DNA from: Streptomyces graminofaciens
Lineage (GTDB): Bacteria; Actinomycetota; Actinomycetes; Streptomycetales; Streptomycetaceae
Assembly: GCF_030294945.1 (NCBI RefSeq)
Contig: NZ_AP018448.1
Coordinates: forward strand, 4,556,001 to 4,620,000
Length of the DNA stretch: 64,000 nt
Reading direction: 5' to 3'
Position numbers and translations under genes: made by a program. How positions within the stretch are numbered: position 1 is the first letter of the stretch; the number at the start of each line of letters is the position of its first letter. Positions 1 to 64,000 of the stretch are shown here, one piece after another. The notes beneath the pieces are model-generated. The model was not told where the DNA came from and ran no database searches. It saw nothing but the letters and a program-made list of their open reading frames with translations.

Positions 1-20
1 CCGACGGGAAGCCCCTCAGT

Positions 21-56
21 CGCTAACCAGAAGTTAGTGCACCCTTCTGGTTAGCG
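21..56. promoter_or_regulatory. Perfect inverted repeat, likely HxlR operator
   Basis: Two 13-base arms (21-33 and 44-56) are exact reverse complements around a 10-base centre. The site lies 23 bases upstream of the ATG of the hxlR-type gene and would also face any divergent gene beyond the left edge of the window. HxlR regulators bind such repeats next to their own gene, so autoregulation and control of a divergent partner are inferred. Confidence 0.6.
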
Positions 57-79
57 CTGTGCCGAAGTATGCTCGAGGT

Positions 80-523
80 ATGGATTCAGCCGCGCAGACC
101 GCCGTGACGCCCGCGCAGGCCTCCGCGGACGCGGAAGCCGTGCAGAGATTCGAGGACCTGTCCTTCGACGTGTTCGCCAGGAACTGTCCCTCGCGGGGCA
201 CCCTGGAGCACGTCACGGGCCGCTGGGGCGTGCTCACGATGGGCGCACTCCACCAGGGCACGCTCCGCTTCAACGAACTGCGCCGCCGCGTCGACGGCGT
301 CAGCGAGAAGATGCTCTCCCAGACCCTGCACGCCCTGGAGCGCGACGGCCTGGTGCACCGCGAGGCCCAGCCCACCAACCCGCCGCGTGTCGAGTACACG
401 CTCACCCCGCTCGGCCGCGAGGTCTCCGAGCGTCTGCGATCCCTCATCGCGTGCGTGGAGGACCGCATGGAGGACGTGCTCCAGGCCCGCGAGCGTTACG
501 ACGAGGCCCGCGGCGCCCGCTGA
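80..523 (+). CDS. HxlR-family winged-helix transcriptional regulator
   Basis: This is a 147-residue DNA-binding protein of the HxlR family. The family core is visible: the start of the domain ([19 protein letters not shown]), the [20 protein letters not shown] helix-turn-helix and the wing with [11 protein letters not shown]. No partner sensor domain is present. Start: ATG at 80 is preceded by a short GAGG; an upstream in-frame GTG at 59 is possible but would begin next to the palindrome at 21-56. The 3' end overlaps the convergent mutM gene by 28 bases. The target is probably a divergent redox or detoxification gene outside the window, as is common for this family, but it cannot be seen. Confidence 0.85.
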
Positions 524-1356
524 CACTTCGGGCAGTAGTAGCTGGACCGGTTCATCCAGGGCCGCCGCCGCATCGGCGTGGCACAGCGCCGGCAGGGCAG
601 CCCCTCCCGTCCGTACGCGTCGAGCGACCGGTCGAAGTACCCCGATTCGCCGTTGACGTTGACGTAGAGACTGTCGAAGCTCGTGCCGCCCACGGCGAGG
701 GCGGCGTTCATGACGTCTCGTACATGGCCCAGGAGTTCGGCCGTGCGCGGGCGGGTGAACCCGGCGGTGGGGCGTTCGTAGTGGACGCGTGAGCGCCAGA
801 GCGCCTCGTCGGCGTAGATGTTGCCGACACCGCTGATCAACGACTGGTCGAGCAGGGCCCGTTTGATGGTCGTGCGCTTCCGGCGCAGCGCCTGGTGGAA
901 GGCCTCGTCGTCGAAGAGCGGGTCGAGGGGGTCACGGGCGATGTGCGCGATGACGTCGGGCAGTCCGTCGGGGGTGGTGTCGTGCAACGAGAGCCCGCCG
1001 AAGGTGCGTTGGTCCACGAACCGCAGTTCGGTGCCGAGGTCGTCGGCGAACCGTACGCGGATCCGCAGGTGCTTCTCGTCGGCCGCGTCCTGCGGCTGGA
1101 CCAGCAGCTGGCCGCTCATGCCGAGGTGGGCGAGGACCGCGATGCCGGTGTCCTCCACGGGCAGCCACAGGTACTTCCCGCGCCGGCTCGGCTCCCCGAT
1201 CCGGTGCCCCTTGAGCCGGTGCGCGAAGTCGTCGGGGCCGGCGAGATGCCGCCGGATCGCGCGCGGGTGCAGCACCTCGACGTCGGCGACGGTCCGGTGC
1301 GCCACCCAGCGCTCAAGGCCACGTCGTACGACCTCGACCTCGGGAAGTTCGGGCAC
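496..1356 (-). CDS. mutM: Formamidopyrimidine-DNA glycosylase (Fpg/MutM)
   Basis: This is the base-excision-repair enzyme that removes 8-oxoguanine and formamidopyrimidines and nicks the abasic site. The 286-residue protein begins [11 protein letters not shown], giving the catalytic N-terminal proline (after Met removal) and glutamate. Lys61 in RRGKYLWL matches the conserved DNA-contact lysine. The C-terminus has the zinc finger with C-x2-C (CRRC) and C-x2-C (CPKC) pairs. The GTG start has a GGAGG ribosome site 5-9 bases upstream. It normally follows rnc in Streptomyces; here a STAND ATPase gene lies between them. Its end overlaps the convergent HxlR gene. Confidence 0.96.
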
Positions 1357-1408
1357 GGGGTCCTCCGGGAAGCGGCTGGGCGGGTGACGTCGGCAGCGTA
1401 CCGGGTGG

Positions 1409-3898
1409 TCAGGGGGTGTCGGTGAGGTGGCCGTCGGAGGTGAGGCCGCGGGTGCGCAGGGAGCGGGCCTCGGCCTCCTTGCCCTGGGCTGCCAGGACGT
1501 CGGCGAGGGCGTCGGCAGCGAAACGGTCGCCTCGGTCGATCAGGATGCGCAAGTCGTCGACGCGGCCGTGTTCCCTGAGCAGATCACGCAGGCGCGAGTC
1601 GCCGTCGGACCTCTCCATGAGGAACCGCACGGCCCCGTCCACGTCGCCGTGCGCCACGAGGGCGTCGACGATGTCCGAGTGGGTCCGGCTGTCCGTGCCG
1701 TGGCGTATCGCCTCGTCGAACTCGCCCCGGGCGAGGAGGAGTCGGACGAGTTCGCGGGCCGCCCATTCGTCTCCGGCCGAGGCCCGTGCCCGCAGCCGGG
1801 CCTCGTCCGTGGTCCGGCGCAGCAGCCCGGCGAGCGAGGAGGCCGCGTAGACCTCACCGGCGTCGGCCAGGGGCGTCAACAGGGCCACCGCCCGGTCGGC
1901 TTCGCCGCGCGACCGGAGCCACTCGGCGGCTTCGACGGCCGCGTCCACGTCACCGTCCTCGGCGCGTTCGAGCAAGGCGTCGAAGTCGCCCCGCTCCACG
2001 AGGAGCCGGGCCAGCAGGGAGTCGATGTCCCGGTATCCCTCGCCGGCGAACTCTTCGAGGACGTCCAGCGCCTCGTCGGTCCGCCCCTTCTCGTGGAGTG
2101 CGTCGGCCAGGAAGTACGCCGCCGCGAAGTACCCCTCGTCGGTCAGCTCCCACAGCCGGTCCAGCCGCCCGCTCCGCTGGAGGAGTTCGGCCAGGAAGGA
2201 GATCGCGTCGTCGTACTCCTTCTCCACGAGCATCTCCAGGATGGGGATGGCCCGTTCGTCATCGCCCTCGTCGTGGAAGAGCTCGGCGAGCCGCTTATAG
2301 GACCAGAGGTCGCCGGGCTCGATCTCCTCGATCAGCAGGGAGATCGCCAGTTGTGGATCGCCGTACTCGATGAGATGGCTGACGGCGTACTCGTTTCCGG
2401 CCTCGGCCAGGTCGAGGATCTCCTCGAAGTCCCAGCCCGCGAGGACGGTCCGGTACAGCGGGGCGTCGGGGTGCTCGGAGGTGGACAACAGGTGCGCCAT
2501 CTCCTCGGCGCCCAGCTGGTCGCCCATCGTCCGGAAGAGGGTGCCCAGCTCCTGTGTCGCGGACGCCGAGCCCGCCTCCACGGCCCTGCGCAGCAGCGGT
2601 ACGGCCACGGCGAAGCGCTGCCGGGCGACCGCGGAGGTGCCGAGCCGACGGGCGTCCGCCGGGTCGCGCAGGTGCTCCGCGCACGCGTCCCAGAAGGACT
2701 GCGGCGGGGGCGTGGCCCGCCGCTCGCGGCCGATGTGCTGTACGAGGTAGTCCGCCATGCGGTAGCCGTCCGGGCGGCCCATCTCCTGGCCGTCACTCGC
2801 GGGGCGCAGGGGTGCCGTGGCACCGAGGAGTTCCCGCGTGACGTACGCCAGGGCCTGTTCGAACCAGTCGGCGGGCGCCGCGGCGCGTTCGGCGGGTGTG
2901 CAGTAGCCCGGGACCGCCGACCGCAGCAGGGCCTCGGGGAGCGCGGACCGCGCACCGAGGACGGTCAGATCCGCGGCCGCGGCCAGTACCGCTCGCGCAC
3001 AGGGGTCGGCGCTCTCCCAGCGGTGGACCAGCTGCGGGGCGCCCGCGATGACCTGGGTCAGGCCGAAGTCCGTCGACGCGAGGGCCGTGCGGAGCCGCTC
3101 GTCCGTGACCGCGATCTGCCGGGCCCGCTCCCGCTCGGCGGCCGTGAGGCCCGTCGGCACATGGACGACCTCGGCCAGCTTGAGCAGGTCCCGCTCGGTG
3201 CGGTAGCGGTCGTCTTCCTTGGGTGAGGTGTGCGGTGCCGTGTACGCGTCGTAGTAGCCCGGCCAGAGCGTCGCCACGACCAGGACCTGGCGGGGCGGTG
3301 CCATCAGGGCGCGCAGGGTGGCCGCGGTGAGGCCGTGCTCGCCGGCCAGATGGTTCTGGAGTTCGTCCAGCCAGAGCACCAGCGGCCCGGGCGGGAGTTC
3401 GAGGAGCCGTTCGACCTGTTCCGCGTCGGCCGGGTGCAGCAGCGGCCAGTCGGGCACTCGGTCCAGGACCGCCTCGTACAGCGAGCGCGTCTTGCCCACG
3501 GAGGAGCCGCCGACCAGCAGGACGAACCCGCTGCGGTCGGCTGCCCGCCCGATCAGCTCGCGCAGTCCGCCGTGTCCGGGAACGTCCAGGTCACGCGGTA
3601 CATAGCCGGGCAGGGGCGGTGTGGCCGGGCCGGTGAGCCGGATGGGCCGGTGCACTCCGAGCCGGAACGGATCGGCGTCCCGCACCCGGATCGGCTCCGG
3701 CCCGCGGCTCGCCCGGGGCACCGCGCCGGACGGCGTCACCACCAGGACATCGCCGACGACCTTGCCGATCTGCAGGCTGTGACCGCCGATGACGGTTCCC
3801 GTCAGGCGGTTCGTCACCGTGCCGTCGTCGGCCGGGGCCGTGCTCCGACGTGGCTCCGCGCTCGCGAACGGTCCTGAGATTCGGTCCGGCTCCGCCAC
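1409..3898 (-). CDS. STAND/NLR-like P-loop ATPase with RHIM-like N-terminal motif and TPR-like repeats
   Basis: An 829-residue protein of unknown specific function. Residues 30-54 form a Gly/Val-rich motif with a central LQIG, resembling bacterial amyloid-signalling (RHIM-like) motifs found on NLR-type proteins. A P-loop ATPase follows: Walker A GGSSVGKT (about 130-137) and Walker B VLWLDEL (about 174-180). From about residue 450 to the end are degenerate helical repeats ([33 protein letters not shown]) of TPR/Sel1 type, the usual sensor arm of STAND proteins. Start: the GTG at 3898 has GGAAGGGG upstream; an in-frame GTG at 3991 lacks one. It sits between rnc and mutM on the same strand. Calling it a defence or programmed-death switch is inference; no effector domain other than the putative amyloid motif is seen. 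Confidence 0.8.
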
Positions 3899-3937
3899 CC
3901 TGTTCCCCTTCCGGCGCCGGGGCCGCTCGGCCGTGGC

Positions 3938-4010
3938 CTGACCTCCGCATACCGAAACCCCCACCGGACGGGAGTCCGACAGGGGTTTCACGGCATGTGC
4001 GGAGGGTCAG
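3938..4010. other. Long nested hairpin after rnc
   Basis: Three nested arm pairs occur between the rnc stop and the STAND gene: an outer pair (3938-3949 with 3998-4010, one bulge), a perfect 8-bp pair (3954-3961 with 3982-3989) and an inner CGGAC/GTCCG stem with a GGGA-type loop (3965-3978). It may be the rnc terminator. As a double-stranded RNA directly downstream of the RNase III gene it could also be an RNase III substrate. There is no T-run. Confidence 0.6.
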
Positions 4011-4831
4011 GCCGGGGCCGTGTCCGACGAGGTGTCGGGGGCCTCGGCCTCGGCGGCCGTCGCGGCTTCCTGCTTCGCGCGCTCGTCCGCCGCGGAGCGG
4101 ATCGCACGCCAGGCGGACTCGGCCGCCTGCTGCTCCGCTTCCTTCTTGCTGCGGCCGGTGCCGGTGCCGTACGAGACGCCTCCGACGCGGGCGGCAGCGG
4201 TGAAGGTCTTCTCGTGGTCCGGGCCGGTCTCCGTGACCAGGTACTCGGGGACGCCGAGCCCTTCGGTCGCGGTGAGCTCCTGGAGGCTGGTCTTCCAGTC
4301 CAGGCCGGCACCGAGGTTCGAGGACTTCTCGATCAGCGGGTCGAACAGGCGGTGTACCAGTTCGGACGCGGCGTCGAGGCCCTGGTCGAGATAGACGGCG
4401 CCGATCACCGCTTCGAGGGTGTCGGCGAGGATGGACGCCTTGTCCCGGCCGCCCGTGCCCTCTTCACCGCGGCCGAGCCGGATGAAGGAGCCGAGGTCGA
4501 GCCCACGGCCCACCTCCGCCAGCGCACGCGAGTTGACCACCGCGGCCCGCAACTTGGCCAGCTGGCCTTCGGGCAGGTCGGGGTGGGTGTTGTACAGCGT
4601 GTCCGTGACCACGAGGCCGAGGACGGAGTCCCCGAGGAACTCCAGGCGCTCGTTGGTGGGCAGGCCGCCGTTCTCGTACGCGTACGAACGGTGGGTCAGC
4701 GCGCGCACCAGAAGGGCGGACTCGAGCTTGTACCCGAGCCGCCCTTCCAGAAGCGTGTGGGACGAGGCCGTGCTGTCCGCCGACGGGTTACCTCCGTTTG
4801 CACGGAGAGCGTTCTTCTTGGCGTCAGACAT
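4007..4831 (-). CDS. rnc: Ribonuclease III
   Basis: Endoribonuclease for double-stranded RNA (rRNA and mRNA processing); in S. coelicolor the orthologue AbsB also controls antibiotic production. The 274-residue protein has the RIIID signature [12 protein letters not shown] with its catalytic acidic residues, a second acidic site DTLEAVIGA, and a C-terminal dsRNA-binding domain (about 175-245, ending with [16 protein letters not shown]). A low-complexity Ala/Glu tail follows. Start: ATG at 4831 with GAGAGG upstream gives the usual MSDAKK start; the frame is open further upstream but without family similarity. It lies 20 bases after rpmF in a yceD-rpmF-rnc operon. Confidence 0.96.
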
Positions 4832-4851
4832 GGTGCCTCTCACCAGCCCGC

Positions 4852-5025
4852 TCAGACCTCGAGGACCTGGCGCTTGTTGTAGGTGCCGCACGACGGGCAC
4901 GCGATGTGCTGCAGCTTGGGCTCGTGGCAGCGCTCGCACGCAACCAGGGTGGGGACCGCAGCCTTCCACTGCGACCGGCGGTGGCGCGTGTTGCTGCGCG
5001 ACATCTTCCGCTTCGGAACAGCCAC
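4852..5025 (-). CDS. rpmF: 50S ribosomal protein L32 (zinc form)
   Basis: A 57-residue large-subunit protein, starting [17 protein letters not shown] as L32 does. It keeps both cysteine pairs (CERC at 30-33 and CPSC at 43-46), so this is the zinc-binding paralogue rather than the zinc-free form made under zinc starvation. GTG start with AGGAG 7 bases upstream. Only two bases separate it from the yceD stop, so translation is probably coupled. Confidence 0.96.
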
Positions 5026-5027
5026 GG

Positions 5028-5681
5028 CTACTTCTCCTGCTTCTCGTTGGCGGGCGCCGATCGAGGCGCTTCGCCACTCATCTCGTCCTTCTCGCCATCT
5101 TCGAGTGAACCGGCGAGTCCCTGCAGTGCCGCCCAACGGATGTCGACGGCGTCGTGGTGGTGGGCCGGGTCGTCCGCGAGCCGCGCTCCGCACTCGGAGC
5201 ACAGGCCGGGGCAGTCTTCCTGGCACACCGGCTGCATCGGCAGTGCGAGCACCACCGCATCACGCAGCACGGGTTCGAGGTCGAACAGGCCGTCCTCGAT
5301 GAAGAGCCTGTCCTCGTCTTCCTCGGCGTCGTCGGCCGGCTCCGCCTTCACGCGGCCCCGGTCGTCGGCGTCAGGGTACGAGAACATCTCCTGGAAGTCC
5401 GCTTCGAGCGGCAGCTCCAGCGGCTCCAGACACCTTACGCACTCCCCTGCGGCCCGTGCACGGGCGGTGCCTGTGACGAGCACACCTTCCATGACCGACT
5501 CCAGACGGAGTTCGAGATCCAGCGGGGCGCCTTCCGGCACTCCGATGACTCCCTGGACACCGAAGTCCCCCGGAGTGTCGACCGTACGCGTCAGGCGCTG
5601 CAGCGCGCCGGGCCGCCGGCCCAGCTCGTGCGTGTCGAACACGAGAGGGTTGCGGTGGTCGAGGCGGGCGTTCAAAGCCAT
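5028..5681 (-). CDS. YceD/DUF177 family protein
   Basis: A 217-residue member of the YceD (DUF177) family, which across bacteria precedes rpmF and is linked to 23S rRNA/large-subunit maturation. The family core is seen as [14 protein letters not shown] and, later, [13 protein letters not shown], giving cysteine pairs that may bind metal. The acidic linker (about 113-130) and Lys/Glu-rich end are typical of the actinobacterial form. It heads the yceD-rpmF-rnc operon, ending two bases before rpmF. ATG start; the ribosome site is weak. Confidence 0.9.
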
Positions 5682-5849
5682 TTCTGCTTTCGGTCTTCAC
5701 TGCTGGAGGGAGGGCACTGCCCCCCGGTGTTCCGGGCAGCGCTCGATCGCGGGCATCTTCCGCATACCGCGTGAACGCAGGACAGCATGAACGCACGCGC
5801 GACCGAAGAGCCAGGATACTGGACCTTCCGCTCTCGGCCCAATCCGCTG

Positions 5850-6905
5850 TCAGCGACCCTGTTCGTAGCGGCGCAGCTGCTCCGCGGTGATCATGGTCGT
5901 GTCGAAGAGACTGGTCTCGTCGAGGGCGTTGTCCTCGGCCTGCGCGTACCCGTGATGCCCCTGGTGCCCCTGCTGCTCCTGGTGGCCCTGGTTCGGGTCG
6001 TACGACGGCTGCTGCGGGTAGCCCGCCGCGTACGGGTCGGCCTGCTGGTACCCGTAGGGGTCGGCCGCCTGCTGGGGCTGGGCGTACTGCTGCTGGTAGC
6101 CGTACTGGTCCTGCTGCTGGTACGCCGTCGCCTGGTACGCGTCCTGCCCGTACGACTGCTGGACCGGGGCGGCGGGGGTCTCCGTGAGGGCCGCGAGGTC
6201 GGCGAGGTAGTCGGCGTCGCTGGTGGGCTGCGGGGAGGTGCCGTCGTCGTGCAGGGCGAGGGCGCCGAGGTCGTCGGTGGCGATGCGGCCGTGGAGCTTC
6301 TGGCGGCCCCGGCCGACGGCCTCCAGGGTCTTGGCGAGGACCGCCTCGAAGGCGCCGAGCTTGGCGTCCACATAGGTGTCGGCGTCGCGGCGCAGGGTCT
6401 CGGGGTCGTGGCTGCGCTCGGGGGCGTCCTCGTCCTCGTAGCCCTGCTCGTCGAGGCCGGGGCCGGTGCCGAGGAGCTTCTCGCGACCGCGGCCGACCGA
6501 GCCGAGGGTCTTGGTGAGGACGACCTCGAAGTTGGCGAGCTTGGAGTCGACGTAGTCGTCGGCCTCGGCGCGGACCTCCTCGGCCTCCTGGCGGGCCTCG
6601 GTGAGAATGCGGTCGGCCTCGTTCTGGGAGCGGCGGGCGACCTCGGTGTCGGAGATCAGGGAGCCGCGCTCTGCGTGCGCGTTCTCGATGATCCGCTCGG
6701 CCTCCAGACGGGCCCGCTCGACCATGTGCTCGCGGTCGCCGATCAGCTCCTGCGCCTGGGCGAGGGAGTCGGGCAGCGCCGCGCGCACCTCCTCCAGCAT
6801 GGCGAGCAGTTCGGCGCGGTTGACCACGCAGGAGGCCGACATGGGCATGCCCCGGGCGCCGGAGACCACCGAGACGATCTCGTCGAGCTTCTTCTGGACG
6901 TCCAC
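5850..6905 (-). CDS. DivIVA-like coiled-coil protein with Gln/Tyr-rich tail
   Basis: A 351-residue cytoplasmic protein of the actinobacterial DivIVA-like (cell-division-initiation) group, sometimes named after ATP synthase subunit b because of its coiled coil. Residues 1-130 are mainly charged helix (AEADRILTEARQEAEEVRAE). Two copies of a YVDSKLANFEVVLTKTLGSV / YVDAKLGAFEAVLAKTLEAV segment (about 115-140 and 175-200) show internal duplication. The tail (about 240-340) is low-complexity Gln/Tyr/Pro. A scaffold role near the envelope is inferred from the family. GTG start; GGCGAG lies a few bases upstream. It stands alone between yceD and coaD. Confidence 0.8.
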   Translation of the reverse strand: MDVQKKLDEIVSVVSGARGMPMSASCVVNRAELLAMLEEVRAALPDSLAQAQELIGDREHMVERARLEAERIIENAHAERGSLISDTEVARRSQNEADRILTEARQEAEEVRAEADDYVDSKLANFEVVLTKTLGSVGRGREKLLGTGPGLDEQGYEDEDAPERSHDPETLRRDADTYVDAKLGAFEAVLAKTLEAVGRGRQKLHGRIATDDLGALALHDDGTSPQPTSDADYLADLAALTETPAAPVQQSYGQDAYQATAYQQQDQYGYQQQYAQPQQAADPYGYQQADPYAAGYPQQPSYDPNQGHQEQQGHQGHHGYAQAEDNALDETSLFDTTMITAEQLRRYEQGR

Positions 6906-7035
6906 CGTGTGCTCGCCACTCTCTACAGCTGTGTTGGAGACGGTCGCACCGACTGTACGGCCAGCCGACGACCGCCGGACACCCGGTGGCGAATTGTCAG
7001 ATCGGGGTGAGCGCGCCGTTGCCCGGGGCAGGGAC

Positions 7036-7515
7036 TCAGTCTCTTGCGAGGCGCTCGTTCAGGGCTTCGAGGACCAGCGACGGCACCAGGTGGGAGACGT
7101 CGCCGCCCCAGGTCGCGACCTCCTTGACCAGCGAGGAGGACAGGAAGCTGTAGGTGGGGTTGGTCGGCACGAAGAGCGTCTCGATGCCCGACAGGCCGAT
7201 GTTCATCTGGGCCATCTGCAGCTCGTAGTCGAAGTCGCTGACCGCGCGCAGGCCCTTGACGATGGCGGGGATGTCGCGCTGCTTGCAGAAGTCGACGAGC
7301 AGGCCGTGGAAGGCCTCGACCCGTACGTTCTCGTACTCGGCGGTTACCTGGCGGATCAGCTCGATCCGCTCGTCCACCTCGAACAGGCCCTTCTTGGACT
7401 TGTTGATCATCACCGCGACGTAGACCTCGTCGTACAGCTTGGAGGCTCGGCCAATGATGTCGAGGTGTCCGTTGGTGATCGGGTCGAATGACCCGGGACA
7501 GACGGCGCGGCGCAC
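7036..7515 (-). CDS. coaD: Phosphopantetheine adenylyltransferase
   Basis: Transfers AMP from ATP to 4'-phosphopantetheine, the penultimate step of coenzyme A synthesis. The protein (159 residues) has the nucleotidyl-transferase motif [16 protein letters not shown] with the (H/T)xGH signature at TNGH, and the C-terminal [12 protein letters not shown] loop. The GTG at 7515 has GAGGG 7 bases upstream and gives the family length; an ATG at 7545 in the same frame overlaps the rsmD stop as ATGA and would add 10 residues. The two genes are adjacent in most actinobacteria. Confidence 0.96.
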
Positions 7516-7541
7516 TTGGAATCCCTCGCTCTCCGGTCCGG

Positions 7542-8129
7542 TCATCGTGCGTCTTCGCACGTAGAGGCGGCGCGACCGTACCAAAACGTTCCCTCGCCGT
7601 AGCGACGGGCCCTGATCGCCTCGAAACCGGTGGGCCACCGGAATTCTCCGCCTCTGGTGCTGCGCTCCACGGTGACGAGGGCTTCCCCGGCGAGCCAGCC
7701 CTCCGCACGGAGTGTGAGCAGGATCTCCCGAAGATCGTCGTCCGAGACGGCGTACGGCGGGTCCAGGAAGACGAGGTCGTACGGCTCGGCCGACGCCGGT
7801 GTGCGGATGATCTGTTCCGCTTTGCCCGCCCTCACCTCGGCGCCGGGGAGGCCGAGATTCTTCACGTTCTCCCGGACGACGCGGGCCGCGCGGGCGTCCG
7901 CCTCGACGAGGAGGGCGTGCCCGGCGCCGCGGGAGAGGGCCTCCAGGCCGACCGCGCCGGAGCCCGCGTACAGGTCGAGGACGCGCTCGCCGTCCAGGGG
8001 GCCGCCGAGGAGGGCCTGCCAGGTGGAGAAGAGGCCCTCGCGTGCGCGGTCGGAGGTGGGGCGGGTGCCGGTCCCCGGCGGGACGGCGAGGCGGCGTCCG
8101 CCGGCTGCGCCGGCGATCACGCGGGTCAT
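7542..8129 (-). CDS. rsmD: 16S rRNA (guanine966-N2)-methyltransferase
   Basis: SAM-dependent enzyme that methylates G966 of 16S rRNA during 30S assembly. The 195-residue protein starts [14 protein letters not shown], then has the SAM motif [19 protein letters not shown] and the catalytic FLDPPYA (the DPPY motif of N2-guanine methyltransferases). ATG at 8129 has AAGGAC upstream; the frame stays open further out but without similarity. It is followed at once by coaD, with which it overlaps if the upstream coaD start is used. Confidence 0.93.
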
Positions 8130-8241
8130 CTGGGGTCCTTGTGGGAGGGGGCGGATATGGGGTCCAGTTTGGCAGGCGTCGGGTGGGGGGTGCGCCTGTC
8201 GTCGGAGAGGGGCGCCTGATGGGGTGCCTCTTGATCGCCAT

Positions 8242-8320
8242 GGGCGGCTGCGGGTCCGTGGTGGTCGGTCGCGCCCACGGGGCGGAACCTCATATCGACA
8301 CAGCCCCGCGCCCCTCAAAA
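8242..8320 (-). repeat. Dispersed intergenic repeat, copy 1
   Basis: Read on the minus strand this begins with GAGGGGCGCGGGGCTGT, then a GATATG...CCGCC...GTGGGCGCGACC segment and GACCCGCAGCCG. The same string of blocks recurs at 20654-20736 and 29286-29368 and, shortened, at 24804-24862. It fills the space between recG and rsmD. It has no coding sense and is probably a transcribed or mobile intergenic family typical of Streptomyces. Confidence 0.7.
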
Positions 8321-8334
8321 CGGCGGCTGCTCTC

Positions 8335-10545
8335 TTACCCCTTGTCCAAGTACTGCTCCCTCTCCTCGTCCAGCAAGGCGTCCAGGGCCGTGCGTAGGCC
8401 GGGGAGGTGCTCCAGCTCCGGGTCGGCCGCCACCACGGCCGCCGCTTCCTCTCTCGCCTCGGCGATGATCTCCTCGTCCTCGATGACCGCCAGCATCCGC
8501 AGGCTGGTGCGCGCGCCGGACTGGGCCTGGCCGAGGACGTCGCCCTCGCGGCGTTGTTCGAGGTCGATGCGGGAGAGTTCGAAGCCGTCGAGGGTGGAGG
8601 CGACGGAGTTCAGGCGCTGGCGGGCCGCGCTCGCCTCGGGCATCTCGGTGACGAGGAGGCAGAGTCCGGCGGCCGAGCCACGGCCGACGCGGCCGCGCAG
8701 CTGGTGCAGCTGGGAGACGCCGAAGCGGTCGGCGTCCATGATCACCATGGCCGTGGCGTTCGGGACGTTCACGCCGACCTCGATGACCGTCGTGGCGACC
8801 AGGACATGCGTCTCGCCGGCGGCGAAGCGGCGCATGACCGCGTCCTTGTCGTCGGGGTGCATGCGGCCGTGCAGGACCTCGACCTTGAGCCCCTGGAGGG
8901 GGCCCTTGGCCAGTTGGTCGGCCACGTCGAGCACGGCGAGCGGCGGGCGCTTCTCGGCCTCGTCCTCGGGGGACTTCTTCTTGCCGGACTTCTTCGGGTC
9001 GTCGTCCTCGTCGCCGATGCGGGGGCAGACGACGTACGCCTGGTGGCCGTTGCCGACCTCCTCCCGCACCCGCTCCCAGGCGCGGGCCAGGAAGTGGGGC
9101 TTGTCGGCGGCCGGGACGACATGGCTCGCGATCGGTGAGCGGCCGGCCGGAAGCTGGTCGAGGACCGAGGTCTCCAGATCGCCGAAGACCGTCATGGCGA
9201 CCGTGCGCGGGATGGGGGTGGCCGTCATGACGAGGAGGTGGGGCGGCTGCTTGCCCTTGCCGCGCAGGGCGTCGCGCTGCTCGACGCCGAAGCGGTGCTG
9301 CTCGTCCACCACGACCAGACCCAGGTCGTGGAACTGCACCTTGTCCTCGATCAGCGCGTGTGTGCCGATCACGATCCCGGCCTCACCGGTGACCAGGTCG
9401 AGCAGGGCCTGGCGGCGGGCGGCCGTGCCCATGGATCCGGTGAGCAGCACGACCTTGGTGGCGGTCTCGGCCCCGCCCAGCATGCCGCCCTCCGCCAACT
9501 CACCCATCATCTCGGTGACCGACCGGTGATGCTGCTGCGCGAGCACTTCGGTGGGCGCCAGCATGGCGGCCTGTCCGCCCGCGTCGACCACGGCGAGCAT
9601 GGCGCGGAGGGCCACCAGCGTCTTTCCGCTGCCGACCTCTCCCTGGAGCAGCCGGTGCATCGGATGCTCCGTCGCCAGGTCGTCGAAGATCTCCTTGGAA
9701 ACCTTCAGTTGGCCCTCGGTGAGGGTGAAGGGGAGGCGGGCGTCGAAGGTGGTGAGGAGGCCGTCGGGGGTGGGTCTGCGGGCCACGGCGGGGAGTTGGG
9801 CGTCGGCGTGGCGGCGGCGGGCCAGGGCGACCTGGAGGACGAAGGCCTCGTCCCACTTGAGGCGGCTGCGGGCGCCCTCGATGTCGGCCTTCGTGTGGGG
9901 GCGGTGGATCTTCAGGAGGGCTTCGGGGAGGGGGACCAGGCCTCGGCCGTCCCGGAGGGAGGGCGGCAGCGGGTCCATGGCCTCCTGGGCGCTCGGCAGG
10001 ACCGTCTGGACCGCCTTGGCGATCTTCCAGGACTCCAGCTTGGCCGTGGCCGGGTAGAGCGGGATGAGGGCGCCGGCCCAGGTGTCGACCGTCTCCGAGA
10101 CATCGTCGCCGCGCAGGAGCTCGTAGGCCGGGTGGGCGAGCTGGAGGCGGCGGTTGAAGACGGAGACCTTGCCGGCGAAGAGGGCGCGGGTGCCGGGGAG
10201 GAGCTCCTTGTGGGGCTTGTGCACGCCGTTGCCGAAGAAGACGAGCTGGAGGCGGCCGCTGCCGTCGGTGATCGTGACTTCGAGTCGCTGGCCCTTGCCC
10301 CGGGGGGCCTTGGCGGAGGCGAAGGTGTGCAGGCGGGCGTCGGCGACCTGGGCGACCACCGTGACGTGCTCGTCCATCGGGAGGTCGGCGAGGTGGGTGA
10401 GCTGGCCGCGCTCCTCGTATCTGCGCGGATAGTGGTGGAGCAGATCGCCGACGGTGTGCAGGCCGAGGTGCTCGGCCATCACCTTCGCGGTGGCGGAGCC
10501 GAGCGCGTTCTTGAGCGGTTCTTCGAGCGCGTACACGAGATCCAT
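8335..10545 (-). CDS. recG: ATP-dependent DNA helicase RecG
   Basis: Branch-migration helicase that reverses stalled forks and processes Holliday junctions. The 736-residue protein has the N-terminal wedge/OB domain (HHYPRRYEERGQLTHL), then SF2 helicase motifs: Walker A LQGEVGSGKT (about 290-300), DEQH box VVVDEQHRFG, motif III TATPIPRT, and motifs V/VI (VGVNVPNA, QLRGRVGRG). An insert rich in Lys/Glu/Asp (DDDPKKSGKKKSPEDEAE) lies between motifs III and V, as in other Streptomyces. ATG at 10545 chosen from family alignment; the ribosome site is poor. It is divergent from the HSP90 gene. Confidence 0.95.
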   Translation of the reverse strand: MDLVYALEEPLKNALGSATAKVMAEHLGLHTVGDLLHHYPRRYEERGQLTHLADLPMDEHVTVVAQVADARLHTFASAKAPRGKGQRLEVTITDGSGRLQLVFFGNGVHKPHKELLPGTRALFAGKVSVFNRRLQLAHPAYELLRGDDVSETVDTWAGALIPLYPATAKLESWKIAKAVQTVLPSAQEAMDPLPPSLRDGRGLVPLPEALLKIHRPHTKADIEGARSRLKWDEAFVLQVALARRRHADAQLPAVARRPTPDGLLTTFDARLPFTLTEGQLKVSKEIFDDLATEHPMHRLLQGEVGSGKTLVALRAMLAVVDAGGQAAMLAPTEVLAQQHHRSVTEMMGELAEGGMLGGAETATKVVLLTGSMGTAARRQALLDLVTGEAGIVIGTHALIEDKVQFHDLGLVVVDEQHRFGVEQRDALRGKGKQPPHLLVMTATPIPRTVAMTVFGDLETSVLDQLPAGRSPIASHVVPAADKPHFLARAWERVREEVGNGHQAYVVCPRIGDEDDDPKKSGKKKSPEDEAEKRPPLAVLDVADQLAKGPLQGLKVEVLHGRMHPDDKDAVMRRFAAGETHVLVATTVIEVGVNVPNATAMVIMDADRFGVSQLHQLRGRVGRGSAAGLCLLVTEMPEASAARQRLNSVASTLDGFELSRIDLEQRREGDVLGQAQSGARTSLRMLAVIEDEEIIAEAREEAAAVVAADPELEHLPGLRTALDALLDEEREQYLDKG

Positions 10546-10735
10546 TGCACACCACCGCACTGACAATGGCGTCGCACGTCACCGACAATGCCGTATACGT
10601 CCTTGAAATCCGCTGGTCAGGTGGGTCGTTCGCGCCTAGGATGGCGCACTCACGCCTCCCGTCCGCGGTCACCGTCTCGCGGGACCGCCCGACCCCGCGC
10701 CGTCGCCTTCAGACCCCCGCCCCGGCGCTGCGACG

Positions 10736-12592
10736 ATGGACTCAATGACCTCACAGTCGTCCCAGGCACCTCGGTCACCACAATCACCACAGTCACCCCA
10801 TACGTTCCAGGTCGATCTGCGTGGCCTGGTGGATCTGCTCTCGCACCACCTCTATTCCAGTCCGAAGGTCTATCTGCGCGAGCTGCTGCAGAACGCCGTG
10901 GACGCGATCACCGCGCGCCGCGCCGAGCAGCCCGACGCGCCCGCCCGCGTACGTCTGTTCGCAGAGGGCGGTGCCCTGCGGGTGGAGGACTCCGGGGTCG
11001 GGCTCACCGAGTCCGACGTGCACGACCTGTTGGCCACGATCGGCCGCAGTTCCAAGCGGGCCGAGGGGCTCCAGGAGGCCCGTTCGGACTTCCTGGGGCA
11101 GTTCGGCATCGGGTTGCTGGCCTGTTTCGTGGTCGCCGAGCGGATCCGGGTGGTCAGCCGCAGCGCCCGTACGCCGGGCGCGCCGCCCGTGGAGTGGACG
11201 GCGACCGACGACGGGTCGTACACCGTGCGCACGCTGCCCGACGAGGCGCGCCCCGAGCCGGGCACGACCGTGCACCTGGTGGCGCGGCCCGGCGCCGCCG
11301 AATGGCTCTCCCACGCGCGCGTGCTGACGCTGGCCCGGGACTTCGGTTCGCTGCTGCCGTACGACGTCCGGGTGGGCGACGAGGCGGTCACGGATCTGCC
11401 GGCGCCCTGGGACCGTGCCCACCCCTCCCCCGCCACCCGGAGGGTGGCCCTCGCGCGGCACTGCCACGAGCTGTTCGGGTTCACCCCGCTGGACGCGATC
11501 GAGCTGAACGTGCCGCTCGCCGGGGTCCGGGGCGTGGCGTACGTGCTGCCGTCGGCCGTGAGCCCCGCCCAGCGGGCGAGTCACCGGGTGCATCTCAAGG
11601 GCATGCTGCTCACCGAGCGGGCCGAACAGCTGCTGCCGGACTGGGCGTTCTTCGTGCGCTGTGTCCTGGACACGGACAGTCTGCGGCCCACGGCGTCGCG
11701 CGAGTCGCTGTACGAGGACGAGACCCTGGCGGCCGTACGGGAGGCCCTGGGGGAACGCATCCGCTCCTGGCTGACCGGGCTCGCCGCCGGTGATCCCGAG
11801 CGGCTGGCGGCCTTCCTGTCGGTGCACCACCTGGGTGTGAAGTCCCTGGCGCGGCACGACAAGGAGATGCTGCGCACGATGCTGCCGTGGCTGCCCTTCG
11901 AGACGACCGACGGGCGGCTGTCCCTGGAGGAGTTCGCGCAGCGGCACCCGGTGGTGCACTTCACGCGCACGGTGGAGGAGTACCGCCAGGTCGCGCCGAT
12001 CGCCTCGGCGCAGGGCATCGGCGTCGTCAACGGCGGCTACACGTACGACAGCGAGCTGGTCGAGGCGCTGCCGTCGGTGCGGCCGGGTACGGCGGTCGCC
12101 GAGCTGGACGCAGACACGGTGACCGCGCACCTGGACACGCTCGACCCGGACGAGGAGCTGGCGCTGGCGGGCTTCCTGTCGGCCGCGCGGGCCAAGCTGG
12201 ACTCCCTGGGGTGCGATGTCGTGCTCCGGGCCTTCCATCCGGTCTCGGTGCCGGCGCTGCACCTGGACGACCGGTCCTCGCGCCACGAGCAGGCCCGCGC
12301 GGAGGCCGAGGAGCGGGCCGACGACCTGTGGGCGGGCATCCTGGGCTCGCTCCGGGGCAGCGCCCCGCGCGCGCGGCTGGTGCTCAACCACCTCAACCCG
12401 TTGATCCGGCGGATCGGTTCCCTGGGCGATCCGGAGCTGATCGGCACCGCCACCGAGTCCCTGTACGGGCAGGCCCTGCTGATGGCGCAGCGCCCGCTGA
12501 GGCCCGCGGACTCCGCGCTGCTGAACCGCGCGTTCCTCGGTCTGCTGGAGTGGGCCACGCACACCGAGTCCGGGGAGGGCGGCCGCCGATGA
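10736..12592 (+). CDS. HSP90-family ATPase (HtpG-like)
   Basis: A 618-residue GHKL ATPase chaperone. The ATP pocket is intact: LRELLQNAVDAI (Glu49 catalytic, Asn53 Mg-binding), VEDSGVGL (Asp85, Gly87, Gly89) and FLGQFGIGLL (about 119-127). The middle and C-terminal domains diverge from E. coli HtpG and the first 20 residues are a Ser/Pro/Gln run. The stop overlaps the next gene as ATGA, so the two products are made together. Start: ATG at 10736 or 10745, neither with a strong ribosome site. The pair is on the plus strand inside a minus-strand housekeeping run. Role: a specialised chaperone or conflict-system ATPase acting with the TPR protein is inferred. Confidence 0.85.
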   Translation: MDSMTSQSSQAPRSPQSPQSPHTFQVDLRGLVDLLSHHLYSSPKVYLRELLQNAVDAITARRAEQPDAPARVRLFAEGGALRVEDSGVGLTESDVHDLLATIGRSSKRAEGLQEARSDFLGQFGIGLLACFVVAERIRVVSRSARTPGAPPVEWTATDDGSYTVRTLPDEARPEPGTTVHLVARPGAAEWLSHARVLTLARDFGSLLPYDVRVGDEAVTDLPAPWDRAHPSPATRRVALARHCHELFGFTPLDAIELNVPLAGVRGVAYVLPSAVSPAQRASHRVHLKGMLLTERAEQLLPDWAFFVRCVLDTDSLRPTASRESLYEDETLAAVREALGERIRSWLTGLAAGDPERLAAFLSVHHLGVKSLARHDKEMLRTMLPWLPFETTDGRLSLEEFAQRHPVVHFTRTVEEYRQVAPIASAQGIGVVNGGYTYDSELVEALPSVRPGTAVAELDADTVTAHLDTLDPDEELALAGFLSAARAKLDSLGCDVVLRAFHPVSVPALHLDDRSSRHEQARAEAEERADDLWAGILGSLRGSAPRARLVLNHLNPLIRRIGSLGDPELIGTATESLYGQALLMAQRPLRPADSALLNRAFLGLLEWATHTESGEGGRR

Positions 12593-15519
12593 GCGGAATC
12601 AACGACATCACCGACTTCGACGGGCTCCGCCATGCCCTGGCCGAGAACTACGAGCAGCCGGAGGGCCCCGCGCGCAACGCGCGCGCGGAGCAGCTGCTCG
12701 CCGAGGCCGAGAAGCTGAACATCCCGCTCGCCGTGATCGAGGCGCTCGGACACCAGCTGAAGGTCTACAACTACAGCTCCGAGAAGGACAAGATGTTCGT
12801 CCCCTTCGCGCGCCTGCTGCGCATGTGGGACGAGCGTCCGGAGGACTTCGACGAGTACGAGATCCACTCCCTGCACTGGGTCTTCAAGTGGATGTCGGCA
12901 GGCATGCTCAACCAGCCGCATGTGCCGCTCGCCTCCATCGAGAAGTGGCTCGGCGAGATGGAGCACCGCTACCGGCTCGCCGGACACACCGAACGGGCCG
13001 TGCGCAGCGCCGAGTTCAGTGTGGCCGCGCACATCGGGGACCTGGCGCGGGCCGAGCGGGCCTACGCGGCCTGGCTGGCCGCCGATCGGGACACCATGGC
13101 CGACTGCCACGCGTGCGAGCTGCACAGCCAGGGCTGGTGGCAGTCACGGCTCGGCGCGGACCCGGAGGCGCTGGAGCTGTGGGCGCCGGTCCTGGACGGC
13201 GAGTACGCCTGCGCCCACGAGCCGCACACCGTCCTGGCGTCCTCCCTGGTGCCGCTGCTGCGCCTGGGCCGCCCGGACGAGGCGCGCGCCCACCATCTGC
13301 GCGGTTTCCGGCTCGTGAGGGCCATGGAGAGCATGCGGGACGCGTACGCGGACCACGTCGAGTTCTGTGCCCTGACCGGTAACGAGGCGCGTGGTCTCGA
13401 ACTGCTGGCCGAGCGTCCTGCGTACTTCACGGACTCCGGGGATCCGCGCAGCAAGCTGGACTTCCTGACCGTGGTGGCCCTCCTCATGGACCGCCTGGCC
13501 GACCGAGGCTTCGGCGATCAGACCGTCCCGGGTCCGGCGGGTCGTACGTGGACGGCGCGCGAACTGGCCTCCCACGCGCGCGAGGAGGCGCTTTCCCTGG
13601 CCGCGCTGTTCGACGCCCGCAACGGCACGTCGTACGTCAGCACGCGCGCGCGTGAGCGGATGGACCAGGCCCCACTGCTGGACCGGCTGCCGCTGGGGGT
13701 GCGCGCGAAGCGGGCGGCGCCGGCGCCGAGGCCGCCCGCCGTGGTGGAGCGGGTGGCGGCGGCACGGGAGGACCTGGCGAGCCTCCTCGCCGAGGCGCGA
13801 CGGCTCTCCGCGTCCCTCCACCCCGACTCCGTGGGGGCGTGGGCCGCCGTGTCACGGGCCGCCGAGGCCGAGGGCGCCGAGCTGGACGTCCGGGACCGCG
13901 CGGAGATCGTCGACCACGAGGCGATCGGTCTCGGCCCCGAGGGCCGCGCCCTGTTCGACCGCGCCGCCGAGCTGTATGAGCAGGCGGGCGACCCGGGCGA
14001 GGCCCTGGCGGCACGCGCGCGCAACGCGAACGTCCACGCCCTGACGGGCCACACGGAAGAGGCCCTGGCCCTCGTCTCGGAGCCGTACGACAAGATCCTG
14101 GCGCTCTTCGCGGACGGCGGGACGGGAGTGCGGCAGACAGCGTCCGTCCTGGTGGGCCGGGCCCGGATCCTGATGCAGCGGATGCACGAGACGGAGGAGG
14201 ACGCGGGCGCCGTGGCCGCCGCCGAGGCCGCCGTGCGCGAGCTGGCGGAGTTCGCCGAGCCGCACCGCGCCGAGGACGTGCGGCTGGCCTCGCGGGCGGC
14301 GGAGGCGCGGGCGATGCTCGGGGAGCTGGCCGCGCACGCGGGGGACGCGCAGACCGCCATGGCGCTCTTCGCCGAGGCCGCGGAGCGGTATGTGGCGGCC
14401 GGGCTGCCGTGGTTCGCGGTGCAGTACGAGGCTCGGCTCGCCGGGGCGGCGCAGCAGCTCGGGGACCTGGAGACCGCCGAGCGGGCGGCGCTCGCCGCGC
14501 TGGAGCACGGCGGGGCGGACCTGGAGCCGCTGGGCCACGCCCAGCTGCACGTCCAGCTGGCCGAGATCCTCGGCGCCACCGAGCGGTTCGAGCCGGCCGC
14601 CGAGCACGCCCTGGAGGCGGCGCACTGGGCCGACGGGGCGGGCGAGGGGCCGACGCTGGGCGCCTGGGCCCGGCATCAGCTCGGCGGGTTCCTGCTGCGG
14701 CTGGGGCGGTGGGCGGAGGCGGCGGAGGTCCTGGAGTCGGCGCTGCCGGATCTCACCGCCGAGACGCACGGCGAGGGGGCGATCGCGCAGACCCAGTGGT
14801 GGCTCGGCGACTGCCACACCGAGCTGGGCGAGCACCGGGAGGCGGCCGAGCGGTGGCTGAAGGCCGCCGAGATCGCCCGGCACTGGCCCGAGCAGCGCGA
14901 CCACGCCATGCTCGCGCATCTCGCCGCCGAGGCCCTCGCCCGCGCGGGGCTGCCCGCCGACGCCGACCGGGCGTACGAGCGCGCGGCCGAGCTGTGGGGC
15001 GCGCTCGGCAATGTCCACGGGTACGTGCGGGCGTTGCGGGCGCGGGCGTGGTACGCGGCGCGCGGGGAGGGCGGCGAAGGGCTGTCCTCGGCGCGGGAGT
15101 TGATGGGCGACGCGGTGCTGGGCTGTGAGGCGGCGCTGTCGGACGTGACGGGTGAGGACAACCGGCGGCGGATCGCCGCCGAGCTCGGCGAGACGTACCG
15201 GCAGTTCGGGGATCTTCTCGCCCGGTCCGTCGCCGAGGAAGCGGAACTCGCCGCGTTCCGGCCGGTGTTCGAGGAGGCGCTGGCGCTCGTGGAGCGGGCG
15301 GTCGCGGTGTACGGCTCGCTGGGGGTCGATGCGCTCGACGAGCGTACGGCGGCGGAGCTTGCCGCCGGGTGGCTGGAGGCCGATCTACGGCGTCCTGAGG
15401 AGGCGTCGGGGCGGGCGCTGGGGGTGTTGGCCGCGTACGGCGACCGGGACGACGAGGTGGCGACGGCGCGGCGGGCCGAGGCGGAGAGGATGCGGGAGGT
15501 GGTGGGGGCGGTGGAGTGA
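12589..15519 (+). CDS. Large tetratricopeptide-repeat protein, HSP90 partner
   Basis: A 976-residue, mostly helical, acidic protein of unknown function. It starts MSGINDITDFDGLRHALAEN. Repeated helix-pair units with the TPR pattern are frequent: LARAERAYAAWLAA (about 150), AEAAEVLESALPDL (about 710), LGEHREAAERWLKAAE (about 745) and AGLPADADRAYERAAELWG (about 790). No enzyme motif, signal peptide or membrane segment is seen. The ATGA overlap with the HSP90 gene implies tight coupling. TPR proteins are classic HSP90 co-chaperones in eukaryotes; a client-loading or sensing role here is inferred from that and from the gene pairing. Confidence 0.8.
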   Translation: MSGINDITDFDGLRHALAENYEQPEGPARNARAEQLLAEAEKLNIPLAVIEALGHQLKVYNYSSEKDKMFVPFARLLRMWDERPEDFDEYEIHSLHWVFKWMSAGMLNQPHVPLASIEKWLGEMEHRYRLAGHTERAVRSAEFSVAAHIGDLARAERAYAAWLAADRDTMADCHACELHSQGWWQSRLGADPEALELWAPVLDGEYACAHEPHTVLASSLVPLLRLGRPDEARAHHLRGFRLVRAMESMRDAYADHVEFCALTGNEARGLELLAERPAYFTDSGDPRSKLDFLTVVALLMDRLADRGFGDQTVPGPAGRTWTARELASHAREEALSLAALFDARNGTSYVSTRARERMDQAPLLDRLPLGVRAKRAAPAPRPPAVVERVAAAREDLASLLAEARRLSASLHPDSVGAWAAVSRAAEAEGAELDVRDRAEIVDHEAIGLGPEGRALFDRAAELYEQAGDPGEALAARARNANVHALTGHTEEALALVSEPYDKILALFADGGTGVRQTASVLVGRARILMQRMHETEEDAGAVAAAEAAVRELAEFAEPHRAEDVRLASRAAEARAMLGELAAHAGDAQTAMALFAEAAERYVAAGLPWFAVQYEARLAGAAQQLGDLETAERAALAALEHGGADLEPLGHAQLHVQLAEILGATERFEPAAEHALEAAHWADGAGEGPTLGAWARHQLGGFLLRLGRWAEAAEVLESALPDLTAETHGEGAIAQTQWWLGDCHTELGEHREAAERWLKAAEIARHWPEQRDHAMLAHLAAEALARAGLPADADRAYERAAELWGALGNVHGYVRALRARAWYAARGEGGEGLSSARELMGDAVLGCEAALSDVTGEDNRRRIAAELGETYRQFGDLLARSVAEEAELAAFRPVFEEALALVERAVAVYGSLGVDALDERTAAELAAGWLEADLRRPEEASGRALGVLAAYGDRDDEVATARRAEAERMREVVGAVE

Positions 15520-15529
15520 AGGGGCTGGG

Positions 15530-15658
15530 GCGTTTGAGTTTCTCTCCGCCCCCGCCGCCCCTACCCGTCCGCCCTGGGGGCTGCGTCCCCAGACCCCCGG
15601 CCGGTCGTCGGCTCTGGCCCGGGGGGTTGTCGCGCAGATCCCCGCACCCCTCAAGGGC
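15530..15658. repeat. Composite intergenic repeat, copy 1
   Basis: The block contains GCCCCCGCCGCCCCTACCCG (15548-15567), then a GGGGGCTGCGTCCCC hairpin, AGACCCCC, GGTCGTCGGCTCTG and TTGTCGCGCAGATCCCCGCACCCC. The same elements in the same order occur at 60190-60342, next to cimA. It lies between two convergent genes. It is a longer relative of the short repeats elsewhere in the window. Confidence 0.65.
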
Positions 15659-15662
15659 GTCC

Positions 15663-17354
15663 CTACTCCACCCCGATCAGCAGCAACGCCCCCTGCCGCC
15701 CGCCCCGGTACACCACCGTGTCCACCGCCAGGTAGGACTCCCGTACCCGTGCCTCCAGGTGGTCCGCGACACCGGCCGGCGCCTCGTCCCCCAGGACCAG
15801 CGTGACCATCTCACCGCCCGCGGACAGCATCCGGTCGACGACCGTCTCGGCCGCCGCCGTCACATCGGAGCCGATGACCGCGACATCGCCGTCGATGAGG
15901 CCGAGGACGTCTCCGGCCTGGCAGATGCCCGCCATGGTCCAGGACTGGCGCTCGGCGATGACGACCTCGGCGTAGCGGGTGGCGCCGGCCGCCGAGGTCA
16001 TGGAGACGACGTCCTCGTCGAAGCGGCGGTCCGGTTCGTGGACGGCGAGCGCGGCGATCCCCTGGACCGCCGAGCGCGTCGGGATCAACGCCACCCGCAC
16101 CCCCTCCGTCCGCGCCTGCTCGGCCGCGGCCGCCGCCGTGTGGCGCAGGTCCGCGTCGTTCGGCAGCAGCACCACCTCGCGCGCGTGGGCCCGCCGTACG
16201 GCATCGACCAGCTCCCCGCTGGCGGGCGGCTCCCCGGGACGCGCCAGGACTGTCGTCGCGCCGGCCTCGGTGTACAGCCCGGCCAGGCCCTCCCCCGGCA
16301 CGACCGCCACCACCGCGCGCTGCACCCGCTCACGCGGCGGACGCCCGGCGCCACCGGCCATGTGCGCGTCCTCGGCCCCGAAGTGCGTGATCCGGATCCG
16401 GTACGGCCGTCCGGCCTCGACCCCGGCCTCCACGGCGGCCCCGGCGTCGTCGACGTGCACATGGACGTTCCAGAGCCCGTCGCCGCCGACCACGACGAGC
16501 GAGTCGCCGAGGGAGTCGAGCCGGGTCCGCAGCCGGGCCACGGCCGTGTCGTCGGCCTCCAGGAGGTAGATCACCTCGAAGGCGGGCCCACCGGCCGCAC
16601 AGGCCCCGGCGGAGCTCTCCTCGCCCACCTCCGCACCTGCTGCGGCGGCCACGCGCGCGTGCACCTGAGTCTCGCTCGCCGTCAGCCCCCGGGGCGCCTC
16701 CCCGGTGAACGTCTCCACCAGCGCCGCCAGCACCGCCACCAGCCCCCGGCCGCCCGCGTCCACGACGCCCGCGCGTGCCAGGGCGACGAGTTGCCCGGGG
16801 GTCTCCGCGAGCGCCGCACGGGCGCCCTCGTAGGCGGCCCGGGCGATCGTCCCGCAGTCGCCCTCGGCCGCGTCGGCGGCGTCGGCCGCCGCCGAGGCGA
16901 CCGTGAGGACCGTGCCCTCCACCGGGTGCGCGACGGCGTCGCGGGCCGAGTCGGCCGCCCGGCGCAGGGCCAGGCACAGGCCCGGGCCGTCGGTGTGGGC
17001 TGCGGCATGGTCGTCGGCCAGCACCTGGGCCATGCCCCGCAACAGCTGCGCGAGGATCGTCCCCGAGTTCCCCCGGGCGCCTATCAGCGCCCCGTGTGCC
17101 ATGGCCCGCGCGGCCTCGCCGAGTGTGGGCGTACCCAGGTCGGCCCCGGTCTCGTGCCCCGCGAACACCGCCTCGACGGCCGCCGCCGCCGACTCCACCG
17201 TCAGATACAGGTTCGTGCCGGTGTCCCCGTCGGCCACCGGATACACGTTGATCGCGTCGATCTCCTCACGCGCGCGCCCCAGCGCCGCCAGCGCGAGGCC
17301 GCACCAGGTGCGCACCGCGAGAGCATCGAAGAATGTCTGCGGCACCTGCGGCAC
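15663..17354 (-). CDS. DAK2-domain (FakA/YloV-type) kinase
   Basis: A 563-residue protein of the dihydroxyacetone-kinase-like YloV/FakA family; in firmicutes FakA phosphorylates fatty acids bound to a DegV-type (FakB) protein. The N-terminal DhaL domain has the Mg-ATP loop NVYPVADGDTGTN (about 27-39) and GARGNSGTI (about 88-96). A C-terminal DegV-like/DAK1_2 region follows. No fakB is nearby, so the substrate is uncertain. Start: GTG at 17354 with AGGGAGG 5 bases upstream; the open frame beyond is not conserved. Its usual neighbour recG is separated from it here by the HSP90-TPR pair. Confidence 0.88.
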   Translation of the reverse strand: MPQVPQTFFDALAVRTWCGLALAALGRAREEIDAINVYPVADGDTGTNLYLTVESAAAAVEAVFAGHETGADLGTPTLGEAARAMAHGALIGARGNSGTILAQLLRGMAQVLADDHAAAHTDGPGLCLALRRAADSARDAVAHPVEGTVLTVASAAADAADAAEGDCGTIARAAYEGARAALAETPGQLVALARAGVVDAGGRGLVAVLAALVETFTGEAPRGLTASETQVHARVAAAAGAEVGEESSAGACAAGGPAFEVIYLLEADDTAVARLRTRLDSLGDSLVVVGGDGLWNVHVHVDDAGAAVEAGVEAGRPYRIRITHFGAEDAHMAGGAGRPPRERVQRAVVAVVPGEGLAGLYTEAGATTVLARPGEPPASGELVDAVRRAHAREVVLLPNDADLRHTAAAAAEQARTEGVRVALIPTRSAVQGIAALAVHEPDRRFDEDVVSMTSAAGATRYAEVVIAERQSWTMAGICQAGDVLGLIDGDVAVIGSDVTAAAETVVDRMLSAGGEMVTLVLGDEAPAGVADHLEARVRESYLAVDTVVYRGGRQGALLLIGVE

Positions 17355-17585
17355 CTGCGCCTCCCTGAGCTGCTGTGCGTGTGACCGTGTCGTACGTGGA
17401 ACGCCGCACGCAGCGTAGACCCGGGGTGGTGACCGCCGGTAAGAGGGCCGGGAGCAGCACCCGGACCAGCCATGGTAGTTTCGTTCCACGGACGCAGTCG
17501 TTGTATGCTGCTCCGGTTGCCCGATCCGAATCGATGATTCAGGTTCGGGCCTTCCCCCCGGCAGCGCCACTCAGATCTCAGATCC

Positions 17586-17607
17586 TGATCCCGGCATGCC
17601 GGGATCA
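17586..17607. promoter_or_regulatory. 22-bp perfect palindrome in rpmB leader
   Basis: The 11-base arm TGATCCCGGCA is followed directly by its reverse complement, 34 bases before the rpmB GTG. Just upstream (17520-17549) is another inverted structure: CCCGA/TCGGG arms enclosing GAATC-GAT-GATTC. Together they would fold the rpmB 5' leader, or serve as a dimeric operator. Confidence 0.5.
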
Positions 17608-17641
17608 ACCGTAAGTGCATCTGAAGTCTTTGGAGTGACCC

Positions 17642-17827
17642 GTGGCTGCCAACTGCGACGTCTGCGGCAAGGGGCCGGGCTTCGGCAACAACATCTCGCA
17701 CTCGCACCGCCGTACGTCCCGCCGCTGGAACCCGAACATCCAGCGCGTCCGTACCGTGGTCGGCGGGACGCCGAAGCGCGTGAACGCTTGCACCTCGTGC
17801 ATCAAGGCCGGCAAGGTCTCGCGCTGA
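17642..17827 (+). CDS. rpmB: 50S ribosomal protein L28 (zinc form)
   Basis: A 61-residue large-subunit protein. It has two cysteine pairs, CDVC (5-8) and CTSC (50-53), so it is the zinc-containing type, paired in this window with zinc-type L32. GTG start with TTGGAGTG upstream. Monocistronic: a good terminator follows at 17868 and the preceding gene is divergent. Confidence 0.96.
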
Positions 17828-17867
17828 CGCTCAGCTAGCGCGCGGCCACTGCTGGTTCGCTGCACAG

Positions 17868-17899
17868 AGCCGGTCCACCGACAGGTGGGCCGGCTTTTT
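17868..17899 (+). terminator. Rho-independent terminator of rpmB
   Basis: A 12-bp stem (17868-17879 with 17884-17895, one G-U pair) closes on a 4-base loop and is followed by TTTTT. It lies 41 bases after the rpmB stop and before the convergent thiD. Confidence 0.85.
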
Positions 17900-17913
17900 G
17901 CCGTACCCACGTG

Positions 17914-18705
17914 CTACCGGAACCGCCACCCGTGATCCACCGGCCCGATCCCCCCACCGAGCGCGAACCCGGCCGCTATCGCCCCGGTGACGTACTCCTT
18001 GGCCGCCGTCACGGCCTCCGGCACGCAGTCGCCGTGCGCCAGCCGTGAGGCGATCGCGGAGGCGAGGGTGCAGCCCGTGCCGTGCGTGTGCCGGTTGTCG
18101 TACCTGGGCGCCCGCAGCCAGTGCTCCTCGGAGCCGTCGGTCAGCAGGTCCACGGCGTCACCGGACAGATGCCCGCCCTTGATCAGCGCCCACCGGGGGC
18201 CGTACGCCAGCACGGCCCGGGCGGCCTCGCGCATCCCCGACTCGTTCTCGACCCGTACGCCCGTGAGTTGGGCCACCTCGTCGAGGTTCGGGGTCGCGAC
18301 GGTCGCGACCGGCAGCAGCTTCGCGCGTACGGAGTCCAGGGCGGACGCGGCGAGCAGCGGGTCGCCGTGCTTGGAGACGCCGACCGGGTCGACGACGACC
18401 GGCGCGTCCGTGCCGTCGAGCAATGCGGCGACCGCCTCGACCAGTTCGGCCGAGGCCAGCATGCCGGTCTTGACCGCCTGGACGCCGATGTCGTCGACGA
18501 CACTGCGGTACTGGGCCCGTACGGCCTCCACGGGCAGCTCCCAAGCGCCCTGCACCCCGAGGGAGTTCTGCGCGGTGACCGCCGTGATCACGCTCATGCC
18601 GTGCACGCCGAGCGCGAGCATCGTCTTCACATCGGCCTGGATGCCCGCGCCACCGCCGGAGTCGGAGCCGGCCACGGTGAGCACTCTCGGTGGCGCCGGG
18701 CTCAT
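17914..18705 (-). CDS. thiD: Hydroxymethylpyrimidine/phosphomethylpyrimidine kinase
   Basis: Phosphorylates HMP and HMP-phosphate for thiamine synthesis. The 263-residue ribokinase-fold protein has [15 protein letters not shown] near the N-terminus, the conserved KTGML segment, DPV(G) substrate loop [11 protein letters not shown], the NLDE motif (TPNLDEV) and the catalytic anion hole [12 protein letters not shown]. Its ATG overlaps the thiL stop (ATGA), so thiL-thiD form a coupled operon. Confidence 0.95.
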
Positions 18706-19667
18706 GACTCGATGTCCCCGAAGTGGTCCCAGCCGCCCTTGCTGGTCCAGGGCGCCCCGTCCACGGTCACCTGGGGCAGCGCCGACGGGTTCAGGACCTC
18801 GCCGATCACCTTCCACCTGGCGGGCAGCTTCACATCCGGCGGGAACGTCGCCACGATCGCGTGGTCCTCGCCGCCGGTGAGCACCCACTGGATGGGGTCG
18901 ACCCCGACGGCCTGCCCGATGTCGTACATCTGGGACGGGACGTCGATCGCGCCCGAGCGGATGTCGATCCGGCACTTGCTCGCCTCCGCGATGTGCCCCA
19001 GATCCGCGATCAGCCCGTCACTCACGTCGCACATCGCGGTCGCGCCCAGCTCGGCGGCGGCCGGACCCGCGTGGTACGGCGGCTCGGGGCGCCGGTGGGC
19101 CTCCACGAAGGCGCGCGGCGAGCGGAAGCCCCGGGAGAGCACCGCGTGCCCGGCGGCGGACCAGCCGAGCCAGCCGGTGACGGCCACGACGTCGCCGGGC
19201 TGGGCTCCGCCCCTGGTCACGGGCTCGTGGTTGCGCAGATCACCGAGCGCGGTGATCGAGATCATGATCGTGTCGCCGCGTACGACGTCGCCGCCCACCA
19301 CGGCCGCGCCCGCGACCTGGCACTCGTCGCGCAGGCCGTCCATCAGCTCGGTGGCCCACGTCACCGGGAGTTCGGCGGGGGCGACCAGGCCGAGGAGCAG
19401 CGCGGTCGGTACGGCACCCATGGCGGCGATGTCGGCGAGGTTCTGCGCCGCCGCCTTGCGCCCGACGTCGTACGCCGTGGACCAGTCGCGGCGGAAGTGC
19501 CGCCCCTCCAGGAGCAGGTCGGTGCTCGCCACGACCCTGCGGTCCGGGGCGGCCACCACGGCCGCGTCGTCGCCGGGGCCGATCCGGACCGCCGGGGTGG
19601 TGGTGAGCCGGGAGGTGAGCTCCCTGATGAGCCCGAACTCCCCCAGCTCTCCCACGGTGCCCTTCAT
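18702..19667 (-). CDS. thiL: Thiamine-monophosphate kinase
   Basis: Converts thiamine phosphate to thiamine diphosphate, the last biosynthetic step. The 321-residue protein has the PurM/ThiL ATP-binding signature [31 protein letters not shown] and [14 protein letters not shown] at 19667 has AGAAGGGG upstream. First gene of thiL-thiD; its start faces the plus-strand Lrp-like gene across 218 bases of divergent promoter region. Confidence 0.95.
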
Positions 19668-19885
19668 CGTCGTATCGCCCCTTCTTGTGCCGCTTCCAGT
19701 GTCGCCCGCGCCCGGTCGCGAGGCGTCCTCGTGCTCGGTACGGTCGAGTCGACCGTCAACTTCCGTCGTCCGCGCACCCCGGTGTCGGCGGCTCGGCCCC
19801 CGCGGGTCTCCCCGTGGCGCGTGACGACGCGATACCGTGGCGTTCCTTTTCCCCACATGATCCTCGTGGCCGCCCTGGAGGTTCC

Positions 19886-20119
19886 GTGGTACAGGCGTAC
19901 ATCCTGATCCAGACGGAGGTCGGCAAGGCGTCGACCGTCGCCGAGCAGATCAGCAAGATCCCTGGGGTCCTCCAGGCAGAGGACGTGACAGGTCCGTACG
20001 ACGTCATCGTGCGCGCGCAGGCCGACACCGTCGACGAGCTCGGTCGCATGGTGGTCGCGAAGGTCCAGCAAGTGGAAGGGATCACCCGAACTCTGACCTG
20101 CCCGGTCGTGCACCTGTAG
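19886..20119 (+). CDS. Stand-alone Lrp/AsnC ligand-binding (RAM) domain protein
   Basis: A 77-residue protein equal to the RAM/ACT-like effector domain of Lrp/AsnC regulators, without the DNA-binding half. It reads VQAYILIQTEVGKAS ... VTGPYDVIVRAQADTVDELGRMV. Such stand-alone domains assemble as dimers or octamers and may bind amino acids. GTG start with GGAGG 5 bases upstream. Followed 20 bases later by the DUF3515 lipoprotein gene, so co-transcription is likely. Confidence 0.9.
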   Translation: MVQAYILIQTEVGKASTVAEQISKIPGVLQAEDVTGPYDVIVRAQADTVDELGRMVVAKVQQVEGITRTLTCPVVHL

Positions 20120-20139
20120 CCCCCGTCTACCCTTGGCCG

Positions 20140-20649
20140 GTGAACTTCTCGCGTCACCGGCTTCTCGGTCTGCCCGCCCTCGTACTGTTGATCGCCTCCG
20201 CGGGCTGCTCCTCAGCAGACGACGGTGGTTCGGCGGCGGTTCCCAGCCCGGACGCGGAGGTCACGAAGCTGTGCCGGAACCTGGACGAGGCGCTGCCGCG
20301 CAAGGTGGACGGTCAGAGCCGCCGGGACCCTGAGCCGGCCTCCGCGCTGACGGCAGGCTGGGGCGACCCGGCGATCATACTGCGCTGCGGGGTGCCCCAG
20401 CCGCCCAAGATGATCGACCCTGATGTGCCGGTCGGGCGCGATCCGGACGCGGTGGCCGGCACGGTGGACGGCATCGACTGGCTGATGGAGAAGCGGGAGG
20501 ACGGCTCCTACCGCTTCACCACCGCGAATCGCTCGGCGTACGTGGAGGTGACGGTTTCGAAGGAGCGGGCGGGCGAGGACACATCGCCGGTGCTCGTCGC
20601 TCTCACGCCGGCGATCAAGAAGGCGATCCCTGAGGGCGTGGCGAGCTGA
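20140..20649 (+). CDS. DUF3515 family lipoprotein
   Basis: A 169-residue exported protein. A short basic start, a hydrophobic stretch (LLGLPALVLLIASAGC) and the lipobox SAGC at residue 23 mark it as a membrane-anchored lipoprotein. The body has the DUF3515 features LCRNLDEALP, ILRCGVPQP and GIDWLMEKREDGSYRFTT. Function unknown. GTG start with weak ribosome site; translation may depend on the gene upstream. In Streptomyces it often sits beside thiL and ddlA, as here. Confidence 0.88.
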   Translation: MNFSRHRLLGLPALVLLIASAGCSSADDGGSAAVPSPDAEVTKLCRNLDEALPRKVDGQSRRDPEPASALTAGWGDPAIILRCGVPQPPKMIDPDVPVGRDPDAVAGTVDGIDWLMEKREDGSYRFTTANRSAYVEVTVSKERAGEDTSPVLVALTPAIKKAIPEGVAS

Positions 20650-20653
20650 GGCG

Positions 20654-20736
20654 CGCCCCTTGAGGGGCGCGGGGCTGTGGCATCGTGCGGCTCCGCCGCG
20701 TGGGCGCGAGCGACCACGACGGACCCGCAGCCGGCC
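20654..20736 (+). repeat. Dispersed intergenic repeat, copy 2
   Basis: CGCCCCTTGAGGGGCG hairpin followed by CGGGGCTGT, ATCGTGCGGCTCCGCCGCG, TGGGCGCGAGCGACCACGAC and GACCCGCAGCCG. It fills the 93 bases between two convergent genes and could act as a bidirectional terminator. Confidence 0.7.
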
Positions 20737-20742
20737 AACGGC

Positions 20743-21900
20743 CTACCGCAGCCCCGTCGAACGCCGCAGAGCGGCCTGCACCAAGAGGTCCACCAACTCG
20801 GCGTACTCGATCCCGCTCGCCTTCCACATCGCCGGGTACATCGAGATCGGCGTGAACCCCGGCATCGTGTTGATCTCGTTGATGACGAAGTCGCCCCCCT
20901 CCGTGAGGAAGAAGTCCGCCCGCACCAGCCCCTCGCACGACGCCGCCTCGAACGCGTCCACCGCGAGCCGCTGGACCTCAGCGGTCTCCTCCGGCGTCAG
21001 CGGCGCGGGCACGATCCCCGGCGTCGAGTCGATGTACTTGGCCTCGAAGTCGTAGTACGCGTGAGCGCTCGGCGGCGGGATCTCGGCGGGGACGGACGCG
21101 CGCGGGCCGTCCTCGAACTCCAGGACGCCGCACTCGATCTCGCGGCCGCGCAGCGCCGCCTCGACGAGGATCTTCGGGTCGTGCCGCTGGGCCTCGGCGA
21201 TCGCCTCGTCGAGGTCGGTGAGGTCCTCGACCTTGGTGATGCCGATCGACGACCCCGCGCGCGCGGGCTTCACGAACAGCGGCCAGCCGTGCTCACCGGC
21301 GAAGTCGATGATCTTCTTGCGGGCGGCCGACTCGTCCAGCTGCCACTCGCGCGGCCGGATCACCGCATACGGGCCGACCTTGAGCCCGAAGGAGGTGAAC
21401 ACCCGCTTCATGTACTCCTTGTCCTGGCCGACGGCCGAGGCGAGTACGCCGGAGCCCACGTAGGGGACGCCGGAGAGCTCCAGCATGCCCTGGAGGGTGC
21501 CGTCCTCGCCGTACGGGCCGTGCAGGACGGGGAAGACGACGTCGACCTCGCCGAGCGCCTTGGGTACCGAACCGGGCTCGCTGTAGACGACTTCGCGGTT
21601 GGCGGGGTCGACCGGGAGGACGACGCCGCCCTCCCGCGACTCGGCGAGTTCCTCGACCTCGGGCGTACGGCGCTCGGTGATCGCCATGCGTTCCGGTTCG
21701 TCGGCGGTGAGCGCCCAACGGCCGTCGCGCGTGATGCCGATCGGCAGGACGTCGTACTTCGTCCGGTCGATGGCGCGCAGTACGGCGCCGGCCGTGACCA
21801 CGGAGATCCCGTGTTCCGAGCTGCGGCCGCCGAAGACGACGGCCACGCGCGGCTTGCGGGACGGCTGCTCAGGGCTCTGGGGGAGGTTCTCGCTGCTCAT
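20743..21900 (-). CDS. ddlA: D-alanine--D-alanine ligase
   Basis: Makes the D-Ala-D-Ala dipeptide of peptidoglycan. The 385-residue ATP-grasp protein has VVFGGRSSEHGIS, the HGPYGEDGTLQG loop, the ATP-binding KPARAGSSIG and the Mg-binding INEINTMPGF. The YYDFEAKY segment fits normal D-Ala-D-Ala ligases rather than VanA-type D-lactate ligases, so no vancomycin-resistance role is indicated. ATG at 21900 chosen by family; the TTG at 21963 in frame abuts the gpsA stop. It follows gpsA in a plsC-gpsA-ddlA operon. Confidence 0.95.
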   Translation of the reverse strand: MSSENLPQSPEQPSRKPRVAVVFGGRSSEHGISVVTAGAVLRAIDRTKYDVLPIGITRDGRWALTADEPERMAITERRTPEVEELAESREGGVVLPVDPANREVVYSEPGSVPKALGEVDVVFPVLHGPYGEDGTLQGMLELSGVPYVGSGVLASAVGQDKEYMKRVFTSFGLKVGPYAVIRPREWQLDESAARKKIIDFAGEHGWPLFVKPARAGSSIGITKVEDLTDLDEAIAEAQRHDPKILVEAALRGREIECGVLEFEDGPRASVPAEIPPPSAHAYYDFEAKYIDSTPGIVPAPLTPEETAEVQRLAVDAFEAASCEGLVRADFFLTEGGDFVINEINTMPGFTPISMYPAMWKASGIEYAELVDLLVQAALRRSTGLR

Positions 21901-21959
21901 ATCGCGTTGAGAGTACCCGTTGGTAGTGCGCCAGTCAGCGCCCATACGGTCGCTTTCGC

Positions 21960-22970
21960 TCAACGTCGCTCAGGCTTGGCACTGCGCGACATCAGCTCCT
22001 TGAGAGCGACGACGGTCGGCTTGCCCTCGTGGACGATACCGACGACCGTCTCGGTGATGGGCATGTCGACGCCGTGCCGACGGGCCAAGTCCAGTACGGA
22101 TTCACAGGACTTGACACCCTCGGCGGTCTGCTTGGTGACCGCGATGGTCTCCTGCAGGGTCATGCCCCTGCCGAGGTTGGTGCCGAAGGTGTGGTTCCGG
22201 GAGAGCGGCGAGGAGCAGGTCGCCACCAGGTCGCCGAGGCCCGCGAGTCCGGAGAAGGTGAGCGGGTCGGCGCCCATCGCCAGGCCCAGCCGGGTCGTCT
22301 CGGCGAGACCGCGGGTGATGAGCGACCCCTTGGCGTTGTCCCCGAGACCCATGCCGTCCGCGATGCCGACGGCGAGACCGATGACGTTCTTCACCGCGCC
22401 GCCCAGCTCGCAGCCGACCACGTCGGTGTTCGTGTACGGCCGGAAGTACGGCGTGTGGCAGGCGGCCTGGAGCCGCTGGGCGACCGCCTCGTCGGTACAC
22501 GCGACCACGGACGCGGCCGGCATCCGGGAGGCGATCTCGCGCGCCAGGTTGGGCCCGGTGACCACGGCGATACGGTCCTGGCCGACCTTCGCGACGTCCT
22601 CGACGACCTCGCTCATCCGCATGGCGGAACCGAGTTCGACGCCTTTCATGAGCGAGACGAGGACGGTGTCGGGCGCCAGCAGGGGCACCCATTCGGCGAG
22701 GTTGGCGCGCAGGGTCTGGGACGGGACGGCAAGAACCGTGAAGTCGGCCCCGGCAGCCGCCTCGGCGGGGTCCGAGGTGGCCCGCAGGTTCTCCGGGAGT
22801 TCCACACCCGGCAGGTAGTCCGGGTTGGTCCGGGTGGAGTTGACCGCGTCCGCGAGCTCCGGACGCCGCCCCCACAGCACGACATCACACCCCGCGTCGG
22901 CGAGCACCATGCCGAAGGCCGTGCCCCATGAACCGGTGCCGAAGACGGCCGCCTTGACCGGCTTGCTCAC
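21960..22970 (-). CDS. gpsA: NAD(P)-dependent glycerol-3-phosphate dehydrogenase
   Basis: Reduces dihydroxyacetone phosphate to sn-glycerol-3-phosphate for phospholipids. The 336-residue protein has the Rossmann motif VFGTGSWGTAFG, VLAVPSQTLR, the catalytic lysine in GCELGGAVKNVIGLAVG and the GLAGLGDLVATCSSPLSRN signature. GTG start overlaps the plsC stop (GTGA), with AGAGGGG upstream. Its place after plsC links glycerophosphate supply with its acylation. Confidence 0.95.
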   Translation of the reverse strand: MSKPVKAAVFGTGSWGTAFGMVLADAGCDVVLWGRRPELADAVNSTRTNPDYLPGVELPENLRATSDPAEAAAGADFTVLAVPSQTLRANLAEWVPLLAPDTVLVSLMKGVELGSAMRMSEVVEDVAKVGQDRIAVVTGPNLAREIASRMPAASVVACTDEAVAQRLQAACHTPYFRPYTNTDVVGCELGGAVKNVIGLAVGIADGMGLGDNAKGSLITRGLAETTRLGLAMGADPLTFSGLAGLGDLVATCSSPLSRNHTFGTNLGRGMTLQETIAVTKQTAEGVKSCESVLDLARRHGVDMPITETVVGIVHEGKPTVVALKELMSRSAKPERR

Positions 22971-23779
22971 TTGCCCTGCCCCTCTTCCTGACGTTCTTGT
23001 TCCCGCAGGGCTCCATTGTGCTGCTCGGGCCGCCGGTGCTCGACCGCCGCGGAGGTCCGGCGCCGCTGCTCGATGCGCTCCCGCTTGGGGTCGTACGGCG
23101 TCTCGGGCGCCTTCTCGCCGCGGATCTCCTCCAGCTGGAGGGTGATGGCGGCCATGAGGACCTCGGTCGCCTCCTTCAGAAGCTCCGGGGTCATCTCCTC
23201 GTCGTAGAAGCGCGAGAGGTCCACGGGCGGGCCCGCGAGGACACGCGAGGTCTTGCGCGGCAGGACGTTGAGTTTCTTGGCGTACGGCGGCAGCAGTTCG
23301 TTGGCGCCCCACTGCGCGACCGGGATCACCGGGCACTTGGTCTGCAGGGCCACGCGCGCGGCGCCGGTCTTGCCGGTCATCGGCCACTGGTCGGGATCCC
23401 GGGTGATCGTGCCCTCGGGGTAGAACGCCACGCACTCGCCGCGCTCCACGGCCTCGATGGCGGCCCGGAAGGCGCTCAGCGCGTCCGTGGTCTCGCGGTA
23501 GACGGGGATTTGCCCGGTGCCTCGCATGAAGGCGCCGATGAATCCCTTCTTGAAAAGACCGCTCTTCGCGAGGAATCGCGGAACGCGGCCGGTGTTGTAC
23601 TGAAAGTGCGCGTAGGCGAAGGGATCAACGTGCGAATTATGGTTCACCACGGTGATAAATCCGCCGTCGGCCGGAATGTTCTCCATTCCGTGCCAGTCCC
23701 GGTTGATCAGAACCACCAGCGGCGGTTTGGCGATCACCGCTGCGAAGCGGTACCAGAAGCCGATTCTGCGGCGGGGCAC
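22967..23779 (-). CDS. plsC: 1-acyl-sn-glycerol-3-phosphate acyltransferase
   Basis: Adds the second acyl chain in phosphatidic acid synthesis. The 270-residue protein has the NHxxxxD catalytic motif (VNHNSHVDPF, about 47-56) and the FYPEGT glycerol-phosphate motif (about 120-125). The end, after about residue 225, is a charged, probably disordered tail (RRRTSAAVEHRRPEQ). GTG start with GGAGGAAGG upstream. It is the first gene of plsC-gpsA-ddlA and is divergent from cofC. Confidence 0.9.
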   Translation of the reverse strand: MPRRRIGFWYRFAAVIAKPPLVVLINRDWHGMENIPADGGFITVVNHNSHVDPFAYAHFQYNTGRVPRFLAKSGLFKKGFIGAFMRGTGQIPVYRETTDALSAFRAAIEAVERGECVAFYPEGTITRDPDQWPMTGKTGAARVALQTKCPVIPVAQWGANELLPPYAKKLNVLPRKTSRVLAGPPVDLSRFYDEEMTPELLKEATEVLMAAITLQLEEIRGEKAPETPYDPKRERIEQRRRTSAAVEHRRPEQHNGALREQERQEEGQGK

Positions 23780-23938
23780 GCGGACACCTTCCTCCAGGAA
23801 CCAAGGGGCTGCTCGCCGGGGAGCCGCACAAGTGTCGCCCCGGGCCGTCTGTCTGTCGAGAACACCGTACGCCCCGGTCTGCGCGTCGCCATTGCGGCCA
23901 GGTGACAATGACCGCGACGAGAGAGAAACGGAACGCCT

Positions 23939-24589
23939 GTGCAGTGGACCCTGGTCGTACCCCTGAAGCCTTTGGCGCGGGCCAAGAGCAGGCTCGCGGA
24001 CACCGTCGGCGACGGGGTGCGCCCGGGGCTTGCCCTCGCGTTCGCGCAGGACACCGTGGCGGCGGCGCTGGCCTGCGGGGCGGTCCGCGGTGTGGTCGTC
24101 GTCACGGACGACCCGCTGGCCGGGCGCGAGCTGGCGGCGCTGGGCGCCCGGATCGCCCCGGACGACCCGCAGGCCGACCCCGCGGACGGCCTGAACGCGG
24201 CCCTGCGGCACGGGGCGGCGCTCGTTCGCGCCGCGCACCCGCAAAGCCCCATGGCGGCCCTGAACGCCGATCTGCCGGCATTGCGCCCCGAGGAATTGGC
24301 CCGCGTCCTGGACGCCGCCGCCGAATTCCCTCGCGCATTCCTTCCGGACGCCGCCGAAATCGGCACCACACTTCTCACCGCGGCCCCCGGCCGGGCCCTG
24401 CGCCCCGCCTTCGGCCCCGACTCCCGGCTGCGCCACCGCCGCTCGGGCGCGACGGAACTGACCCCGGACAAGGTGGACTCCGTACGCCAGGACGTGGACA
24501 CCGGCGACGATCTGCGGGCGGCCCTGGCCCTGGGCGTCGGCCCTCGTACGGCCGCCGCGGCCGCGCGCCTGCTGACCCCGGGCCAGTAG
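23939..24589 (+). CDS. cofC: 2-phospho-L-lactate guanylyltransferase (CofC/FbiD)
   Basis: Activates 2-phospholactate or phosphoenolpyruvate with GTP to start the side-chain of cofactor F420. The 216-residue nucleotidyltransferase-fold protein has the N-terminal VPLKPLARAKSRLA, VVVVTDD, ALNADLPAL (metal-binding Asp) and FGPDSRLRH. GTG start, with a GGAAC-rich leader rather than a strong ribosome site. It is followed 9 bases later by a small conserved gene. Confidence 0.9.
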   Translation: MQWTLVVPLKPLARAKSRLADTVGDGVRPGLALAFAQDTVAAALACGAVRGVVVVTDDPLAGRELAALGARIAPDDPQADPADGLNAALRHGAALVRAAHPQSPMAALNADLPALRPEELARVLDAAAEFPRAFLPDAAEIGTTLLTAAPGRALRPAFGPDSRLRHRRSGATELTPDKVDSVRQDVDTGDDLRAALALGVGPRTAAAAARLLTPGQ

Positions 24590-24598
24590 GCTGCGCCC

Positions 24599-24802
24599 AT
24601 GCAGGCGACCGCGTACACGTACGACCCCGAGACCCGCTCCGGCCAGGTACTCCTGGACGACGGCACCCCGGTCCCCTTCGACACCCCGGCCTTCGACGCG
24701 GGCGGCCTGCGCCTGCTGCGCCCGGGCCAGCGGGTCCGCATCGAGACGGAGGGTGAGGGCGAAGCCCTCCGAATCACCTTGATCACCCTGCAGACGCTCT
24801 GA
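24599..24802 (+). CDS. Small conserved hypothetical protein
   Basis: A 67-residue protein, MQATAYTYDPETRSGQVLLD..., with alternating beta-strand pattern and a closing RPGQRVRIETEGEGEALRIT. The size and pattern resemble OB-fold/cold-shock-like small proteins but the RNA-binding motifs are absent. It is ten bases from cofC and probably co-transcribed. No function can be assigned. Confidence 0.75.
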   Translation: MQATAYTYDPETRSGQVLLDDGTPVPFDTPAFDAGGLRLLRPGQRVRIETEGEGEALRITLITLQTL

Positions 24803-24803
24803 C

Positions 24804-24862
24804 GCACCCCTTCAGGGGCGCGGGGAACTGCGCGACCAGCCACGAAGCACCCGCAGTCGCAC
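24804..24862 (+). repeat. Dispersed intergenic repeat, copy 3 (short)
   Basis: CACCCCTTCAGGGGCGCGGGG, then AACTGCGCGACCAGCCACGA and CACCCGCAG. It shares the hairpin head of the other copies but has the AACTGCGCGA variant of the body, like the copy at 60295-60342. Confidence 0.6.
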
Positions 24863-24910
24863 ACGGCCAGTCCTCCGAGGCAAAGGCGATCAGGCGCTCA
24901 AGAACGCCGC

Positions 24911-24940
24911 GGGCCGGGCTCCAGAACAGGAGCCCGGCCC
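24911..24940 (-). terminator. Hairpin terminator of hupS
   Basis: Perfect 12-bp stem (24911-24922 with 24929-24940) around a 6-base loop, 30 bases beyond the hupS stop. It has no T-run, as usual in Streptomyces. It may also stop transcripts from the cofC side. Confidence 0.75.
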
Positions 24941-24970
24941 GACGCGTGAGTACCCGATACGCCCCACCGA

Positions 24971-25630
24971 CTAGCGGGCGGCAGACTTCTTCGCGGTGGT
25001 CTTGCGAGCAGTCGACTTCTTGGCCGGCGCCTTCTTCGCCGTGGCCTTCTTGGCCGGCGCGCTCGTCGCGGTCGCCTTCTTCGCCGTGGCCGTCTTCTTC
25101 GCGGCCGCGGCCGTGGTCTTCTTCGCGGCGGCGGTCTTGCTCGTCGCCTTCTTCGCCGTGGTCTTCTTCGCGGTCGCGGTCGTCTTCTTCGCCGCGGCCG
25201 TAGTCCTCTTGGCCGGCGCCGCCTTGCGGGCGGTGGTCGCCTTCTTCGCCGTGGTCTTCTTCGCGGCGGCCTTCTTGACCGTGGCCGAGGCACCGCCGGT
25301 CAGGCTGCCCTTGGGCGCCTTCTTGACCGAGACCTCGCCACCACGCGGAAGCTTCTTCGAGCCGCTCACCAGGTCCTTGAAGCCCTGGCCCGCGCGGAAA
25401 CGCGGCACGGAGGTCTTCTTGACCCGAACCCGCTCACCCGTCTGCGGGTTGCGGGCGTAGCGGGCCGGACGGTCGACCTTCTCGAACGAACCGAACCCCG
25501 TGACCGACACCCGGTCTCCGGCGACGACCGCGCGGACGATGGCGTCCAGAACGGCGTCGACAGCGTCGGCGGCCTGCTGACGCCCACCGACCTTGTCCGC
25601 AATCGCTTCTACGAGCTGCGCCTTGTTCAC
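24971..25630 (-). CDS. hupS: HU-family DNA-binding protein with histone H1-like tail (HupS)
   Basis: Nucleoid protein of the HupS type, which compacts the chromosome in Streptomyces spores. The 219-residue protein has a normal HU domain (1-95: MNKAQLVEAIADKVGGR, GFGSFEKVDRPARYARNPQTG) and then about 115 residues of Lys/Ala/Thr-rich repeats based on AAKKTTAKKA. ATG start 45 bases below a sigma-70-type promoter at 25682-25710. Monogenic, with its own terminator. Confidence 0.95.
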   Translation of the reverse strand: MNKAQLVEAIADKVGGRQQAADAVDAVLDAIVRAVVAGDRVSVTGFGSFEKVDRPARYARNPQTGERVRVKKTSVPRFRAGQGFKDLVSGSKKLPRGGEVSVKKAPKGSLTGGASATVKKAAAKKTTAKKATTARKAAPAKRTTAAAKKTTATAKKTTAKKATSKTAAAKKTTAAAAKKTATAKKATATSAPAKKATAKKAPAKKSTARKTTAKKSAAR

Positions 25631-25681
25631 GTCTTCCCCTTCGGAGACCTCGCCAGAACGAAAGTGTTCAAGCTTTTTCGC

Positions 25682-25710
25682 ACGTTAGGCAGATATATAC
25701 CGCAAATCAA
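25682..25710 (-). promoter_or_regulatory. Probable hupS promoter
   Basis: On the minus strand TTGATT and TAACGT are 17 bases apart, about 50 bases upstream of the hupS ATG, in the most AT-rich stretch of the area (TATATAT between the boxes). It fits a vegetative sigma factor promoter. Confidence 0.55.
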
Positions 25711-25768
25711 ACACGAAACGGGCTTATCACCCTTGTGCCGCAACGAACTCGGCGGTCTCGGAGTTCCT

Positions 25769-25999
25769 TCAGCGTTCCTCTGCGGGGATTCGTCCCTCGT
25801 CGAGGTCCGTCGTGAAGCTCTCCAGACGCCTTGCCGCGTCGGCGAGATCGTGCTTGGCCACGGCCGTAATGACCAGCAGCTTCCGGGTCAGCGCCATGCG
25901 TACGCCCTCCGGGACTTGCAGTGCGCGCACTCTTGCGTGCGCTTCCTTGAGTTGGCCCGCGACCGCCGCATAGAGCTCGAGTTGGCCGTCGTGTTCCAT
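25769..25999 (-). CDS. Small conserved hypothetical protein
   Basis: A 76-residue helical, charged protein (MEHDGQLELYAAVAGQLKEAHARV ... ALTRKLLVITAVAKHDLADAARRL). No known domain, signal peptide or membrane segment. ATG at 25999 lacks a ribosome site, with CACAAT a few bases upstream, so a leaderless transcript is possible. It lies between leuD and hupS on the same strand. Confidence 0.75.
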   Translation of the reverse strand: MEHDGQLELYAAVAGQLKEAHARVRALQVPEGVRMALTRKLLVITAVAKHDLADAARRLESFTTDLDEGRIPAEER

Positions 26000-26186
26000 G
26001 CACAGATTGTGCCATCTGGGGCGAGTTGTCGCCTGCGCAGGGGGCAACTGCGGCCTCCCGGGGGCCAGTCGGGCACCCCGCCCCAGGTCGGCACCATGGT
26101 GCGCGTACCCAGGCAATCGCCTTTGTAACTAGGGGAGTTGAAACCTTTCTGCACGCGACTTCGAAGGTGTCCGACCCCACACATGG

Positions 26187-26220
26187 CTGTACCCCCAACC
26201 GTGCACGATTGGGGGTACAG
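26187..26220. repeat. 34-bp near-perfect palindrome
   Basis: Arms CTGTACCCCCAA and TTGGGGGTACAG (12 bp, exact) flank a centre that is itself the palindrome CGTGCACG; only one central pair (C/A) fails. It lies 67 bases beyond leuD and upstream of the small gene ending at 25769. It may be the leuCD terminator or an operator. Confidence 0.6.
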
Positions 26221-26286
26221 AGGGGTGTCGCGGTGGCTGGAATCAACCGCTGCCGGGTCCTGGGGCGGACCCGCGCGACGGCGGAT

Positions 26287-26880
26287 TCAGACCTTCAGCG
26301 TCCGCGGCTTGTACGAGGGCCGCTTGGCCTCGTACGCGGAGATGTCGGCCTCGTTCTGGAGCGTGATGGAGATGTCGTCCAGCCCGTTCAGCAACCGCCA
26401 GCGGGAGTTCTCGTCCAGCTCGAAGGAGGCGGTGATGCCCTCGGCACGCACCTCGCGGGCCTCGAGGTCGACCGTCACCTCGGCCTCGGGGTCCTTCTCG
26501 GTGAGCTCCCACAGCGCGTCCACGATCTGCTGCTCCAGCACGACCGTGAGCAGGCCGTTCTTGAGCGAGTTACCGCGGAAGATGTCGGCGAAGCGGGAGG
26601 AGATGACCGCCTTGAAGCCGTAGTTCTGCAGCGCCCACACGGCGTGCTCACGGGAGGAGCCGGTGCCGAAGTCGGGGCCGGCGACCAGGACAGTGGCGCC
26701 CTTGCGCTCGGGCAGGTTGAGGACGAAGGTCTCGTCCTTGCGCCAGGCCTCGAACAGCCCGTCCTCGAAGCCGTCCCTGGTCACCTTCTTGAGCCAGTGG
26801 GCGGGGATGATCTGGTCGGTGTCGACGTTGCCGCGGCGCAGCGGAACGGCCCGGCCGGTGTGCGTGGTGAATGCTTCCAT
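26287..26880 (-). CDS. leuD: 3-isopropylmalate dehydratase small subunit
   Basis: Small subunit of isopropylmalate isomerase (leucine synthesis). The 197-residue swivel-domain protein has [33 protein letters not shown] and NSLKNGLL. It starts five bases after the leuC stop and is co-transcribed with it. In S. coelicolor this operon is under NdgR control. Confidence 0.96.
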
Positions 26881-26885
26881 GACTC

Positions 26886-28310
26886 TCAGACTCCAGCGGA
26901 CACAGGGGCGTCGGACAGGTCGGCGGGCGAGGCCAGGTGGCCCAGCACGGCGGTCGCGGCGGCGACCTGCGGCGAGACCAGGTGCGTACGACCGCCCTTG
27001 CCCTGCCGGCCCTCGAAGTTGCGGTTGGAGGTGGACGCGGAACGCTCACCCGGGGCCAGCTGGTCCGGGTTCATGCCCAGACACATCGAGCAGCCCGCGT
27101 GCCGCCACTCGGCGCCGGCCTCCTTGAAGACGACGTCCAGGCCCTCGGAGACGGCCTGCAGACCGACCCGCGCGGAGCCGGGGACGACCAGCATCCGTAC
27201 GCCGTCGGCGACTTTGCGGCCCTTGATCAGCTCGGCGGCGGCGCGCAGGTCCTCGATGCGGCCGTTGGTGCACGAACCTACGAAGACGGTGTCCACGTTG
27301 ATGGACTTCAGCGGCTGGCCGGCCTCCAACCCCATGTACTCCAGGGCCTTTTCGGCGGCGAGGCGCTCCGAAGCGTCCTCGTACGAAGCCGGGTCGGGGA
27401 CCGACGCCGAAAGCGGCGCGCCCTGACCGGGGTTGGTGCCCCAGGTGACGAACGGCGACAGAGCGGCACCGTCGATGATCACCTCGGCGTCGAACTCGGC
27501 GTCCTCGTCGGTCTTCAGCGTCTTCCAGTACGCGACGGCCGCGTCCCAGTCCTCGCCCTCGGGGGCGTGCGGACGGCCCTTGAGGTACTCGAAGGTCGTC
27601 TCGTCGGGGGCGATCATGCCCGCGCGGGCGCCGGCCTCGATCGACATGTTGCAGATGGTCATCCGGGCCTCCATCGAGAGCTTCTCGATGGCGGAGCCGC
27701 GGTACTCCAGGACATAGCCCTGGCCGCCGCCCGTACCGATCTTGGCGATGATCGCCAGGATCAGGTCCTTGGCCGTGACGCCCTCGGGCAACTCGCCCTC
27801 GACCGTGATCGCCATGGTCTTGGGGCGGACCAGCGGCAGGGTCTGCGTGGCCAGCACATGCTCCACCTGGGAGGTGCCGATGCCGAACGCCAGACCGCCG
27901 AAGGCTCCGTGCGTGGAGGTGTGGGAGTCACCGCAGACGACCGTCATGCCGGGCTGGGTCAGACCCAACTGCGGGCCGACGACGTGCACGACACCCTGCT
28001 CGACGTCGCCCAGCGGATGCAGACGCACACCGAACTCGGCGGCGTTCGCGCGCAGTGTCTCCAGCTGAACACGGGAGACCGGGTCCGCGATGGGCTTGTC
28101 GATGTCGAGGGTGGGGGTGTTGTGGTCCTCGGTCGCGATGGTCAGGTCGAGCCGGCGAACCTTCCGCCCGCTCTTGCGGAGGCCGTCGAAGGCCTGGGGG
28201 CTGGTCACCTCGTGCAGCAGGTGCAGATCGATGAAGAGGAGGTCGGGCTCGCCCTCGGCGCGCCGGACGACGTGGTCGTCCCAGACCTTCTCCGCGAGTG
28301 TCCTACCCAT
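26886..28310 (-). CDS. leuC: 3-isopropylmalate dehydratase large subunit
   Basis: Aconitase-family [4Fe-4S] enzyme that isomerises 2- to 3-isopropylmalate with LeuD. The 474-residue protein has the cluster cysteines in FVGSCTNGR and CSMCLGMN, plus [13 protein letters not shown] and [13 protein letters not shown] at 28310 with GGAGGGAA upstream. Divergent from ndgR across 197 bases carrying the probable NdgR site. Confidence 0.97.
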
Positions 28311-28474
28311 CGCTTTCCCTCCGGCCGGCTTGTCCGAGCACCGGCCCAACTAGAGATATCGGAGGTGGCGAGCGCCCGTACCCCTCGTATCGCGCGCCGG
28401 CCGCCGGGCTCGTTGGTCCGCGAGCCGCTGTCGTTCTGCTTCCAGAGTGGCAAGGTCCACGCGAAATTGAACTT

Positions 28475-28495
28475 GCGTTTCACAGAGTGAGACGC
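28475..28495. promoter_or_regulatory. Probable NdgR operator between leuC and ndgR
   Basis: Inverted repeat GCGTTTCAC-AGA-GTGAGACGC, 9-bp arms with one mismatch, 13 bases upstream of the ndgR ATG and 165 bases upstream of leuC. IclR-family proteins bind such sites as dimers; the position suits autorepression and control of leuC. Confidence 0.6.
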
Positions 28496-28507
28496 GAGTA
28501 TCGTTGC

Positions 28508-29224
28508 ATGGACAACAGTAGCGGCGTCGGCGTTCTGGACAAGGCGGCCCTGGTCCTGAGCGCTCTGGAGTCCGGTCCGGCCACCCTCGCGGGTCTGGTC
28601 GGGGCCACCGGACTCGCACGACCCACGGCCCACCGCCTGGCCGTGGCATTGGAACACCACCGGATGGTGGCGCGCGACATGCAGGGCCGATTCATTCTCG
28701 GCCCCCGGCTGGCCGAGCTGGCCGCGGCCGCCGGCGAGGACCGCCTCCTCGCCACCGCCGGCCCGGTGCTCACGCACCTCCGCGACATCACGGGCGAGAG
28801 CGCTCAGCTCTATCGCCGCCAGGGCGACATGCGCATCTGCGTCGCCGCGGCCGAGCGTCTGTCCGGACTCCGGGACACGGTCCCGGTCGGCTCCACGCTC
28901 ACGATGAAGGCCGGTTCGTCGGCCCAGATCCTGATGGCCTGGGAGGAGCCGGAGCGCCTGCACCGCGGCCTCCAGGGCGCCCGCTTCACAGCGACCGCGC
29001 TCTCGGGCGTACGCCGCCGGGGCTGGGCCCAGTCGATCGGCGAGCGCGAGCCGGGCGTCGCCTCGGTCTCCGCCCCCGTACGCGGCCCGTCCAACCGCGT
29101 GGTGGCGGCGGTCTCGGTGTCGGGCCCCATCGAGCGCCTGACCCGCCACCCCGGCCGTATGCACGCCCAGGCGGTCATCGACGCCGCAGCCCGCCTGTCG
29201 GAGGCCCTCCGCCGCACAGGCTGA
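28508..29224 (+). CDS. ndgR: IclR-family regulator NdgR
   Basis: Global regulator of amino-acid metabolism in Streptomyces (NdgR/AreB type). The 238-residue protein has an N-terminal helix-turn-helix (ATLAGLVGATGLARPTAHRL, about 26-45) and a C-terminal effector domain with GSTLTMKAGSSAQILMAWE and REPGVASVSAPV. The gene is divergent from leuCD, the standard arrangement. It ends at a strong terminator at 29253. Confidence 0.95.
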   Translation: MDNSSGVGVLDKAALVLSALESGPATLAGLVGATGLARPTAHRLAVALEHHRMVARDMQGRFILGPRLAELAAAAGEDRLLATAGPVLTHLRDITGESAQLYRRQGDMRICVAAAERLSGLRDTVPVGSTLTMKAGSSAQILMAWEEPERLHRGLQGARFTATALSGVRRRGWAQSIGEREPGVASVSAPVRGPSNRVVAAVSVSGPIERLTRHPGRMHAQAVIDAAARLSEALRRTG

Positions 29225-29252
29225 CCCGTCAAAGCCCCGTCCGACCACGAAC

Positions 29253-29286
29253 AAGGCCTGCCTCAACGCCGCGGCAGGCCTTTCTT
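29253..29286 (+). terminator. Rho-independent terminator of ndgR
   Basis: AAGGCCTGCC pairs with GGCAGGCCTT (10 bp, exact; 29253-29262 with 29273-29282) followed by TTTCTT. It lies 28 bases after ndgR. Confidence 0.85.
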
Positions 29287-29368
29287 CACACCCTGAAGGG
29301 GCGCTGGGCTGTCTCGATATGCGGCTCCGCCTCGTGGGCGCGAGCAACCACAGCCAACCCGCGCCGCC
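29286..29368 (+). repeat. Dispersed intergenic repeat, copy 4
   Basis: ACCCTGAAGGGGCGCTGGGCTGT, TCGATATGCGGCTCCGCCTCG and TGGGCGCGAGCAACCAC match copy 2 at most positions. It begins where the ndgR terminator ends and separates convergent genes. Confidence 0.65.
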
Positions 29369-29400
29369 CCACCCAACTCCCCGCCACGACGCCTGGGCGC

Positions 29401-29898
29401 TCACCCCCGGTGAGCGAACCGCTCCTTCGCGGTACGCCCCCGCCCCTCGATCGGCAGCACCCCGGTAGCCGCCGCGAGGCCGAACGCGGGCATATCGGCG
29501 TAGATCGACTCGTACGACCCCTCTGGCACCACGTACGTCTCATGCCAGAGCCCCACATGCTGCCGGGTCTTCCCCTTCCGCTCCTTGCGGTTGAGCGCCG
29601 CCCACGCCACCCGGTGGAACGCGTCGGGCGCGTGCGCGTACTCGTACAGCTTCTCCTTGGACTCCCAGTACTGGACCAGGTAGTACGTCCGCGGCGAGGC
29701 CGTGAGCAGCACGGCGTTCAGCAGCCCCCGGCTCCGGTCCTTGCGCAGCTCCCGCATCATCCGCGGCATCGCCGCGATGACCGGCCCCCAGTGGTGCACG
29801 GCCCAGAAGTGGTTGATGCGCATGCCGATGAGCAGGACCACCACATCACCTTCGGCGGCCGCAGTGGTGCGACCAGCGTTGACCGGCTTCCCGAACAT
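29401..29898 (-). CDS. DUF4188 family protein
   Basis: A 165-residue protein with the DUF4188 pattern: LLIGMRINHFWAVHHWGPV, LLTASPRTYYLVQYWESKEKL and GLWHETYVVPEGSYESIYADMP. The family looks like a dimeric alpha/beta-barrel, haem- or monooxygenase-like; no function is proven. ATG with AAGGGGGAG upstream. It lies next to a MerR-like remnant, a combination that hints at a once-linked regulator and target. Confidence 0.88.
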   Translation of the reverse strand: MFGKPVNAGRTTAAAEGDVVVLLIGMRINHFWAVHHWGPVIAAMPRMMRELRKDRSRGLLNAVLLTASPRTYYLVQYWESKEKLYEYAHAPDAFHRVAWAALNRKERKGKTRQHVGLWHETYVVPEGSYESIYADMPAFGLAAATGVLPIEGRGRTAKERFAHRG

Positions 29899-29963
29899 GA
29901 CTCCCCCTTGTTGGCGAGCGGCGCTATCGAAGACAACTATTGGAGAGTGGCACTACCCAGTAA

Positions 29964-30104
29964 AAGACGCAAGAGACGCGGCCGGCGGAGCCGAGCGAGC
30001 GCGGCGGGGTGCCCACGGCAACGATCAAGTACTGCCTGCGCGAAGGGCTGTTGGCGCCGGCCGCCGGATCAACGGGACGACGGCGGACTCGACTTCACCT
30101 GTGA
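29964..30104 (+). pseudogene. MerR-family regulator remnant
   Basis: One frame reads ...PSERGGVPTATIKYCLREGLLAPA before a TGA at 30102. This is the helix-turn-helix core of MerR/CueR-type regulators (SGVPxATIKYYLREGLLP). There is no start codon in frame (a TAA lies just before) and the rest of the protein is missing. It is inferred to be a decayed regulator, perhaps of the adjacent DUF4188 gene; residues after 30104 (ELMASYAELIHRVG) may be a shifted piece of the same gene. Confidence 0.55.
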
Positions 30105-30181
30105 CGCCGAACTCATGGCTTCGTACGCCGAGTTGATACACCGGGTCGGCGCGGGGGTACGGCTTCGAGTGGGCCGGGAGC

Positions 30182-30221
30182 ACGAAGAAGGCCCTCCACC
30201 GAAGTGGAGGGCCTTCTTCGT
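30182..30221 (-). terminator. Terminator of the tRNA operon
   Basis: Perfect 18-bp stem (30182-30199 with 30204-30221) closed by CGAA, directly after the last tRNA-Glu. It is the strongest hairpin in the window. Confidence 0.85.
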
Positions 30222-30225
30222 CACG

Positions 30226-30298
30226 TACCCCCGACCGGATTCGAACCGGCGCTACCGCCTTGAGAGGGCGGCGTGCTAGGCCGCTACACAACGGGGGC
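30226..30298 (-). tRNA. tRNA-Glu (CTC)
   Basis: 73 bases, minus strand. Acceptor GCCCCCG pairs with CGGGGGT, T-arm GGTTCGAATCC is present, and the anticodon loop CTCTCAA gives anticodon CTC. The CCA end is not encoded. Last of five tRNA genes. Confidence 0.96.
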
Positions 30299-30325
30299 GT
30301 GAAACTGCGTTTCCGCAGTTCCGAG

Positions 30326-30397
30326 CTGGTCTACCTGGACTCGAACCAAGACTAACTGAACCAGAATCAGTCGTGCTGCCAATTACACCATAGACCA
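30326..30397 (-). tRNA. tRNA-Gln (CTG)
   Basis: 72 bases, minus strand. Acceptor TGGTCTA/TAGACCA, anticodon loop with CTG (GATTCTGGTTC), T-arm GGTTCGAGTCC. CCA not encoded. Confidence 0.96.
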
Positions 30398-30417
30398 ATG
30401 TGGTTTAGACCAGTCAG

Positions 30418-30490
30418 TACCCCCGACCGGATTCGAACCGGCGCTACCGCCTTGAGAGGGCGGCGTGCTAGGCCGCTACACAACGGGGGC
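30418..30490 (-). tRNA. tRNA-Glu (CTC), second copy
   Basis: Identical over its whole length to the copy at 30226-30298, including anticodon CTC. Confidence 0.96.
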
Positions 30491-30552
30491 CCTAGCGATC
30501 CTGCATCGAGGTCAGCGGGTGCGACCCGAACTGTCTTCGCGGGAAGGATCTG

Positions 30553-30625
30553 TACCCCCGACCGGATTCGAACCGGCGCTACTGCCTTGAGAGGGCAGCG
30601 TGCTAGGCCGCTACACAACGGGGGC
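30553..30625 (-). tRNA. tRNA-Glu (CTC), variant copy
   Basis: Differs from the other two Glu copies at two positions that pair in the anticodon stem: CTGCC/GGCAG in place of CCGCC/GGCGG. The change is compensated, so the gene should be functional. Confidence 0.95.
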
Positions 30626-30646
30626 TTTGCAGATGAGCTCTGCGAG

Positions 30647-30718
30647 CTGGCCTACCTGGACTCGAACCAAGACTAACTGAACCAGAATCAGTCGTGCTGC
30701 CAATTACACCATAGGCCA
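30647..30718 (-). tRNA. tRNA-Gln (CTG), variant copy
   Basis: First gene of the cluster in transcription order. Acceptor TGGCCTA/TAGGCCA instead of TGGTCTA/TAGACCA, again a compensated pair; otherwise as the copy at 30326-30397. Confidence 0.95.
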
Positions 30719-30808
30719 CTGGAACGCAAGCCCTTGAGGGGATCTTGTTCTAGTTTGCTCCGTCGGTTCCGGCCTTTCGGCCCGCTCCCCGGCGGCGCAG
30801 AAAGAACA

Positions 30809-31540
30809 TTACCCGAAGGTGGACGGCGCTCCAAAACGGGTATCCGAGCCGAGGATCGCGGGGAGTTCGGCGAGGGTCGCGATCCGGTGCGGACCGACGG
30901 GCGGCTCGACCGTCGCGTGCAGGCCGTCGCGGTCGATCCAGACCGACAGCAGACCGGCGTCCGCGGCCCCACGCCCGTCGATCTCCGGGTGGTCGCCCAC
31001 GTACGCGACCTCGTGCGGAGGCAGGGCGAGGGCCTCGCAGGCCGCGTGGAAGGCCTCGGCGGCCGGCTTGTGGACGCCCAGTTGCTCGGCGCACAGCACC
31101 GTCTCGAAGCGGTCCCACACGCCGAGGGTGCGCAGCTTGCGTTCCTGGACGGGGAGGCTGGAGTTGGACAGCACCGCGTGCCGGTGGGTGGCGGCGAGCA
31201 CGTCCAGGACGGGCAGGACGTCGGGGAAGAGCGCCCAGGCCCGTTCGTAGTGGGCGACGTAGCGCTGGAACCAGGCGTCGGCCTCCGCGTCGCTCAGGGG
31301 CCGCCCGTGGAAGTCCCGAACCCGGTCGCGGCGTGTGGACTCCCAGTCGCCCTCGCCCGCCGCGTACCGCCGCCAGTGCAGGCTCGTGAGTTCGCGCCAG
31401 CGCGAGAGGGCCTCCTCGACGGACCCGTGTCCGAGCAGCAGGCCCTCGGCGGCGAGATGATCACGCATTCCGGTCCGGTCGGCCGCGGTGTAGTCGAAAA
31501 GAGTGTCGTCGACGTCCCAGAGCACGGCCTTGATGTCCAT
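30809..31540 (-). CDS. HAD-superfamily hydrolase
   Basis: A 243-residue phosphatase-like protein. Motif I WDVDDTLFDY (nucleophile Asp and acid Asp), motif II VLSNSSLP, motif III lysine in GVHKPAAEAFHAA and motif IV YVGDHPEIDGRGA are all present; the cap domain lies between I and II, as in subfamily IA. Substrate unknown. ATG at 31540. It lies after gltX on the same strand but behind the gltX terminator, so it is probably separately transcribed. Confidence 0.9.
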   Translation of the reverse strand: MDIKAVLWDVDDTLFDYTAADRTGMRDHLAAEGLLLGHGSVEEALSRWRELTSLHWRRYAAGEGDWESTRRDRVRDFHGRPLSDAEADAWFQRYVAHYERAWALFPDVLPVLDVLAATHRHAVLSNSSLPVQERKLRTLGVWDRFETVLCAEQLGVHKPAAEAFHAACEALALPPHEVAYVGDHPEIDGRGAADAGLLSVWIDRDGLHATVEPPVGPHRIATLAELPAILGSDTRFGAPSTFG

Positions 31541-31588
31541 GATCCGACGGTAGCCCGAGGCAGGCCGTCCTGTCCGGAGGATGGCGAA

Positions 31589-31620
31589 GGGGCGGCACCC
31601 GGACCATCGGGTGCCGCCCC
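31589..31620 (-). terminator. Hairpin terminator of gltX
   Basis: Perfect 13-bp stem (31589-31601 with 31608-31620) around a 6-base loop, starting 14 bases beyond the gltX stop. No long T-run. Confidence 0.75.
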
Positions 31621-31633
31621 TCACGTACGGGCC

Positions 31634-33118
31634 TTACGCGGCCAGCTTGGCCAGGGCCGCGTCGATCCTCGCCAGCGTCTTCTCCTTGCCCAGGATCTCC
31701 AGGGACTCGAAGAGGGGCAGGCCGACCGTACGGCCGGTGACGGCGACGCGTACGGGGGCCTGGGCCTTGCCGAGCTTGAGTCCGTGGGCCTCGCCGGCGG
31801 CCAGGACGGCCTCCTTCAGGGACTCGGCGGAGGTCCAGTCGGCGGACTCCAGCTTCTCCTTCGCCGTGCGCAGGAGCGCGTCGGAGCCCTCCTTCATGGC
31901 CTTCGTCCAGCTCGCCTCGTCCTCCGCCGGCTCCGGCAGGAACAGGAAGTCGACGTTCTCCGTGATCTCGGAGAGGACCTTGAGGCGGGTCTGCGCGTGC
32001 GGGGCGATGGCCTCCCACTTCGCCTGGTCGAAGTCCTCCGGCGCCCAAGGGGCGAAGGGGGCCTTCAGCCACGGGGCGCAGCGCTCGGTGAACTCCTTCA
32101 CATCCAGCAGACGGATGTGGTCGGCGTTGATCGCCTCGGCCTTCTTCAGGTCGAAGCGGGCCGGGTTGGGGTTCACGTCGGCGACGTCGAAGGCGGCGAC
32201 CATCTCCTCGATCGTGAAGATGTCCTGGTCCGCCGAGAGCGACCAGCCGAGGAGGGAGAGGTAGTTGAGCAGGCCCTCCGGGAGGAAGCCGCGCTCGCGG
32301 TAGAGGTTGAGGGACGACTCGGGGTCGCGCTTCGAGAGCTTCTTGTTGCCCTCGCCCATGACGTACGGCAGGTGGCCGAACTGGGGGGTCTGCTTGGCGA
32401 CGCCCAGCTCGGTCAGCGCCTTGTACAGGGCGATCTGGCGCGGGGTGGAGGAGAGCAGGTCCTCGCCGCGCAGGACGTGGGTGATCTCCATCAGGGCGTC
32501 GTCGACGGGGTTGACGAGTGTGTACAGCGGGGCGCCGTTGGCGCGGACGATGCCGTAGTCCGGGACGTTCTCCGGGGTGAAGGTCAGCTCGCCGCGGACC
32601 AGGTCCGTGAAGGTGATCGTCTCGTCGGGCATCCGGAAGCGGACGATGGGCGTGCGGCCCTCGGCCTCGTACGCGGCCTTCTGCTCGGCGGTCAGGTCGC
32701 GGCAGTGGCCGTCGTAGCCGGAGGGCCGGCCGGCGGCGCGGGCGGCGTCGCGGCGGGTGTCCAGCTCCTCCGTCGAGCAGTAGCAGTGGTACGCGTGGCC
32801 GGCGTCCAGGAGCTTCCGGGCGATCTCCTTGTACGTGTCCATCCGCTGCGACTGGCGGTACGGCGCGTGCGGGCCGCCGATCTCGGGGCCCTCGTCCCAG
32901 GTGAAGCCGAGCCAGCGCAGGGAGTCCAGGAGCTGCTCGTAGGACTCCTCGGAGTCGCGGGCCGCGTCGGTGTCCTCGATGCGGAAGACGAAGGTGCCGC
33001 CGGTGTGGCGGGCGTACGCCCAGTTGAACAGTGCCGTGCGGACCAGGCCCACATGGGGGTTGCCGGTCGGGGACGGACAGAAACGGACGCGTACGGGGGA
33101 GCCGGGTGCGCTAGCCAC
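31634..33118 (-). CDS. gltX: Glutamyl-tRNA synthetase
   Basis: Charges tRNA-Glu, and in organisms with GatCAB also tRNA-Gln; the tRNA genes lie about 1 kb away. The 494-residue class I enzyme has the HIGH-type motif [26 protein letters not shown] and the KMSKS-type KKLSKRD. GTG at 33118 has AAGG about ten bases upstream; an in-frame TTG at 33127 is an alternative. The start overlaps the end of the fumarylacetoacetate-hydrolase gene by 8 bases. Confidence 0.95.
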
Positions 33119-33887
33119 GCTTGACAACCTTGTTGTTGAGAGTGCCGATGCCTTCGATGGTGACGGCGACCTCGTCGCCGACAGCCAGGGGGCCGACCCC
33201 TGCCGGGGTGCCCGTGAGGATCACGTCGCCGGGGAGCAGCGTCATGGCCTCGGTGATGTTGACGATCAGGTCCTCGATGGAGTGGATCATCTCGCTCGTC
33301 CGGCCGAGCTGGCGCTGCCCGCCGTTGACCGTGAGCTGGATGGTGAGGTCCGAGGGGTCGAGTTCCGTCTCCACCCAGGGGCCCAGCGGGCAGGACGTGT
33401 CGAAGCCCTTGGCGCGGGCCCACTGCTTCTCGCGCTTCTGGACGTCCCGCGCGGTGACGTCGTTGGCGCAGGTGTAGCCGAAGATCACGTCCTTGACGCG
33501 TTCACGCGGGACCTCGCGGCACATCCGGCCGATGACCACGGCCAGCTCGGCCTCGTGGTGCAGCTCCTGCGAGAAGGTCGGGTACTGGATCTCGTCACCG
33601 GGGCCGATCACCGACGTGGCGGGCTTGAAGAAGGCGAAGGGGCTGTCGGGGACCTCGTTGCCCAGCTCCCGCGCGTGCTCGGCGTAGTTGCGGCCGAAGG
33701 CCACGACCTTGTTGGGGAGCACCGGCGGCAGCAGCCTGACCTTGCTGAGCGGGACCTTCGTGCCGGAGAGCTCGAAGTCCGTGAACGGGATGCCCTTGAT
33801 GATGTCGAGGACGAGCTCGTCCGGCTTGTCGCCCTCGACCGCGCCGAAGGCTACGTTCCCGTCGATGGAGAACCTGGCGATGCGCAC
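33111..33887 (-). CDS. Fumarylacetoacetate hydrolase family protein
   Basis: A 258-residue member of the FAH superfamily (acylpyruvases, decarboxylases and hydratases). Metal ligands are recognisable in [12 protein letters not shown] and NDVTARDVQ, with [11 protein letters not shown] and [11 protein letters not shown]. The exact substrate cannot be told. GTG at 33887 with AAGGA upstream. It overlaps gltX, an order conserved in Streptomyces. Confidence 0.92.
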
Positions 33888-34152
33888 GGGATCCTTGCGC
33901 CCCTTAACTGAGTGAAATGAGTGAGTGACCGGGCTGGCTGGAGTCTGACGCTCCAGGCTAGCGCGGGGAGGGGGGCGCGCCTCGCGCATCGACCCGGGTG
34001 CGGCTCGCCGGATGCCGCTCGTGCCCCGGCCATGACGTGGCGAAGGGCGCCTCGGCGGTGCCGGGCGCCCTTCTTTCCCGTATCTCCACAGGAACTCGCG
34101 GAAACCGCCTTGAGCAGTCGGCGATTCTGGCGCGTATTGGGGGGTGCTGTGA

Positions 34153-34317
34153 CTACTCGCCGGCCTGGACCGGGACCGTCATCAGGACGGTCCGACGGGG
34201 GTTGGCGGTCTGGGAGGGGAGGTCGACCGAGTGCTCCAGCTCCGGCGTGCGCAGGTCCTCGGCGTCGCTGAGGTGGGCCAGCGTCGTGCGCCGCGGGTTG
34301 GCTATCGGGCGGAACAT
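34153..34317 (-). CDS. 54-residue protein with duplicated ANPRRT motif
   Basis: A short gene with no recognised family. It begins MFRPIANPRRTTLAHL and ends TVPVQAGE; the ANPRRT block comes twice (residues 6-11 and 40-45), each followed by a similar hydrophobic run. An acidic part, SDAEDLRTPELEHSVDLP, lies between. The frame keeps normal Streptomyces codon bias (G/C in third positions). No clear ribosome site. The position, between fahA and conservon 1, suggests a small adaptor or peptide, which is inference. Confidence 0.55.
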   Translation of the reverse strand: MFRPIANPRRTTLAHLSDAEDLRTPELEHSVDLPSQTANPRRTVLMTVPVQAGE

Positions 34318-34942
34318 CGTCGTCGTCTTCACTGTTGTCGTCGACCTCGCGGGTGAGGGCGCCCCGGGCAGGCCTCAAGCGGCTGCCCCACTGGCGCGGG
34401 TTGTCGGATTCGCCATCCCTGTAAAGCGTCAGGCTAAACATCCGATTCCCGGGCCGAGGCGCGAAGAAGGCATGATCGCTGTGTGAGTTTGCTCACTCAC
34501 TTACTGGCATAACGGGCAATTCGGACCCTCAGCCCAGCCCGGCATACCGGACATTCAGCCACTGAAGCGCTCATTCCGCTCCTGATCATGGCGACTAGGA
34601 CACCTTCTTCGCGCCAGAAATTGGCGACTTTGCGCCCGTTTTGCGGAAGAATGCCTTCCACACCTCGTATTCCGGCCCTCACTCGGCGTCACGGTAAACA
34701 GACCGTTACCCATTGGCCTTGTTGCAGATCCGGCACTGTGCTGGAATTCCACGGACCGCCGCCGGAATCGTGCCGGCGCGCAGGGGCGCACAGCAGCGCC
34801 GGGCGGCGGTGGAGGGGGAGTCAGCGCCGGTCACTCACCGACCACCACTCAAGTGGGGACGTATTCAGGGCGCCCCCGAAGACGCCGACACCGTCCCGTC
34901 CGTTCACGCGGAGGGGCGCCTGGTCCAGAGGTTGCGACGCTA
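34318..34942. other. Upstream region of conservon 1, no convincing gene
   Basis: These 625 bases have no frame with protein-like composition. A GTGAG-tttg-CTCAC palindrome lies at about 34481-34494. GAGAGGTTG-like wording (34927-34935) precedes cvnA1, as it does before cvnA2. The promoter of the cvn1 operon should be here but no clear -35/-10 pair is seen. Confidence 0.4.
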
Positions 34943-37900
34943 GTGCAGGGACGTTTCAAGAGGGATGGCAGCGCTTCGGCGGAGCCGGAGCCACAAAGCG
35001 GAGCCGGTAACGGTTCCTCCCCCCAGCACGCCCAGAACCCGGGCCAGCCGGAGCTCGGCGACGGCGGTGAGCGCTCCGGGCGCCCCGGCGCGGCCGGTCC
35101 TCCCCCGCAGTCCGGGAAGGCGAAGGCCGGGCCCAGCGGCCCCGGCACCCGAATAGCCCTGCGCAACTGGCGCATCTCGACCCGTCTGGTCTCGCTGCTC
35201 GCGCTGCCCGTGGTCGCCGCCACCTCGCTCGGCGCGCTGCGCATCAGCGACAACGTGGACGACATCCAGCAGCTCGACAACATGCGCCTGCTGACGGACA
35301 TGACCAAGCAGGCGACCGAGCTCGCCACCGCGCTCCAGCAGGAGCGCGACCTGTCCGCCGGTCCGCTCGCGCACAACCGGGACGCCGAGGACTACACGGT
35401 CACGGGCCAGCGCGAGAAGACGGACACGGAGAAGAAGCAGTTCTCCGAGGCCACCCAGGAAATCGACGACGCGAGTGCCGCGGGTCGGCTGCCCGGCGTC
35501 CGCGACAGCCTCGTCCGCGTGACGCAGGAGCTGATGAAGCTCAACGGCATCCGCAAGAGCGCCTACGAGGACCCCAAGAACTCCACGCAGACCGTCGAGG
35601 CGTACCACCGCCTCATCCAGCAGCTGCTCGATCTCTCCACGGACATGGCCGAGGCCACCAGCAACCCGGAGATGATCAGCAAGACCCGTTCGCTGGCGGC
35701 CTTCTCCTCCGCCAAGGAGTACGCCTCCGTGCAGCGCGCGATCATCGCGGCGGCCCTGCCGGAGACCAAGAACAAGGCCGGTTCCCTCTCGGAGAACGAC
35801 CGGCTGTACGGCAGCTCCGCGCTGGACAACGAGGAGTCCGACCGCACCACGTTCGGCAAGATCTACGGCGATGGCGCCGCCGTGGTCACCAAGCCCATCG
35901 ACGACGCGAGCCCCACCATCGAGGCCGCCGACCTGTACGCGAACCGAGTGCTCAAGAGCCCCAACGGCCTGCGCTCGCAGGACGATCGGTCGTACAAGGA
36001 CTGGCTGGACGACTCCACGTCCAAGATGGAGCAGATGAAGAAGATCGAGGGCTCGCTGCTGGAGGAGATGGAGCAGACCGCTCGATCGCTGCGCAGCGAT
36101 GCCGAGCAGGAAGCGATCATCTCCGGTGCGCTGATCCTCCTCGTCCTCGGTGTCTCCCTCGTCGGCGCCTTCGTCGTGGCCCGGTCGATGATCCGCTCGC
36201 TGCGGCGCCTTCAGGACACCGCGACCAAGGTCGCCCAGGACCGGCTGCCCGAGCTGGTCAAGCAGCTGTCGGAGTCGGACCCCCAGGACGTCGACACCTC
36301 CGTCGAGTCGGTCGGTGTGCACTCCCGGGACGAGATCGGCCAGGTGGCCGCGGCCTTCGACGACGTGCACCGCGAGGCGGTCCGCCTCGCCGCCGAGCAG
36401 GCCCTGCTGCGGGGCAACGTCAACGCGATGTTCACCAACCTCTCGCGCCGCTCGCAGGGTCTCATCCAACGCCAGCTGTCGCTGATCTCCGAGCTGGAGT
36501 CCCGCGAGGCCGACCCCGACCAGCTGTCGTCGCTGTTCAAGCTCGACCACCTCGCCACCCGTATGCGCCGTAACGGTGAGAACCTCCTCGTTCTCGCAGG
36601 TGAAGAGCCCGGCCGCCGCTGGACCCGTCCGGTCCCGCTGGTCGACGTGCTCCGCGCCGCCGCCTCCGAGGTGGAGCAGTACGAGCGCATCGAGCTGGCC
36701 TCCGTGCCGACCACCGAAGTGGCCGGCCGGGTCGTCAACGACCTCGTGCACCTGCTCGCCGAGCTGCTGGAGAACGCCACCTCGTTCTCCTCGCCGCAGA
36801 CCAAGGTCAAGGTCACCGGTCACGCGCTGCCCGACGGCCGGGTGCTGATCGAGATCCACGACACCGGTATCGGCCTCTCCCCCGAGGACCTCGCCGCGAT
36901 CAACGAGCGGCTCGCCTCGCCGCCCACCGTGGACGTCTCGGTCTCCCGCCGCATGGGTCTGTTCGTGGTCGGTCGGCTGTCGCAGCGTCACGGCATCCGT
37001 ATCCAGCTGCGTCCGTCCGACTCGGGTGGCACGACCGCGCTGGTCATGCTCCCCGTCGACGTGGCGCAGGGCAACAAGAAGCCGACCCCGGGCAAGCCCG
37101 GCCAGGGTGCCCCCTCCACCGGTGGTCCGGCCGCCGCGCAGGCCGCGGCCGGTGTCGCCGCCGCGCGTCGCCAGACCGGCGGTCAGTCGGGTCCCCCGCT
37201 CGGCGGCGGTCCCGCCCCCGCGGGTCTGCTCGGCGGCGCTCCCCAGCGCGGGCAGGTCGGCGCCGGCCAGGGTCCGCGGGCCGCGCTGCCCGGCAACCCC
37301 AGCGGTCCGGGCAACCCCGGTGGTCCCCGTGGCCCGCAGGGCGGTCCGCCTCCGCAGGGCGGCCGTCCGGCTCCCGCCGGTACCGGCGCCAACCTGTTCG
37401 GCGGCCCCGACGCCTTCGGTGGCGGCAACGCCTACGGCGGCGGTCAGAACCCCGGCGGACAGCAGGGCCAGCGGCCCCCCGGCCCGGGTACGGGCGAGAA
37501 CTTCGACGACTCCGGCCGTCAGGGCGGCTTCGCCGGCGGCGGCTCGGGTCTGCGCCCGCCGGGCGGCAACCTCGGTGACGTCGGCGGCGCGCCGTCGGGC
37601 GGCCCGGGTGCCGTACCGCCCAAGCAGGGCAAGGAACGTTCCGGCAGGCGCCGGCCGCAGCTGCCCGGGCGCGGTGGCGCGCGGGCCGAGCTGCCCGGTG
37701 GCAACGCCCCGCAGCGCACGCCGAGCTGGAGCGACGAGAACGCGCTGCCGCCGGTGCCGCGTGCCTCGCTGGACGCCCCGCGCGGCCACGACGAGCAGCC
37801 GGACGTCACCGCGCCCATGCCGCGCGTCGACCCGAGCCAGGCCCCGGCCTCGGACTTCCCGCGTTCCGACTTCGACGCCCAGCGCCCCGGCGCGGGTGCG

Positions 37901-38950
37901 CCGCAGAACGGCAACGGGTCGTACGTCCGCTCCGATGTCTTCGGCACCTCAGGTCCGGCCGCGCCCGCGGGTCCGCCCCGCGGCGCCGGGCAGGACCCGT
38001 CGTCCACCGGGCAGTTCCCGTCGGCTCCGAGCTTCGACGGTTCCGGCACGGGCCAGTTCGCGGCCCCGGGCCGGCCGAACGGGCAGGCAGGCGGCCAGGA
38101 CGGCGCCCGGTTCAACCCGCCCGCGCGGCAGAACCCGCAGGACACCGGGCAGTTCCCGATCCCGGGTCGGCAGAGCGGTCCGGAGGGCACGGGGCAGTTC
38201 CCGGTCCCCGGTCGGCCGGGCGGCCCGGAGAGCACGGGGCAGTTCCCGATCCCGGGCCGGCAGAACGGCCAGGCCACCGGCCAGTTCGGTGTGCCGGGCC
38301 AGAACCCGCAGGACACCGGGCAGTTCGAGCGTCCGCAGGTGAACGGCGAGAGCTTCGGTTCCTCCCGTCCGCAGGCGCCGCAGCGTCCGCCGGTGCCGCC
38401 GCAGCGCCCCATGGCTCCGCAGCAGCCGGAGGCCCTGCCGCCGGCGTCGGGTCCGGGCGACGGCCGTACGCCGCTGTACGACACGCTGGAGACCAACTGG
38501 TTCCACGGCGGTCCCCAGGACGGCAACGGCGCGGGCGGCCACGCGAACGGCAACGGCAGTGCGCCGCAGCCGCCGCTGCCCGATCGTGCCCCGCCGGTCC
38601 CCCAGCGGCCCGCCGCCCCCGTGGCGCCCGCCGCCGCTCCCGCCGCCAACTGGCGGAGCACCCCCAATGACGACCTGGTCCGCCAGGCCGAACGCGCCCG
38701 TCAGCCCTCGGCGGGCGGCGTCACCACCTCCGGCCTGCCGCGTCGGGTCCCGCGTGCGAATCTCGTACCGGGCACGGCTCAGCAGCAACAGCACCAAACC
38801 GGTCCGCAGATCTCGCGTGCGCCCGATGACGTACGCGGCCGGCTGACCAATCTCCGTCGGGGCATCGCACAGGGCCGTCAGGCCGGGACTGGTCCCGGTA
38901 CCGGTCAGACCGGCAGCTTCCCGAGCCCCACTCACCAGCAGGAGCGTTAG
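34943..38950 (+). CDS. cvnA1: Conservon sensor histidine kinase-like protein CvnA (cvn1)
   Basis: Membrane sensor of a conservon. The 1335-residue protein has a basic/Pro-rich start, a membrane segment (about 81-100, RLVSLLALPVVAATSLGAL), an extracellular nitrate/nitrite-sensing-type helical domain (about 100-390), a second membrane segment (about 392-413), HAMP-like and dimer region with LDHLATRMRRNGENLLVLAG, and a HATPase domain (N-box HLLAELLENAT about 603, DTGIGL about 640, MGLFVVGRL about 672). About 650 disordered Gly/Pro-rich residues follow, including seven TGQF repeats (about 1020-1130) and a conserved end shared with CvnA2. GTG start by similarity. First gene of cvnA1-B1-C1-D1. Confidence 0.93.
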   Translation: MQGRFKRDGSASAEPEPQSGAGNGSSPQHAQNPGQPELGDGGERSGRPGAAGPPPQSGKAKAGPSGPGTRIALRNWRISTRLVSLLALPVVAATSLGALRISDNVDDIQQLDNMRLLTDMTKQATELATALQQERDLSAGPLAHNRDAEDYTVTGQREKTDTEKKQFSEATQEIDDASAAGRLPGVRDSLVRVTQELMKLNGIRKSAYEDPKNSTQTVEAYHRLIQQLLDLSTDMAEATSNPEMISKTRSLAAFSSAKEYASVQRAIIAAALPETKNKAGSLSENDRLYGSSALDNEESDRTTFGKIYGDGAAVVTKPIDDASPTIEAADLYANRVLKSPNGLRSQDDRSYKDWLDDSTSKMEQMKKIEGSLLEEMEQTARSLRSDAEQEAIISGALILLVLGVSLVGAFVVARSMIRSLRRLQDTATKVAQDRLPELVKQLSESDPQDVDTSVESVGVHSRDEIGQVAAAFDDVHREAVRLAAEQALLRGNVNAMFTNLSRRSQGLIQRQLSLISELESREADPDQLSSLFKLDHLATRMRRNGENLLVLAGEEPGRRWTRPVPLVDVLRAAASEVEQYERIELASVPTTEVAGRVVNDLVHLLAELLENATSFSSPQTKVKVTGHALPDGRVLIEIHDTGIGLSPEDLAAINERLASPPTVDVSVSRRMGLFVVGRLSQRHGIRIQLRPSDSGGTTALVMLPVDVAQGNKKPTPGKPGQGAPSTGGPAAAQAAAGVAAARRQTGGQSGPPLGGGPAPAGLLGGAPQRGQVGAGQGPRAALPGNPSGPGNPGGPRGPQGGPPPQGGRPAPAGTGANLFGGPDAFGGGNAYGGGQNPGGQQGQRPPGPGTGENFDDSGRQGGFAGGGSGLRPPGGNLGDVGGAPSGGPGAVPPKQGKERSGRRRPQLPGRGGARAELPGGNAPQRTPSWSDENALPPVPRASLDAPRGHDEQPDVTAPMPRVDPSQAPASDFPRSDFDAQRPGAGAPQNGNGSYVRSDVFGTSGPAAPAGPPRGAGQDPSSTGQFPSAPSFDGSGTGQFAAPGRPNGQAGGQDGARFNPPARQNPQDTGQFPIPGRQSGPEGTGQFPVPGRPGGPESTGQFPIPGRQNGQATGQFGVPGQNPQDTGQFERPQVNGESFGSSRPQAPQRPPVPPQRPMAPQQPEALPPASGPGDGRTPLYDTLETNWFHGGPQDGNGAGGHANGNGSAPQPPLPDRAPPVPQRPAAPVAPAAAPAANWRSTPNDDLVRQAERARQPSAGGVTTSGLPRRVPRANLVPGTAQQQQHQTGPQISRAPDDVRGRLTNLRRGIAQGRQAGTGPGTGQTGSFPSPTHQQER

Positions 38951-39373
38951 TTGAGCCAGATGAGCCAAGCGGCACAGAACCTCAACTGGTTGATCACCAA
39001 CTTCGTGGACAACACCCCAGGGGTGTCCCACACCGTCGTCGTGTCCGCCGACGGTCTCCTTCTGGCGATGTCGGAAGGGTTCCCGCGCGACCGTGCCGAC
39101 CAGCTCGCCGCCGTCGCCTCCGGGCTCACGTCACTCACGGCCGGGGCGTCCCGGATCTTCGAGGGTGGCGATGTGGCTCAGACGGTGGTCGAGATGGAGC
39201 GCGGCTTCCTCTTCCTGATGTCGGTCTCGGACGGCTCGTCCCTGGCCGTACTGGCCCACCCCGAGTGCGATATCGGCCTCGTCGGTTACGAGATGGCCCT
39301 GCTGGTCGACCGTGCGGGAGCAGTGCTCACGCCCGACCTGCGCGCCGAACTCCAAGGCAGTCTGCTCCACTGA
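38951..39373 (+). CDS. cvnB1: Roadblock/LC7-domain protein CvnB (cvn1)
   Basis: A 140-residue Roadblock/LC7 protein (LNWLITNFVDNTPGVSHTVVVSADGLLLA) of the MglB type that acts with the small GTPase of the conservon. TTG start directly after the cvnA1 stop with AGGAG 7 bases upstream; an ATG three codons on is an alternative. It is about 90 percent identical to CvnB2. Confidence 0.93.
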   Translation: MSQMSQAAQNLNWLITNFVDNTPGVSHTVVVSADGLLLAMSEGFPRDRADQLAAVASGLTSLTAGASRIFEGGDVAQTVVEMERGFLFLMSVSDGSSLAVLAHPECDIGLVGYEMALLVDRAGAVLTPDLRAELQGSLLH

Positions 39374-39484
39374 CGCCTGCGGATCCACAGAACTCACCAA
39401 ATCACCGTCCGGCCGCCACAGTCCCCCCACCGGCCCCCGTCAGACGGCACGACTGACCGACTTGCTGTCCCGCCCGGAGGATCC

Positions 39485-39883
39485 ATGACCCCGCCCACCG
39501 CCCCTCACGATCCGTACGCAGAGCCGTACGGAGACGAGGGCGACCAGCCGCTGGTTCGGCCCTACGCGATGACCGGCGGCCGGACGCGGCCGCGCTATCA
39601 GCTCGCGCTAGAGGCACTGATCAGCACGACGGCAGACCCCGCCCACCTGATGGGGCTGCTTCCCGAGCACCAGCGGATCTGCCATCTGTGCCGCGAGGTC
39701 AAGTCGGTGGCCGAGGTGTCGGCCCTGCTGTCCATGCCGCTCGGCGTGGCTCGGATCCTTGTCGCGGACCTCGCCGAGGCCGGACTCGTCGCGATCCACC
39801 AGCCCGGTGGCGACGAGAACGCCGGTGGCGCTCCGGACGTGACTCTGCTGGAAAGGGTGCTCAGTGGACTTCGCAAGCTCTGA
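39485..39883 (+). CDS. cvnC1: DUF742 protein CvnC (cvn1)
   Basis: A 132-residue DUF742 protein. It has the family core LVRPYAMTGGRTRPRYQLALEALI, LPEHQRICHLCREVKSVAEVSALL (winged-helix-like) and LLERVLSGLRKL. In conservons it binds the other subunits at the membrane. ATG with GGAGGATCC upstream. Its last 20 bases overlap cvnD1. Confidence 0.93.
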   Translation: MTPPTAPHDPYAEPYGDEGDQPLVRPYAMTGGRTRPRYQLALEALISTTADPAHLMGLLPEHQRICHLCREVKSVAEVSALLSMPLGVARILVADLAEAGLVAIHQPGGDENAGGAPDVTLLERVLSGLRKL

Positions 39884-40439
39884 ACCGGGGCGGGCCACCA
39901 CCTCGGCCAAGATCGTGGTGGCGGGTGGCTTCGGCGTGGGCAAGACCACGTTCGTCGGGGCCGTCTCGGAGATCAACCCGCTGCGCACCGAGGCCGTGAT
40001 GACCTCCGCCTCGGCGGGCATCGACGACCTGACGCACACCGGGGACAAGACGACCACGACGGTCGCCATGGACTTCGGCCGTATCACCCTGGACCAGGAC
40101 CTGATCCTGTACCTGTTCGGCACCCCCGGGCAGGACCGTTTCTGGTTCATGTGGGACGACCTGGTGCGCGGCGCCATCGGTGCCGTCGTGCTGGTGGACA
40201 CGCGTCGGCTCGCCGACTGTTTTCCCGCGGTCGACTATTTCGAGAACAGCGGGCTCCCCTTCGTCATCGCGCTCAACGGCTTCGACGGGCATCAGCCGTA
40301 CTCGCCCGAGGAAGTACGCGAGGCCTTGCAGATCGGGCCGGACGCGCCGATCATCACGACGGACGCCCGCCACCGCGCGGACGCCAAATCGGCCCTGATC
40401 ACGCTCGTCGAGCACGCTCTGATGGCCCGCCTGCGTTAG
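39864..40439 (+). CDS. cvnD1: Conservon small GTPase CvnD (cvn1)
   Basis: A 191-residue Ras-like/MglA-type GTPase. It has P-loop GGFGVGKTT, switch region TTTVAMDFGRI, the G3-type FGTPGQDRF (Gly-Gln present) and NGFD in place of NKxD. It couples with CvnB/CvnC in a G-protein-like membrane complex. GTG start overlaps cvnC1 by 20 bases. Parts of the gene are base-for-base identical to cvnD2. Confidence 0.94.
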   Translation: MDFASSEPGRATTSAKIVVAGGFGVGKTTFVGAVSEINPLRTEAVMTSASAGIDDLTHTGDKTTTTVAMDFGRITLDQDLILYLFGTPGQDRFWFMWDDLVRGAIGAVVLVDTRRLADCFPAVDYFENSGLPFVIALNGFDGHQPYSPEEVREALQIGPDAPIITTDARHRADAKSALITLVEHALMARLR

Positions 40440-40625
40440 GGGACGTAGCCACCAGGGCGTACATTCAGGACCCAAGTCCACAGTTGAATACGCAAGTTGT
40501 CGTAGATACACCAACGCCGGCTGTGTCCTTTGACACGGTCGGCGCAGGTGTTCATAACGTTTCGACAGAGAAATAGGGTGGTACGGCCACGCCTCGCGGT
40601 CGCCCGATGTCGCTGCGTTCACAAA

Positions 40626-40657
40626 AGCCCCGCTTTTTGCCGGGGCTCGCTCTTTTT
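40626..40657 (+). terminator. Rho-independent terminator between conservons
   Basis: AGCCCCG/CGGGGCT stem (40626-40632 with 40641-40647) around an 8-base loop and a TCTTTTT tail. It lies 187 bases after cvnD1 and 170 before cvnA2. The rest of the 388-base gap holds a GTGTC-CTTT-GACAC repeat (40523-40536) and possible promoter boxes, but no gene. Confidence 0.75.
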
Positions 40658-40827
40658 GACCGTTTTATCTGGGACTTACATCACGCGGAATCGTTGCCTC
40701 CCAGTGTTTGGAACTGCGCAACCCGACGTGCTGGAATGCCTGAACTGCCCATTAGTCAAAGACGTACTAGGGCGTGGAGTCACCCGCGGCACGACGTAGG
40801 TGCCGGCGCCGAGAGGTTGTTGGTCGA

Positions 40828-43800
40828 GTGAGGCGAAGCAAGAAAGGTCCCGAGCCGTCGGCGCGGGGCAACTTCACCCCGCCGCCGCGCGGAGCGGCAC
40901 CCGCACAAGTGACCGGACCGGAGCCGACGGCCGCACCCGCTTCCAGCGGTAGTCGTCTCTCCCCTCGCAACTGGCGTGTACCCACCCGCCTGAACGCGAT
41001 TCTCCTCATACCCGTGCTGGTCGGCCTCGTCATGGGCGGCTTCCAGGTGAAGGGCTCGATCGACACCTGGCAGGAAGCACGCGACGCCGAGAAGGTCGCG
41101 AAGATCGTGGCCGCCGCAGGCGATTACGCCGAGGCGCTGCTCAACGAGCGTGACGTCTCGGCCGAGCCCCTGCTGAAGGGCAACCGGGACAGCGATGTCG
41201 TCCAGAAGGCCCGTGCCGTCACCGACGAGAAGCAGGACGCCTTCCACGCGGCGGTCGTGGGCATGCCCTCCGGGCAGGGCCTGGAGCGCCGTCTGGACCT
41301 GGTGACGAAGGCCGAGCCCAAGCTCGAGGACATACGCCAGGCCGCCTTCACCCGGGCGGCCGACCCGACGCAGACCGAAGAGGGCTACGTCACCATCGAG
41401 CACTACTTGATGGAGTTCTCCAACGAGCTCGGCCTCGGTACGGGCAACGTCACCGCGTACGGCCGTACGGTCTACGCGCTCGCACTGGCCAAGGGCGCCG
41501 CGTCGCTGCAGCGCGCGATCGGCATGCACCTGCTGGTCAGGCCCAGCGAGAACGCCACGACCTACCGCCAGCAGGTCACCGCCTTCACCTCGTACGCGTA
41601 CCTCGAGAACGTCGCCGTGCAGGAGTACGTCTCCGGTGGCACCGAGGCGGACGCCACCCGGCTGCAGTCGGTCATGGCCGAGAAGACCGCCGAGGGCAAG
41701 AAGCAGGTCGAGGCCGCGGCCACGGCCGCCAAGGCCCAGGGCAAGAACTTCGTCGCGCCGCCGGACTCGATGCTGGCGATGATCCAGGAGATCGGCAAGG
41801 GCCAGACGCCCGATGAGCTCGCGGCGAAGGGCATCACCCCGTCGACCTGGATGGCGGCCTCCACCCTGAAGTTCGAGGGCTACAGCGAGGTCGAGACCGA
41901 GCTGATCAACCGCGCGGTGGACGAGGCCGGCACGATCGCCTCCGACGCCCAGCGCGACGCCTACATCAACGGCGCGATCGTCGTGGTCGCCCTGCTCGCG
42001 GCGTTCATCATCGCCGGGATCATGGCCCGTCAGATGAGCCGCTCGATGCGCCAGCTGCGCAACGCCGCCTTCGGCATCGCCGAGCAGCGCCTGCCGATGC
42101 TGGTCGACCAGCTCTCGCGCACCGACCCCGGCCGCGTCGACACCCGGGTCGCCCCGATTCCGATCAACACCACGGACGAGATCGGCGAGGTCGCCCGCGC
42201 CTTCGACCAGGTCCACCGCGAGGCCGTCCGGCTCGCCGCCGAGCAGGCCCTCCTCCGTGGCAACATCAACGCGATCTTCACCAACCTCTCGCGCCGCAAC
42301 CAGTCCCTGATCGAGGGCCAGCTGACCCTGATCACCGACCTGGAGAACAACGAGGCCGACCCGGACCAGCTGGAGAACCTCTTCAAGCTGGACCACCTGG
42401 CGACCCGTATGCGCCGCAACGGCGAGAACCTCCTGGTCCTCGCCGGCGAGGAGCCCGGCCGCCGCTGGGACCAGCCGGTCCCGCTGATCGACGTGCTGCG
42501 CGCCGCCTCCTCCGAGGTGGAGCAGTACGAGCGCATCGAGCTCTCCGGCGTTCCGGAGGCCGAGATCCACGGCCGTGCCGTGACCGACCTCGTGCACCTG
42601 CTCGCCGAGCTCCTGGAGAACGCCACCACGTTCTCCTCCCCGCAGACCAAGGTCCGCGTCACCGCGACCCGTCTCCCCGACGGCCGCGTGATGATCGAGA
42701 TCCACGACAAGGGCATCGGCCTCACCGCCGAGGACTTCGCGGACATCAACCACAAGCTGGCCAACCCGCCGACCGTGGACGCCGCGATCTCCCAGCGCAT
42801 GGGTCTGTTCGTGGTCGGCCGGCTGTCCGACCGGCACGGCATCCGTGTCCAGCTGCGCCCCTCGGGCGAGCAGGCCGGTACGACCTCGCTGGTCATGCTC
42901 CCCGACGTCATCACCCACGGTGGCGGTGGCGAGCAGCACCAGCCGCAGGCCGACCAGTTCACGGTCTCGCAGATCATCCCGGAGCAGCACGGCTTCCAGC
43001 AGGCCGCCGTGCCCCCGATGCGCACGGCCGCCGAGCTCGGCTTCGACGACAGTCGTTACGAGGTCCCGGACGACATCCGCGAGCTGGACCCCGTCGGCCG
43101 CTCCCTGATCCGCGAGGAGCGCCGGGCGGCCCTGGAGGCCCAGACGCACGGCCAGATCCCGCAGCAGCCCGGCGGCGAGGCCCCGCGCTACGGCGACGAC
43201 TTCCAGGCACCCGAGCCGTCCTACGACAACGGCGCGACGGGGTACGTCGACCCGCAGCGCTCGTTCGACCAGCAGACGGGGTACGAGGAGCCGCAGCAGC
43301 CGTCGTACGACGAGCCGTACTTCGCGTCGAACGGCAGCCTGCCGAACGGCAACGGCGGTCTGCCGGCCGGGAACGACCTTTTCGGTGCTACCGGCGGTTA
43401 CCCTGAGCCCTCGTATGCGGAGCCCGTCCAGGAGACGGGAGCCGTCGGCGCTCCGGAGACCTACTCGGGCTTCGAAGAGCCGTCCTATCAGGACGACTGG
43501 CCGCAGCAGCAGGACTACCAGAGCCCCTACGGCTCCGAGTACGCTCCGGAACCGGAATCCACGCAGGCCGCTGACGTGACGGAGCCGGACCGCGTAGGCT
43601 TCGACCGTCCGGGTTCCACCCCCTCCGCCGGCCACGCGCTGACCGACGCCGGCCTGCCCCGCCGCGGCTCCACCGCGAGCGCGGGCGGCACGAGCGCGGG
43701 CGCCGTGAACGGACGGCAGGATGTGGCCCAGGACCAGCCGACGACGGCCGGGGGACCGAACGGCGACTGGCGCTCCGCCAACGACGAGCGCTGGCAGCAG

Positions 43801-44055
43801 GCCTCCCAGCTGAAGAAGCCGAAGGCGGGCGGGGTCACCTCTTCCGGTCTGCCGCGGCGGGTACCCAAGGCCAACCTGGTCGAGGGTGCCGCGAAGACGA
43901 CCCCGCAGGGAGGTCCACAGATCTCCCGCGCTCCCGAGGACGTCCGGGGCAGGCTGAGCAACCTGCGCCGGGGTGTCCAGCGGGGACGCAGCGCAAGCAG
44001 TGAAACGAACGGCCAGGGCTTCGGTCCTGACAGCACCTACAACCAGGAGCGTTAG
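40828..44055 (+). CDS. cvnA2: Conservon sensor histidine kinase-like protein CvnA (cvn2)
   Basis: Second membrane sensor, 1075 residues. A Pro-rich start is followed by a membrane segment (about 56-75), an extracellular helical NIT-type domain, a second membrane segment (about 379-400), the same FKLDHLATRMRRNGENLLVLAG core, and a HATPase domain (HLLAELLENAT about 591, DKGIGL about 628, MGLFVVGRL). The tail is Gln/Tyr/Pro-rich, without the TGQF repeats of CvnA1. It ends with the shared GGVTSSGLPRRVPKANLVEG and ISRAPEDVRGRLSNLRRG blocks. GTG chosen by analogy: GAGAGGTTG lies upstream as for cvnA1. Confidence 0.93.
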   Translation: MRRSKKGPEPSARGNFTPPPRGAAPAQVTGPEPTAAPASSGSRLSPRNWRVPTRLNAILLIPVLVGLVMGGFQVKGSIDTWQEARDAEKVAKIVAAAGDYAEALLNERDVSAEPLLKGNRDSDVVQKARAVTDEKQDAFHAAVVGMPSGQGLERRLDLVTKAEPKLEDIRQAAFTRAADPTQTEEGYVTIEHYLMEFSNELGLGTGNVTAYGRTVYALALAKGAASLQRAIGMHLLVRPSENATTYRQQVTAFTSYAYLENVAVQEYVSGGTEADATRLQSVMAEKTAEGKKQVEAAATAAKAQGKNFVAPPDSMLAMIQEIGKGQTPDELAAKGITPSTWMAASTLKFEGYSEVETELINRAVDEAGTIASDAQRDAYINGAIVVVALLAAFIIAGIMARQMSRSMRQLRNAAFGIAEQRLPMLVDQLSRTDPGRVDTRVAPIPINTTDEIGEVARAFDQVHREAVRLAAEQALLRGNINAIFTNLSRRNQSLIEGQLTLITDLENNEADPDQLENLFKLDHLATRMRRNGENLLVLAGEEPGRRWDQPVPLIDVLRAASSEVEQYERIELSGVPEAEIHGRAVTDLVHLLAELLENATTFSSPQTKVRVTATRLPDGRVMIEIHDKGIGLTAEDFADINHKLANPPTVDAAISQRMGLFVVGRLSDRHGIRVQLRPSGEQAGTTSLVMLPDVITHGGGGEQHQPQADQFTVSQIIPEQHGFQQAAVPPMRTAAELGFDDSRYEVPDDIRELDPVGRSLIREERRAALEAQTHGQIPQQPGGEAPRYGDDFQAPEPSYDNGATGYVDPQRSFDQQTGYEEPQQPSYDEPYFASNGSLPNGNGGLPAGNDLFGATGGYPEPSYAEPVQETGAVGAPETYSGFEEPSYQDDWPQQQDYQSPYGSEYAPEPESTQAADVTEPDRVGFDRPGSTPSAGHALTDAGLPRRGSTASAGGTSAGAVNGRQDVAQDQPTTAGGPNGDWRSANDERWQQASQLKKPKAGGVTSSGLPRRVPKANLVEGAAKTTPQGGPQISRAPEDVRGRLSNLRRGVQRGRSASSETNGQGFGPDSTYNQER

Positions 44056-44056
44056 T

Positions 44057-44479
44057 GTGAGCCCGATGAGCCAGGCGGCACAGAACCTGAACTGGTTGAT
44101 CACCAATTTCGTGGACAACACCCCCGGGGTGTCGCACACGGTGGTGGTCTCCGCCGACGGACTCCTTCTGGCGATGTCCGAAGGGTTCCCGCGCGACCGT
44201 GCCGACCAGCTGGCGGCCGTGGCGTCGGGTCTTACCTCTCTGACCGCGGGTGCCTCCCGCATTTTCGAGGGTGGCAGCGTCAATCAGACGGTTGTGGAGA
44301 TGGAGCGGGGATTCCTCTTCATCATGTCCGTTTCCGACGGTTCCTCGCTCGCCGTTCTCGCACACCCGGAGGCGGACATCGGCCTCATTGGGTACGAGAT
44401 GGCACTTCTGGTGGACCGCGCCGGCTCGGTCCTGACGCCCGATCTGCGTGCGGAGCTCCAGGGCAGCCTGCTCAACTAA
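44057..44479 (+). CDS. cvnB2: Roadblock/LC7-domain protein CvnB (cvn2)
   Basis: A 140-residue paralogue of CvnB1, with the same N-terminal NLNWLITNFVDNTPGVSHTV and an end ELQGSLLN. GTG one base after the cvnA2 stop with AGGAG upstream; the ATG at 44066 is an alternative. Partner of CvnD2. Confidence 0.93.
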   Translation: MSPMSQAAQNLNWLITNFVDNTPGVSHTVVVSADGLLLAMSEGFPRDRADQLAAVASGLTSLTAGASRIFEGGSVNQTVVEMERGFLFIMSVSDGSSLAVLAHPEADIGLIGYEMALLVDRAGSVLTPDLRAELQGSLLN

Positions 44480-44577
44480 CAGTCAGACGGTGCGTATTGG
44501 CGTCCCGGGGCCGTAAGGTTTCGGGACGCGGCTTCCAATGAGCCATGGATGCCAGCACAGTCGGAGGAGGAGAGAAC

Positions 44578-45147
44578 GTGGCAACACCCCCAGGCGGTTC
44601 ATCGTCGGGCAACTGGTCGTACCCTGGCCAGGGGCCGGGCCAGGGTGACCAGAACCGGTACAACTTCCCCTCCGCGCCGAGCCGTCAGCAGCCGTACGCA
44701 CCGCAGGGCCCCGGCCCTTCGCCGTACGACCAGCCGTCGATGCCACGTATCCAGCCCGTGCAGCCGCAGCGCCGCACCCCTGAGCCGTCGCCCGTCGGGG
44801 CGTCGCACAACCCCCTGGTGCGCCCGTACGCCATGACGGGCGGCCGCACCAGGCCGCGTTACCAGCTCGCCATCGAGGCGCTGGTGCACACCACCGCGCA
44901 GCCGCACCAGATGCAGGGCCAGTTGCCCGAGCATCAGCGGATCTGCAACCTCTGCCGGGAGATCAAGTCGGTGGCCGAGATCTCGGCTCTCCTGACGATC
45001 CCTCTCGGCGTGGCCAGGATCCTCGTCGCCGACTTGGCGGAGGCGGGCCTGGTCGCCATCCATCAGCCCGGCGGCGACGAGAGCGCCGGCGGCCAGCCAG
45101 ACGTGACACTGCTCGAAAGGGTGCTCAGTGGACTTCGCAAGCTCTAG
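44578..45147 (+). CDS. cvnC2: DUF742 protein CvnC (cvn2)
   Basis: A 189-residue DUF742 protein. Its C-terminal 125 residues match CvnC1; the first 65 are an extra Gln/Pro/Tyr-rich, probably disordered, extension. GTG at 44578 has GGAGGAGGAG upstream and is preferred to the ATG at 44545. The end overlaps cvnD2 by 20 bases, exactly as in cvn1. Confidence 0.93.
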   Translation: MATPPGGSSSGNWSYPGQGPGQGDQNRYNFPSAPSRQQPYAPQGPGPSPYDQPSMPRIQPVQPQRRTPEPSPVGASHNPLVRPYAMTGGRTRPRYQLAIEALVHTTAQPHQMQGQLPEHQRICNLCREIKSVAEISALLTIPLGVARILVADLAEAGLVAIHQPGGDESAGGQPDVTLLERVLSGLRKL

Positions 45148-45709
45148 CGGCGGTCCTTCCCGCTCCACCACCTCAGCGAAGATCGTGGTGGCGGGTGGCT
45201 TCGGCGTGGGCAAGACCACGTTCGTCGGGGCCGTCTCGGAGATCAACCCGCTGCGTACCGAGGCCGTGATGACGTCCGCTTCCGCGGGCATCGACGACCT
45301 CACCCACACCGGAGACAAGACGACCACGACGGTCGCCATGGACTTCGGCCGTATCACCCTGGACCAGGACCTGATCCTGTACCTGTTCGGCACCCCCGGG
45401 CAGGACCGCTTCTGGTTCATGTGGGACGACCTGGTGCGCGGCGCCATCGGCGCCATCGTCCTCGTGGACACCCGCAGGCTCGCCGACTGCTTCCCGGCCG
45501 TCGACTACTTCGAGAACAGCGGCCTGCCGTTCGTGATCGCCCTGAACGGCTTCGACGGCCAGCAGCCGTACAACCCGGACGAGGTCCGGGAGGCGCTGCA
45601 GATCGGTCCCGACACGCCGATCATCACGACGGACGCGCGGCACCGGGCGGACGCGAAGAGTGCGCTTATCACTCTGGTCGAGCATGCGCTGATGGCTCGC
45701 CTCCGGTAG
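45128..45709 (+). CDS. cvnD2: Conservon small GTPase CvnD (cvn2)
   Basis: A 193-residue GTPase almost the same as CvnD1: P-loop GGFGVGKTT, FGTPGQDRF and NGFD. Differences sit at the N-terminus and at a few C-terminal residues. Conservon 2 lacks the cytochrome P450 gene that some conservons carry, as does conservon 1. A long hairpin at 45730 ends the operon. Confidence 0.94.
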   Translation: MDFASSSGGPSRSTTSAKIVVAGGFGVGKTTFVGAVSEINPLRTEAVMTSASAGIDDLTHTGDKTTTTVAMDFGRITLDQDLILYLFGTPGQDRFWFMWDDLVRGAIGAIVLVDTRRLADCFPAVDYFENSGLPFVIALNGFDGQQPYNPDEVREALQIGPDTPIITTDARHRADAKSALITLVEHALMARLR

Positions 45710-45729
45710 GCGCCTGCGGCACCGCTCAG

Positions 45730-45772
45730 CATCAAAAGGGGCCCTTCCCTTGTGGAGGGGCCCCTTTTGATG
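45730..45772 (+). terminator. Terminator of conservon 2
   Basis: A 19-bp stem (45730-45748 with 45754-45772, one mismatch) whose end carries CCCCTTTTGATG. It is placed 20 bases after cvnD2. Confidence 0.85.
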
Positions 45773-45781
45773 GGTCGGTCC

Positions 45782-45815
45782 GTCGGCTGCAGGTCGGTGG
45801 GGGCTGGCAGCCGAC
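45782..45815. repeat. Hairpin between the two terminators
   Basis: GTCGGCTGC (45782-45790) is the exact reverse complement of GCAGCCGAC (45807-45815), with 16 bases between. It lies between the cvn2 and acc terminators. Confidence 0.5.
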
Positions 45816-45822
45816 ACACAAC

Positions 45823-45856
45823 GAAAGGGCCCCCTCCATCCGGAGGGGGCCCTTTC
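45823..45856 (-). terminator. Terminator of accB-accE
   Basis: Perfect 15-bp stem (45823-45837 with 45842-45856) closed by ATCC, 10 bases beyond the accE stop. Confidence 0.8.
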
Positions 45857-45866
45857 AGGACAAGGC

Positions 45867-46058
45867 TCAGCGCCAGCTGTGCGGCGCCCGGAAACCCGGC
45901 TCGCGCTCCAGGCGGCGCCAGCCGGCGCGGGCGCGGCCTCGGTGGGCCGGGGCCTCGGCGGGCTGGGCTGCCGCGCGGGCGAGCAGCAGAGCGGTGATCG
46001 CGGCCACTTCTTCCGGCTCGGCGTGGCCCTTCTCGACGCGAATGTCAGGCAGGTTCAT
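45867..46058 (-). CDS. accE: Acyl-CoA carboxylase epsilon subunit
   Basis: A 63-residue actinobacterial epsilon subunit that stabilises and stimulates the alpha-beta carboxylase complex. It has the conserved PDIRVEKGHAEPEEVAAITALL start and a closing W-rich segment (GWRRLEREPGFRAPHSWR). It is 57 bases downstream of the beta subunit and shares its operon, as for pccB-pccE/accB-accE in S. coelicolor (SCO5535-5536). Confidence 0.93.
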   Translation of the reverse strand: MNLPDIRVEKGHAEPEEVAAITALLLARAAAQPAEAPAHRGRARAGWRRLEREPGFRAPHSWR

Positions 46059-46115
46059 GGATGTCAGTCTCCGTGAGAGAAGTTTCCGCAGGGGTACCGC
46101 GAAGGAACCGGCGGG

Positions 46116-47699
46116 TTACTGCGGCGGGTTGCCGTGCTTGCGGGACGGCAGGTCCGCGTGCTTGGTGTGGAGCATGGCCAGCGAGCGGATGAGGATCTCG
46201 CGGGTCTCGGCCGGGTCGATGACGTCGTCCACGAGGCCGCGCTCGGCCGCGTAGTACGGGTGCATCAGCTCGGCCTTGTACTCCTTCACCATCCGGACCC
46301 GCATCGCCTCGGGGTCCTCGGCGTCGGCGATCTGCCGCCGGAAGATGACGTTGGCGGCACCCTCGGCGCCCATCACGGCGATCTCGTTGGTCGGCCAGGC
46401 ATAGGTCAGGTCGGCGCCGATGGACTGGCTGTCCATGACGATGTAGGCGCCTCCATACGCCTTGCGCAGGATCAGCGAGATCCGGGGCACGGTCGCGTTG
46501 CAGTAGGCGTACAGCAGCTTCGCGCCGTGGCGGATGATCCCACCATGCTCCTGGTCTACACCAGGGAGGAAGCCGGGTACGTCCAGAAGAGTGACGATCG
46601 GGATGTTGAAGGCGTCGCACATCTGGACGAAGCGTGCGGCTTTCTCCGACGCCTCGATGTCGAGGACGCCCGCCAGCGTCTGCGGCTGGTTGGCGACGAT
46701 GCCGACCACCTGGCCGTCGAGGCGGGCCAGGGCACAGATGATGTTGCGGGCCCAGCGCTCGTGGACCTCCAGGTAGTCGCCGTCGTCGACGAGCTCCTCG
46801 ATGACCTTGGCCATGTCGTACGGCCGGTTGCCGTCGGCCGGGACGAGGTCGAGCAGGACGTCCGAGCGGCGGTCGGCGGCGTCCGTGGACTCCGCGCGCG
46901 GCGGGTTCTCGCGGTTGTTCTGCGGGAGCATCGACAGGAGGTAGCGCACCTCGGCGATGCACGTCTCCTCGTCGTCGTACGCGAAGTGGCAGACGCCCGA
47001 GGTCTCCGCGTGGACGTCCGCGCCGCCCAGGCCGTTCTGGGTGATCTCCTCGCCGGTGACCGCCTTGACGACGTCCGGGCCGGTGATGAACATCTGCGAG
47101 GTCTCGCGGACCATGAAGACGAAGTCGGTGAGGGCGGGGCTGTAGGCCGCGCCGCCCGCGCAGGGGCCGAGCATCACGCTGATCTGCGGGATGACACCGG
47201 ACGCCCTGGTGTTGCGCTGGAAGATGCCGCCGTAGCCGGCGAGGGCGGAGACGCCCTCCTGGATACGGGCTCCCGCGCCGTCGTTGAGGGACACGAGCGG
47301 GGCACCGGCCGCGATGGCCATGTCCATGATCTTGTGGATCTTCGTGGCGTGGGCCTCGCCGAGGGCGCCGCCGAAGATGCGGAAGTCATGGGCGTAGACG
47401 AAGACCGTGCGGCCCTCCACCGTGCCCCAGCCGGTGACGACACCGTCGGTGTACGGCTTCTTGGCCTCCAGGCCGAAGCCGCTGGCGCGGTGCCGACGCA
47501 GCTGCTCGACCTCCTGGAAGGAGCCCGGGTCCAGCAGCAGATCGATGCGCTCCCGGGAAGTCAGCTTGCCCTTGGCGTGCTGCGCCTCGGTCGCCTTCTC
47601 GCTGGGGCCGGCGATCGCCTGGGCACGGATCTCGTGCAGTTCGGCCACTCGCCCGCGCGCATCCGTCGGCTCACCCGGCGCCTCATCCAAAACGGTCAT
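46116..47699 (-). CDS. accB: Acyl-CoA (propionyl-CoA type) carboxylase beta subunit
   Basis: Carboxyltransferase that makes methylmalonyl-CoA and/or malonyl-CoA, precursors for polyketides and fatty acids. The 527-residue crotonase-fold protein has two oxyanion-hole regions: GGYG-type SALAGYGGIFQRN / GPCAGGAAYSPALTD and the C-terminal RKAYGGAYIVMDSQSIGADL. The Asp of MDSQS is at the position that in PccB sets propionyl-CoA preference. ATG at 47699. The biotinylated alpha subunit is not in the window. Confidence 0.94.
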   Translation of the reverse strand: MTVLDEAPGEPTDARGRVAELHEIRAQAIAGPSEKATEAQHAKGKLTSRERIDLLLDPGSFQEVEQLRRHRASGFGLEAKKPYTDGVVTGWGTVEGRTVFVYAHDFRIFGGALGEAHATKIHKIMDMAIAAGAPLVSLNDGAGARIQEGVSALAGYGGIFQRNTRASGVIPQISVMLGPCAGGAAYSPALTDFVFMVRETSQMFITGPDVVKAVTGEEITQNGLGGADVHAETSGVCHFAYDDEETCIAEVRYLLSMLPQNNRENPPRAESTDAADRRSDVLLDLVPADGNRPYDMAKVIEELVDDGDYLEVHERWARNIICALARLDGQVVGIVANQPQTLAGVLDIEASEKAARFVQMCDAFNIPIVTLLDVPGFLPGVDQEHGGIIRHGAKLLYAYCNATVPRISLILRKAYGGAYIVMDSQSIGADLTYAWPTNEIAVMGAEGAANVIFRRQIADAEDPEAMRVRMVKEYKAELMHPYYAAERGLVDDVIDPAETREILIRSLAMLHTKHADLPSRKHGNPPQ

Positions 47700-47840
47700 G
47701 TAGTGACCTTACGAAGCCGAGCGATAAAAGCGGCCCGTCGACTCCGTACAGTCTCCGGCGCGTTTTCCTGGTACCCCTGAACAGAACCGTCCCGGCATGC
47801 AGGCGAACCGACTGCTCAGGGGGTACCCGTCTTGTAGGGG

Positions 47841-50174
47841 TCACACAATCCGGCCGCTGAGAGTCACATCACATGTGTACGTGGCGCAGGCCGTGCCGGG
47901 AGTGATCCGGAGCCGCAGCCGACGGGCTGTCGCCTCCAGCACCTCGACCGGTTCATCGGCCCGGAGCACTGCTCCGACCGGATGATTCCAGCAGATCTCG
48001 ACGGCCTCGCCCGAGCGCGGCGGCTCGCTCACGCAGAGCGTAGCGGTACGGCCCCGGCGGCGGAGCAGCACGCTCGCCCCGGCCGAGGCGGTCAGCGGGC
48101 CCACCGTACCGGCCTGCCAGAAGTTGGCCGCGGTCAGGCCGAGGGAGGGGACGTGGACCGCCTGCCGGGCGCTGTCGTTGGCGAGGATCGACAACCAGCG
48201 CCGGTCGGCCGCGCGGGCGCCGACCGCGCGAGAGGAGGCGCCGGGCATCACCAGATAGGCGTAACGGGCGTCGGTGGGGTCGGTGCCGTGGTCCAGCCAG
48301 AGGGTCTGCCAGTGCCGGGTGCGGCGTTCACTCGTACTGGTGGTGTTGATGTCGGACCAGGCTCCGGTGCGGGCCTCGCGGAGGGTGTGGAGGGCGCCGC
48401 CGTCGAGGACGACCCAGCCGCCGTGGCCTTCCAGGTGGGCCCAGCGCGGGCCGCGCAGCAGCCGGGGCTCGCCGCTCTCCCCCAGGTTGCGGTTGTCGAC
48501 GATCGTCTCGACGGGCACCCCGTCCGTGCAGGTGATGCCGGCCCCCAGGCAGACGACCGTGTCCGCGAGGCAGAGCCACGACTTGCGGGCCGCCAGGCTG
48601 GAGCCGAGCCCCTTGAGGTGCTGCCCGATCGCCGCGTACTCGCCGTCGGTCGCCCCGCCGACCCACCGCACGGCGGGCTTCGGTTCGCCCCACTCGCCGC
48701 CCGCCCGGTCCGGGAGCCGCCGGGTGGAGACGGTGGTGCCGGGCAGGCGGTACCAGTCGACGGTCGGCCAGTACCAGTTGGTGTACTGGTCGCCGAGGCC
48801 CTCGGCCCACCACAGGGTCATTCCGGCGCCGGTGTGCCAGCCGCGCGGGTTCTCGCCGTTGCCGCACTCGTAGTGGGCGATGCGGTCGGAGGCCATGGCG
48901 ATGTGCACGGCGAAGCCCGGGCGGCGGTGGACGGCCCGGTCCATGGCGGCGAAGAGATGGTGGCCGACGGGGTCGGGCGTGGCGGCCACCGGGGAACCCG
49001 CGACGGCGTGCAGCCGGGCCAGGTCGGCGACCCCGAACTGTGCGGCCGTGAGGATCGGCGTCACCGTGTCCCGCTCGATCCACCCCTTGATCCGCCCGTG
49101 CCACCGCTCACGCTCGGCCGCGGTGGCGCCGAGGGCGAGCAGCGCGATCGCGGCGATGATCCCCTGCCCGTGGAAGTGGTCGCCGCGCAGGACGTGCCGG
49201 TCATCGCTCTTGAGGTGCCCCCGGCTGATGGCGCGCCCGTTGACGCCGTCCATGACGAGCCCGTCATGGATGAGGGGCGCGTACGCGCGTTCGACGCTGT
49301 CGAGGACGATCTGCTTGTCCGGGTCGGTCACGTCCCAGGTGGAGCCGGCGAGCAGAGCGAAGAGCCGCCCCAGCCCGTCGAGGAGGACCTGACCGTACGT
49401 CCCCGAGTACGCGACCCAGGTGTGCTGCACGAACGAGCCGTCGGCGTACAGCCCGTCCCCCGCGGTGACGTACGGGAAGACGGGTGAGAGGGCGTCCCGG
49501 GCGAGGGCGAGCTTCTCGGGGGTGCGGCCGAGGATGCCGCGCAGGGCGACGGAGCGGCAGAGGTCGACGCGGTTGGCGCCGGTGGAGGTGCCGGTGTGCT
49601 CGCGGAGCAGGGAGTCGGGGACGAAGTGGTCGATCGCCGCGCAGGCGTCCGTGATGCGTGTGTCCGTCAGGTGGTCGTACAGGGCGGCGGCGATGTCCGT
49701 CAGCAGGCGGGGGCTGCCGATCTGCCACTCCCACCAGTTGCCGTAGCGGGTGGTGGCGGGGTGGTAGACGGTCGCGGAGAGGTGGTCGAGGCCGCGCAGG
49801 ACGTCCGCGAGGAGGGCGGGGTCGCCGGTCGAGCCGGTGCCCTGCTGGACGTACGCCTGGGTCATGGTCCACAGACGGCTGTAGCTCCGGGTGATGCCGG
49901 AGGGCGGGTCGAAGGGGCGGTCCGGCCAGAGGGAGGCCGGGGCGGGTGCCATGGCCGCGCGGAAGCCGCGGGCGAGGTCGCCGGTCTCGCGCAGGCGGGA
50001 GGCGTAGGGCTCGGCGGCGGGGTCGTAGCCGTCCCCGAGCCCGAGGGTCAGCCAGCGGCGGCGGAGGGTGTCGTACTCGTCGTCGGGGGCGGCAGCGGCG
50101 TACGCCTTGGGGGCGGTGGCCGCCAGGGCCGCGGTGAGGAGCAGGACGGTACGGCGCGTGGGGGTCATGCCCAT
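47841..50174 (-). CDS. Secreted polysaccharide lyase family 8 (hyaluronate/xanthan-lyase type)
   Basis: A 777-residue exported enzyme that cleaves uronic-acid-containing polymers by beta-elimination. A twin-arginine signal (TPTRRTVLLLTAALAATAP, AYAAAAP cleavage) starts it. The alpha/alpha-toroid holds the PL8 residues: Asn in GNWWEWQIG, His and Tyr in QHTWVAYSGTYGQVLLDGL, Arg in NGRAISRG, and the CGNGENPRGWHTG loop. Beta-sandwich domains make up the rest. Start: ATG at 50174, or 50168; weak ribosome site. First gene of an accessory block, divergent from yceI. Substrate (hyaluronan, chondroitin or xanthan) unknown. Confidence 0.9.
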   Translation of the reverse strand: MGMTPTRRTVLLLTAALAATAPKAYAAAAPDDEYDTLRRRWLTLGLGDGYDPAAEPYASRLRETGDLARGFRAAMAPAPASLWPDRPFDPPSGITRSYSRLWTMTQAYVQQGTGSTGDPALLADVLRGLDHLSATVYHPATTRYGNWWEWQIGSPRLLTDIAAALYDHLTDTRITDACAAIDHFVPDSLLREHTGTSTGANRVDLCRSVALRGILGRTPEKLALARDALSPVFPYVTAGDGLYADGSFVQHTWVAYSGTYGQVLLDGLGRLFALLAGSTWDVTDPDKQIVLDSVERAYAPLIHDGLVMDGVNGRAISRGHLKSDDRHVLRGDHFHGQGIIAAIALLALGATAAERERWHGRIKGWIERDTVTPILTAAQFGVADLARLHAVAGSPVAATPDPVGHHLFAAMDRAVHRRPGFAVHIAMASDRIAHYECGNGENPRGWHTGAGMTLWWAEGLGDQYTNWYWPTVDWYRLPGTTVSTRRLPDRAGGEWGEPKPAVRWVGGATDGEYAAIGQHLKGLGSSLAARKSWLCLADTVVCLGAGITCTDGVPVETIVDNRNLGESGEPRLLRGPRWAHLEGHGGWVVLDGGALHTLREARTGAWSDINTTSTSERRTRHWQTLWLDHGTDPTDARYAYLVMPGASSRAVGARAADRRWLSILANDSARQAVHVPSLGLTAANFWQAGTVGPLTASAGASVLLRRRGRTATLCVSEPPRSGEAVEICWNHPVGAVLRADEPVEVLEATARRLRLRITPGTACATYTCDVTLSGRIV

Positions 50175-50276
50175 GCCGTGTATCACCCACCCGGGGAGAG
50201 ATCAACGATGCGTGACGGAACGATCACCAGGGCGACAAGGTTGAAACTTGAACGGAATAGGTCTACGGTGGGCCGT

Positions 50277-50299
50277 GTTCAGTTCGTTGAACATTGAAC
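50277..50299. promoter_or_regulatory. Nested GTTC/GAAC palindrome upstream of yceI
   Basis: GTTCA-GTTC-GTT-GAAC-AT-TGAAC forms nested inverted arms 22 bases before the yceI ATG, and another TTGAAC is just upstream (about 50248). MarR- or LexA-like dimers bind such sites. A regulator gene for it is not in the window. Confidence 0.45.
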
Positions 50300-50321
50300 G
50301 ACCTCACTCAAGGAGCACGTC

Positions 50322-50936
50322 ATGGGCATCTTCGGCCGCAGCAACACGATCTCCGAGACCGCTGTCGCGCCCCTGGACGCGGTGAACCCCGAGCTGGCCG
50401 CGCTCACCGGCGACTACACGATCGACCCGTCCCACACGACGATCGGCTTCGTCGCCCGCCACGCCATGGTCACCAACGTCAAGGGCGGCTTCCTCGACTT
50501 CTCCGGCAGCCTGCACCTGGACGGCTCCGACCCGTCCCGGTCCACCGCCTCGATCGACGTCACGATGGACAGCATCGACACCGGCAACGCCGACCGTGAC
50601 GGGCACCTGAAGAGCGCGGACTTCTTCCGGACCGAGGAGTTCCCGACGATGACGTTCCGCTCGACCAAGGCGGAGGCCCTCGGCGGCGACGACTACCGCA
50701 TCACCGGCGACCTCTCCATCCTCGGCACGACCAGGCCGCTCGTCATCGACCTGGAGTTCAACGGCACGGCCAAGGACCCGTTCGGCAACGAGCGCGTCGG
50801 CTTCGAGGGCAAGGCGGAGATCCTGCGCTCGGAGTGGGGCCTGACGTGGAACGCGGCGCTGGAGACGGGTGGCGTGCTGGTCTCGGACAAGATCAAGCTG
50901 AACTTCGACATCTCGGCGATCCGGAACGCGGGCTGA
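50322..50936 (+). CDS. YceI family protein
   Basis: A 204-residue YceI (lipocalin-like, polyisoprenoid-binding) protein. It contains YTIDPSHTTIGFVARHAMVTNVKG, DGHLKSADFF and FPTMTFRST, all family landmarks. There is no signal peptide, so it acts in the cytoplasm, as for other actinobacterial members. ATG with AAGGAG upstream. Divergent from the PL8 lyase. Confidence 0.92.
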   Translation: MGIFGRSNTISETAVAPLDAVNPELAALTGDYTIDPSHTTIGFVARHAMVTNVKGGFLDFSGSLHLDGSDPSRSTASIDVTMDSIDTGNADRDGHLKSADFFRTEEFPTMTFRSTKAEALGGDDYRITGDLSILGTTRPLVIDLEFNGTAKDPFGNERVGFEGKAEILRSEWGLTWNAALETGGVLVSDKIKLNFDISAIRNAG

Positions 50937-51011
50937 GCGGCCGGTGTCCTCGGCGGGCGGGGGTTGTGCGCCCGTTGGCGCACCCTTCGACGCCCCCGGC
51001 CCACGGGGTGA

Positions 51012-51635
51012 TCAGTCAGTCGACCCGAGTGACCGGTTCTCCCGCGGCCCGGACGCCAGCTCGGCCACGGCCGCCCGGAGCCGGGCGGCCCGCGTCCGCG
51101 GTGTGCGGGCCTTCAGCAGCCCCAGGACGACGAGGTACCGGTCGGTCTTCCCCAGCCGCCGGAAGGCCTGTCCGGCGCCGGGGTTCTGTTCCAGGGCCGC
51201 CGCCAGGTCCTCAGGAACCCCGGCGAGCTTCTGCGACTCGTACGCGGTGGCCCATCGCCCGTCGGCCTCGGCCGCCGCGACCTCGGCGACACCGCCGGGC
51301 CGCATCCGCCCGGCGGCGGTCAGCTCCCCCACCCTTCGCACATTCACCATCGACCAGTCACTCCCCGGTCGGCGCGGGGTGATCCGCTGCAGGAAGTACG
51401 TCTCGTCGAGCTTCCGCCGCTGCCCGGTGATCCAGCCGTGGCAGAGGGCGAGGTCGTTGACGTCACGCGCGCTGACGGAACGGACGCCGGTCCCCTTCTT
51501 GGCGATCCTGACCCAGAGGCCGGGCTGCGGGGCGGGATGCGCGGTCAGCCAGGCGTCGAGCCGGTCGGGGTCTTCGAAAGCGAGGGCTTCCGCGACGAAG
51601 GCGTCGGAGATGGCAGAGGCGTCGGAGGTGGCCAT
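51012..51635 (-). CDS. YdeI/OmpD-associated family protein
   Basis: A 207-residue protein with the YdeI pattern: WLTAHPAPQPGLWVRIAKKGTG, ALCHGWITGQRRKLDETYFLQRITPRRPGSDWSM (split) and AFRRLGKTDRYLVVLGLLKARTPRTRAARL. Family members are linked to peptide resistance in enterobacteria; the role here is unknown. ATG at 51635, or GTG at 51644. Lies just downstream of the kinase gene on the same strand. Confidence 0.88.
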   Translation of the reverse strand: MATSDASAISDAFVAEALAFEDPDRLDAWLTAHPAPQPGLWVRIAKKGTGVRSVSARDVNDLALCHGWITGQRRKLDETYFLQRITPRRPGSDWSMVNVRRVGELTAAGRMRPGGVAEVAAAEADGRWATAYESQKLAGVPEDLAAALEQNPGAGQAFRRLGKTDRYLVVLGLLKARTPRTRAARLRAAVAELASGPRENRSLGSTD

Positions 51636-51673
51636 GAGCCCCACGGTAGGCAGCGATTAGGCCAGGTGCCGTC

Positions 51674-52570
51674 CTATACGACGACCGGGTCGTCCAGCAC
51701 CTCGGCCAGCACCCGTGCCTGCGCACCGTCGGGATCTGACCCGGCGGAGTCGGCCACACAGATCAACGCCTTCCACAGGGCCCAGCCGCGCGCCCGCCGC
51801 CATGCGTCGTCGTCCAGCCCGACGGACTCCCGGAAGAGCTGCCGCTCCTCCCCCGTGAAGTAGTTCCAGGCGATGACCAGGTCGCAGGCGGGGTCGCCGA
51901 CACCGGACGTACCGAAGTCGATGACGGCGGAGAGGGCTCCGTCGTCGACGAGGAGATTCCCCACGGCGACGTCCCCGTGGAACCAGGTGGGCGCCGACGC
52001 CCAGACGGAAGTCAGTGCCTCCGCCCAGACGGCCTGGCAGGCGGCGACGTCGACGACGTCTCCGAGCCGCTGGAGGGCCTGCTCGACCTGGTCGCCGTAG
52101 GCGCTGGGATGGCACCCGCGGAAGTAGGAGTGCCGGCCGGCCGCCGGGCCGTGCTGCGCGGGGGCTGCGCGCAACTCCCGCAGAAAGGCGCCGAGATCGC
52201 GCGTGAGCCGAACCCGGTCGAGGTCCGGCGACGCCTCGACCGTGGCCCCCGGGAGCCATCTGCGCACCGCCCACGGAAACGGATACCCGGCCGCCGGACG
52301 CCCGACGGCCACCGGGCCCGGCACGGGCAACGACAGATGCTCGGCCAGCACAGGCAGACACCGGTCCTCCTTGGCGACGGCGGCCACGTACCCCTCCGCG
52401 CTGGGCAGCCGCACGGTGAGGCGGTCGCCGAGTCTGAAGGTGCGGTTGTCCCACCCCTGACGGTCGACGGGGCTGACCGGGAGGTCGCTCCACTGCGGGA
52501 ACTGGTCCGCGATCAGGGTGCGTACGAGTGCGGTGGTGATATCGATCACCGGGTCAGTGTGCGGACGCAT
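51674..52570 (-). CDS. Aminoglycoside phosphotransferase-family kinase
   Basis: A 298-residue protein-kinase-like fold enzyme. The catalytic loop FHGDVAVGNLLV (HGDxxxxN) and DFGTSGVGDPACDL metal loop are intact; the N-lobe reads GWDNRTFRLGDRLTVRLP. It belongs to the broad APH/Fub3 group in which most members do not act on aminoglycosides, so no resistance is claimed. ATG at 52570 or GTG at 52549; neither has a good ribosome site. Ends 38 bases before the ydeI-like start and starts 35 bases after the condensation gene. Confidence 0.85.
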   Translation of the reverse strand: MRPHTDPVIDITTALVRTLIADQFPQWSDLPVSPVDRQGWDNRTFRLGDRLTVRLPSAEGYVAAVAKEDRCLPVLAEHLSLPVPGPVAVGRPAAGYPFPWAVRRWLPGATVEASPDLDRVRLTRDLGAFLRELRAAPAQHGPAAGRHSYFRGCHPSAYGDQVEQALQRLGDVVDVAACQAVWAEALTSVWASAPTWFHGDVAVGNLLVDDGALSAVIDFGTSGVGDPACDLVIAWNYFTGEERQLFRESVGLDDDAWRRARGWALWKALICVADSAGSDPDGAQARVLAEVLDDPVVV

Positions 52571-52605
52571 CGGAGGCGGGTGAAAGTGGTTTTTGTCGAC
52601 AGGGC

Positions 52606-54069
52606 CTAGCGGAGCGGGCTCCGCGGACGGGAGTTGTCTTCCGCGCGTGGGGCGGGGACGGTGTTCGCGCCGCCCGCGGCCCGCTCGACGCGTGCCACCG
52701 ACCCGATGAGGTCCCGCAGCCGCTCGGCGTACAACCGCATGTTCTTGTACGCCGCGTCGGTGTCCGGGTGGCGGGCCGCGAAGTGGAGGCCCTCGGGGAG
52801 TCTGGTGGTCCAGACGCACACCTGGTCGCCGTAGGAGACCCGCATGAGGCCGTGGGCGTTCAGTCGCTGCCAGCGGTGAGCGCCCGGCGTGGCGCGGCTG
52901 TCGACGAAGGAGACGATGGAGAAGAGGTCGGGGGACGTGGGGCGGAACTCGGCGCCCAGGAGGCGCAGGACGCGCATGATGGGCGTCCGGGAGAGCGGGC
53001 GGTTCTCGCGGAGTTCGGCGCGGACCAGCCGTAGCGCGCTGTCGAAGTCCGGGGCGTCGGCCACGGGGATCTCGATGGGGGCGCCGCCCACGTACCAGCC
53101 CATCGAGTCCGACCAGCGGGACTTCACCCTGGTGTGGAACGGGACCACCGTGCGGTAGACCTGCTGTCCCCCGAGCTCGCGCACGATGAGGGCGGTGGCC
53201 GCGAGGACGCCGGTCAGGGTGCCGCCGTACGGGCGGCAGTACGCCTCGAAGGCGGCGGCGTCCGCCGTGTCGACCAGCATCTCCTCCATGAGGCTCTGCG
53301 TGGGGAGCGGTCCGTCGGGGGTCAGGCCGAGGTCGACGGGGAAGTTCGGGAGCCTGCCGTCGCATCGGGCGATGAACCGGCGCCAGCGGGCCACGGTCGG
53401 GTGCGTCTCGTCGATCTCGTCGGCGTTCGCCCGCTCGATCGCGCAGAAGTCGACGTAGCTCGCGACCGGTGGGACGTCCGCCGCGCGGCCCTCGGCGCCC
53501 GCCGTGTAGAGGTCGTGGATCTCGGCGGTGATGCGGTGGATCGAGTACGCGTCGACGTTGGTGTGGTCGAACGCCAGGTAGACGCTCGTGCTGTCGTCCC
53601 GCACGACCGCGCTGTAGATGAAGTTCGGCCAGGAGAGGGCGTCCGCCGCGATGTCGAAGCGGTCCTGCAGGTGCTGTGTCAGCTTCGCCGCGTCGGGGAA
53701 GTCGCCGATGTCCTCGCGGCGCAGTCCGACGTCGGCCGCGTGCAGGGTGAAGCGCCGCATCTCGTCGTCGACCCAGCGGAAGCCGCTGCGCAGCGTCTCG
53801 TGCCGCAGGGTCCAGGTCCTCAACGCGTCCTGGAGGACGTCGAGATCGACCTTGCCGGGGATGTCGAACGCCGTGCCGATCCAGGTGGGTACGAACAGGC
53901 CGTCCGCACGGACCGTGCGGGAGGTGCGGACGTGCGACTCCTGTGCGTACGCGGGTGGACGGGAGTCCTCCGGCAGTGCGACCGCCGCTTCGACGGTCGT
54001 CGGACTCAACGTCCATTCCACCAGGCGGCCGGGGCGGATCCCACAACGCTGAAGGTCGGTAATGCGCAT
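52606..54069 (-). CDS. Stand-alone condensation-domain protein
   Basis: A 487-residue single condensation (C) domain of the NRPS/PapA acyltransferase superfamily. The active-site motif is reduced to FDHTNVDAYS: the second His and the Asp of HHxxxDG are kept, the first His is Asp. Other landmarks are RHETLRSGFRWVDDE and PFHTRVKSRWSDSMGWYVGG. No carrier protein, adenylation domain or PKS is nearby, so it may acylate a small molecule or lipid. ATG at 54069, possibly leaderless. Head of a three-gene minus-strand run. Confidence 0.85.
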   Translation of the reverse strand: MRITDLQRCGIRPGRLVEWTLSPTTVEAAVALPEDSRPPAYAQESHVRTSRTVRADGLFVPTWIGTAFDIPGKVDLDVLQDALRTWTLRHETLRSGFRWVDDEMRRFTLHAADVGLRREDIGDFPDAAKLTQHLQDRFDIAADALSWPNFIYSAVVRDDSTSVYLAFDHTNVDAYSIHRITAEIHDLYTAGAEGRAADVPPVASYVDFCAIERANADEIDETHPTVARWRRFIARCDGRLPNFPVDLGLTPDGPLPTQSLMEEMLVDTADAAAFEAYCRPYGGTLTGVLAATALIVRELGGQQVYRTVVPFHTRVKSRWSDSMGWYVGGAPIEIPVADAPDFDSALRLVRAELRENRPLSRTPIMRVLRLLGAEFRPTSPDLFSIVSFVDSRATPGAHRWQRLNAHGLMRVSYGDQVCVWTTRLPEGLHFAARHPDTDAAYKNMRLYAERLRDLIGSVARVERAAGGANTVPAPRAEDNSRPRSPLR

Positions 54070-54168
54070 GGAGGGGTAACGATCCGCGTCACCGGGAGGG
54101 CACGGGGAGTCGCGGCGTGTCGCCGGGTAGGGTCGTGTCCCGTCCCCGCCACCACCTGGAGCGTCAAC

Positions 54169-54558
54169 GTGAGCACACCGTCGAACGACGCCTCGCAGCA
54201 CGGCGATTGGGTCGTCGTCGCCTCGTACGAGATCGATCACGGCCGCCCGCACCCCGCCGCCGCGCACCCCGCCGCCGCGCTCCACGCCTGACTGCGGGAA
54301 CGCGGCATCGACTGGATGCCGTTCGGGGGTGACGAGTTCACCTGGGACAGAATGTGCGCCCCTGACCCCGCCGACGGGCGGTGGCGGGCGTGGGTGACCG
54401 TCCGGGTGCGTGCCGAGGCCCTCTGGCGGCTCGGACTCCATCCCGATCAGGCGGCCTCCGTCGGCGGCTCGGCCTCACCGCCCGGGTGGTGGCATGCCGC
54501 CGGTGAGCGGTATGCGCGGGTTCACCGACCGATGCCCTGGTCGTCGCCGTTGGCCTAG
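54169..54558 (+). pseudogene. Small gene interrupted by one in-frame TGA
   Basis: From the GTG at 54169 (TGGAGCG upstream) one frame runs 129 codons to TAG at 54556, broken only by TGA at 54289. Both halves look coding: STPSNDASQHGDWVVVASYE before, LRERGIDWMPFGGDEFTWDR after. The TGA sits where HA-W-LRERG would be natural, so TGG to TGA is the simplest cause. A tandem 15-base repeat (54250-54279, HPAAA twice) lies just before. Family not recognised. Confidence 0.6.
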
Positions 54559-54628
54559 AGCGTGTGGCCGAATCACGCCCCTTGTCTCACCACTCACACG
54601 GTTCACATAATCCAGCAACAGAAATTGA

Positions 54629-55504
<876 letters not shown>

Positions 55505-55599
55505 CCTCACGCAGTTCGAGGACGAGCACGAGCACGAGTAGGGATACGAGGTTCACGGGTCCGGTGCCGCGTCGCGCCGGGCCCGTGGCCTTGTCCGCT

Positions 55600-56985
55600 T
55601 CAGAACCCTCCGCCGAAGTCCCCGCCCCCGCCGAAGTCGCCGCCGCCTCCGAAGTCCCCGCCCCCGAAGCCGCCGCCGAAGTCGTCGGTGTTGAAGTCCG
55701 CGCCCGAGACGTCGCCGCCCTCGTAGCCGGCGGCCTGGCCGAAGTCGCCGTAGCCCGAGCCGTAGACCGCCGCGTACGACGGGGTGGCCATCATGCTGCC
55801 GAGCATCGTGCCGACGAGGAGGCCGGGGAGGATGCCACCGCCGAAGTAGCCGCCCGCCCAGGGGCCGTATGCCGGGCCCGCCTCCCAGTAGGGGCGGCGG
55901 CCCGACGCCGTCTCCACCTCGCGGGCCATCGGGTCCCGGCCGTCCGCCAGACGGGCCTGGTCCGCCGCGCAGACCGGGACCTCGCGTTCGGCGCCGCCGA
56001 GCGGCGGGGTCCACAGCACGTCCGCCGCCGACGGGCCGTGGCGCGGGTCGAAGAAGCAGGGGGCCCGGCGGTCCGGCAGCGGGCGACCCTCCCTTCGTGC
56101 GGCCAGCAGGGCGAGGGAGTAGCGGCCGTCCTCCAGGGACTGGGTGACCCCGCGTACCTCCTCGGGGCGCGTGGCCGCCGCCATCAGGGACTTGGCCTGG
56201 TCGTACGCGTCCAGGGCGCGCTCGTAGTCGGCGCGCATCGCGTCGTCCGCGCCCGCCTCGGCGGGGTGGAAGTCCAGGCGGTCCAGTTCCTCGCCGAAGG
56301 CCGTGATGTCCTCGTCGACCACTACCTGGAGCTTCGCCAGGGCCGCGCGTCGCTCCGCTTCCTTCTTGCGGCGGTTGCGGCGGACCAGCGCGTACGCGCC
56401 CACACCGCCCGCCGCCAGGACGGTGCCCGCCGCCACCAGCGCGCCCGTGTTCACGCCCTCGTCGTCGCCGCCGGCGCTCCAGGTGGAGGGGGCCGAGCCG
56501 CCCACGCCGCTGCGCAGGGCGTCGTCCACGAAGTCGTTGAGCTGGGCCTTGGCGTCGCCCGCGCCCCGCGCCGCCGTGACCAGGTTCTGCACCGTCTGTT
56601 GACTCAGGACCGCTCTGTCGGCCTTCGCGTCGAAGCGTTCGCCCAGGCGGATGGCGTACACGCCTGTCACTCCGGTGTCGGTGCGGAGGTCGGCGAAGAG
56701 GTTCTTCGTCGGGGTGTCGCCCGGCAGGACCGCCACGAAGATCGGCTTGTCCGCGTCCTCGATCTTGTCGGCCAGGGCCTCGGCGTCCGAGGCGGACAGT
56801 TGGGCCGAGGCCGCCGGGTCGACGTAGACAGGGCTCTCGCGCAGGGACTCGGCCACCACGGAGAGATCGGTGGCCGCGGGCGCGGCGGGCGCGGCGGGCG
56901 CGCCGACCGACAGCGTCGCCAGCGCGGCGACGGCGAACGGTGCGATCAGGAAGCGGGTCAGACGTCGGACCGGTACGCCCTTCAT
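55600..56985 (-). CDS. Membrane protein with TPM-like ectodomain and Gly-rich tail
   Basis: A 461-residue envelope protein of unknown function. An N-terminal signal (LTRFLIAPFAVAALATLSVGAPA), a domain like TPM/YgcG proteins (ESPVYVDPAASAQLSASDAEAL, KPIFVAVLPGDT; about 40-185), a membrane segment (GALVAAGTVLAAGGVGAYAL, about 190-209), a coiled-coil/cysteine-bearing cytoplasmic part and a last 50 residues of GGDFGGG repeats. ATG at 56985; GAAGG is unusually close. Neighbours give no hint beyond being exported proteins. Confidence 0.75.
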   Translation of the reverse strand: MKGVPVRRLTRFLIAPFAVAALATLSVGAPAAPAAPAATDLSVVAESLRESPVYVDPAASAQLSASDAEALADKIEDADKPIFVAVLPGDTPTKNLFADLRTDTGVTGVYAIRLGERFDAKADRAVLSQQTVQNLVTAARGAGDAKAQLNDFVDDALRSGVGGSAPSTWSAGGDDEGVNTGALVAAGTVLAAGGVGAYALVRRNRRKKEAERRAALAKLQVVVDEDITAFGEELDRLDFHPAEAGADDAMRADYERALDAYDQAKSLMAAATRPEEVRGVTQSLEDGRYSLALLAARREGRPLPDRRAPCFFDPRHGPSAADVLWTPPLGGAEREVPVCAADQARLADGRDPMAREVETASGRRPYWEAGPAYGPWAGGYFGGGILPGLLVGTMLGSMMATPSYAAVYGSGYGDFGQAAGYEGGDVSGADFNTDDFGGGFGGGDFGGGGDFGGGGDFGGGF

Positions 56986-57053
56986 ACCTTCGAAGCTACC
57001 TCGATCGTCGTAAAAACGGATGATCCGTTCACCCAAGGACTGGCATACGGCCG

Positions 57054-59519
57054 TCACGCCGCCCGGTACGCCTCCCCCAGCTTGGCCAGCGCCTGCGCGT
57101 AGCGGCCGGTGAGCAGCAGGTGCTCGGCCGCCGCGAAGGGTTTGGCGACCGCCTCCGTCATACGGACGTCCTGCCCCACCTTCTCCTGCACACGCAGCCG
57201 CGCCTCGGTCACCAGGGCGTGTGCGGCACCGTGCGTCGCATCGGCGTGCTCCCCCGTCGAAGCCTTCGTCGTCAGACCCCAGCCGTAGGGGAACTGCGGG
57301 TCGTACGCCGTGTCGCCGACGTTGATCGGCAGCTGGGCCTCCGACTTCGGCCAGGTGACGGGCAGTCGGCCGGTGAAGGGGCGCCTGCCGTAGAGCACGT
57401 CCGCGACGCCGTCGCCCTCCGTGCCGGGCAGCCAGGAGGCGACCAGCGCGTCGATGTCGGCCAGCCGGTCGCCGATCAGCTGCGGGCGGCCGGAGACGAT
57501 CAGCACCGCGCACTTCATGGCGCCGCACACCCGGTCCACGGCTGCCTTGTCGGCGGCGCTCAGCTCCAGGTCGTGGCCGTTGCCGACATCGCCGAAGCCC
57601 TCGGCGTACGGGGTCTCGCCGACGACGACCACGCCCACGTCGTGCCCGGCGGTCGGGGCGGAGGCGGCGGCGGAGTGGGTGATCTCGGCGCCCGTCTCGC
57701 GCAGGCCCTCCAGGACGGTCGTACCCTCGGTGATCGCACCGGACGAGCCCTGCCAGGTGATCGTCCAGCCGCCGCTCTGGTTGCCGAGGTCGTCGGCGTC
57801 GGAGCCGGCCACGTACACCTTCTGGGACTTCCTCAGGGGCAGCAGCCCGCCCGCGTTCTTCAGCAGGACCTGGGACTTCGCCACCGCCTCGCGGGCCGCC
57901 GCCCGGTGTGCGGGCGAGCCGATGTCCGCGATGCCGCCGGTGTCGGCGTACGGCTTCTCGAAGAGGCCCAGGCGGAACTTCTGGGTGAGGATGCGGGTGA
58001 CGGCGTCGTCCACGCGCCGCTCGCTGATCCGGCCCGCCCTCACCTCGGCGACGAGGGTCCGGTGGAAGTCGCCGTACGCGTACGGGACCATGATCATGTC
58101 GAGGCCCGCGCCGACGGAGGTGCGGACGTCGCTCGCGTGGTCGCCGGGGATCTGGTCGATGGCCTGCCAGTCGCTGACGACGAAGCCGTCGAAGCCCATG
58201 CGGTCCTTGAGGACGCCGTTGATCAGGTCGGCGCGGGCGTGCATCCGCACGGCACCCCTGCCGTCGCCGAGGATGTCGAGGGACGAGTACGACGGCATGA
58301 CCGAGCCGACGCCCCGGTCCACGGCCTCCTGGTACGGCGCGAGATGCACCGCCTCCAGCTCCTGCCGGGTGACCTTCGTGATGCCCTGGTCGATCGCGTA
58401 TGTCCCGGTCGTGGACGAGCCGTACGCGGTGCCGCCGTCGCCGACGAAGTGCTTGGCGGTGGCGAGGACCTTGTCGTTCCTGTCCAGGTCCCGGCCGTCG
58501 CGGGCGCCCTGGAGGCCCTGGACGATCGTCTCCATGGACTTCACCAGCGCCGGGTCCTCGCCGAACGACTCGTACGCCCGGCCCCAGCGGTCGTCGCGGG
58601 TCACGCACAGGCAGGGGGCGAAGTCCCAGGGGACGCCGGTGGCGCGGGTCTCGGCCGCCGTCAACGCCCCCATGTCATGAGCGAGTTGTGGATCCCGGGC
58701 GGCGCCCAGGCCGATGTTGTGCGGGGTGATCGTGGCGCCGGTCAGGTTGTTGTGACCGTGGACCGCGTCCACCGCGTAGATCAGCGGGATCTGCAACCGG
58801 GTGGACATCGCCCGGAGTTGGAAGCCGTCGATCATCCGTGCCCAGCCCTCGGGGGTGTTCGGCGTGGGGGTGGAACCGCCGCCGGAGAGGAGCGATCCGA
58901 GGCCGTACGCCGTGATGTCGGCGGGGGTCGCGAGGGCACCGCGTTCGGCCTGGGTCATCTGGCCGGCCTTCTCCTCCAGGGTCATCCGGGAGAGGAGGTC
59001 GGCGACGCGCCTTCGCACCGGCAGCCCGGGGTCGAGGTAGGGCAGGCCGTGGGCTGCGATGACGACCGTCGGGGTTTCGGCGGGGGGTGTGGCGCCGGTG
59101 ACCGTCAGTCCGACGGGGATCGTCTCGGCCGTTTCCGGCTTCGCGTCGGGGAGGGCGCGTACGGCGATGGTGCGCGTGGTGCCGGACGGGGTGCCCGGCG
59201 GGAAGGTGAGCGTGCCGGTCGTGGCGGTGTGGTCGGCGTCGGTGGCCGTCTCGTGGGCGACGGTGACCGGCTGCGTGACCTCGCCGGTGACGGTGACGCG
59301 GATCCGGGCCGTGTCGCCCTCGGTCACGGGGTACAGGGTGGCGTCCGTGGTCACGGTCGCGGGCCGGGCGGCCGTCGCCGGCGCGGCGAACGGCAGGGGG
59401 AGCAGGCCGGTCAGCAGGACGGCCGAGACGAGGAGCGACGTTCTTCGGCCGCCGGCGCGTGGGCCGGCGGGGCGGGGGGATCGCGAGGAACGCGTGGGGC
59501 TTTCCGGTGAGGACCGCAT
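57054..59519 (-). CDS. Secreted glycoside hydrolase family 3 (beta-glucosidase type)
   Basis: An 821-residue exported glycosidase. Signal peptide with RAGGRRTSLLVSAVLL, a Calx-beta-like domain (about 45-145), the GH3 TIM-barrel (AHGLPYLDPGL, AVDAVHGHNN, AKHFVGDGGTAYG, nucleophile Asp in GFVVSDWQAID) and the C-terminal alpha/beta sandwich (LLKNAGGLLPL, GYGW-type FPYGWGL). About 75 extra residues at the end are helical. ATG at 59519 with GGAGGG upstream. Fits with PL8 as polysaccharide use. Confidence 0.93.
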   Translation of the reverse strand: MRSSPESPTRSSRSPRPAGPRAGGRRTSLLVSAVLLTGLLPLPFAAPATAARPATVTTDATLYPVTEGDTARIRVTVTGEVTQPVTVAHETATDADHTATTGTLTFPPGTPSGTTRTIAVRALPDAKPETAETIPVGLTVTGATPPAETPTVVIAAHGLPYLDPGLPVRRRVADLLSRMTLEEKAGQMTQAERGALATPADITAYGLGSLLSGGGSTPTPNTPEGWARMIDGFQLRAMSTRLQIPLIYAVDAVHGHNNLTGATITPHNIGLGAARDPQLAHDMGALTAAETRATGVPWDFAPCLCVTRDDRWGRAYESFGEDPALVKSMETIVQGLQGARDGRDLDRNDKVLATAKHFVGDGGTAYGSSTTGTYAIDQGITKVTRQELEAVHLAPYQEAVDRGVGSVMPSYSSLDILGDGRGAVRMHARADLINGVLKDRMGFDGFVVSDWQAIDQIPGDHASDVRTSVGAGLDMIMVPYAYGDFHRTLVAEVRAGRISERRVDDAVTRILTQKFRLGLFEKPYADTGGIADIGSPAHRAAAREAVAKSQVLLKNAGGLLPLRKSQKVYVAGSDADDLGNQSGGWTITWQGSSGAITEGTTVLEGLRETGAEITHSAAASAPTAGHDVGVVVVGETPYAEGFGDVGNGHDLELSAADKAAVDRVCGAMKCAVLIVSGRPQLIGDRLADIDALVASWLPGTEGDGVADVLYGRRPFTGRLPVTWPKSEAQLPINVGDTAYDPQFPYGWGLTTKASTGEHADATHGAAHALVTEARLRVQEKVGQDVRMTEAVAKPFAAAEHLLLTGRYAQALAKLGEAYRAA

Positions 59520-59689
59520 CGGGTGTCCCTCCACTGAGATTCCAGGGCCAGTCGCCGCGCCGAACTCCTGTTTCCCCTTTGTGACTCGATGGGAGTCAAC
59601 TGTCGGCTTGGGGAGGCGTCGAGAGCCCTGTACAACCGTTCGGGAGGCGTGCTGGTCACGTAGCGCGACCGGGGGACGGAGGGGACGCC

Positions 59690-60175
59690 ATGTGGCGGAG
59701 GATGGTCACCGTGGTGGGGGTGGCGGCCGGGTCGGTGATGCTGAGCGGCTGCAGCGCGGTCGATCTGCCGTTGGCGGCCGTGACGGTGGATGCCGACGGG
59801 GTGCCCCGGGCGTTGATCCGGCCGTGCGGTGACGGCGACTACGAGGGGCCGCAGCTGGAGGGCTGGGCGGGCTCGGACGAGGAGGGGGACGTCACCCAGG
59901 GGTGGAAGGTTAAGGGCGAGCGGTCGGGGGACGCGGAGATTCCGCTCTTCTCGCCGCCGGACGCGGGGCGGGTCCGGTACCGGGGTGAGCGGCGGCTGTT
60001 GCCGGACCACACGTATCAGCTGGTCTTCTGGCGTTACGTCACCACTGACTCCTACAACGGCGTCGTCACCTTCACCGCGGAGGACGTCGCCGGGCTGGAG
60101 CACGGGCAGGTCTGGGCGGACGGTCGGGCCATGAGCCCCGAGGAGTTCGAGGAGCTGGCGGAGGACTCCTGCTGA
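59690..60175 (+). CDS. Putative lipoprotein
   Basis: A 161-residue protein with a short basic start, hydrophobic stretch and lipobox LSGC (Cys21), so it is probably membrane-anchored. The body (AVTVDADGVPRALIRPCGDG ... YQLVFWRYVTTDSYNG) has no recognised domain. ATG with GGAGGGGACG upstream. Divergent from the GH3 gene. Confidence 0.8.
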   Translation: MWRRMVTVVGVAAGSVMLSGCSAVDLPLAAVTVDADGVPRALIRPCGDGDYEGPQLEGWAGSDEEGDVTQGWKVKGERSGDAEIPLFSPPDAGRVRYRGERRLLPDHTYQLVFWRYVTTDSYNGVVTFTAEDVAGLEHGQVWADGRAMSPEEFEELAEDSC

Positions 60176-60189
60176 CGGGGGTGCCGACC

Positions 60190-60342
60190 AGCGTTTCGCC
60201 CCCGCCGCCCCTACCCGCCCCCATCCCTGGGGCTGCGCCCCCGGACCCCCGGGCCGGTTCGTCGTCTGCGAGCCGGTGGGGCTTGTCGCGCGGTTCCCCG
60301 CGCCCCTTGAGGGGCGCGGGGAACCGCGCGAGCAACCACGAT
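60190..60342. repeat. Composite intergenic repeat, copy 2
   Basis: Same order of blocks as at 15530-15658, including the 20 identical bases at 60198-60217, the GGGGCTGCGCCCC hairpin, GGACCCCC and TTGTCGCGC. It then continues with an 18-base-arm hairpin: CGCGGTTCCCCGCGCCCC... and its reverse complement (about 60291-60330). Confidence 0.65.
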
Positions 60343-60370
60343 GTACTCGCACCCGCAGGAGGCGAAAGCG

Positions 60371-61975
60371 CTACTCCGCCGGTTCCACCCCGGCCCGCAG
60401 CAGCCCGTACGCGTACGCGTCCTCCAGTGCCTGCCAGGACGCGGCGATCACGTTGTCGGCCACGCCCACCGTGGACCACTCGCCCGTGCCGTCCGTCGTG
60501 GAGATGAGGACCCGCGTCGTGGAGTTCGTGCCGTGCTTGCCCTCCAGGATGCGGACCTTGTAGTCGACGAGCTCCAGCTTGGCGAGCTGGGGGTAGAGCT
60601 TCTCCAGGGCGACGCGGAGGGCTCGGTCGAGCGCGTTGACCGGGCCGTTGCCCTCCGCCGTGGCGACGATGCGCTCGCTCTTCGCCCACAGCTTGACCGT
60701 GGCCTCGTTGGCGTGGCTGCCGTCGGGGCGGTCCTCGACGATGGCCCGCCAGGACTCGGTGCGGAAGTAGGTGAGGGGCTTGCCGGCGACCTCCCCGCGG
60801 AGCAGGAGCTCGAAGGACGCGTCCGCCGCCTCGTACGTGTAGCCCTTGAGCTCGCGCTCCTTGACCCGCTCGACGACCCGGCCGACCAGCTCCCGGTCGC
60901 CGCCGAGGTCGACGCCCAGCTCCTTGCCCTTGAGCTCGATGGAGGCGCGGCCCGCCATGTCGGAGACCAGCATCCGCATGGTGTTGCCGACCAGCTCGGG
61001 GTCGATGTGCTGGTACAGATCCGGGTCGACCTTGATCGCGGAGGCGTGCAGGCCGGCCTTGTGGGCGAAGGCGGAGACACCGACGTACGGCTGGTGCGTG
61101 GACGGGGTGAGGTTCACGACCTCGGCGATCGCGTGGGAGATACGGGTCATCTCGCGCAGCTTGCCCTCGGGGAGGACCTTCTTGCCGTACTTCAGCTCCA
61201 GGGCGGCGACGACCGGGAAGAGGTTGGAGTTGCCGACGCGCTCGCCGTAGCCGTTGGCCGTGCACTGGACGTGGGTCGCGCCCGCGTCGACGGCGGCCAG
61301 GGTGTTGGCGACCGCGCAGCCCGTGTCGTCCTGGGCGTGGATGCCGAGGCGGGCACCGGTGTCGGCGAGAACCGTCGACACGACCGCCTGGACCTGCGCC
61401 GGCAGCATGCCGCCGTTGGTGTCGCAGAGGATCACGACGTCGGCGCCGGCCTCGGCGGCGGCCCGTACGACGGACTTGGCGTACTCGGGGTTGGCGCGGT
61501 AGCCGTCGAAGAAGTGCTCGCAGTCGACGAAGACCCGGCGGCCCTGCTCACGAAGGTGGGAGACGGTGTCGCGGACCATCTCCAGGTTCTCGTCGAGCGT
61601 CGTGCGCAGCGCCAACTCCACATGCCGGTCGTGCGACTTGGCGACGAGGGTGATGACGGGGGCGCCGGAGTCGAGCAACGCCTTGACCTGCGGGTCCTCG
61701 CTGGCCTTGGCGCCCGCGCGGCGGGTCGCGCCGAAGGCGACCAGCTGGGCGTGCCTGAAGTCGATCTCCTTCTGCGCCCGGGCGAAGAACTCCGTGTCCC
61801 TCGGGTTCGCGCCGGGCCAGCCGCCCTCGATGAAGCCGACGCCGAAGTCGTCCAGGTGCCGTGCGATGGCCAGCTTGTCCGCGACCGTGAGGTTGATGCC
61901 CTCGCGCTGGGCACCGTCGCGCAGGGTGGTGTCGAAGACGTGGAACGAGTCGTCGAGCTCGCTGGTTTCCGTCAT
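60371..61975 (-). CDS. cimA: Citramalate synthase (LeuA-family)
   Basis: Condenses pyruvate and acetyl-CoA to citramalate, a route to isoleucine and 2-ketobutyrate. The 534-residue DRE-TIM protein has FDTTLRDGAQREG (LRDG metal motif), FIEGGWPGANPRD, HAQDDTGCAVANTLAAV (HxH-type metal site) and GYGERVGNSN; a LeuA-type regulatory domain closes it. It is the CimA type rather than 2-isopropylmalate synthase, by EGGWPGANP. ATG at 61975 with AGGAG upstream. Expression may be controlled by the terminator at 62085. Confidence 0.92.
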   Translation of the reverse strand: MTETSELDDSFHVFDTTLRDGAQREGINLTVADKLAIARHLDDFGVGFIEGGWPGANPRDTEFFARAQKEIDFRHAQLVAFGATRRAGAKASEDPQVKALLDSGAPVITLVAKSHDRHVELALRTTLDENLEMVRDTVSHLREQGRRVFVDCEHFFDGYRANPEYAKSVVRAAAEAGADVVILCDTNGGMLPAQVQAVVSTVLADTGARLGIHAQDDTGCAVANTLAAVDAGATHVQCTANGYGERVGNSNLFPVVAALELKYGKKVLPEGKLREMTRISHAIAEVVNLTPSTHQPYVGVSAFAHKAGLHASAIKVDPDLYQHIDPELVGNTMRMLVSDMAGRASIELKGKELGVDLGGDRELVGRVVERVKERELKGYTYEAADASFELLLRGEVAGKPLTYFRTESWRAIVEDRPDGSHANEATVKLWAKSERIVATAEGNGPVNALDRALRVALEKLYPQLAKLELVDYKVRILEGKHGTNSTTRVLISTTDGTGEWSTVGVADNVIAASWQALEDAYAYGLLRAGVEPAE

Positions 61976-62370
61976 GGTCTCAAGGCTCCTGTGTTGGATC
62001 TCGGTCGTACCGGAATGACCGGCTCCACCGTCCTCCAATGATCCCTCGCGCTGCGCTCCCGGCTGAAGGTGGGCCAGAAAAGCGAAAAACCCCTCGCGGG
62101 TGCGAGAGGTCTGCGCGCGGGTCGAGAACGACGGTGTCCGCCCGTACCTGGTCGTACGTGGCGGTCACTGCGGACCGGCGCGCCTGCTGCCAATAATCGT
62201 GGCGAACGAGAGCACGGGGGCAGTCTGGCACAGACCGGCCCCGTGCTCACCGTCCGTCTCAGGATACGAACAGCACAGTGACCACCGGATCACCGAAAGT
62301 GGCGTACGAACACGTCCGCGACGCCGTGGGAGTACGCGCTCCGGCGGCCCCCACTGATGACGCGGACACC
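61976..62370 (-). promoter_or_regulatory. Long untranslated leader of cimA
   Basis: These 395 bases lie beyond the ilvE terminator and before cimA, with no protein-like gene. The last part contains an intrinsic terminator (62085-62109) 110 bases before the ATG, preceded by a possible small reading frame from GTG at about 62169 with adjacent Val-Val-Leu codons. The promoter is probably in 62180-62300, which is locally AT-richer (GATTATTGG). Confidence 0.45.
62085..62109 (-). terminator. Intrinsic terminator in cimA leader (possible attenuator)
   Basis: In minus-strand RNA an 8-bp stem (62102-62109 with 62090-62097, one G-U pair, 4-base loop) is followed by UUUUU. It is too far from ilvE, which has its own terminator, to be only that gene's end. 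As the last signal before cimA it could attenuate transcription. Confidence 0.65.
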
Positions 62371-62371
62371 C

Positions 62372-62408
62372 AAAAGGGCCGCCACGGACGCGGTGTCCAT
62401 GGCGGCCC
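62372..62408 (-). terminator. Terminator of ilvE
   Basis: GGGCCGCCA/TGGCGGCCC stem (62376-62384 with 62400-62408) with an inner GGAC/GTCC stem; TTTT follows on the minus strand. It starts 18 bases after the ilvE stop. Confidence 0.75.
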
Positions 62409-62425
62409 CGAAGGAGAGGTGGTGC

Positions 62426-63514
62426 CTAGCCCAGCTTGTGCATCCAGCCGTGCTTGTCCTCGGCCGTGCCGCGCTGGATGTCGAGCAGCGCCTGGCGGAG
62501 CTTCAGCGTGACCTCGCCGGGCTCGCCGCCCGCCTGCTGCCACTCGGCGTTCGCGCGCTTGACCGTGCCGACCGGGGTGATCACGGCCGCCGTGCCGCAG
62601 GCGAAGACCTCGGTGAGGGTGCCGTTCTCGGCGTCGGTCTGCCACTGGTCGATGGAGACGCGGCCCTCCTCGGAGGTGTAGCCGAGGTCGCGGGCGACGG
62701 TGAGGAGCGAGTCGCGGGTGACGCCCTCCAGGATGGAGCCCGTCAGCGAGGGGGTGACGATCCTGTCGCCGTACACGAAGTACAGGTTCATGCCGCCGAG
62801 TTCCTCGATCCACTTGTGCTCGACCGCGTCGAGGTAGCAGACCTGGTCGCAGCCCTTGGCGGCGGCCTCCGCCTGGGCGAGGAGGGACGCGGCGTAGTTG
62901 CCGCCCGTCTTGGCGTCGCCCATGCCGCCGGGGACGGCGCGGACACGGTCCTCGGAGAGCCAGATGGAGACGGGCTTCACGCCGCCGGGGAAGTAGGCGC
63001 CGGCCGGGGAGGCGATGACCAGGAAGAGGTACTCGTTGGCGGGCTTCACGCCCAGGCCGACCTCGGTCGCGATCATGAACGGGCGCAGATAGAGGGACTC
63101 CTCGCCACCGTGCGCCGGGACCCAGGCCCTGTCCTGCGCCACCAGCGCGTCGCACGCCTCGATGAACGTCTCGACCGGCAGCTCCGGCATGCCCAGCCGG
63201 TGGGCGGAGGACTGGAAGCGCCTGGCGTTCTTCTCCGGGCGGAAGATGGCGACGGATCCGTCGGGCTGCCGGTAGGCCTTGAGGCCCTCGAAGATCTCCT
63301 GGGCGTAGTGCAGGACCATCGTCGCCGGGTCGAGGGAGATCGGCGCGTACGGAACGAGCTGGCCGTCGTGCCAGCCGCGGCCCTCGGTCCACTTGATGAC
63401 GACCATGTGGTCGGTGAAGTGGCGGCCGAAGCCGGGGTTGGCCAGGATCGCCTCGCGCTCGGAGTCGGAGAGCGGGCTGGAGGAGGGCTTGAGCTCGATC
63501 GTGGGCGTCGTCAT
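62426..63514 (-). CDS. ilvE: Branched-chain amino acid aminotransferase
   Basis: PLP enzyme for the final step of valine, leucine and isoleucine synthesis and the first of their breakdown. The 362-residue fold-IV protein has [22 protein letters not shown], the PLP lysine in [14 protein letters not shown] (K of HKWIEE) and [18 protein letters not shown] at 63514 with GAAGGAC upstream. It follows leuB on the same strand, across about 275 bases holding the leuB terminator and presumably its own promoter. Confidence 0.95.
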
Positions 63515-63729
63515 GAGTGGTTGTCCTTCACCGGTTTGTGTGTGACGGGCCGCGCTCACATCCGTACTGCCGGTCGCCAGTGTTAGGACGTCCGAGCATT
63601 CCCTCATTCCGCGGCATCTCGTTCGATTATCGCCCGGCCGGGGGCGTGGACGAAACAGGGATGACCGTGGACGAAAGCGGTGTGATGTGCGGCCCAGTGG
63701 ATGATGGTGGCACCCGGCGGGGACATGCG

Positions 63730-63764
63730 GAAGCCGCCGGGTACCAGGAGGACCCGACGGCTTC
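63730..63764 (-). terminator. Hairpin terminator of leuB
   Basis: A 13-bp stem (63730-63742 with 63752-63764, one G-U pair in minus RNA), 25 bases after the leuB stop. Confidence 0.75.
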
Positions 63765-63789
63765 GAAAGATTTCGAGTGGCGCGGCAGG

Positions 63790-64000
63790 TCAGCCGGCTA
63801 CTCGTACGACGAGGGCGTCGCCGATCTCCTCGGTCGAGCGAGCGGGCTTGCCCACGCGCTCGGCGAGGTCGGCGGAGACGGCCTCCTCGATGCGGGCGGC
63901 CTCGGCCTCGTAGCCGAGGTGGCGCAGGAGCAGCGCGACGGACAGGACCGTGGCGGAGGGGTCGGCCTTGCCCTGGCCGGCGATGTCCGGGGCCGAGCCG
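63790..64000 (-). CDS. leuB: 3-isopropylmalate dehydrogenase, C-terminal part
   Basis: Only the last 69 codons are in the window. The minus strand reads [20 protein letters not shown], then [19 protein letters not shown] and a final [12 protein letters not shown], the usual end of actinobacterial LeuB. GSAPDIAG is the family's NAD-site loop. The gene starts beyond the right edge; with leuCD, cimA and ilvE it completes a branched-chain set. Confidence 0.9.

Follow-up and report, generated by a model that had tools for sequence, protein, structure and literature searches.

The gene that separates rnc from mutM in the stretch of Streptomyces graminofaciens DNA analysed here (the window: 64,000 nucleotides, positions 4,556,001 to 4,620,000 of contig NZ_AP018448.1) most probably represents the receptor half of a two-gene amyloid-signalling module of the BELL/NLR type ("BASS-like"), which occupies the rnc-mutM junction in a minority of Streptomyces and has been orphaned in this strain; this degree of confidence extends to the mechanism proposed below. 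The receptor is called an orphan because its private partner gene is missing here. Bacterial amyloid signalosomes of the BASS / BELL-NLR type were reportedly described by Dyrka et al. 2020. Such systems are treated in PMC7889193, PMC8086366, PMC9815663 and PMC12261475 and, according to the excerpts of PMC7889193 and PMC9815663, were discovered through searches for adjacent receptor and partner genes. In the pairs described in the excerpt of PMC7889193, one motif is found on both the N-terminus of the receptor and the C-terminus of the partner, the two being encoded by adjacent genes. The features of the locus are listed in Table 1.

Table 1. Features of the rnc-mutM locus in the window (positions are those of the window; residues are those of the receptor).
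Feature	Position	Strand	Basis or remark
mutM, flank of the insertion	496..1356	-	Matches in 150/150 genomes, including its own
STAND-like receptor gene	1409..3898	-	829 aa, GTG start; motif, P-loop ATPase and TPR
TPR/helical-repeat arm, residues about 400-829	1412..2701	-	Pfam TPR_19, structure model, TPR matches
P-loop ATPase region, residues about 71-345	2864..3688	-	Invariant P-loop and WLDE columns; Pfam AAA_16 below cut-off
Walker B LVLWLDE, residues 173-179	3362..3382	-	Sequence, homolog alignment
Walker A GGSSVGKT, residues 130-137	3488..3511	-	Sequence, homolog alignment
N-terminal amyloid-type signalling motif, residues 30-56, core LQIG, Q43	3731..3811	-	Homolog conservation, partner-tail profile match, model strands
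rnc-receptor gap, 108 bp	3899..4006	-	Some relatives carry a BELL-like partner gene here; partner absent in the window
Shine-Dalgarno-like AAGGGGA ahead of the receptor GTG start	3904..3910	-	Read by eye
rnc (RNase III), flank of the insertion	4007..4831	-	Matches in 149/150 genomes, including its own

The NLR-like layout of motif, P-loop ATPase and TPR arm, proposed in a preliminary description made from the DNA alone, was borne out by the homolog alignment, in which the Walker motifs are invariant across the receptor family, and by the Pfam scan, in which TPR_19 matches the window receptor at an E-value of 5.9e-13 and TPR repeats are all that Pfam places above cut-off. The predicted structure model shows a helical solenoid over about residues 400-820. 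A P-loop with Walker A and B followed by a helical-repeat sensor places the protein among the NLR/STAND ATPases, and this order is shared with STAND NTPase-TPR receptors (bacterial NLRs, Avs, PDB 6mfv). Unlike those receptors, however, the window protein has an ATPase that no Pfam, NCBIfam or padloc family covers above cut-off: Pfam AAA_16 matches it below cut-off, the NCBIfam scan gave two matches, both far under their cut-offs, and the padloc scan gave none at E ≤ 1. The ATPase is STAND-like, yet the window protein's list of 13 families contains neither NACHT nor NB-ARC, and the same holds for the 25 listed of the 45 Pfam families matched by 21 receptor members at E ≤ 1. Profile alignment (hhalign) of the receptor with an NB-ARC protein of its own genome gave a probability of 81 over 142 columns, which span the motif and the P-loop. 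In the Foldseek search with the receptor model, PDB 6mfv ranked sixth (E 2.3e-6) with a TM-score of only 0.14-0.17, and the ATPase fold was barely probed by this search because TPR proteins dominate the matches. The receptor family also contributes a class of ATPase that would escape searches for NACHT or NB-ARC.

A search of a large protein set yielded 791 receptor homologs at E ≤ 1e-5, and the top 120 of these were listed. The best 25 are close homologs (46-100% identity) from Streptomyces, Actinosynnema, Amycolatopsis, Nocardiopsis and metagenomic entries. Alignment of the 21 homologs with an N-terminus present, which excludes the window's own protein (P0001) and four proteins with an annotated start downstream of the motif (P0014-P0017), revealed a conserved segment, N-R-V-x-x-S-V-V-G-G-D-S-x-Q-I-G-x-V-H-G-D-V-x-V, between variable flanks; Q43 is found in 21/21, G45 in 20/21, and R31 and G49 in 20/20 each. 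A profile trained on 23 partner proteins (see below), from their C-terminal tails alone, scored residues 25-60 of the window receptor at 22.4 bits, a score reached by none of the 18,761 scored sequences among 20,000 shuffles of the window sequence (best 18.2 bits). The Gly-spaced motif around LQIG noticed in the preliminary description is therefore real; its 26 letters lie at residues 29-54. The predicted model places strands at residues 30-37 and 40-47, over the motif, with pLDDT under 50. Among the next 95 homologs (P0026-P0120 of the best 120), the Pfam column of the homolog table gives a TIR domain (PF13676) for 50 and a trypsin domain for 5, and a re-scan of eight of the more distant homologs found two TIR and two trypsin domains above cut-off. 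Since many distant homologs bear TIR or trypsin at the position of the motif, the motif occupies the effector slot. As judged from sequence, the receptor shows one mark of a BASS/BELL-NLR signalosome, a short motif that heads an NLR-like protein, and the data support a motif that would behave like a bacterial amyloid-signalling (BASS) adaptor, for which fibril formation is predicted.

The core of RHIM is (I/V)QxG. The window motif shares a hydrophobic-Q-x-G core, and the character of a short Gly-spaced segment, with RHIM, fungal PP and BASS3 motifs, so that the likeness to RHIM in the preliminary description holds for the core. The PP core signature, given as NxGxQxGxN in the excerpt of PMC9815663, is not found in the window family: around the Gln, the 21 homologs carry G/R/E at position -4, S/V/L/A at -2 and V/I/A at +4, none of which fits in any of the 21, and only the Gly at +2 does. 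Membership in RHIM/PP was therefore rejected.

Comparison of rnc-mutM spacing confirmed that the two genes are normally neighbours in Streptomyces, as the preliminary description had stated: they are adjacent on one contig and strand in 146/149 other Streptomyces genomes, with a median gap of 159 bp (range 13 to 1,024) between aligned ends, a measure that is slightly overlong where the rnc alignment ends early. The gap was unmeasurable in the other three genomes (rnc without a match, mutM row unlisted, or different contigs). In the window, the distance is 2,653 bp. The longest gap sampled, 1,024 bp (L097, G095:C32:44200-46300), contains no receptor or partner match.

At E ≤ 1e-150, the receptor was found in 2/391 other genomes, and at E ≤ 1e-60 in 1/149 other Streptomyces genomes, that one with a different N-terminus. 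All seven close Streptomyces homologs examined (L015-L018, L020, L104 and L105) lie between rnc and mutM; L105 is nearly identical to the S. curacoi locus L015 (partner 99.3% identical), and the seven loci therefore count as about six independent ones. Neither MutM nor RNase III was matched at the loci of the more distant Streptomyces homologs L058 and L088 or of the non-Streptomyces homologs L019 and L021. The rnc-mutM gap of genome G040 (L098, G040:C1:7456400-7458300, about 1050-1564) holds pieces that match receptor residues 30-78 and 717-823 only, and these are a decayed receptor remnant. Insertion of the gene, as suggested in the preliminary description, agrees with the window distance against the usual spacing, but a recent random insertion was rejected given the site shared by 7/7 loci; because of this shared site and the G040 remnant, an older gain followed by repeated loss fits better. 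The receptor gene is site-specific and rarely kept. A literature search found no receptor at rnc-mutM, although one may still be in print. Profile matches to the motif, related copies in the genome and rarity at the site are the reverse of the combination that the preliminary description had named as speaking against its reading.

In L015, L016, L017 and L105, a protein of 144-145 aa with the same motif at its C-terminus is encoded between rnc and the receptor gene; in L016, about a dozen bases separate its stop from the receptor start. Profile A2, built from the receptor motif, finds the partner tails when run over 19,206 ORFs drawn from the loci and from the window (L016 at 8e-7, L017 at 2.7e-3, L015 at 5.8e-2). 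In the reverse direction, the partner-tail profile ranks three receptors above every unrelated ORF, those of L016 (9.6e-4), L015 (1.5e-3) and the window (1.5e-2); the three partner proteins head this list by construction, being in the training set, and the L017 receptor is absent among the 22 best matches. In relatives, the motif of the receptor thus recurs at the C-terminal end of a protein encoded next to it, as in BASS pairs, and the layout appears to be the published BELL/NLR "BASS" one.

The partner proteins are 64-68% identical to that of L015, and no Pfam or NCBIfam family reaches its cut-off with them. Their family comprises at least 140 proteins at E ≤ 0.001 (best 120 listed), with a conserved helical part and C-terminal tails of several unrelated-looking types. 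In its model, the partner forms a bundle of helices, and the tail has a pLDDT under 50; a PDB structure search with this model gave no match. BELL domains are small helical bundles that include a hydrophobic helix, and the partner may carry one. Nine of the 25 close receptor records pair with a partner record by equal size of the source sequence. In P0199 the BELL-like partner domain is fused to NB-ARC (Pfam PF00931), as it is, by eye, in P0226, and these fusions support a functional link between partner and receptor. Co-evolution of cognate motifs was not seen among 7 pairs, for which 1,110/5,040 permutations reach the cognate score.

In the window, tblastn with six partner proteins against the rnc-receptor gap found only the receptor's own motif. 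Across the genome, the partner profile A3 found no matching partner; it gave three hits, at E 0.10, 0.24 and 0.61, of which the second is again the receptor's own motif. This strain holds the receptor half only, and no BASS pair with this receptor was found in its genome. Receptors without an adjacent partner (solo) also occur in G228, where the protein is 80% identical to the window receptor, and in L018, L020 and L104. In a tree of 29 rows, with 11 rows of undetermined partner state counted as non-solo, the solo state takes three changes, at least two of them forced by well supported branches. We infer that the absence of the partner reflects loss here rather than gain elsewhere. Between the window and G228 receptors, omega is 0.41 for the whole protein and, by region, 0.32 (ATPase), 0.49 (TPR arm) and 0.64 (motif, 27 codons), while mutM has an omega of 0.07 between the same two genomes; the corresponding values for the paired loci L015/L017 are 0.26 for the receptor and 0.13 for mutM. 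The receptor is constrained but fast-evolving, and its pace relative to mutM is higher in the solo pair; with one comparison each, the values agree with relaxation as well as with diversification.

The preliminary description had predicted an effector with the same motif elsewhere in the genome. Related copies are indeed present, in a distinguishable subclass, but the matching partner is instead the adjacent gene in relatives. Profile A2 over the genome returned only the receptor itself as significant (1.5e-12, the next match having an E of 0.77). The broader partner profile A4 gave one match (E 2e-4), L106 (G000:C1:9605474-9605848(+)), which appears to be a remote BELL relative (hhalign probability against BELL, 93.7). 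Its tail reads HNVISGGVQHGNVIQAHTLGNVTLG, and the tails of its family (105 proteins at E ≤ 0.001, Streptomyces mostly) vary around HNxISGGVQHGxVIQAHTVGDLTIG. Profile A5, made for this tail type, matched eight places in the genome at E ≤ 0.011. Three are near a C-terminus (L106, an alpha/beta-hydrolase-like ORF and a 176-aa ORF), and the other five lie near the N-terminus of a 1,304-aa protein, a 755-aa ATPase-TPR protein, an NB-ARC-TPR protein and two ORFs, one of membrane type and one short and NB-ARC-like; a NACHT protein is a weaker match (E 2.98). The A5 motif presumably resembles tags seen in other Streptomyces proteins. The 176-aa ORF (L113/L124) aligned with BELL at an hhalign probability of 5.7, too low to class it as BELL. 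The 755-aa protein (L125, G000:C1:5775000-5784000, 3446-5710(-); C1:5,780,395) is distantly paralogous to the window receptor (BLASTP 6e-16, hhalign probability 99.7), aligned from the motif onward. As it carries the other motif subclass, the genome holds one receptor chassis with two motif subclasses.

Fungal HET-S/NWD2 and HELLP/PNT1 pairs, in which a receptor passes an amyloid fold to a membrane-active partner, offer a likeness of mechanism with the hand-over proposed for the present module. The TPR arm would sense a trigger, upon which the STAND-like ATPase would exchange nucleotide and oligomerise. The N-terminal tags of 25 residues, brought together in this way, could nucleate a beta-arch that templates the matching C-terminal tag of the small helical, presumably membrane-active partner, and the partner would then harm the cell, causing an abortive death in what would be a defence role. 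In the window strain, which has no private partner, the receptor may signal in trans, homotypically, or no longer. Within the excerpts of the BASS / BELL-NLR literature, the common points are the N-terminal receptor motif, the C-terminal motif of a small helical partner next door (in relatives), a filamentous actinobacterial host and an ATPase-TPR receptor. Unlike those systems, the window receptor has an ATPase with no NACHT/NB-ARC match among the families listed, belongs to a family at one fixed site, lacks its partner in this strain and is without the PP core.

The orphaned state raises the question of whether a receptor of this kind can still signal when it has no partner of its own. One answer, which we regard as rather unlikely, is that the orphan has been rewired in trans and uses other motif effectors, namely L106, the alpha/beta-hydrolase-like protein or the 176-aa ORF of L113. 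The occurrence of a related motif near the C-terminus of three proteins and near the N-terminus of several receptor-like ones is consistent with this, as are the 755-aa paralog with its other motif subclass and a receptor that stays open under the omega found between two solo genomes; however, the A5 and A2 profiles miss each other's targets, the window gene and L106, at E ≤ 10. A receptor that is a functionless leftover in solo lineages is also unlikely. The higher omega relative to mutM in the solo pair, the G040 remnant, the altered motif core (QFV) in L020 and the omega of the motif itself would agree with decay, but the ORF is intact in both the window and its 80%-identical relative, omega stays below 1 and is lowest in the ATPase, and the Walker motifs and the Q-x-G core are intact. 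An improbable reading of the motif is that of a non-amyloid docking hairpin which, comparable to effector-associated domains, would pair receptor and partner without cross-beta polymerisation. The two strands modelled within residues 30-47 would suit such a hairpin, and homotypic adaptor domains (EADs) occur in related systems (excerpt of PMC7159879); yet the motif is a short segment with Gly/Gln spacing, modelled as a fold with low confidence, and the receptor N-terminus/partner C-terminus layout is the one published for amyloid motifs (excerpt of PMC7889193).

A two-gene module orphaned in this strain remains the preferred reading. A wider arrangement, tentative and quite unlikely, is an amyloid network in trans, in which a few shared effectors (L106 and the alpha/beta-hydrolase-like protein) would serve many receptors that differ in ATPase class and bear exchangeable tags at the N-terminus, and in which the private partner at rnc-mutM was discarded more than once because a takeover in trans was possible. 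Such a network, if true, would be the bacterial counterpart of sensor/helper NLR networks, with amyloid templating as its basis. With a receptor family at one fixed locus, a partner present or missing by species and a genome with further effectors and receptors that bear related tags, private-pair and shared-network signalling can be compared directly by experiment.

Further observations concern the window and other loci of the genome. A scan of positions 1300-4150 for a sigma-70 promoter and a T-tailed terminator gave nothing; an inverted repeat, GAAACCCC...GGGGTTTC, was seen by eye between rnc and the receptor gene, at window positions 3954-3989, and had been missed by the T-tail terminator scan. 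L106 is a solo small helical protein between, by eye, an SDR-type and a nucleotidyltransferase-like gene. The alpha/beta-hydrolase-like ORF (C1:7,042,959-7,044,239; L123 2960-4240(-); Pfam match just under cut-off) carries the C-terminal motif NNTISGGVTNGPVIQAGSV. Its divergent neighbour (L123, G000:C1:7040000-7046000, 3882-5999(+)) is an ATPase-TPR receptor with the N-terminus NTITGGIFFHTVIQGRDVTV, a motif called by eye and matched by A5 at an E of only 4.0. At L127 (G000:C1:3221500-3228500), a 143-aa ORF (2654-3082(+)) combines a motif with, by eye, an NB-ARC-like N-terminus and is followed by the ORF 3239-5065, possibly a broken gene. The 1,304-aa protein (L128, G000:C1:3775500-3784500, 2743-6654(+)) is of the iHD-CE/HD-CE/wHTH-Hsp90-associated conflict type, with the motif near its N-terminus. 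Another receptor paralog (L002, G000:C1:11377648-11378913(+)) shares 36% identity over residues 30-459 and has an N-terminal HNTMQGGSVGKLWQVGKLFLN segment.
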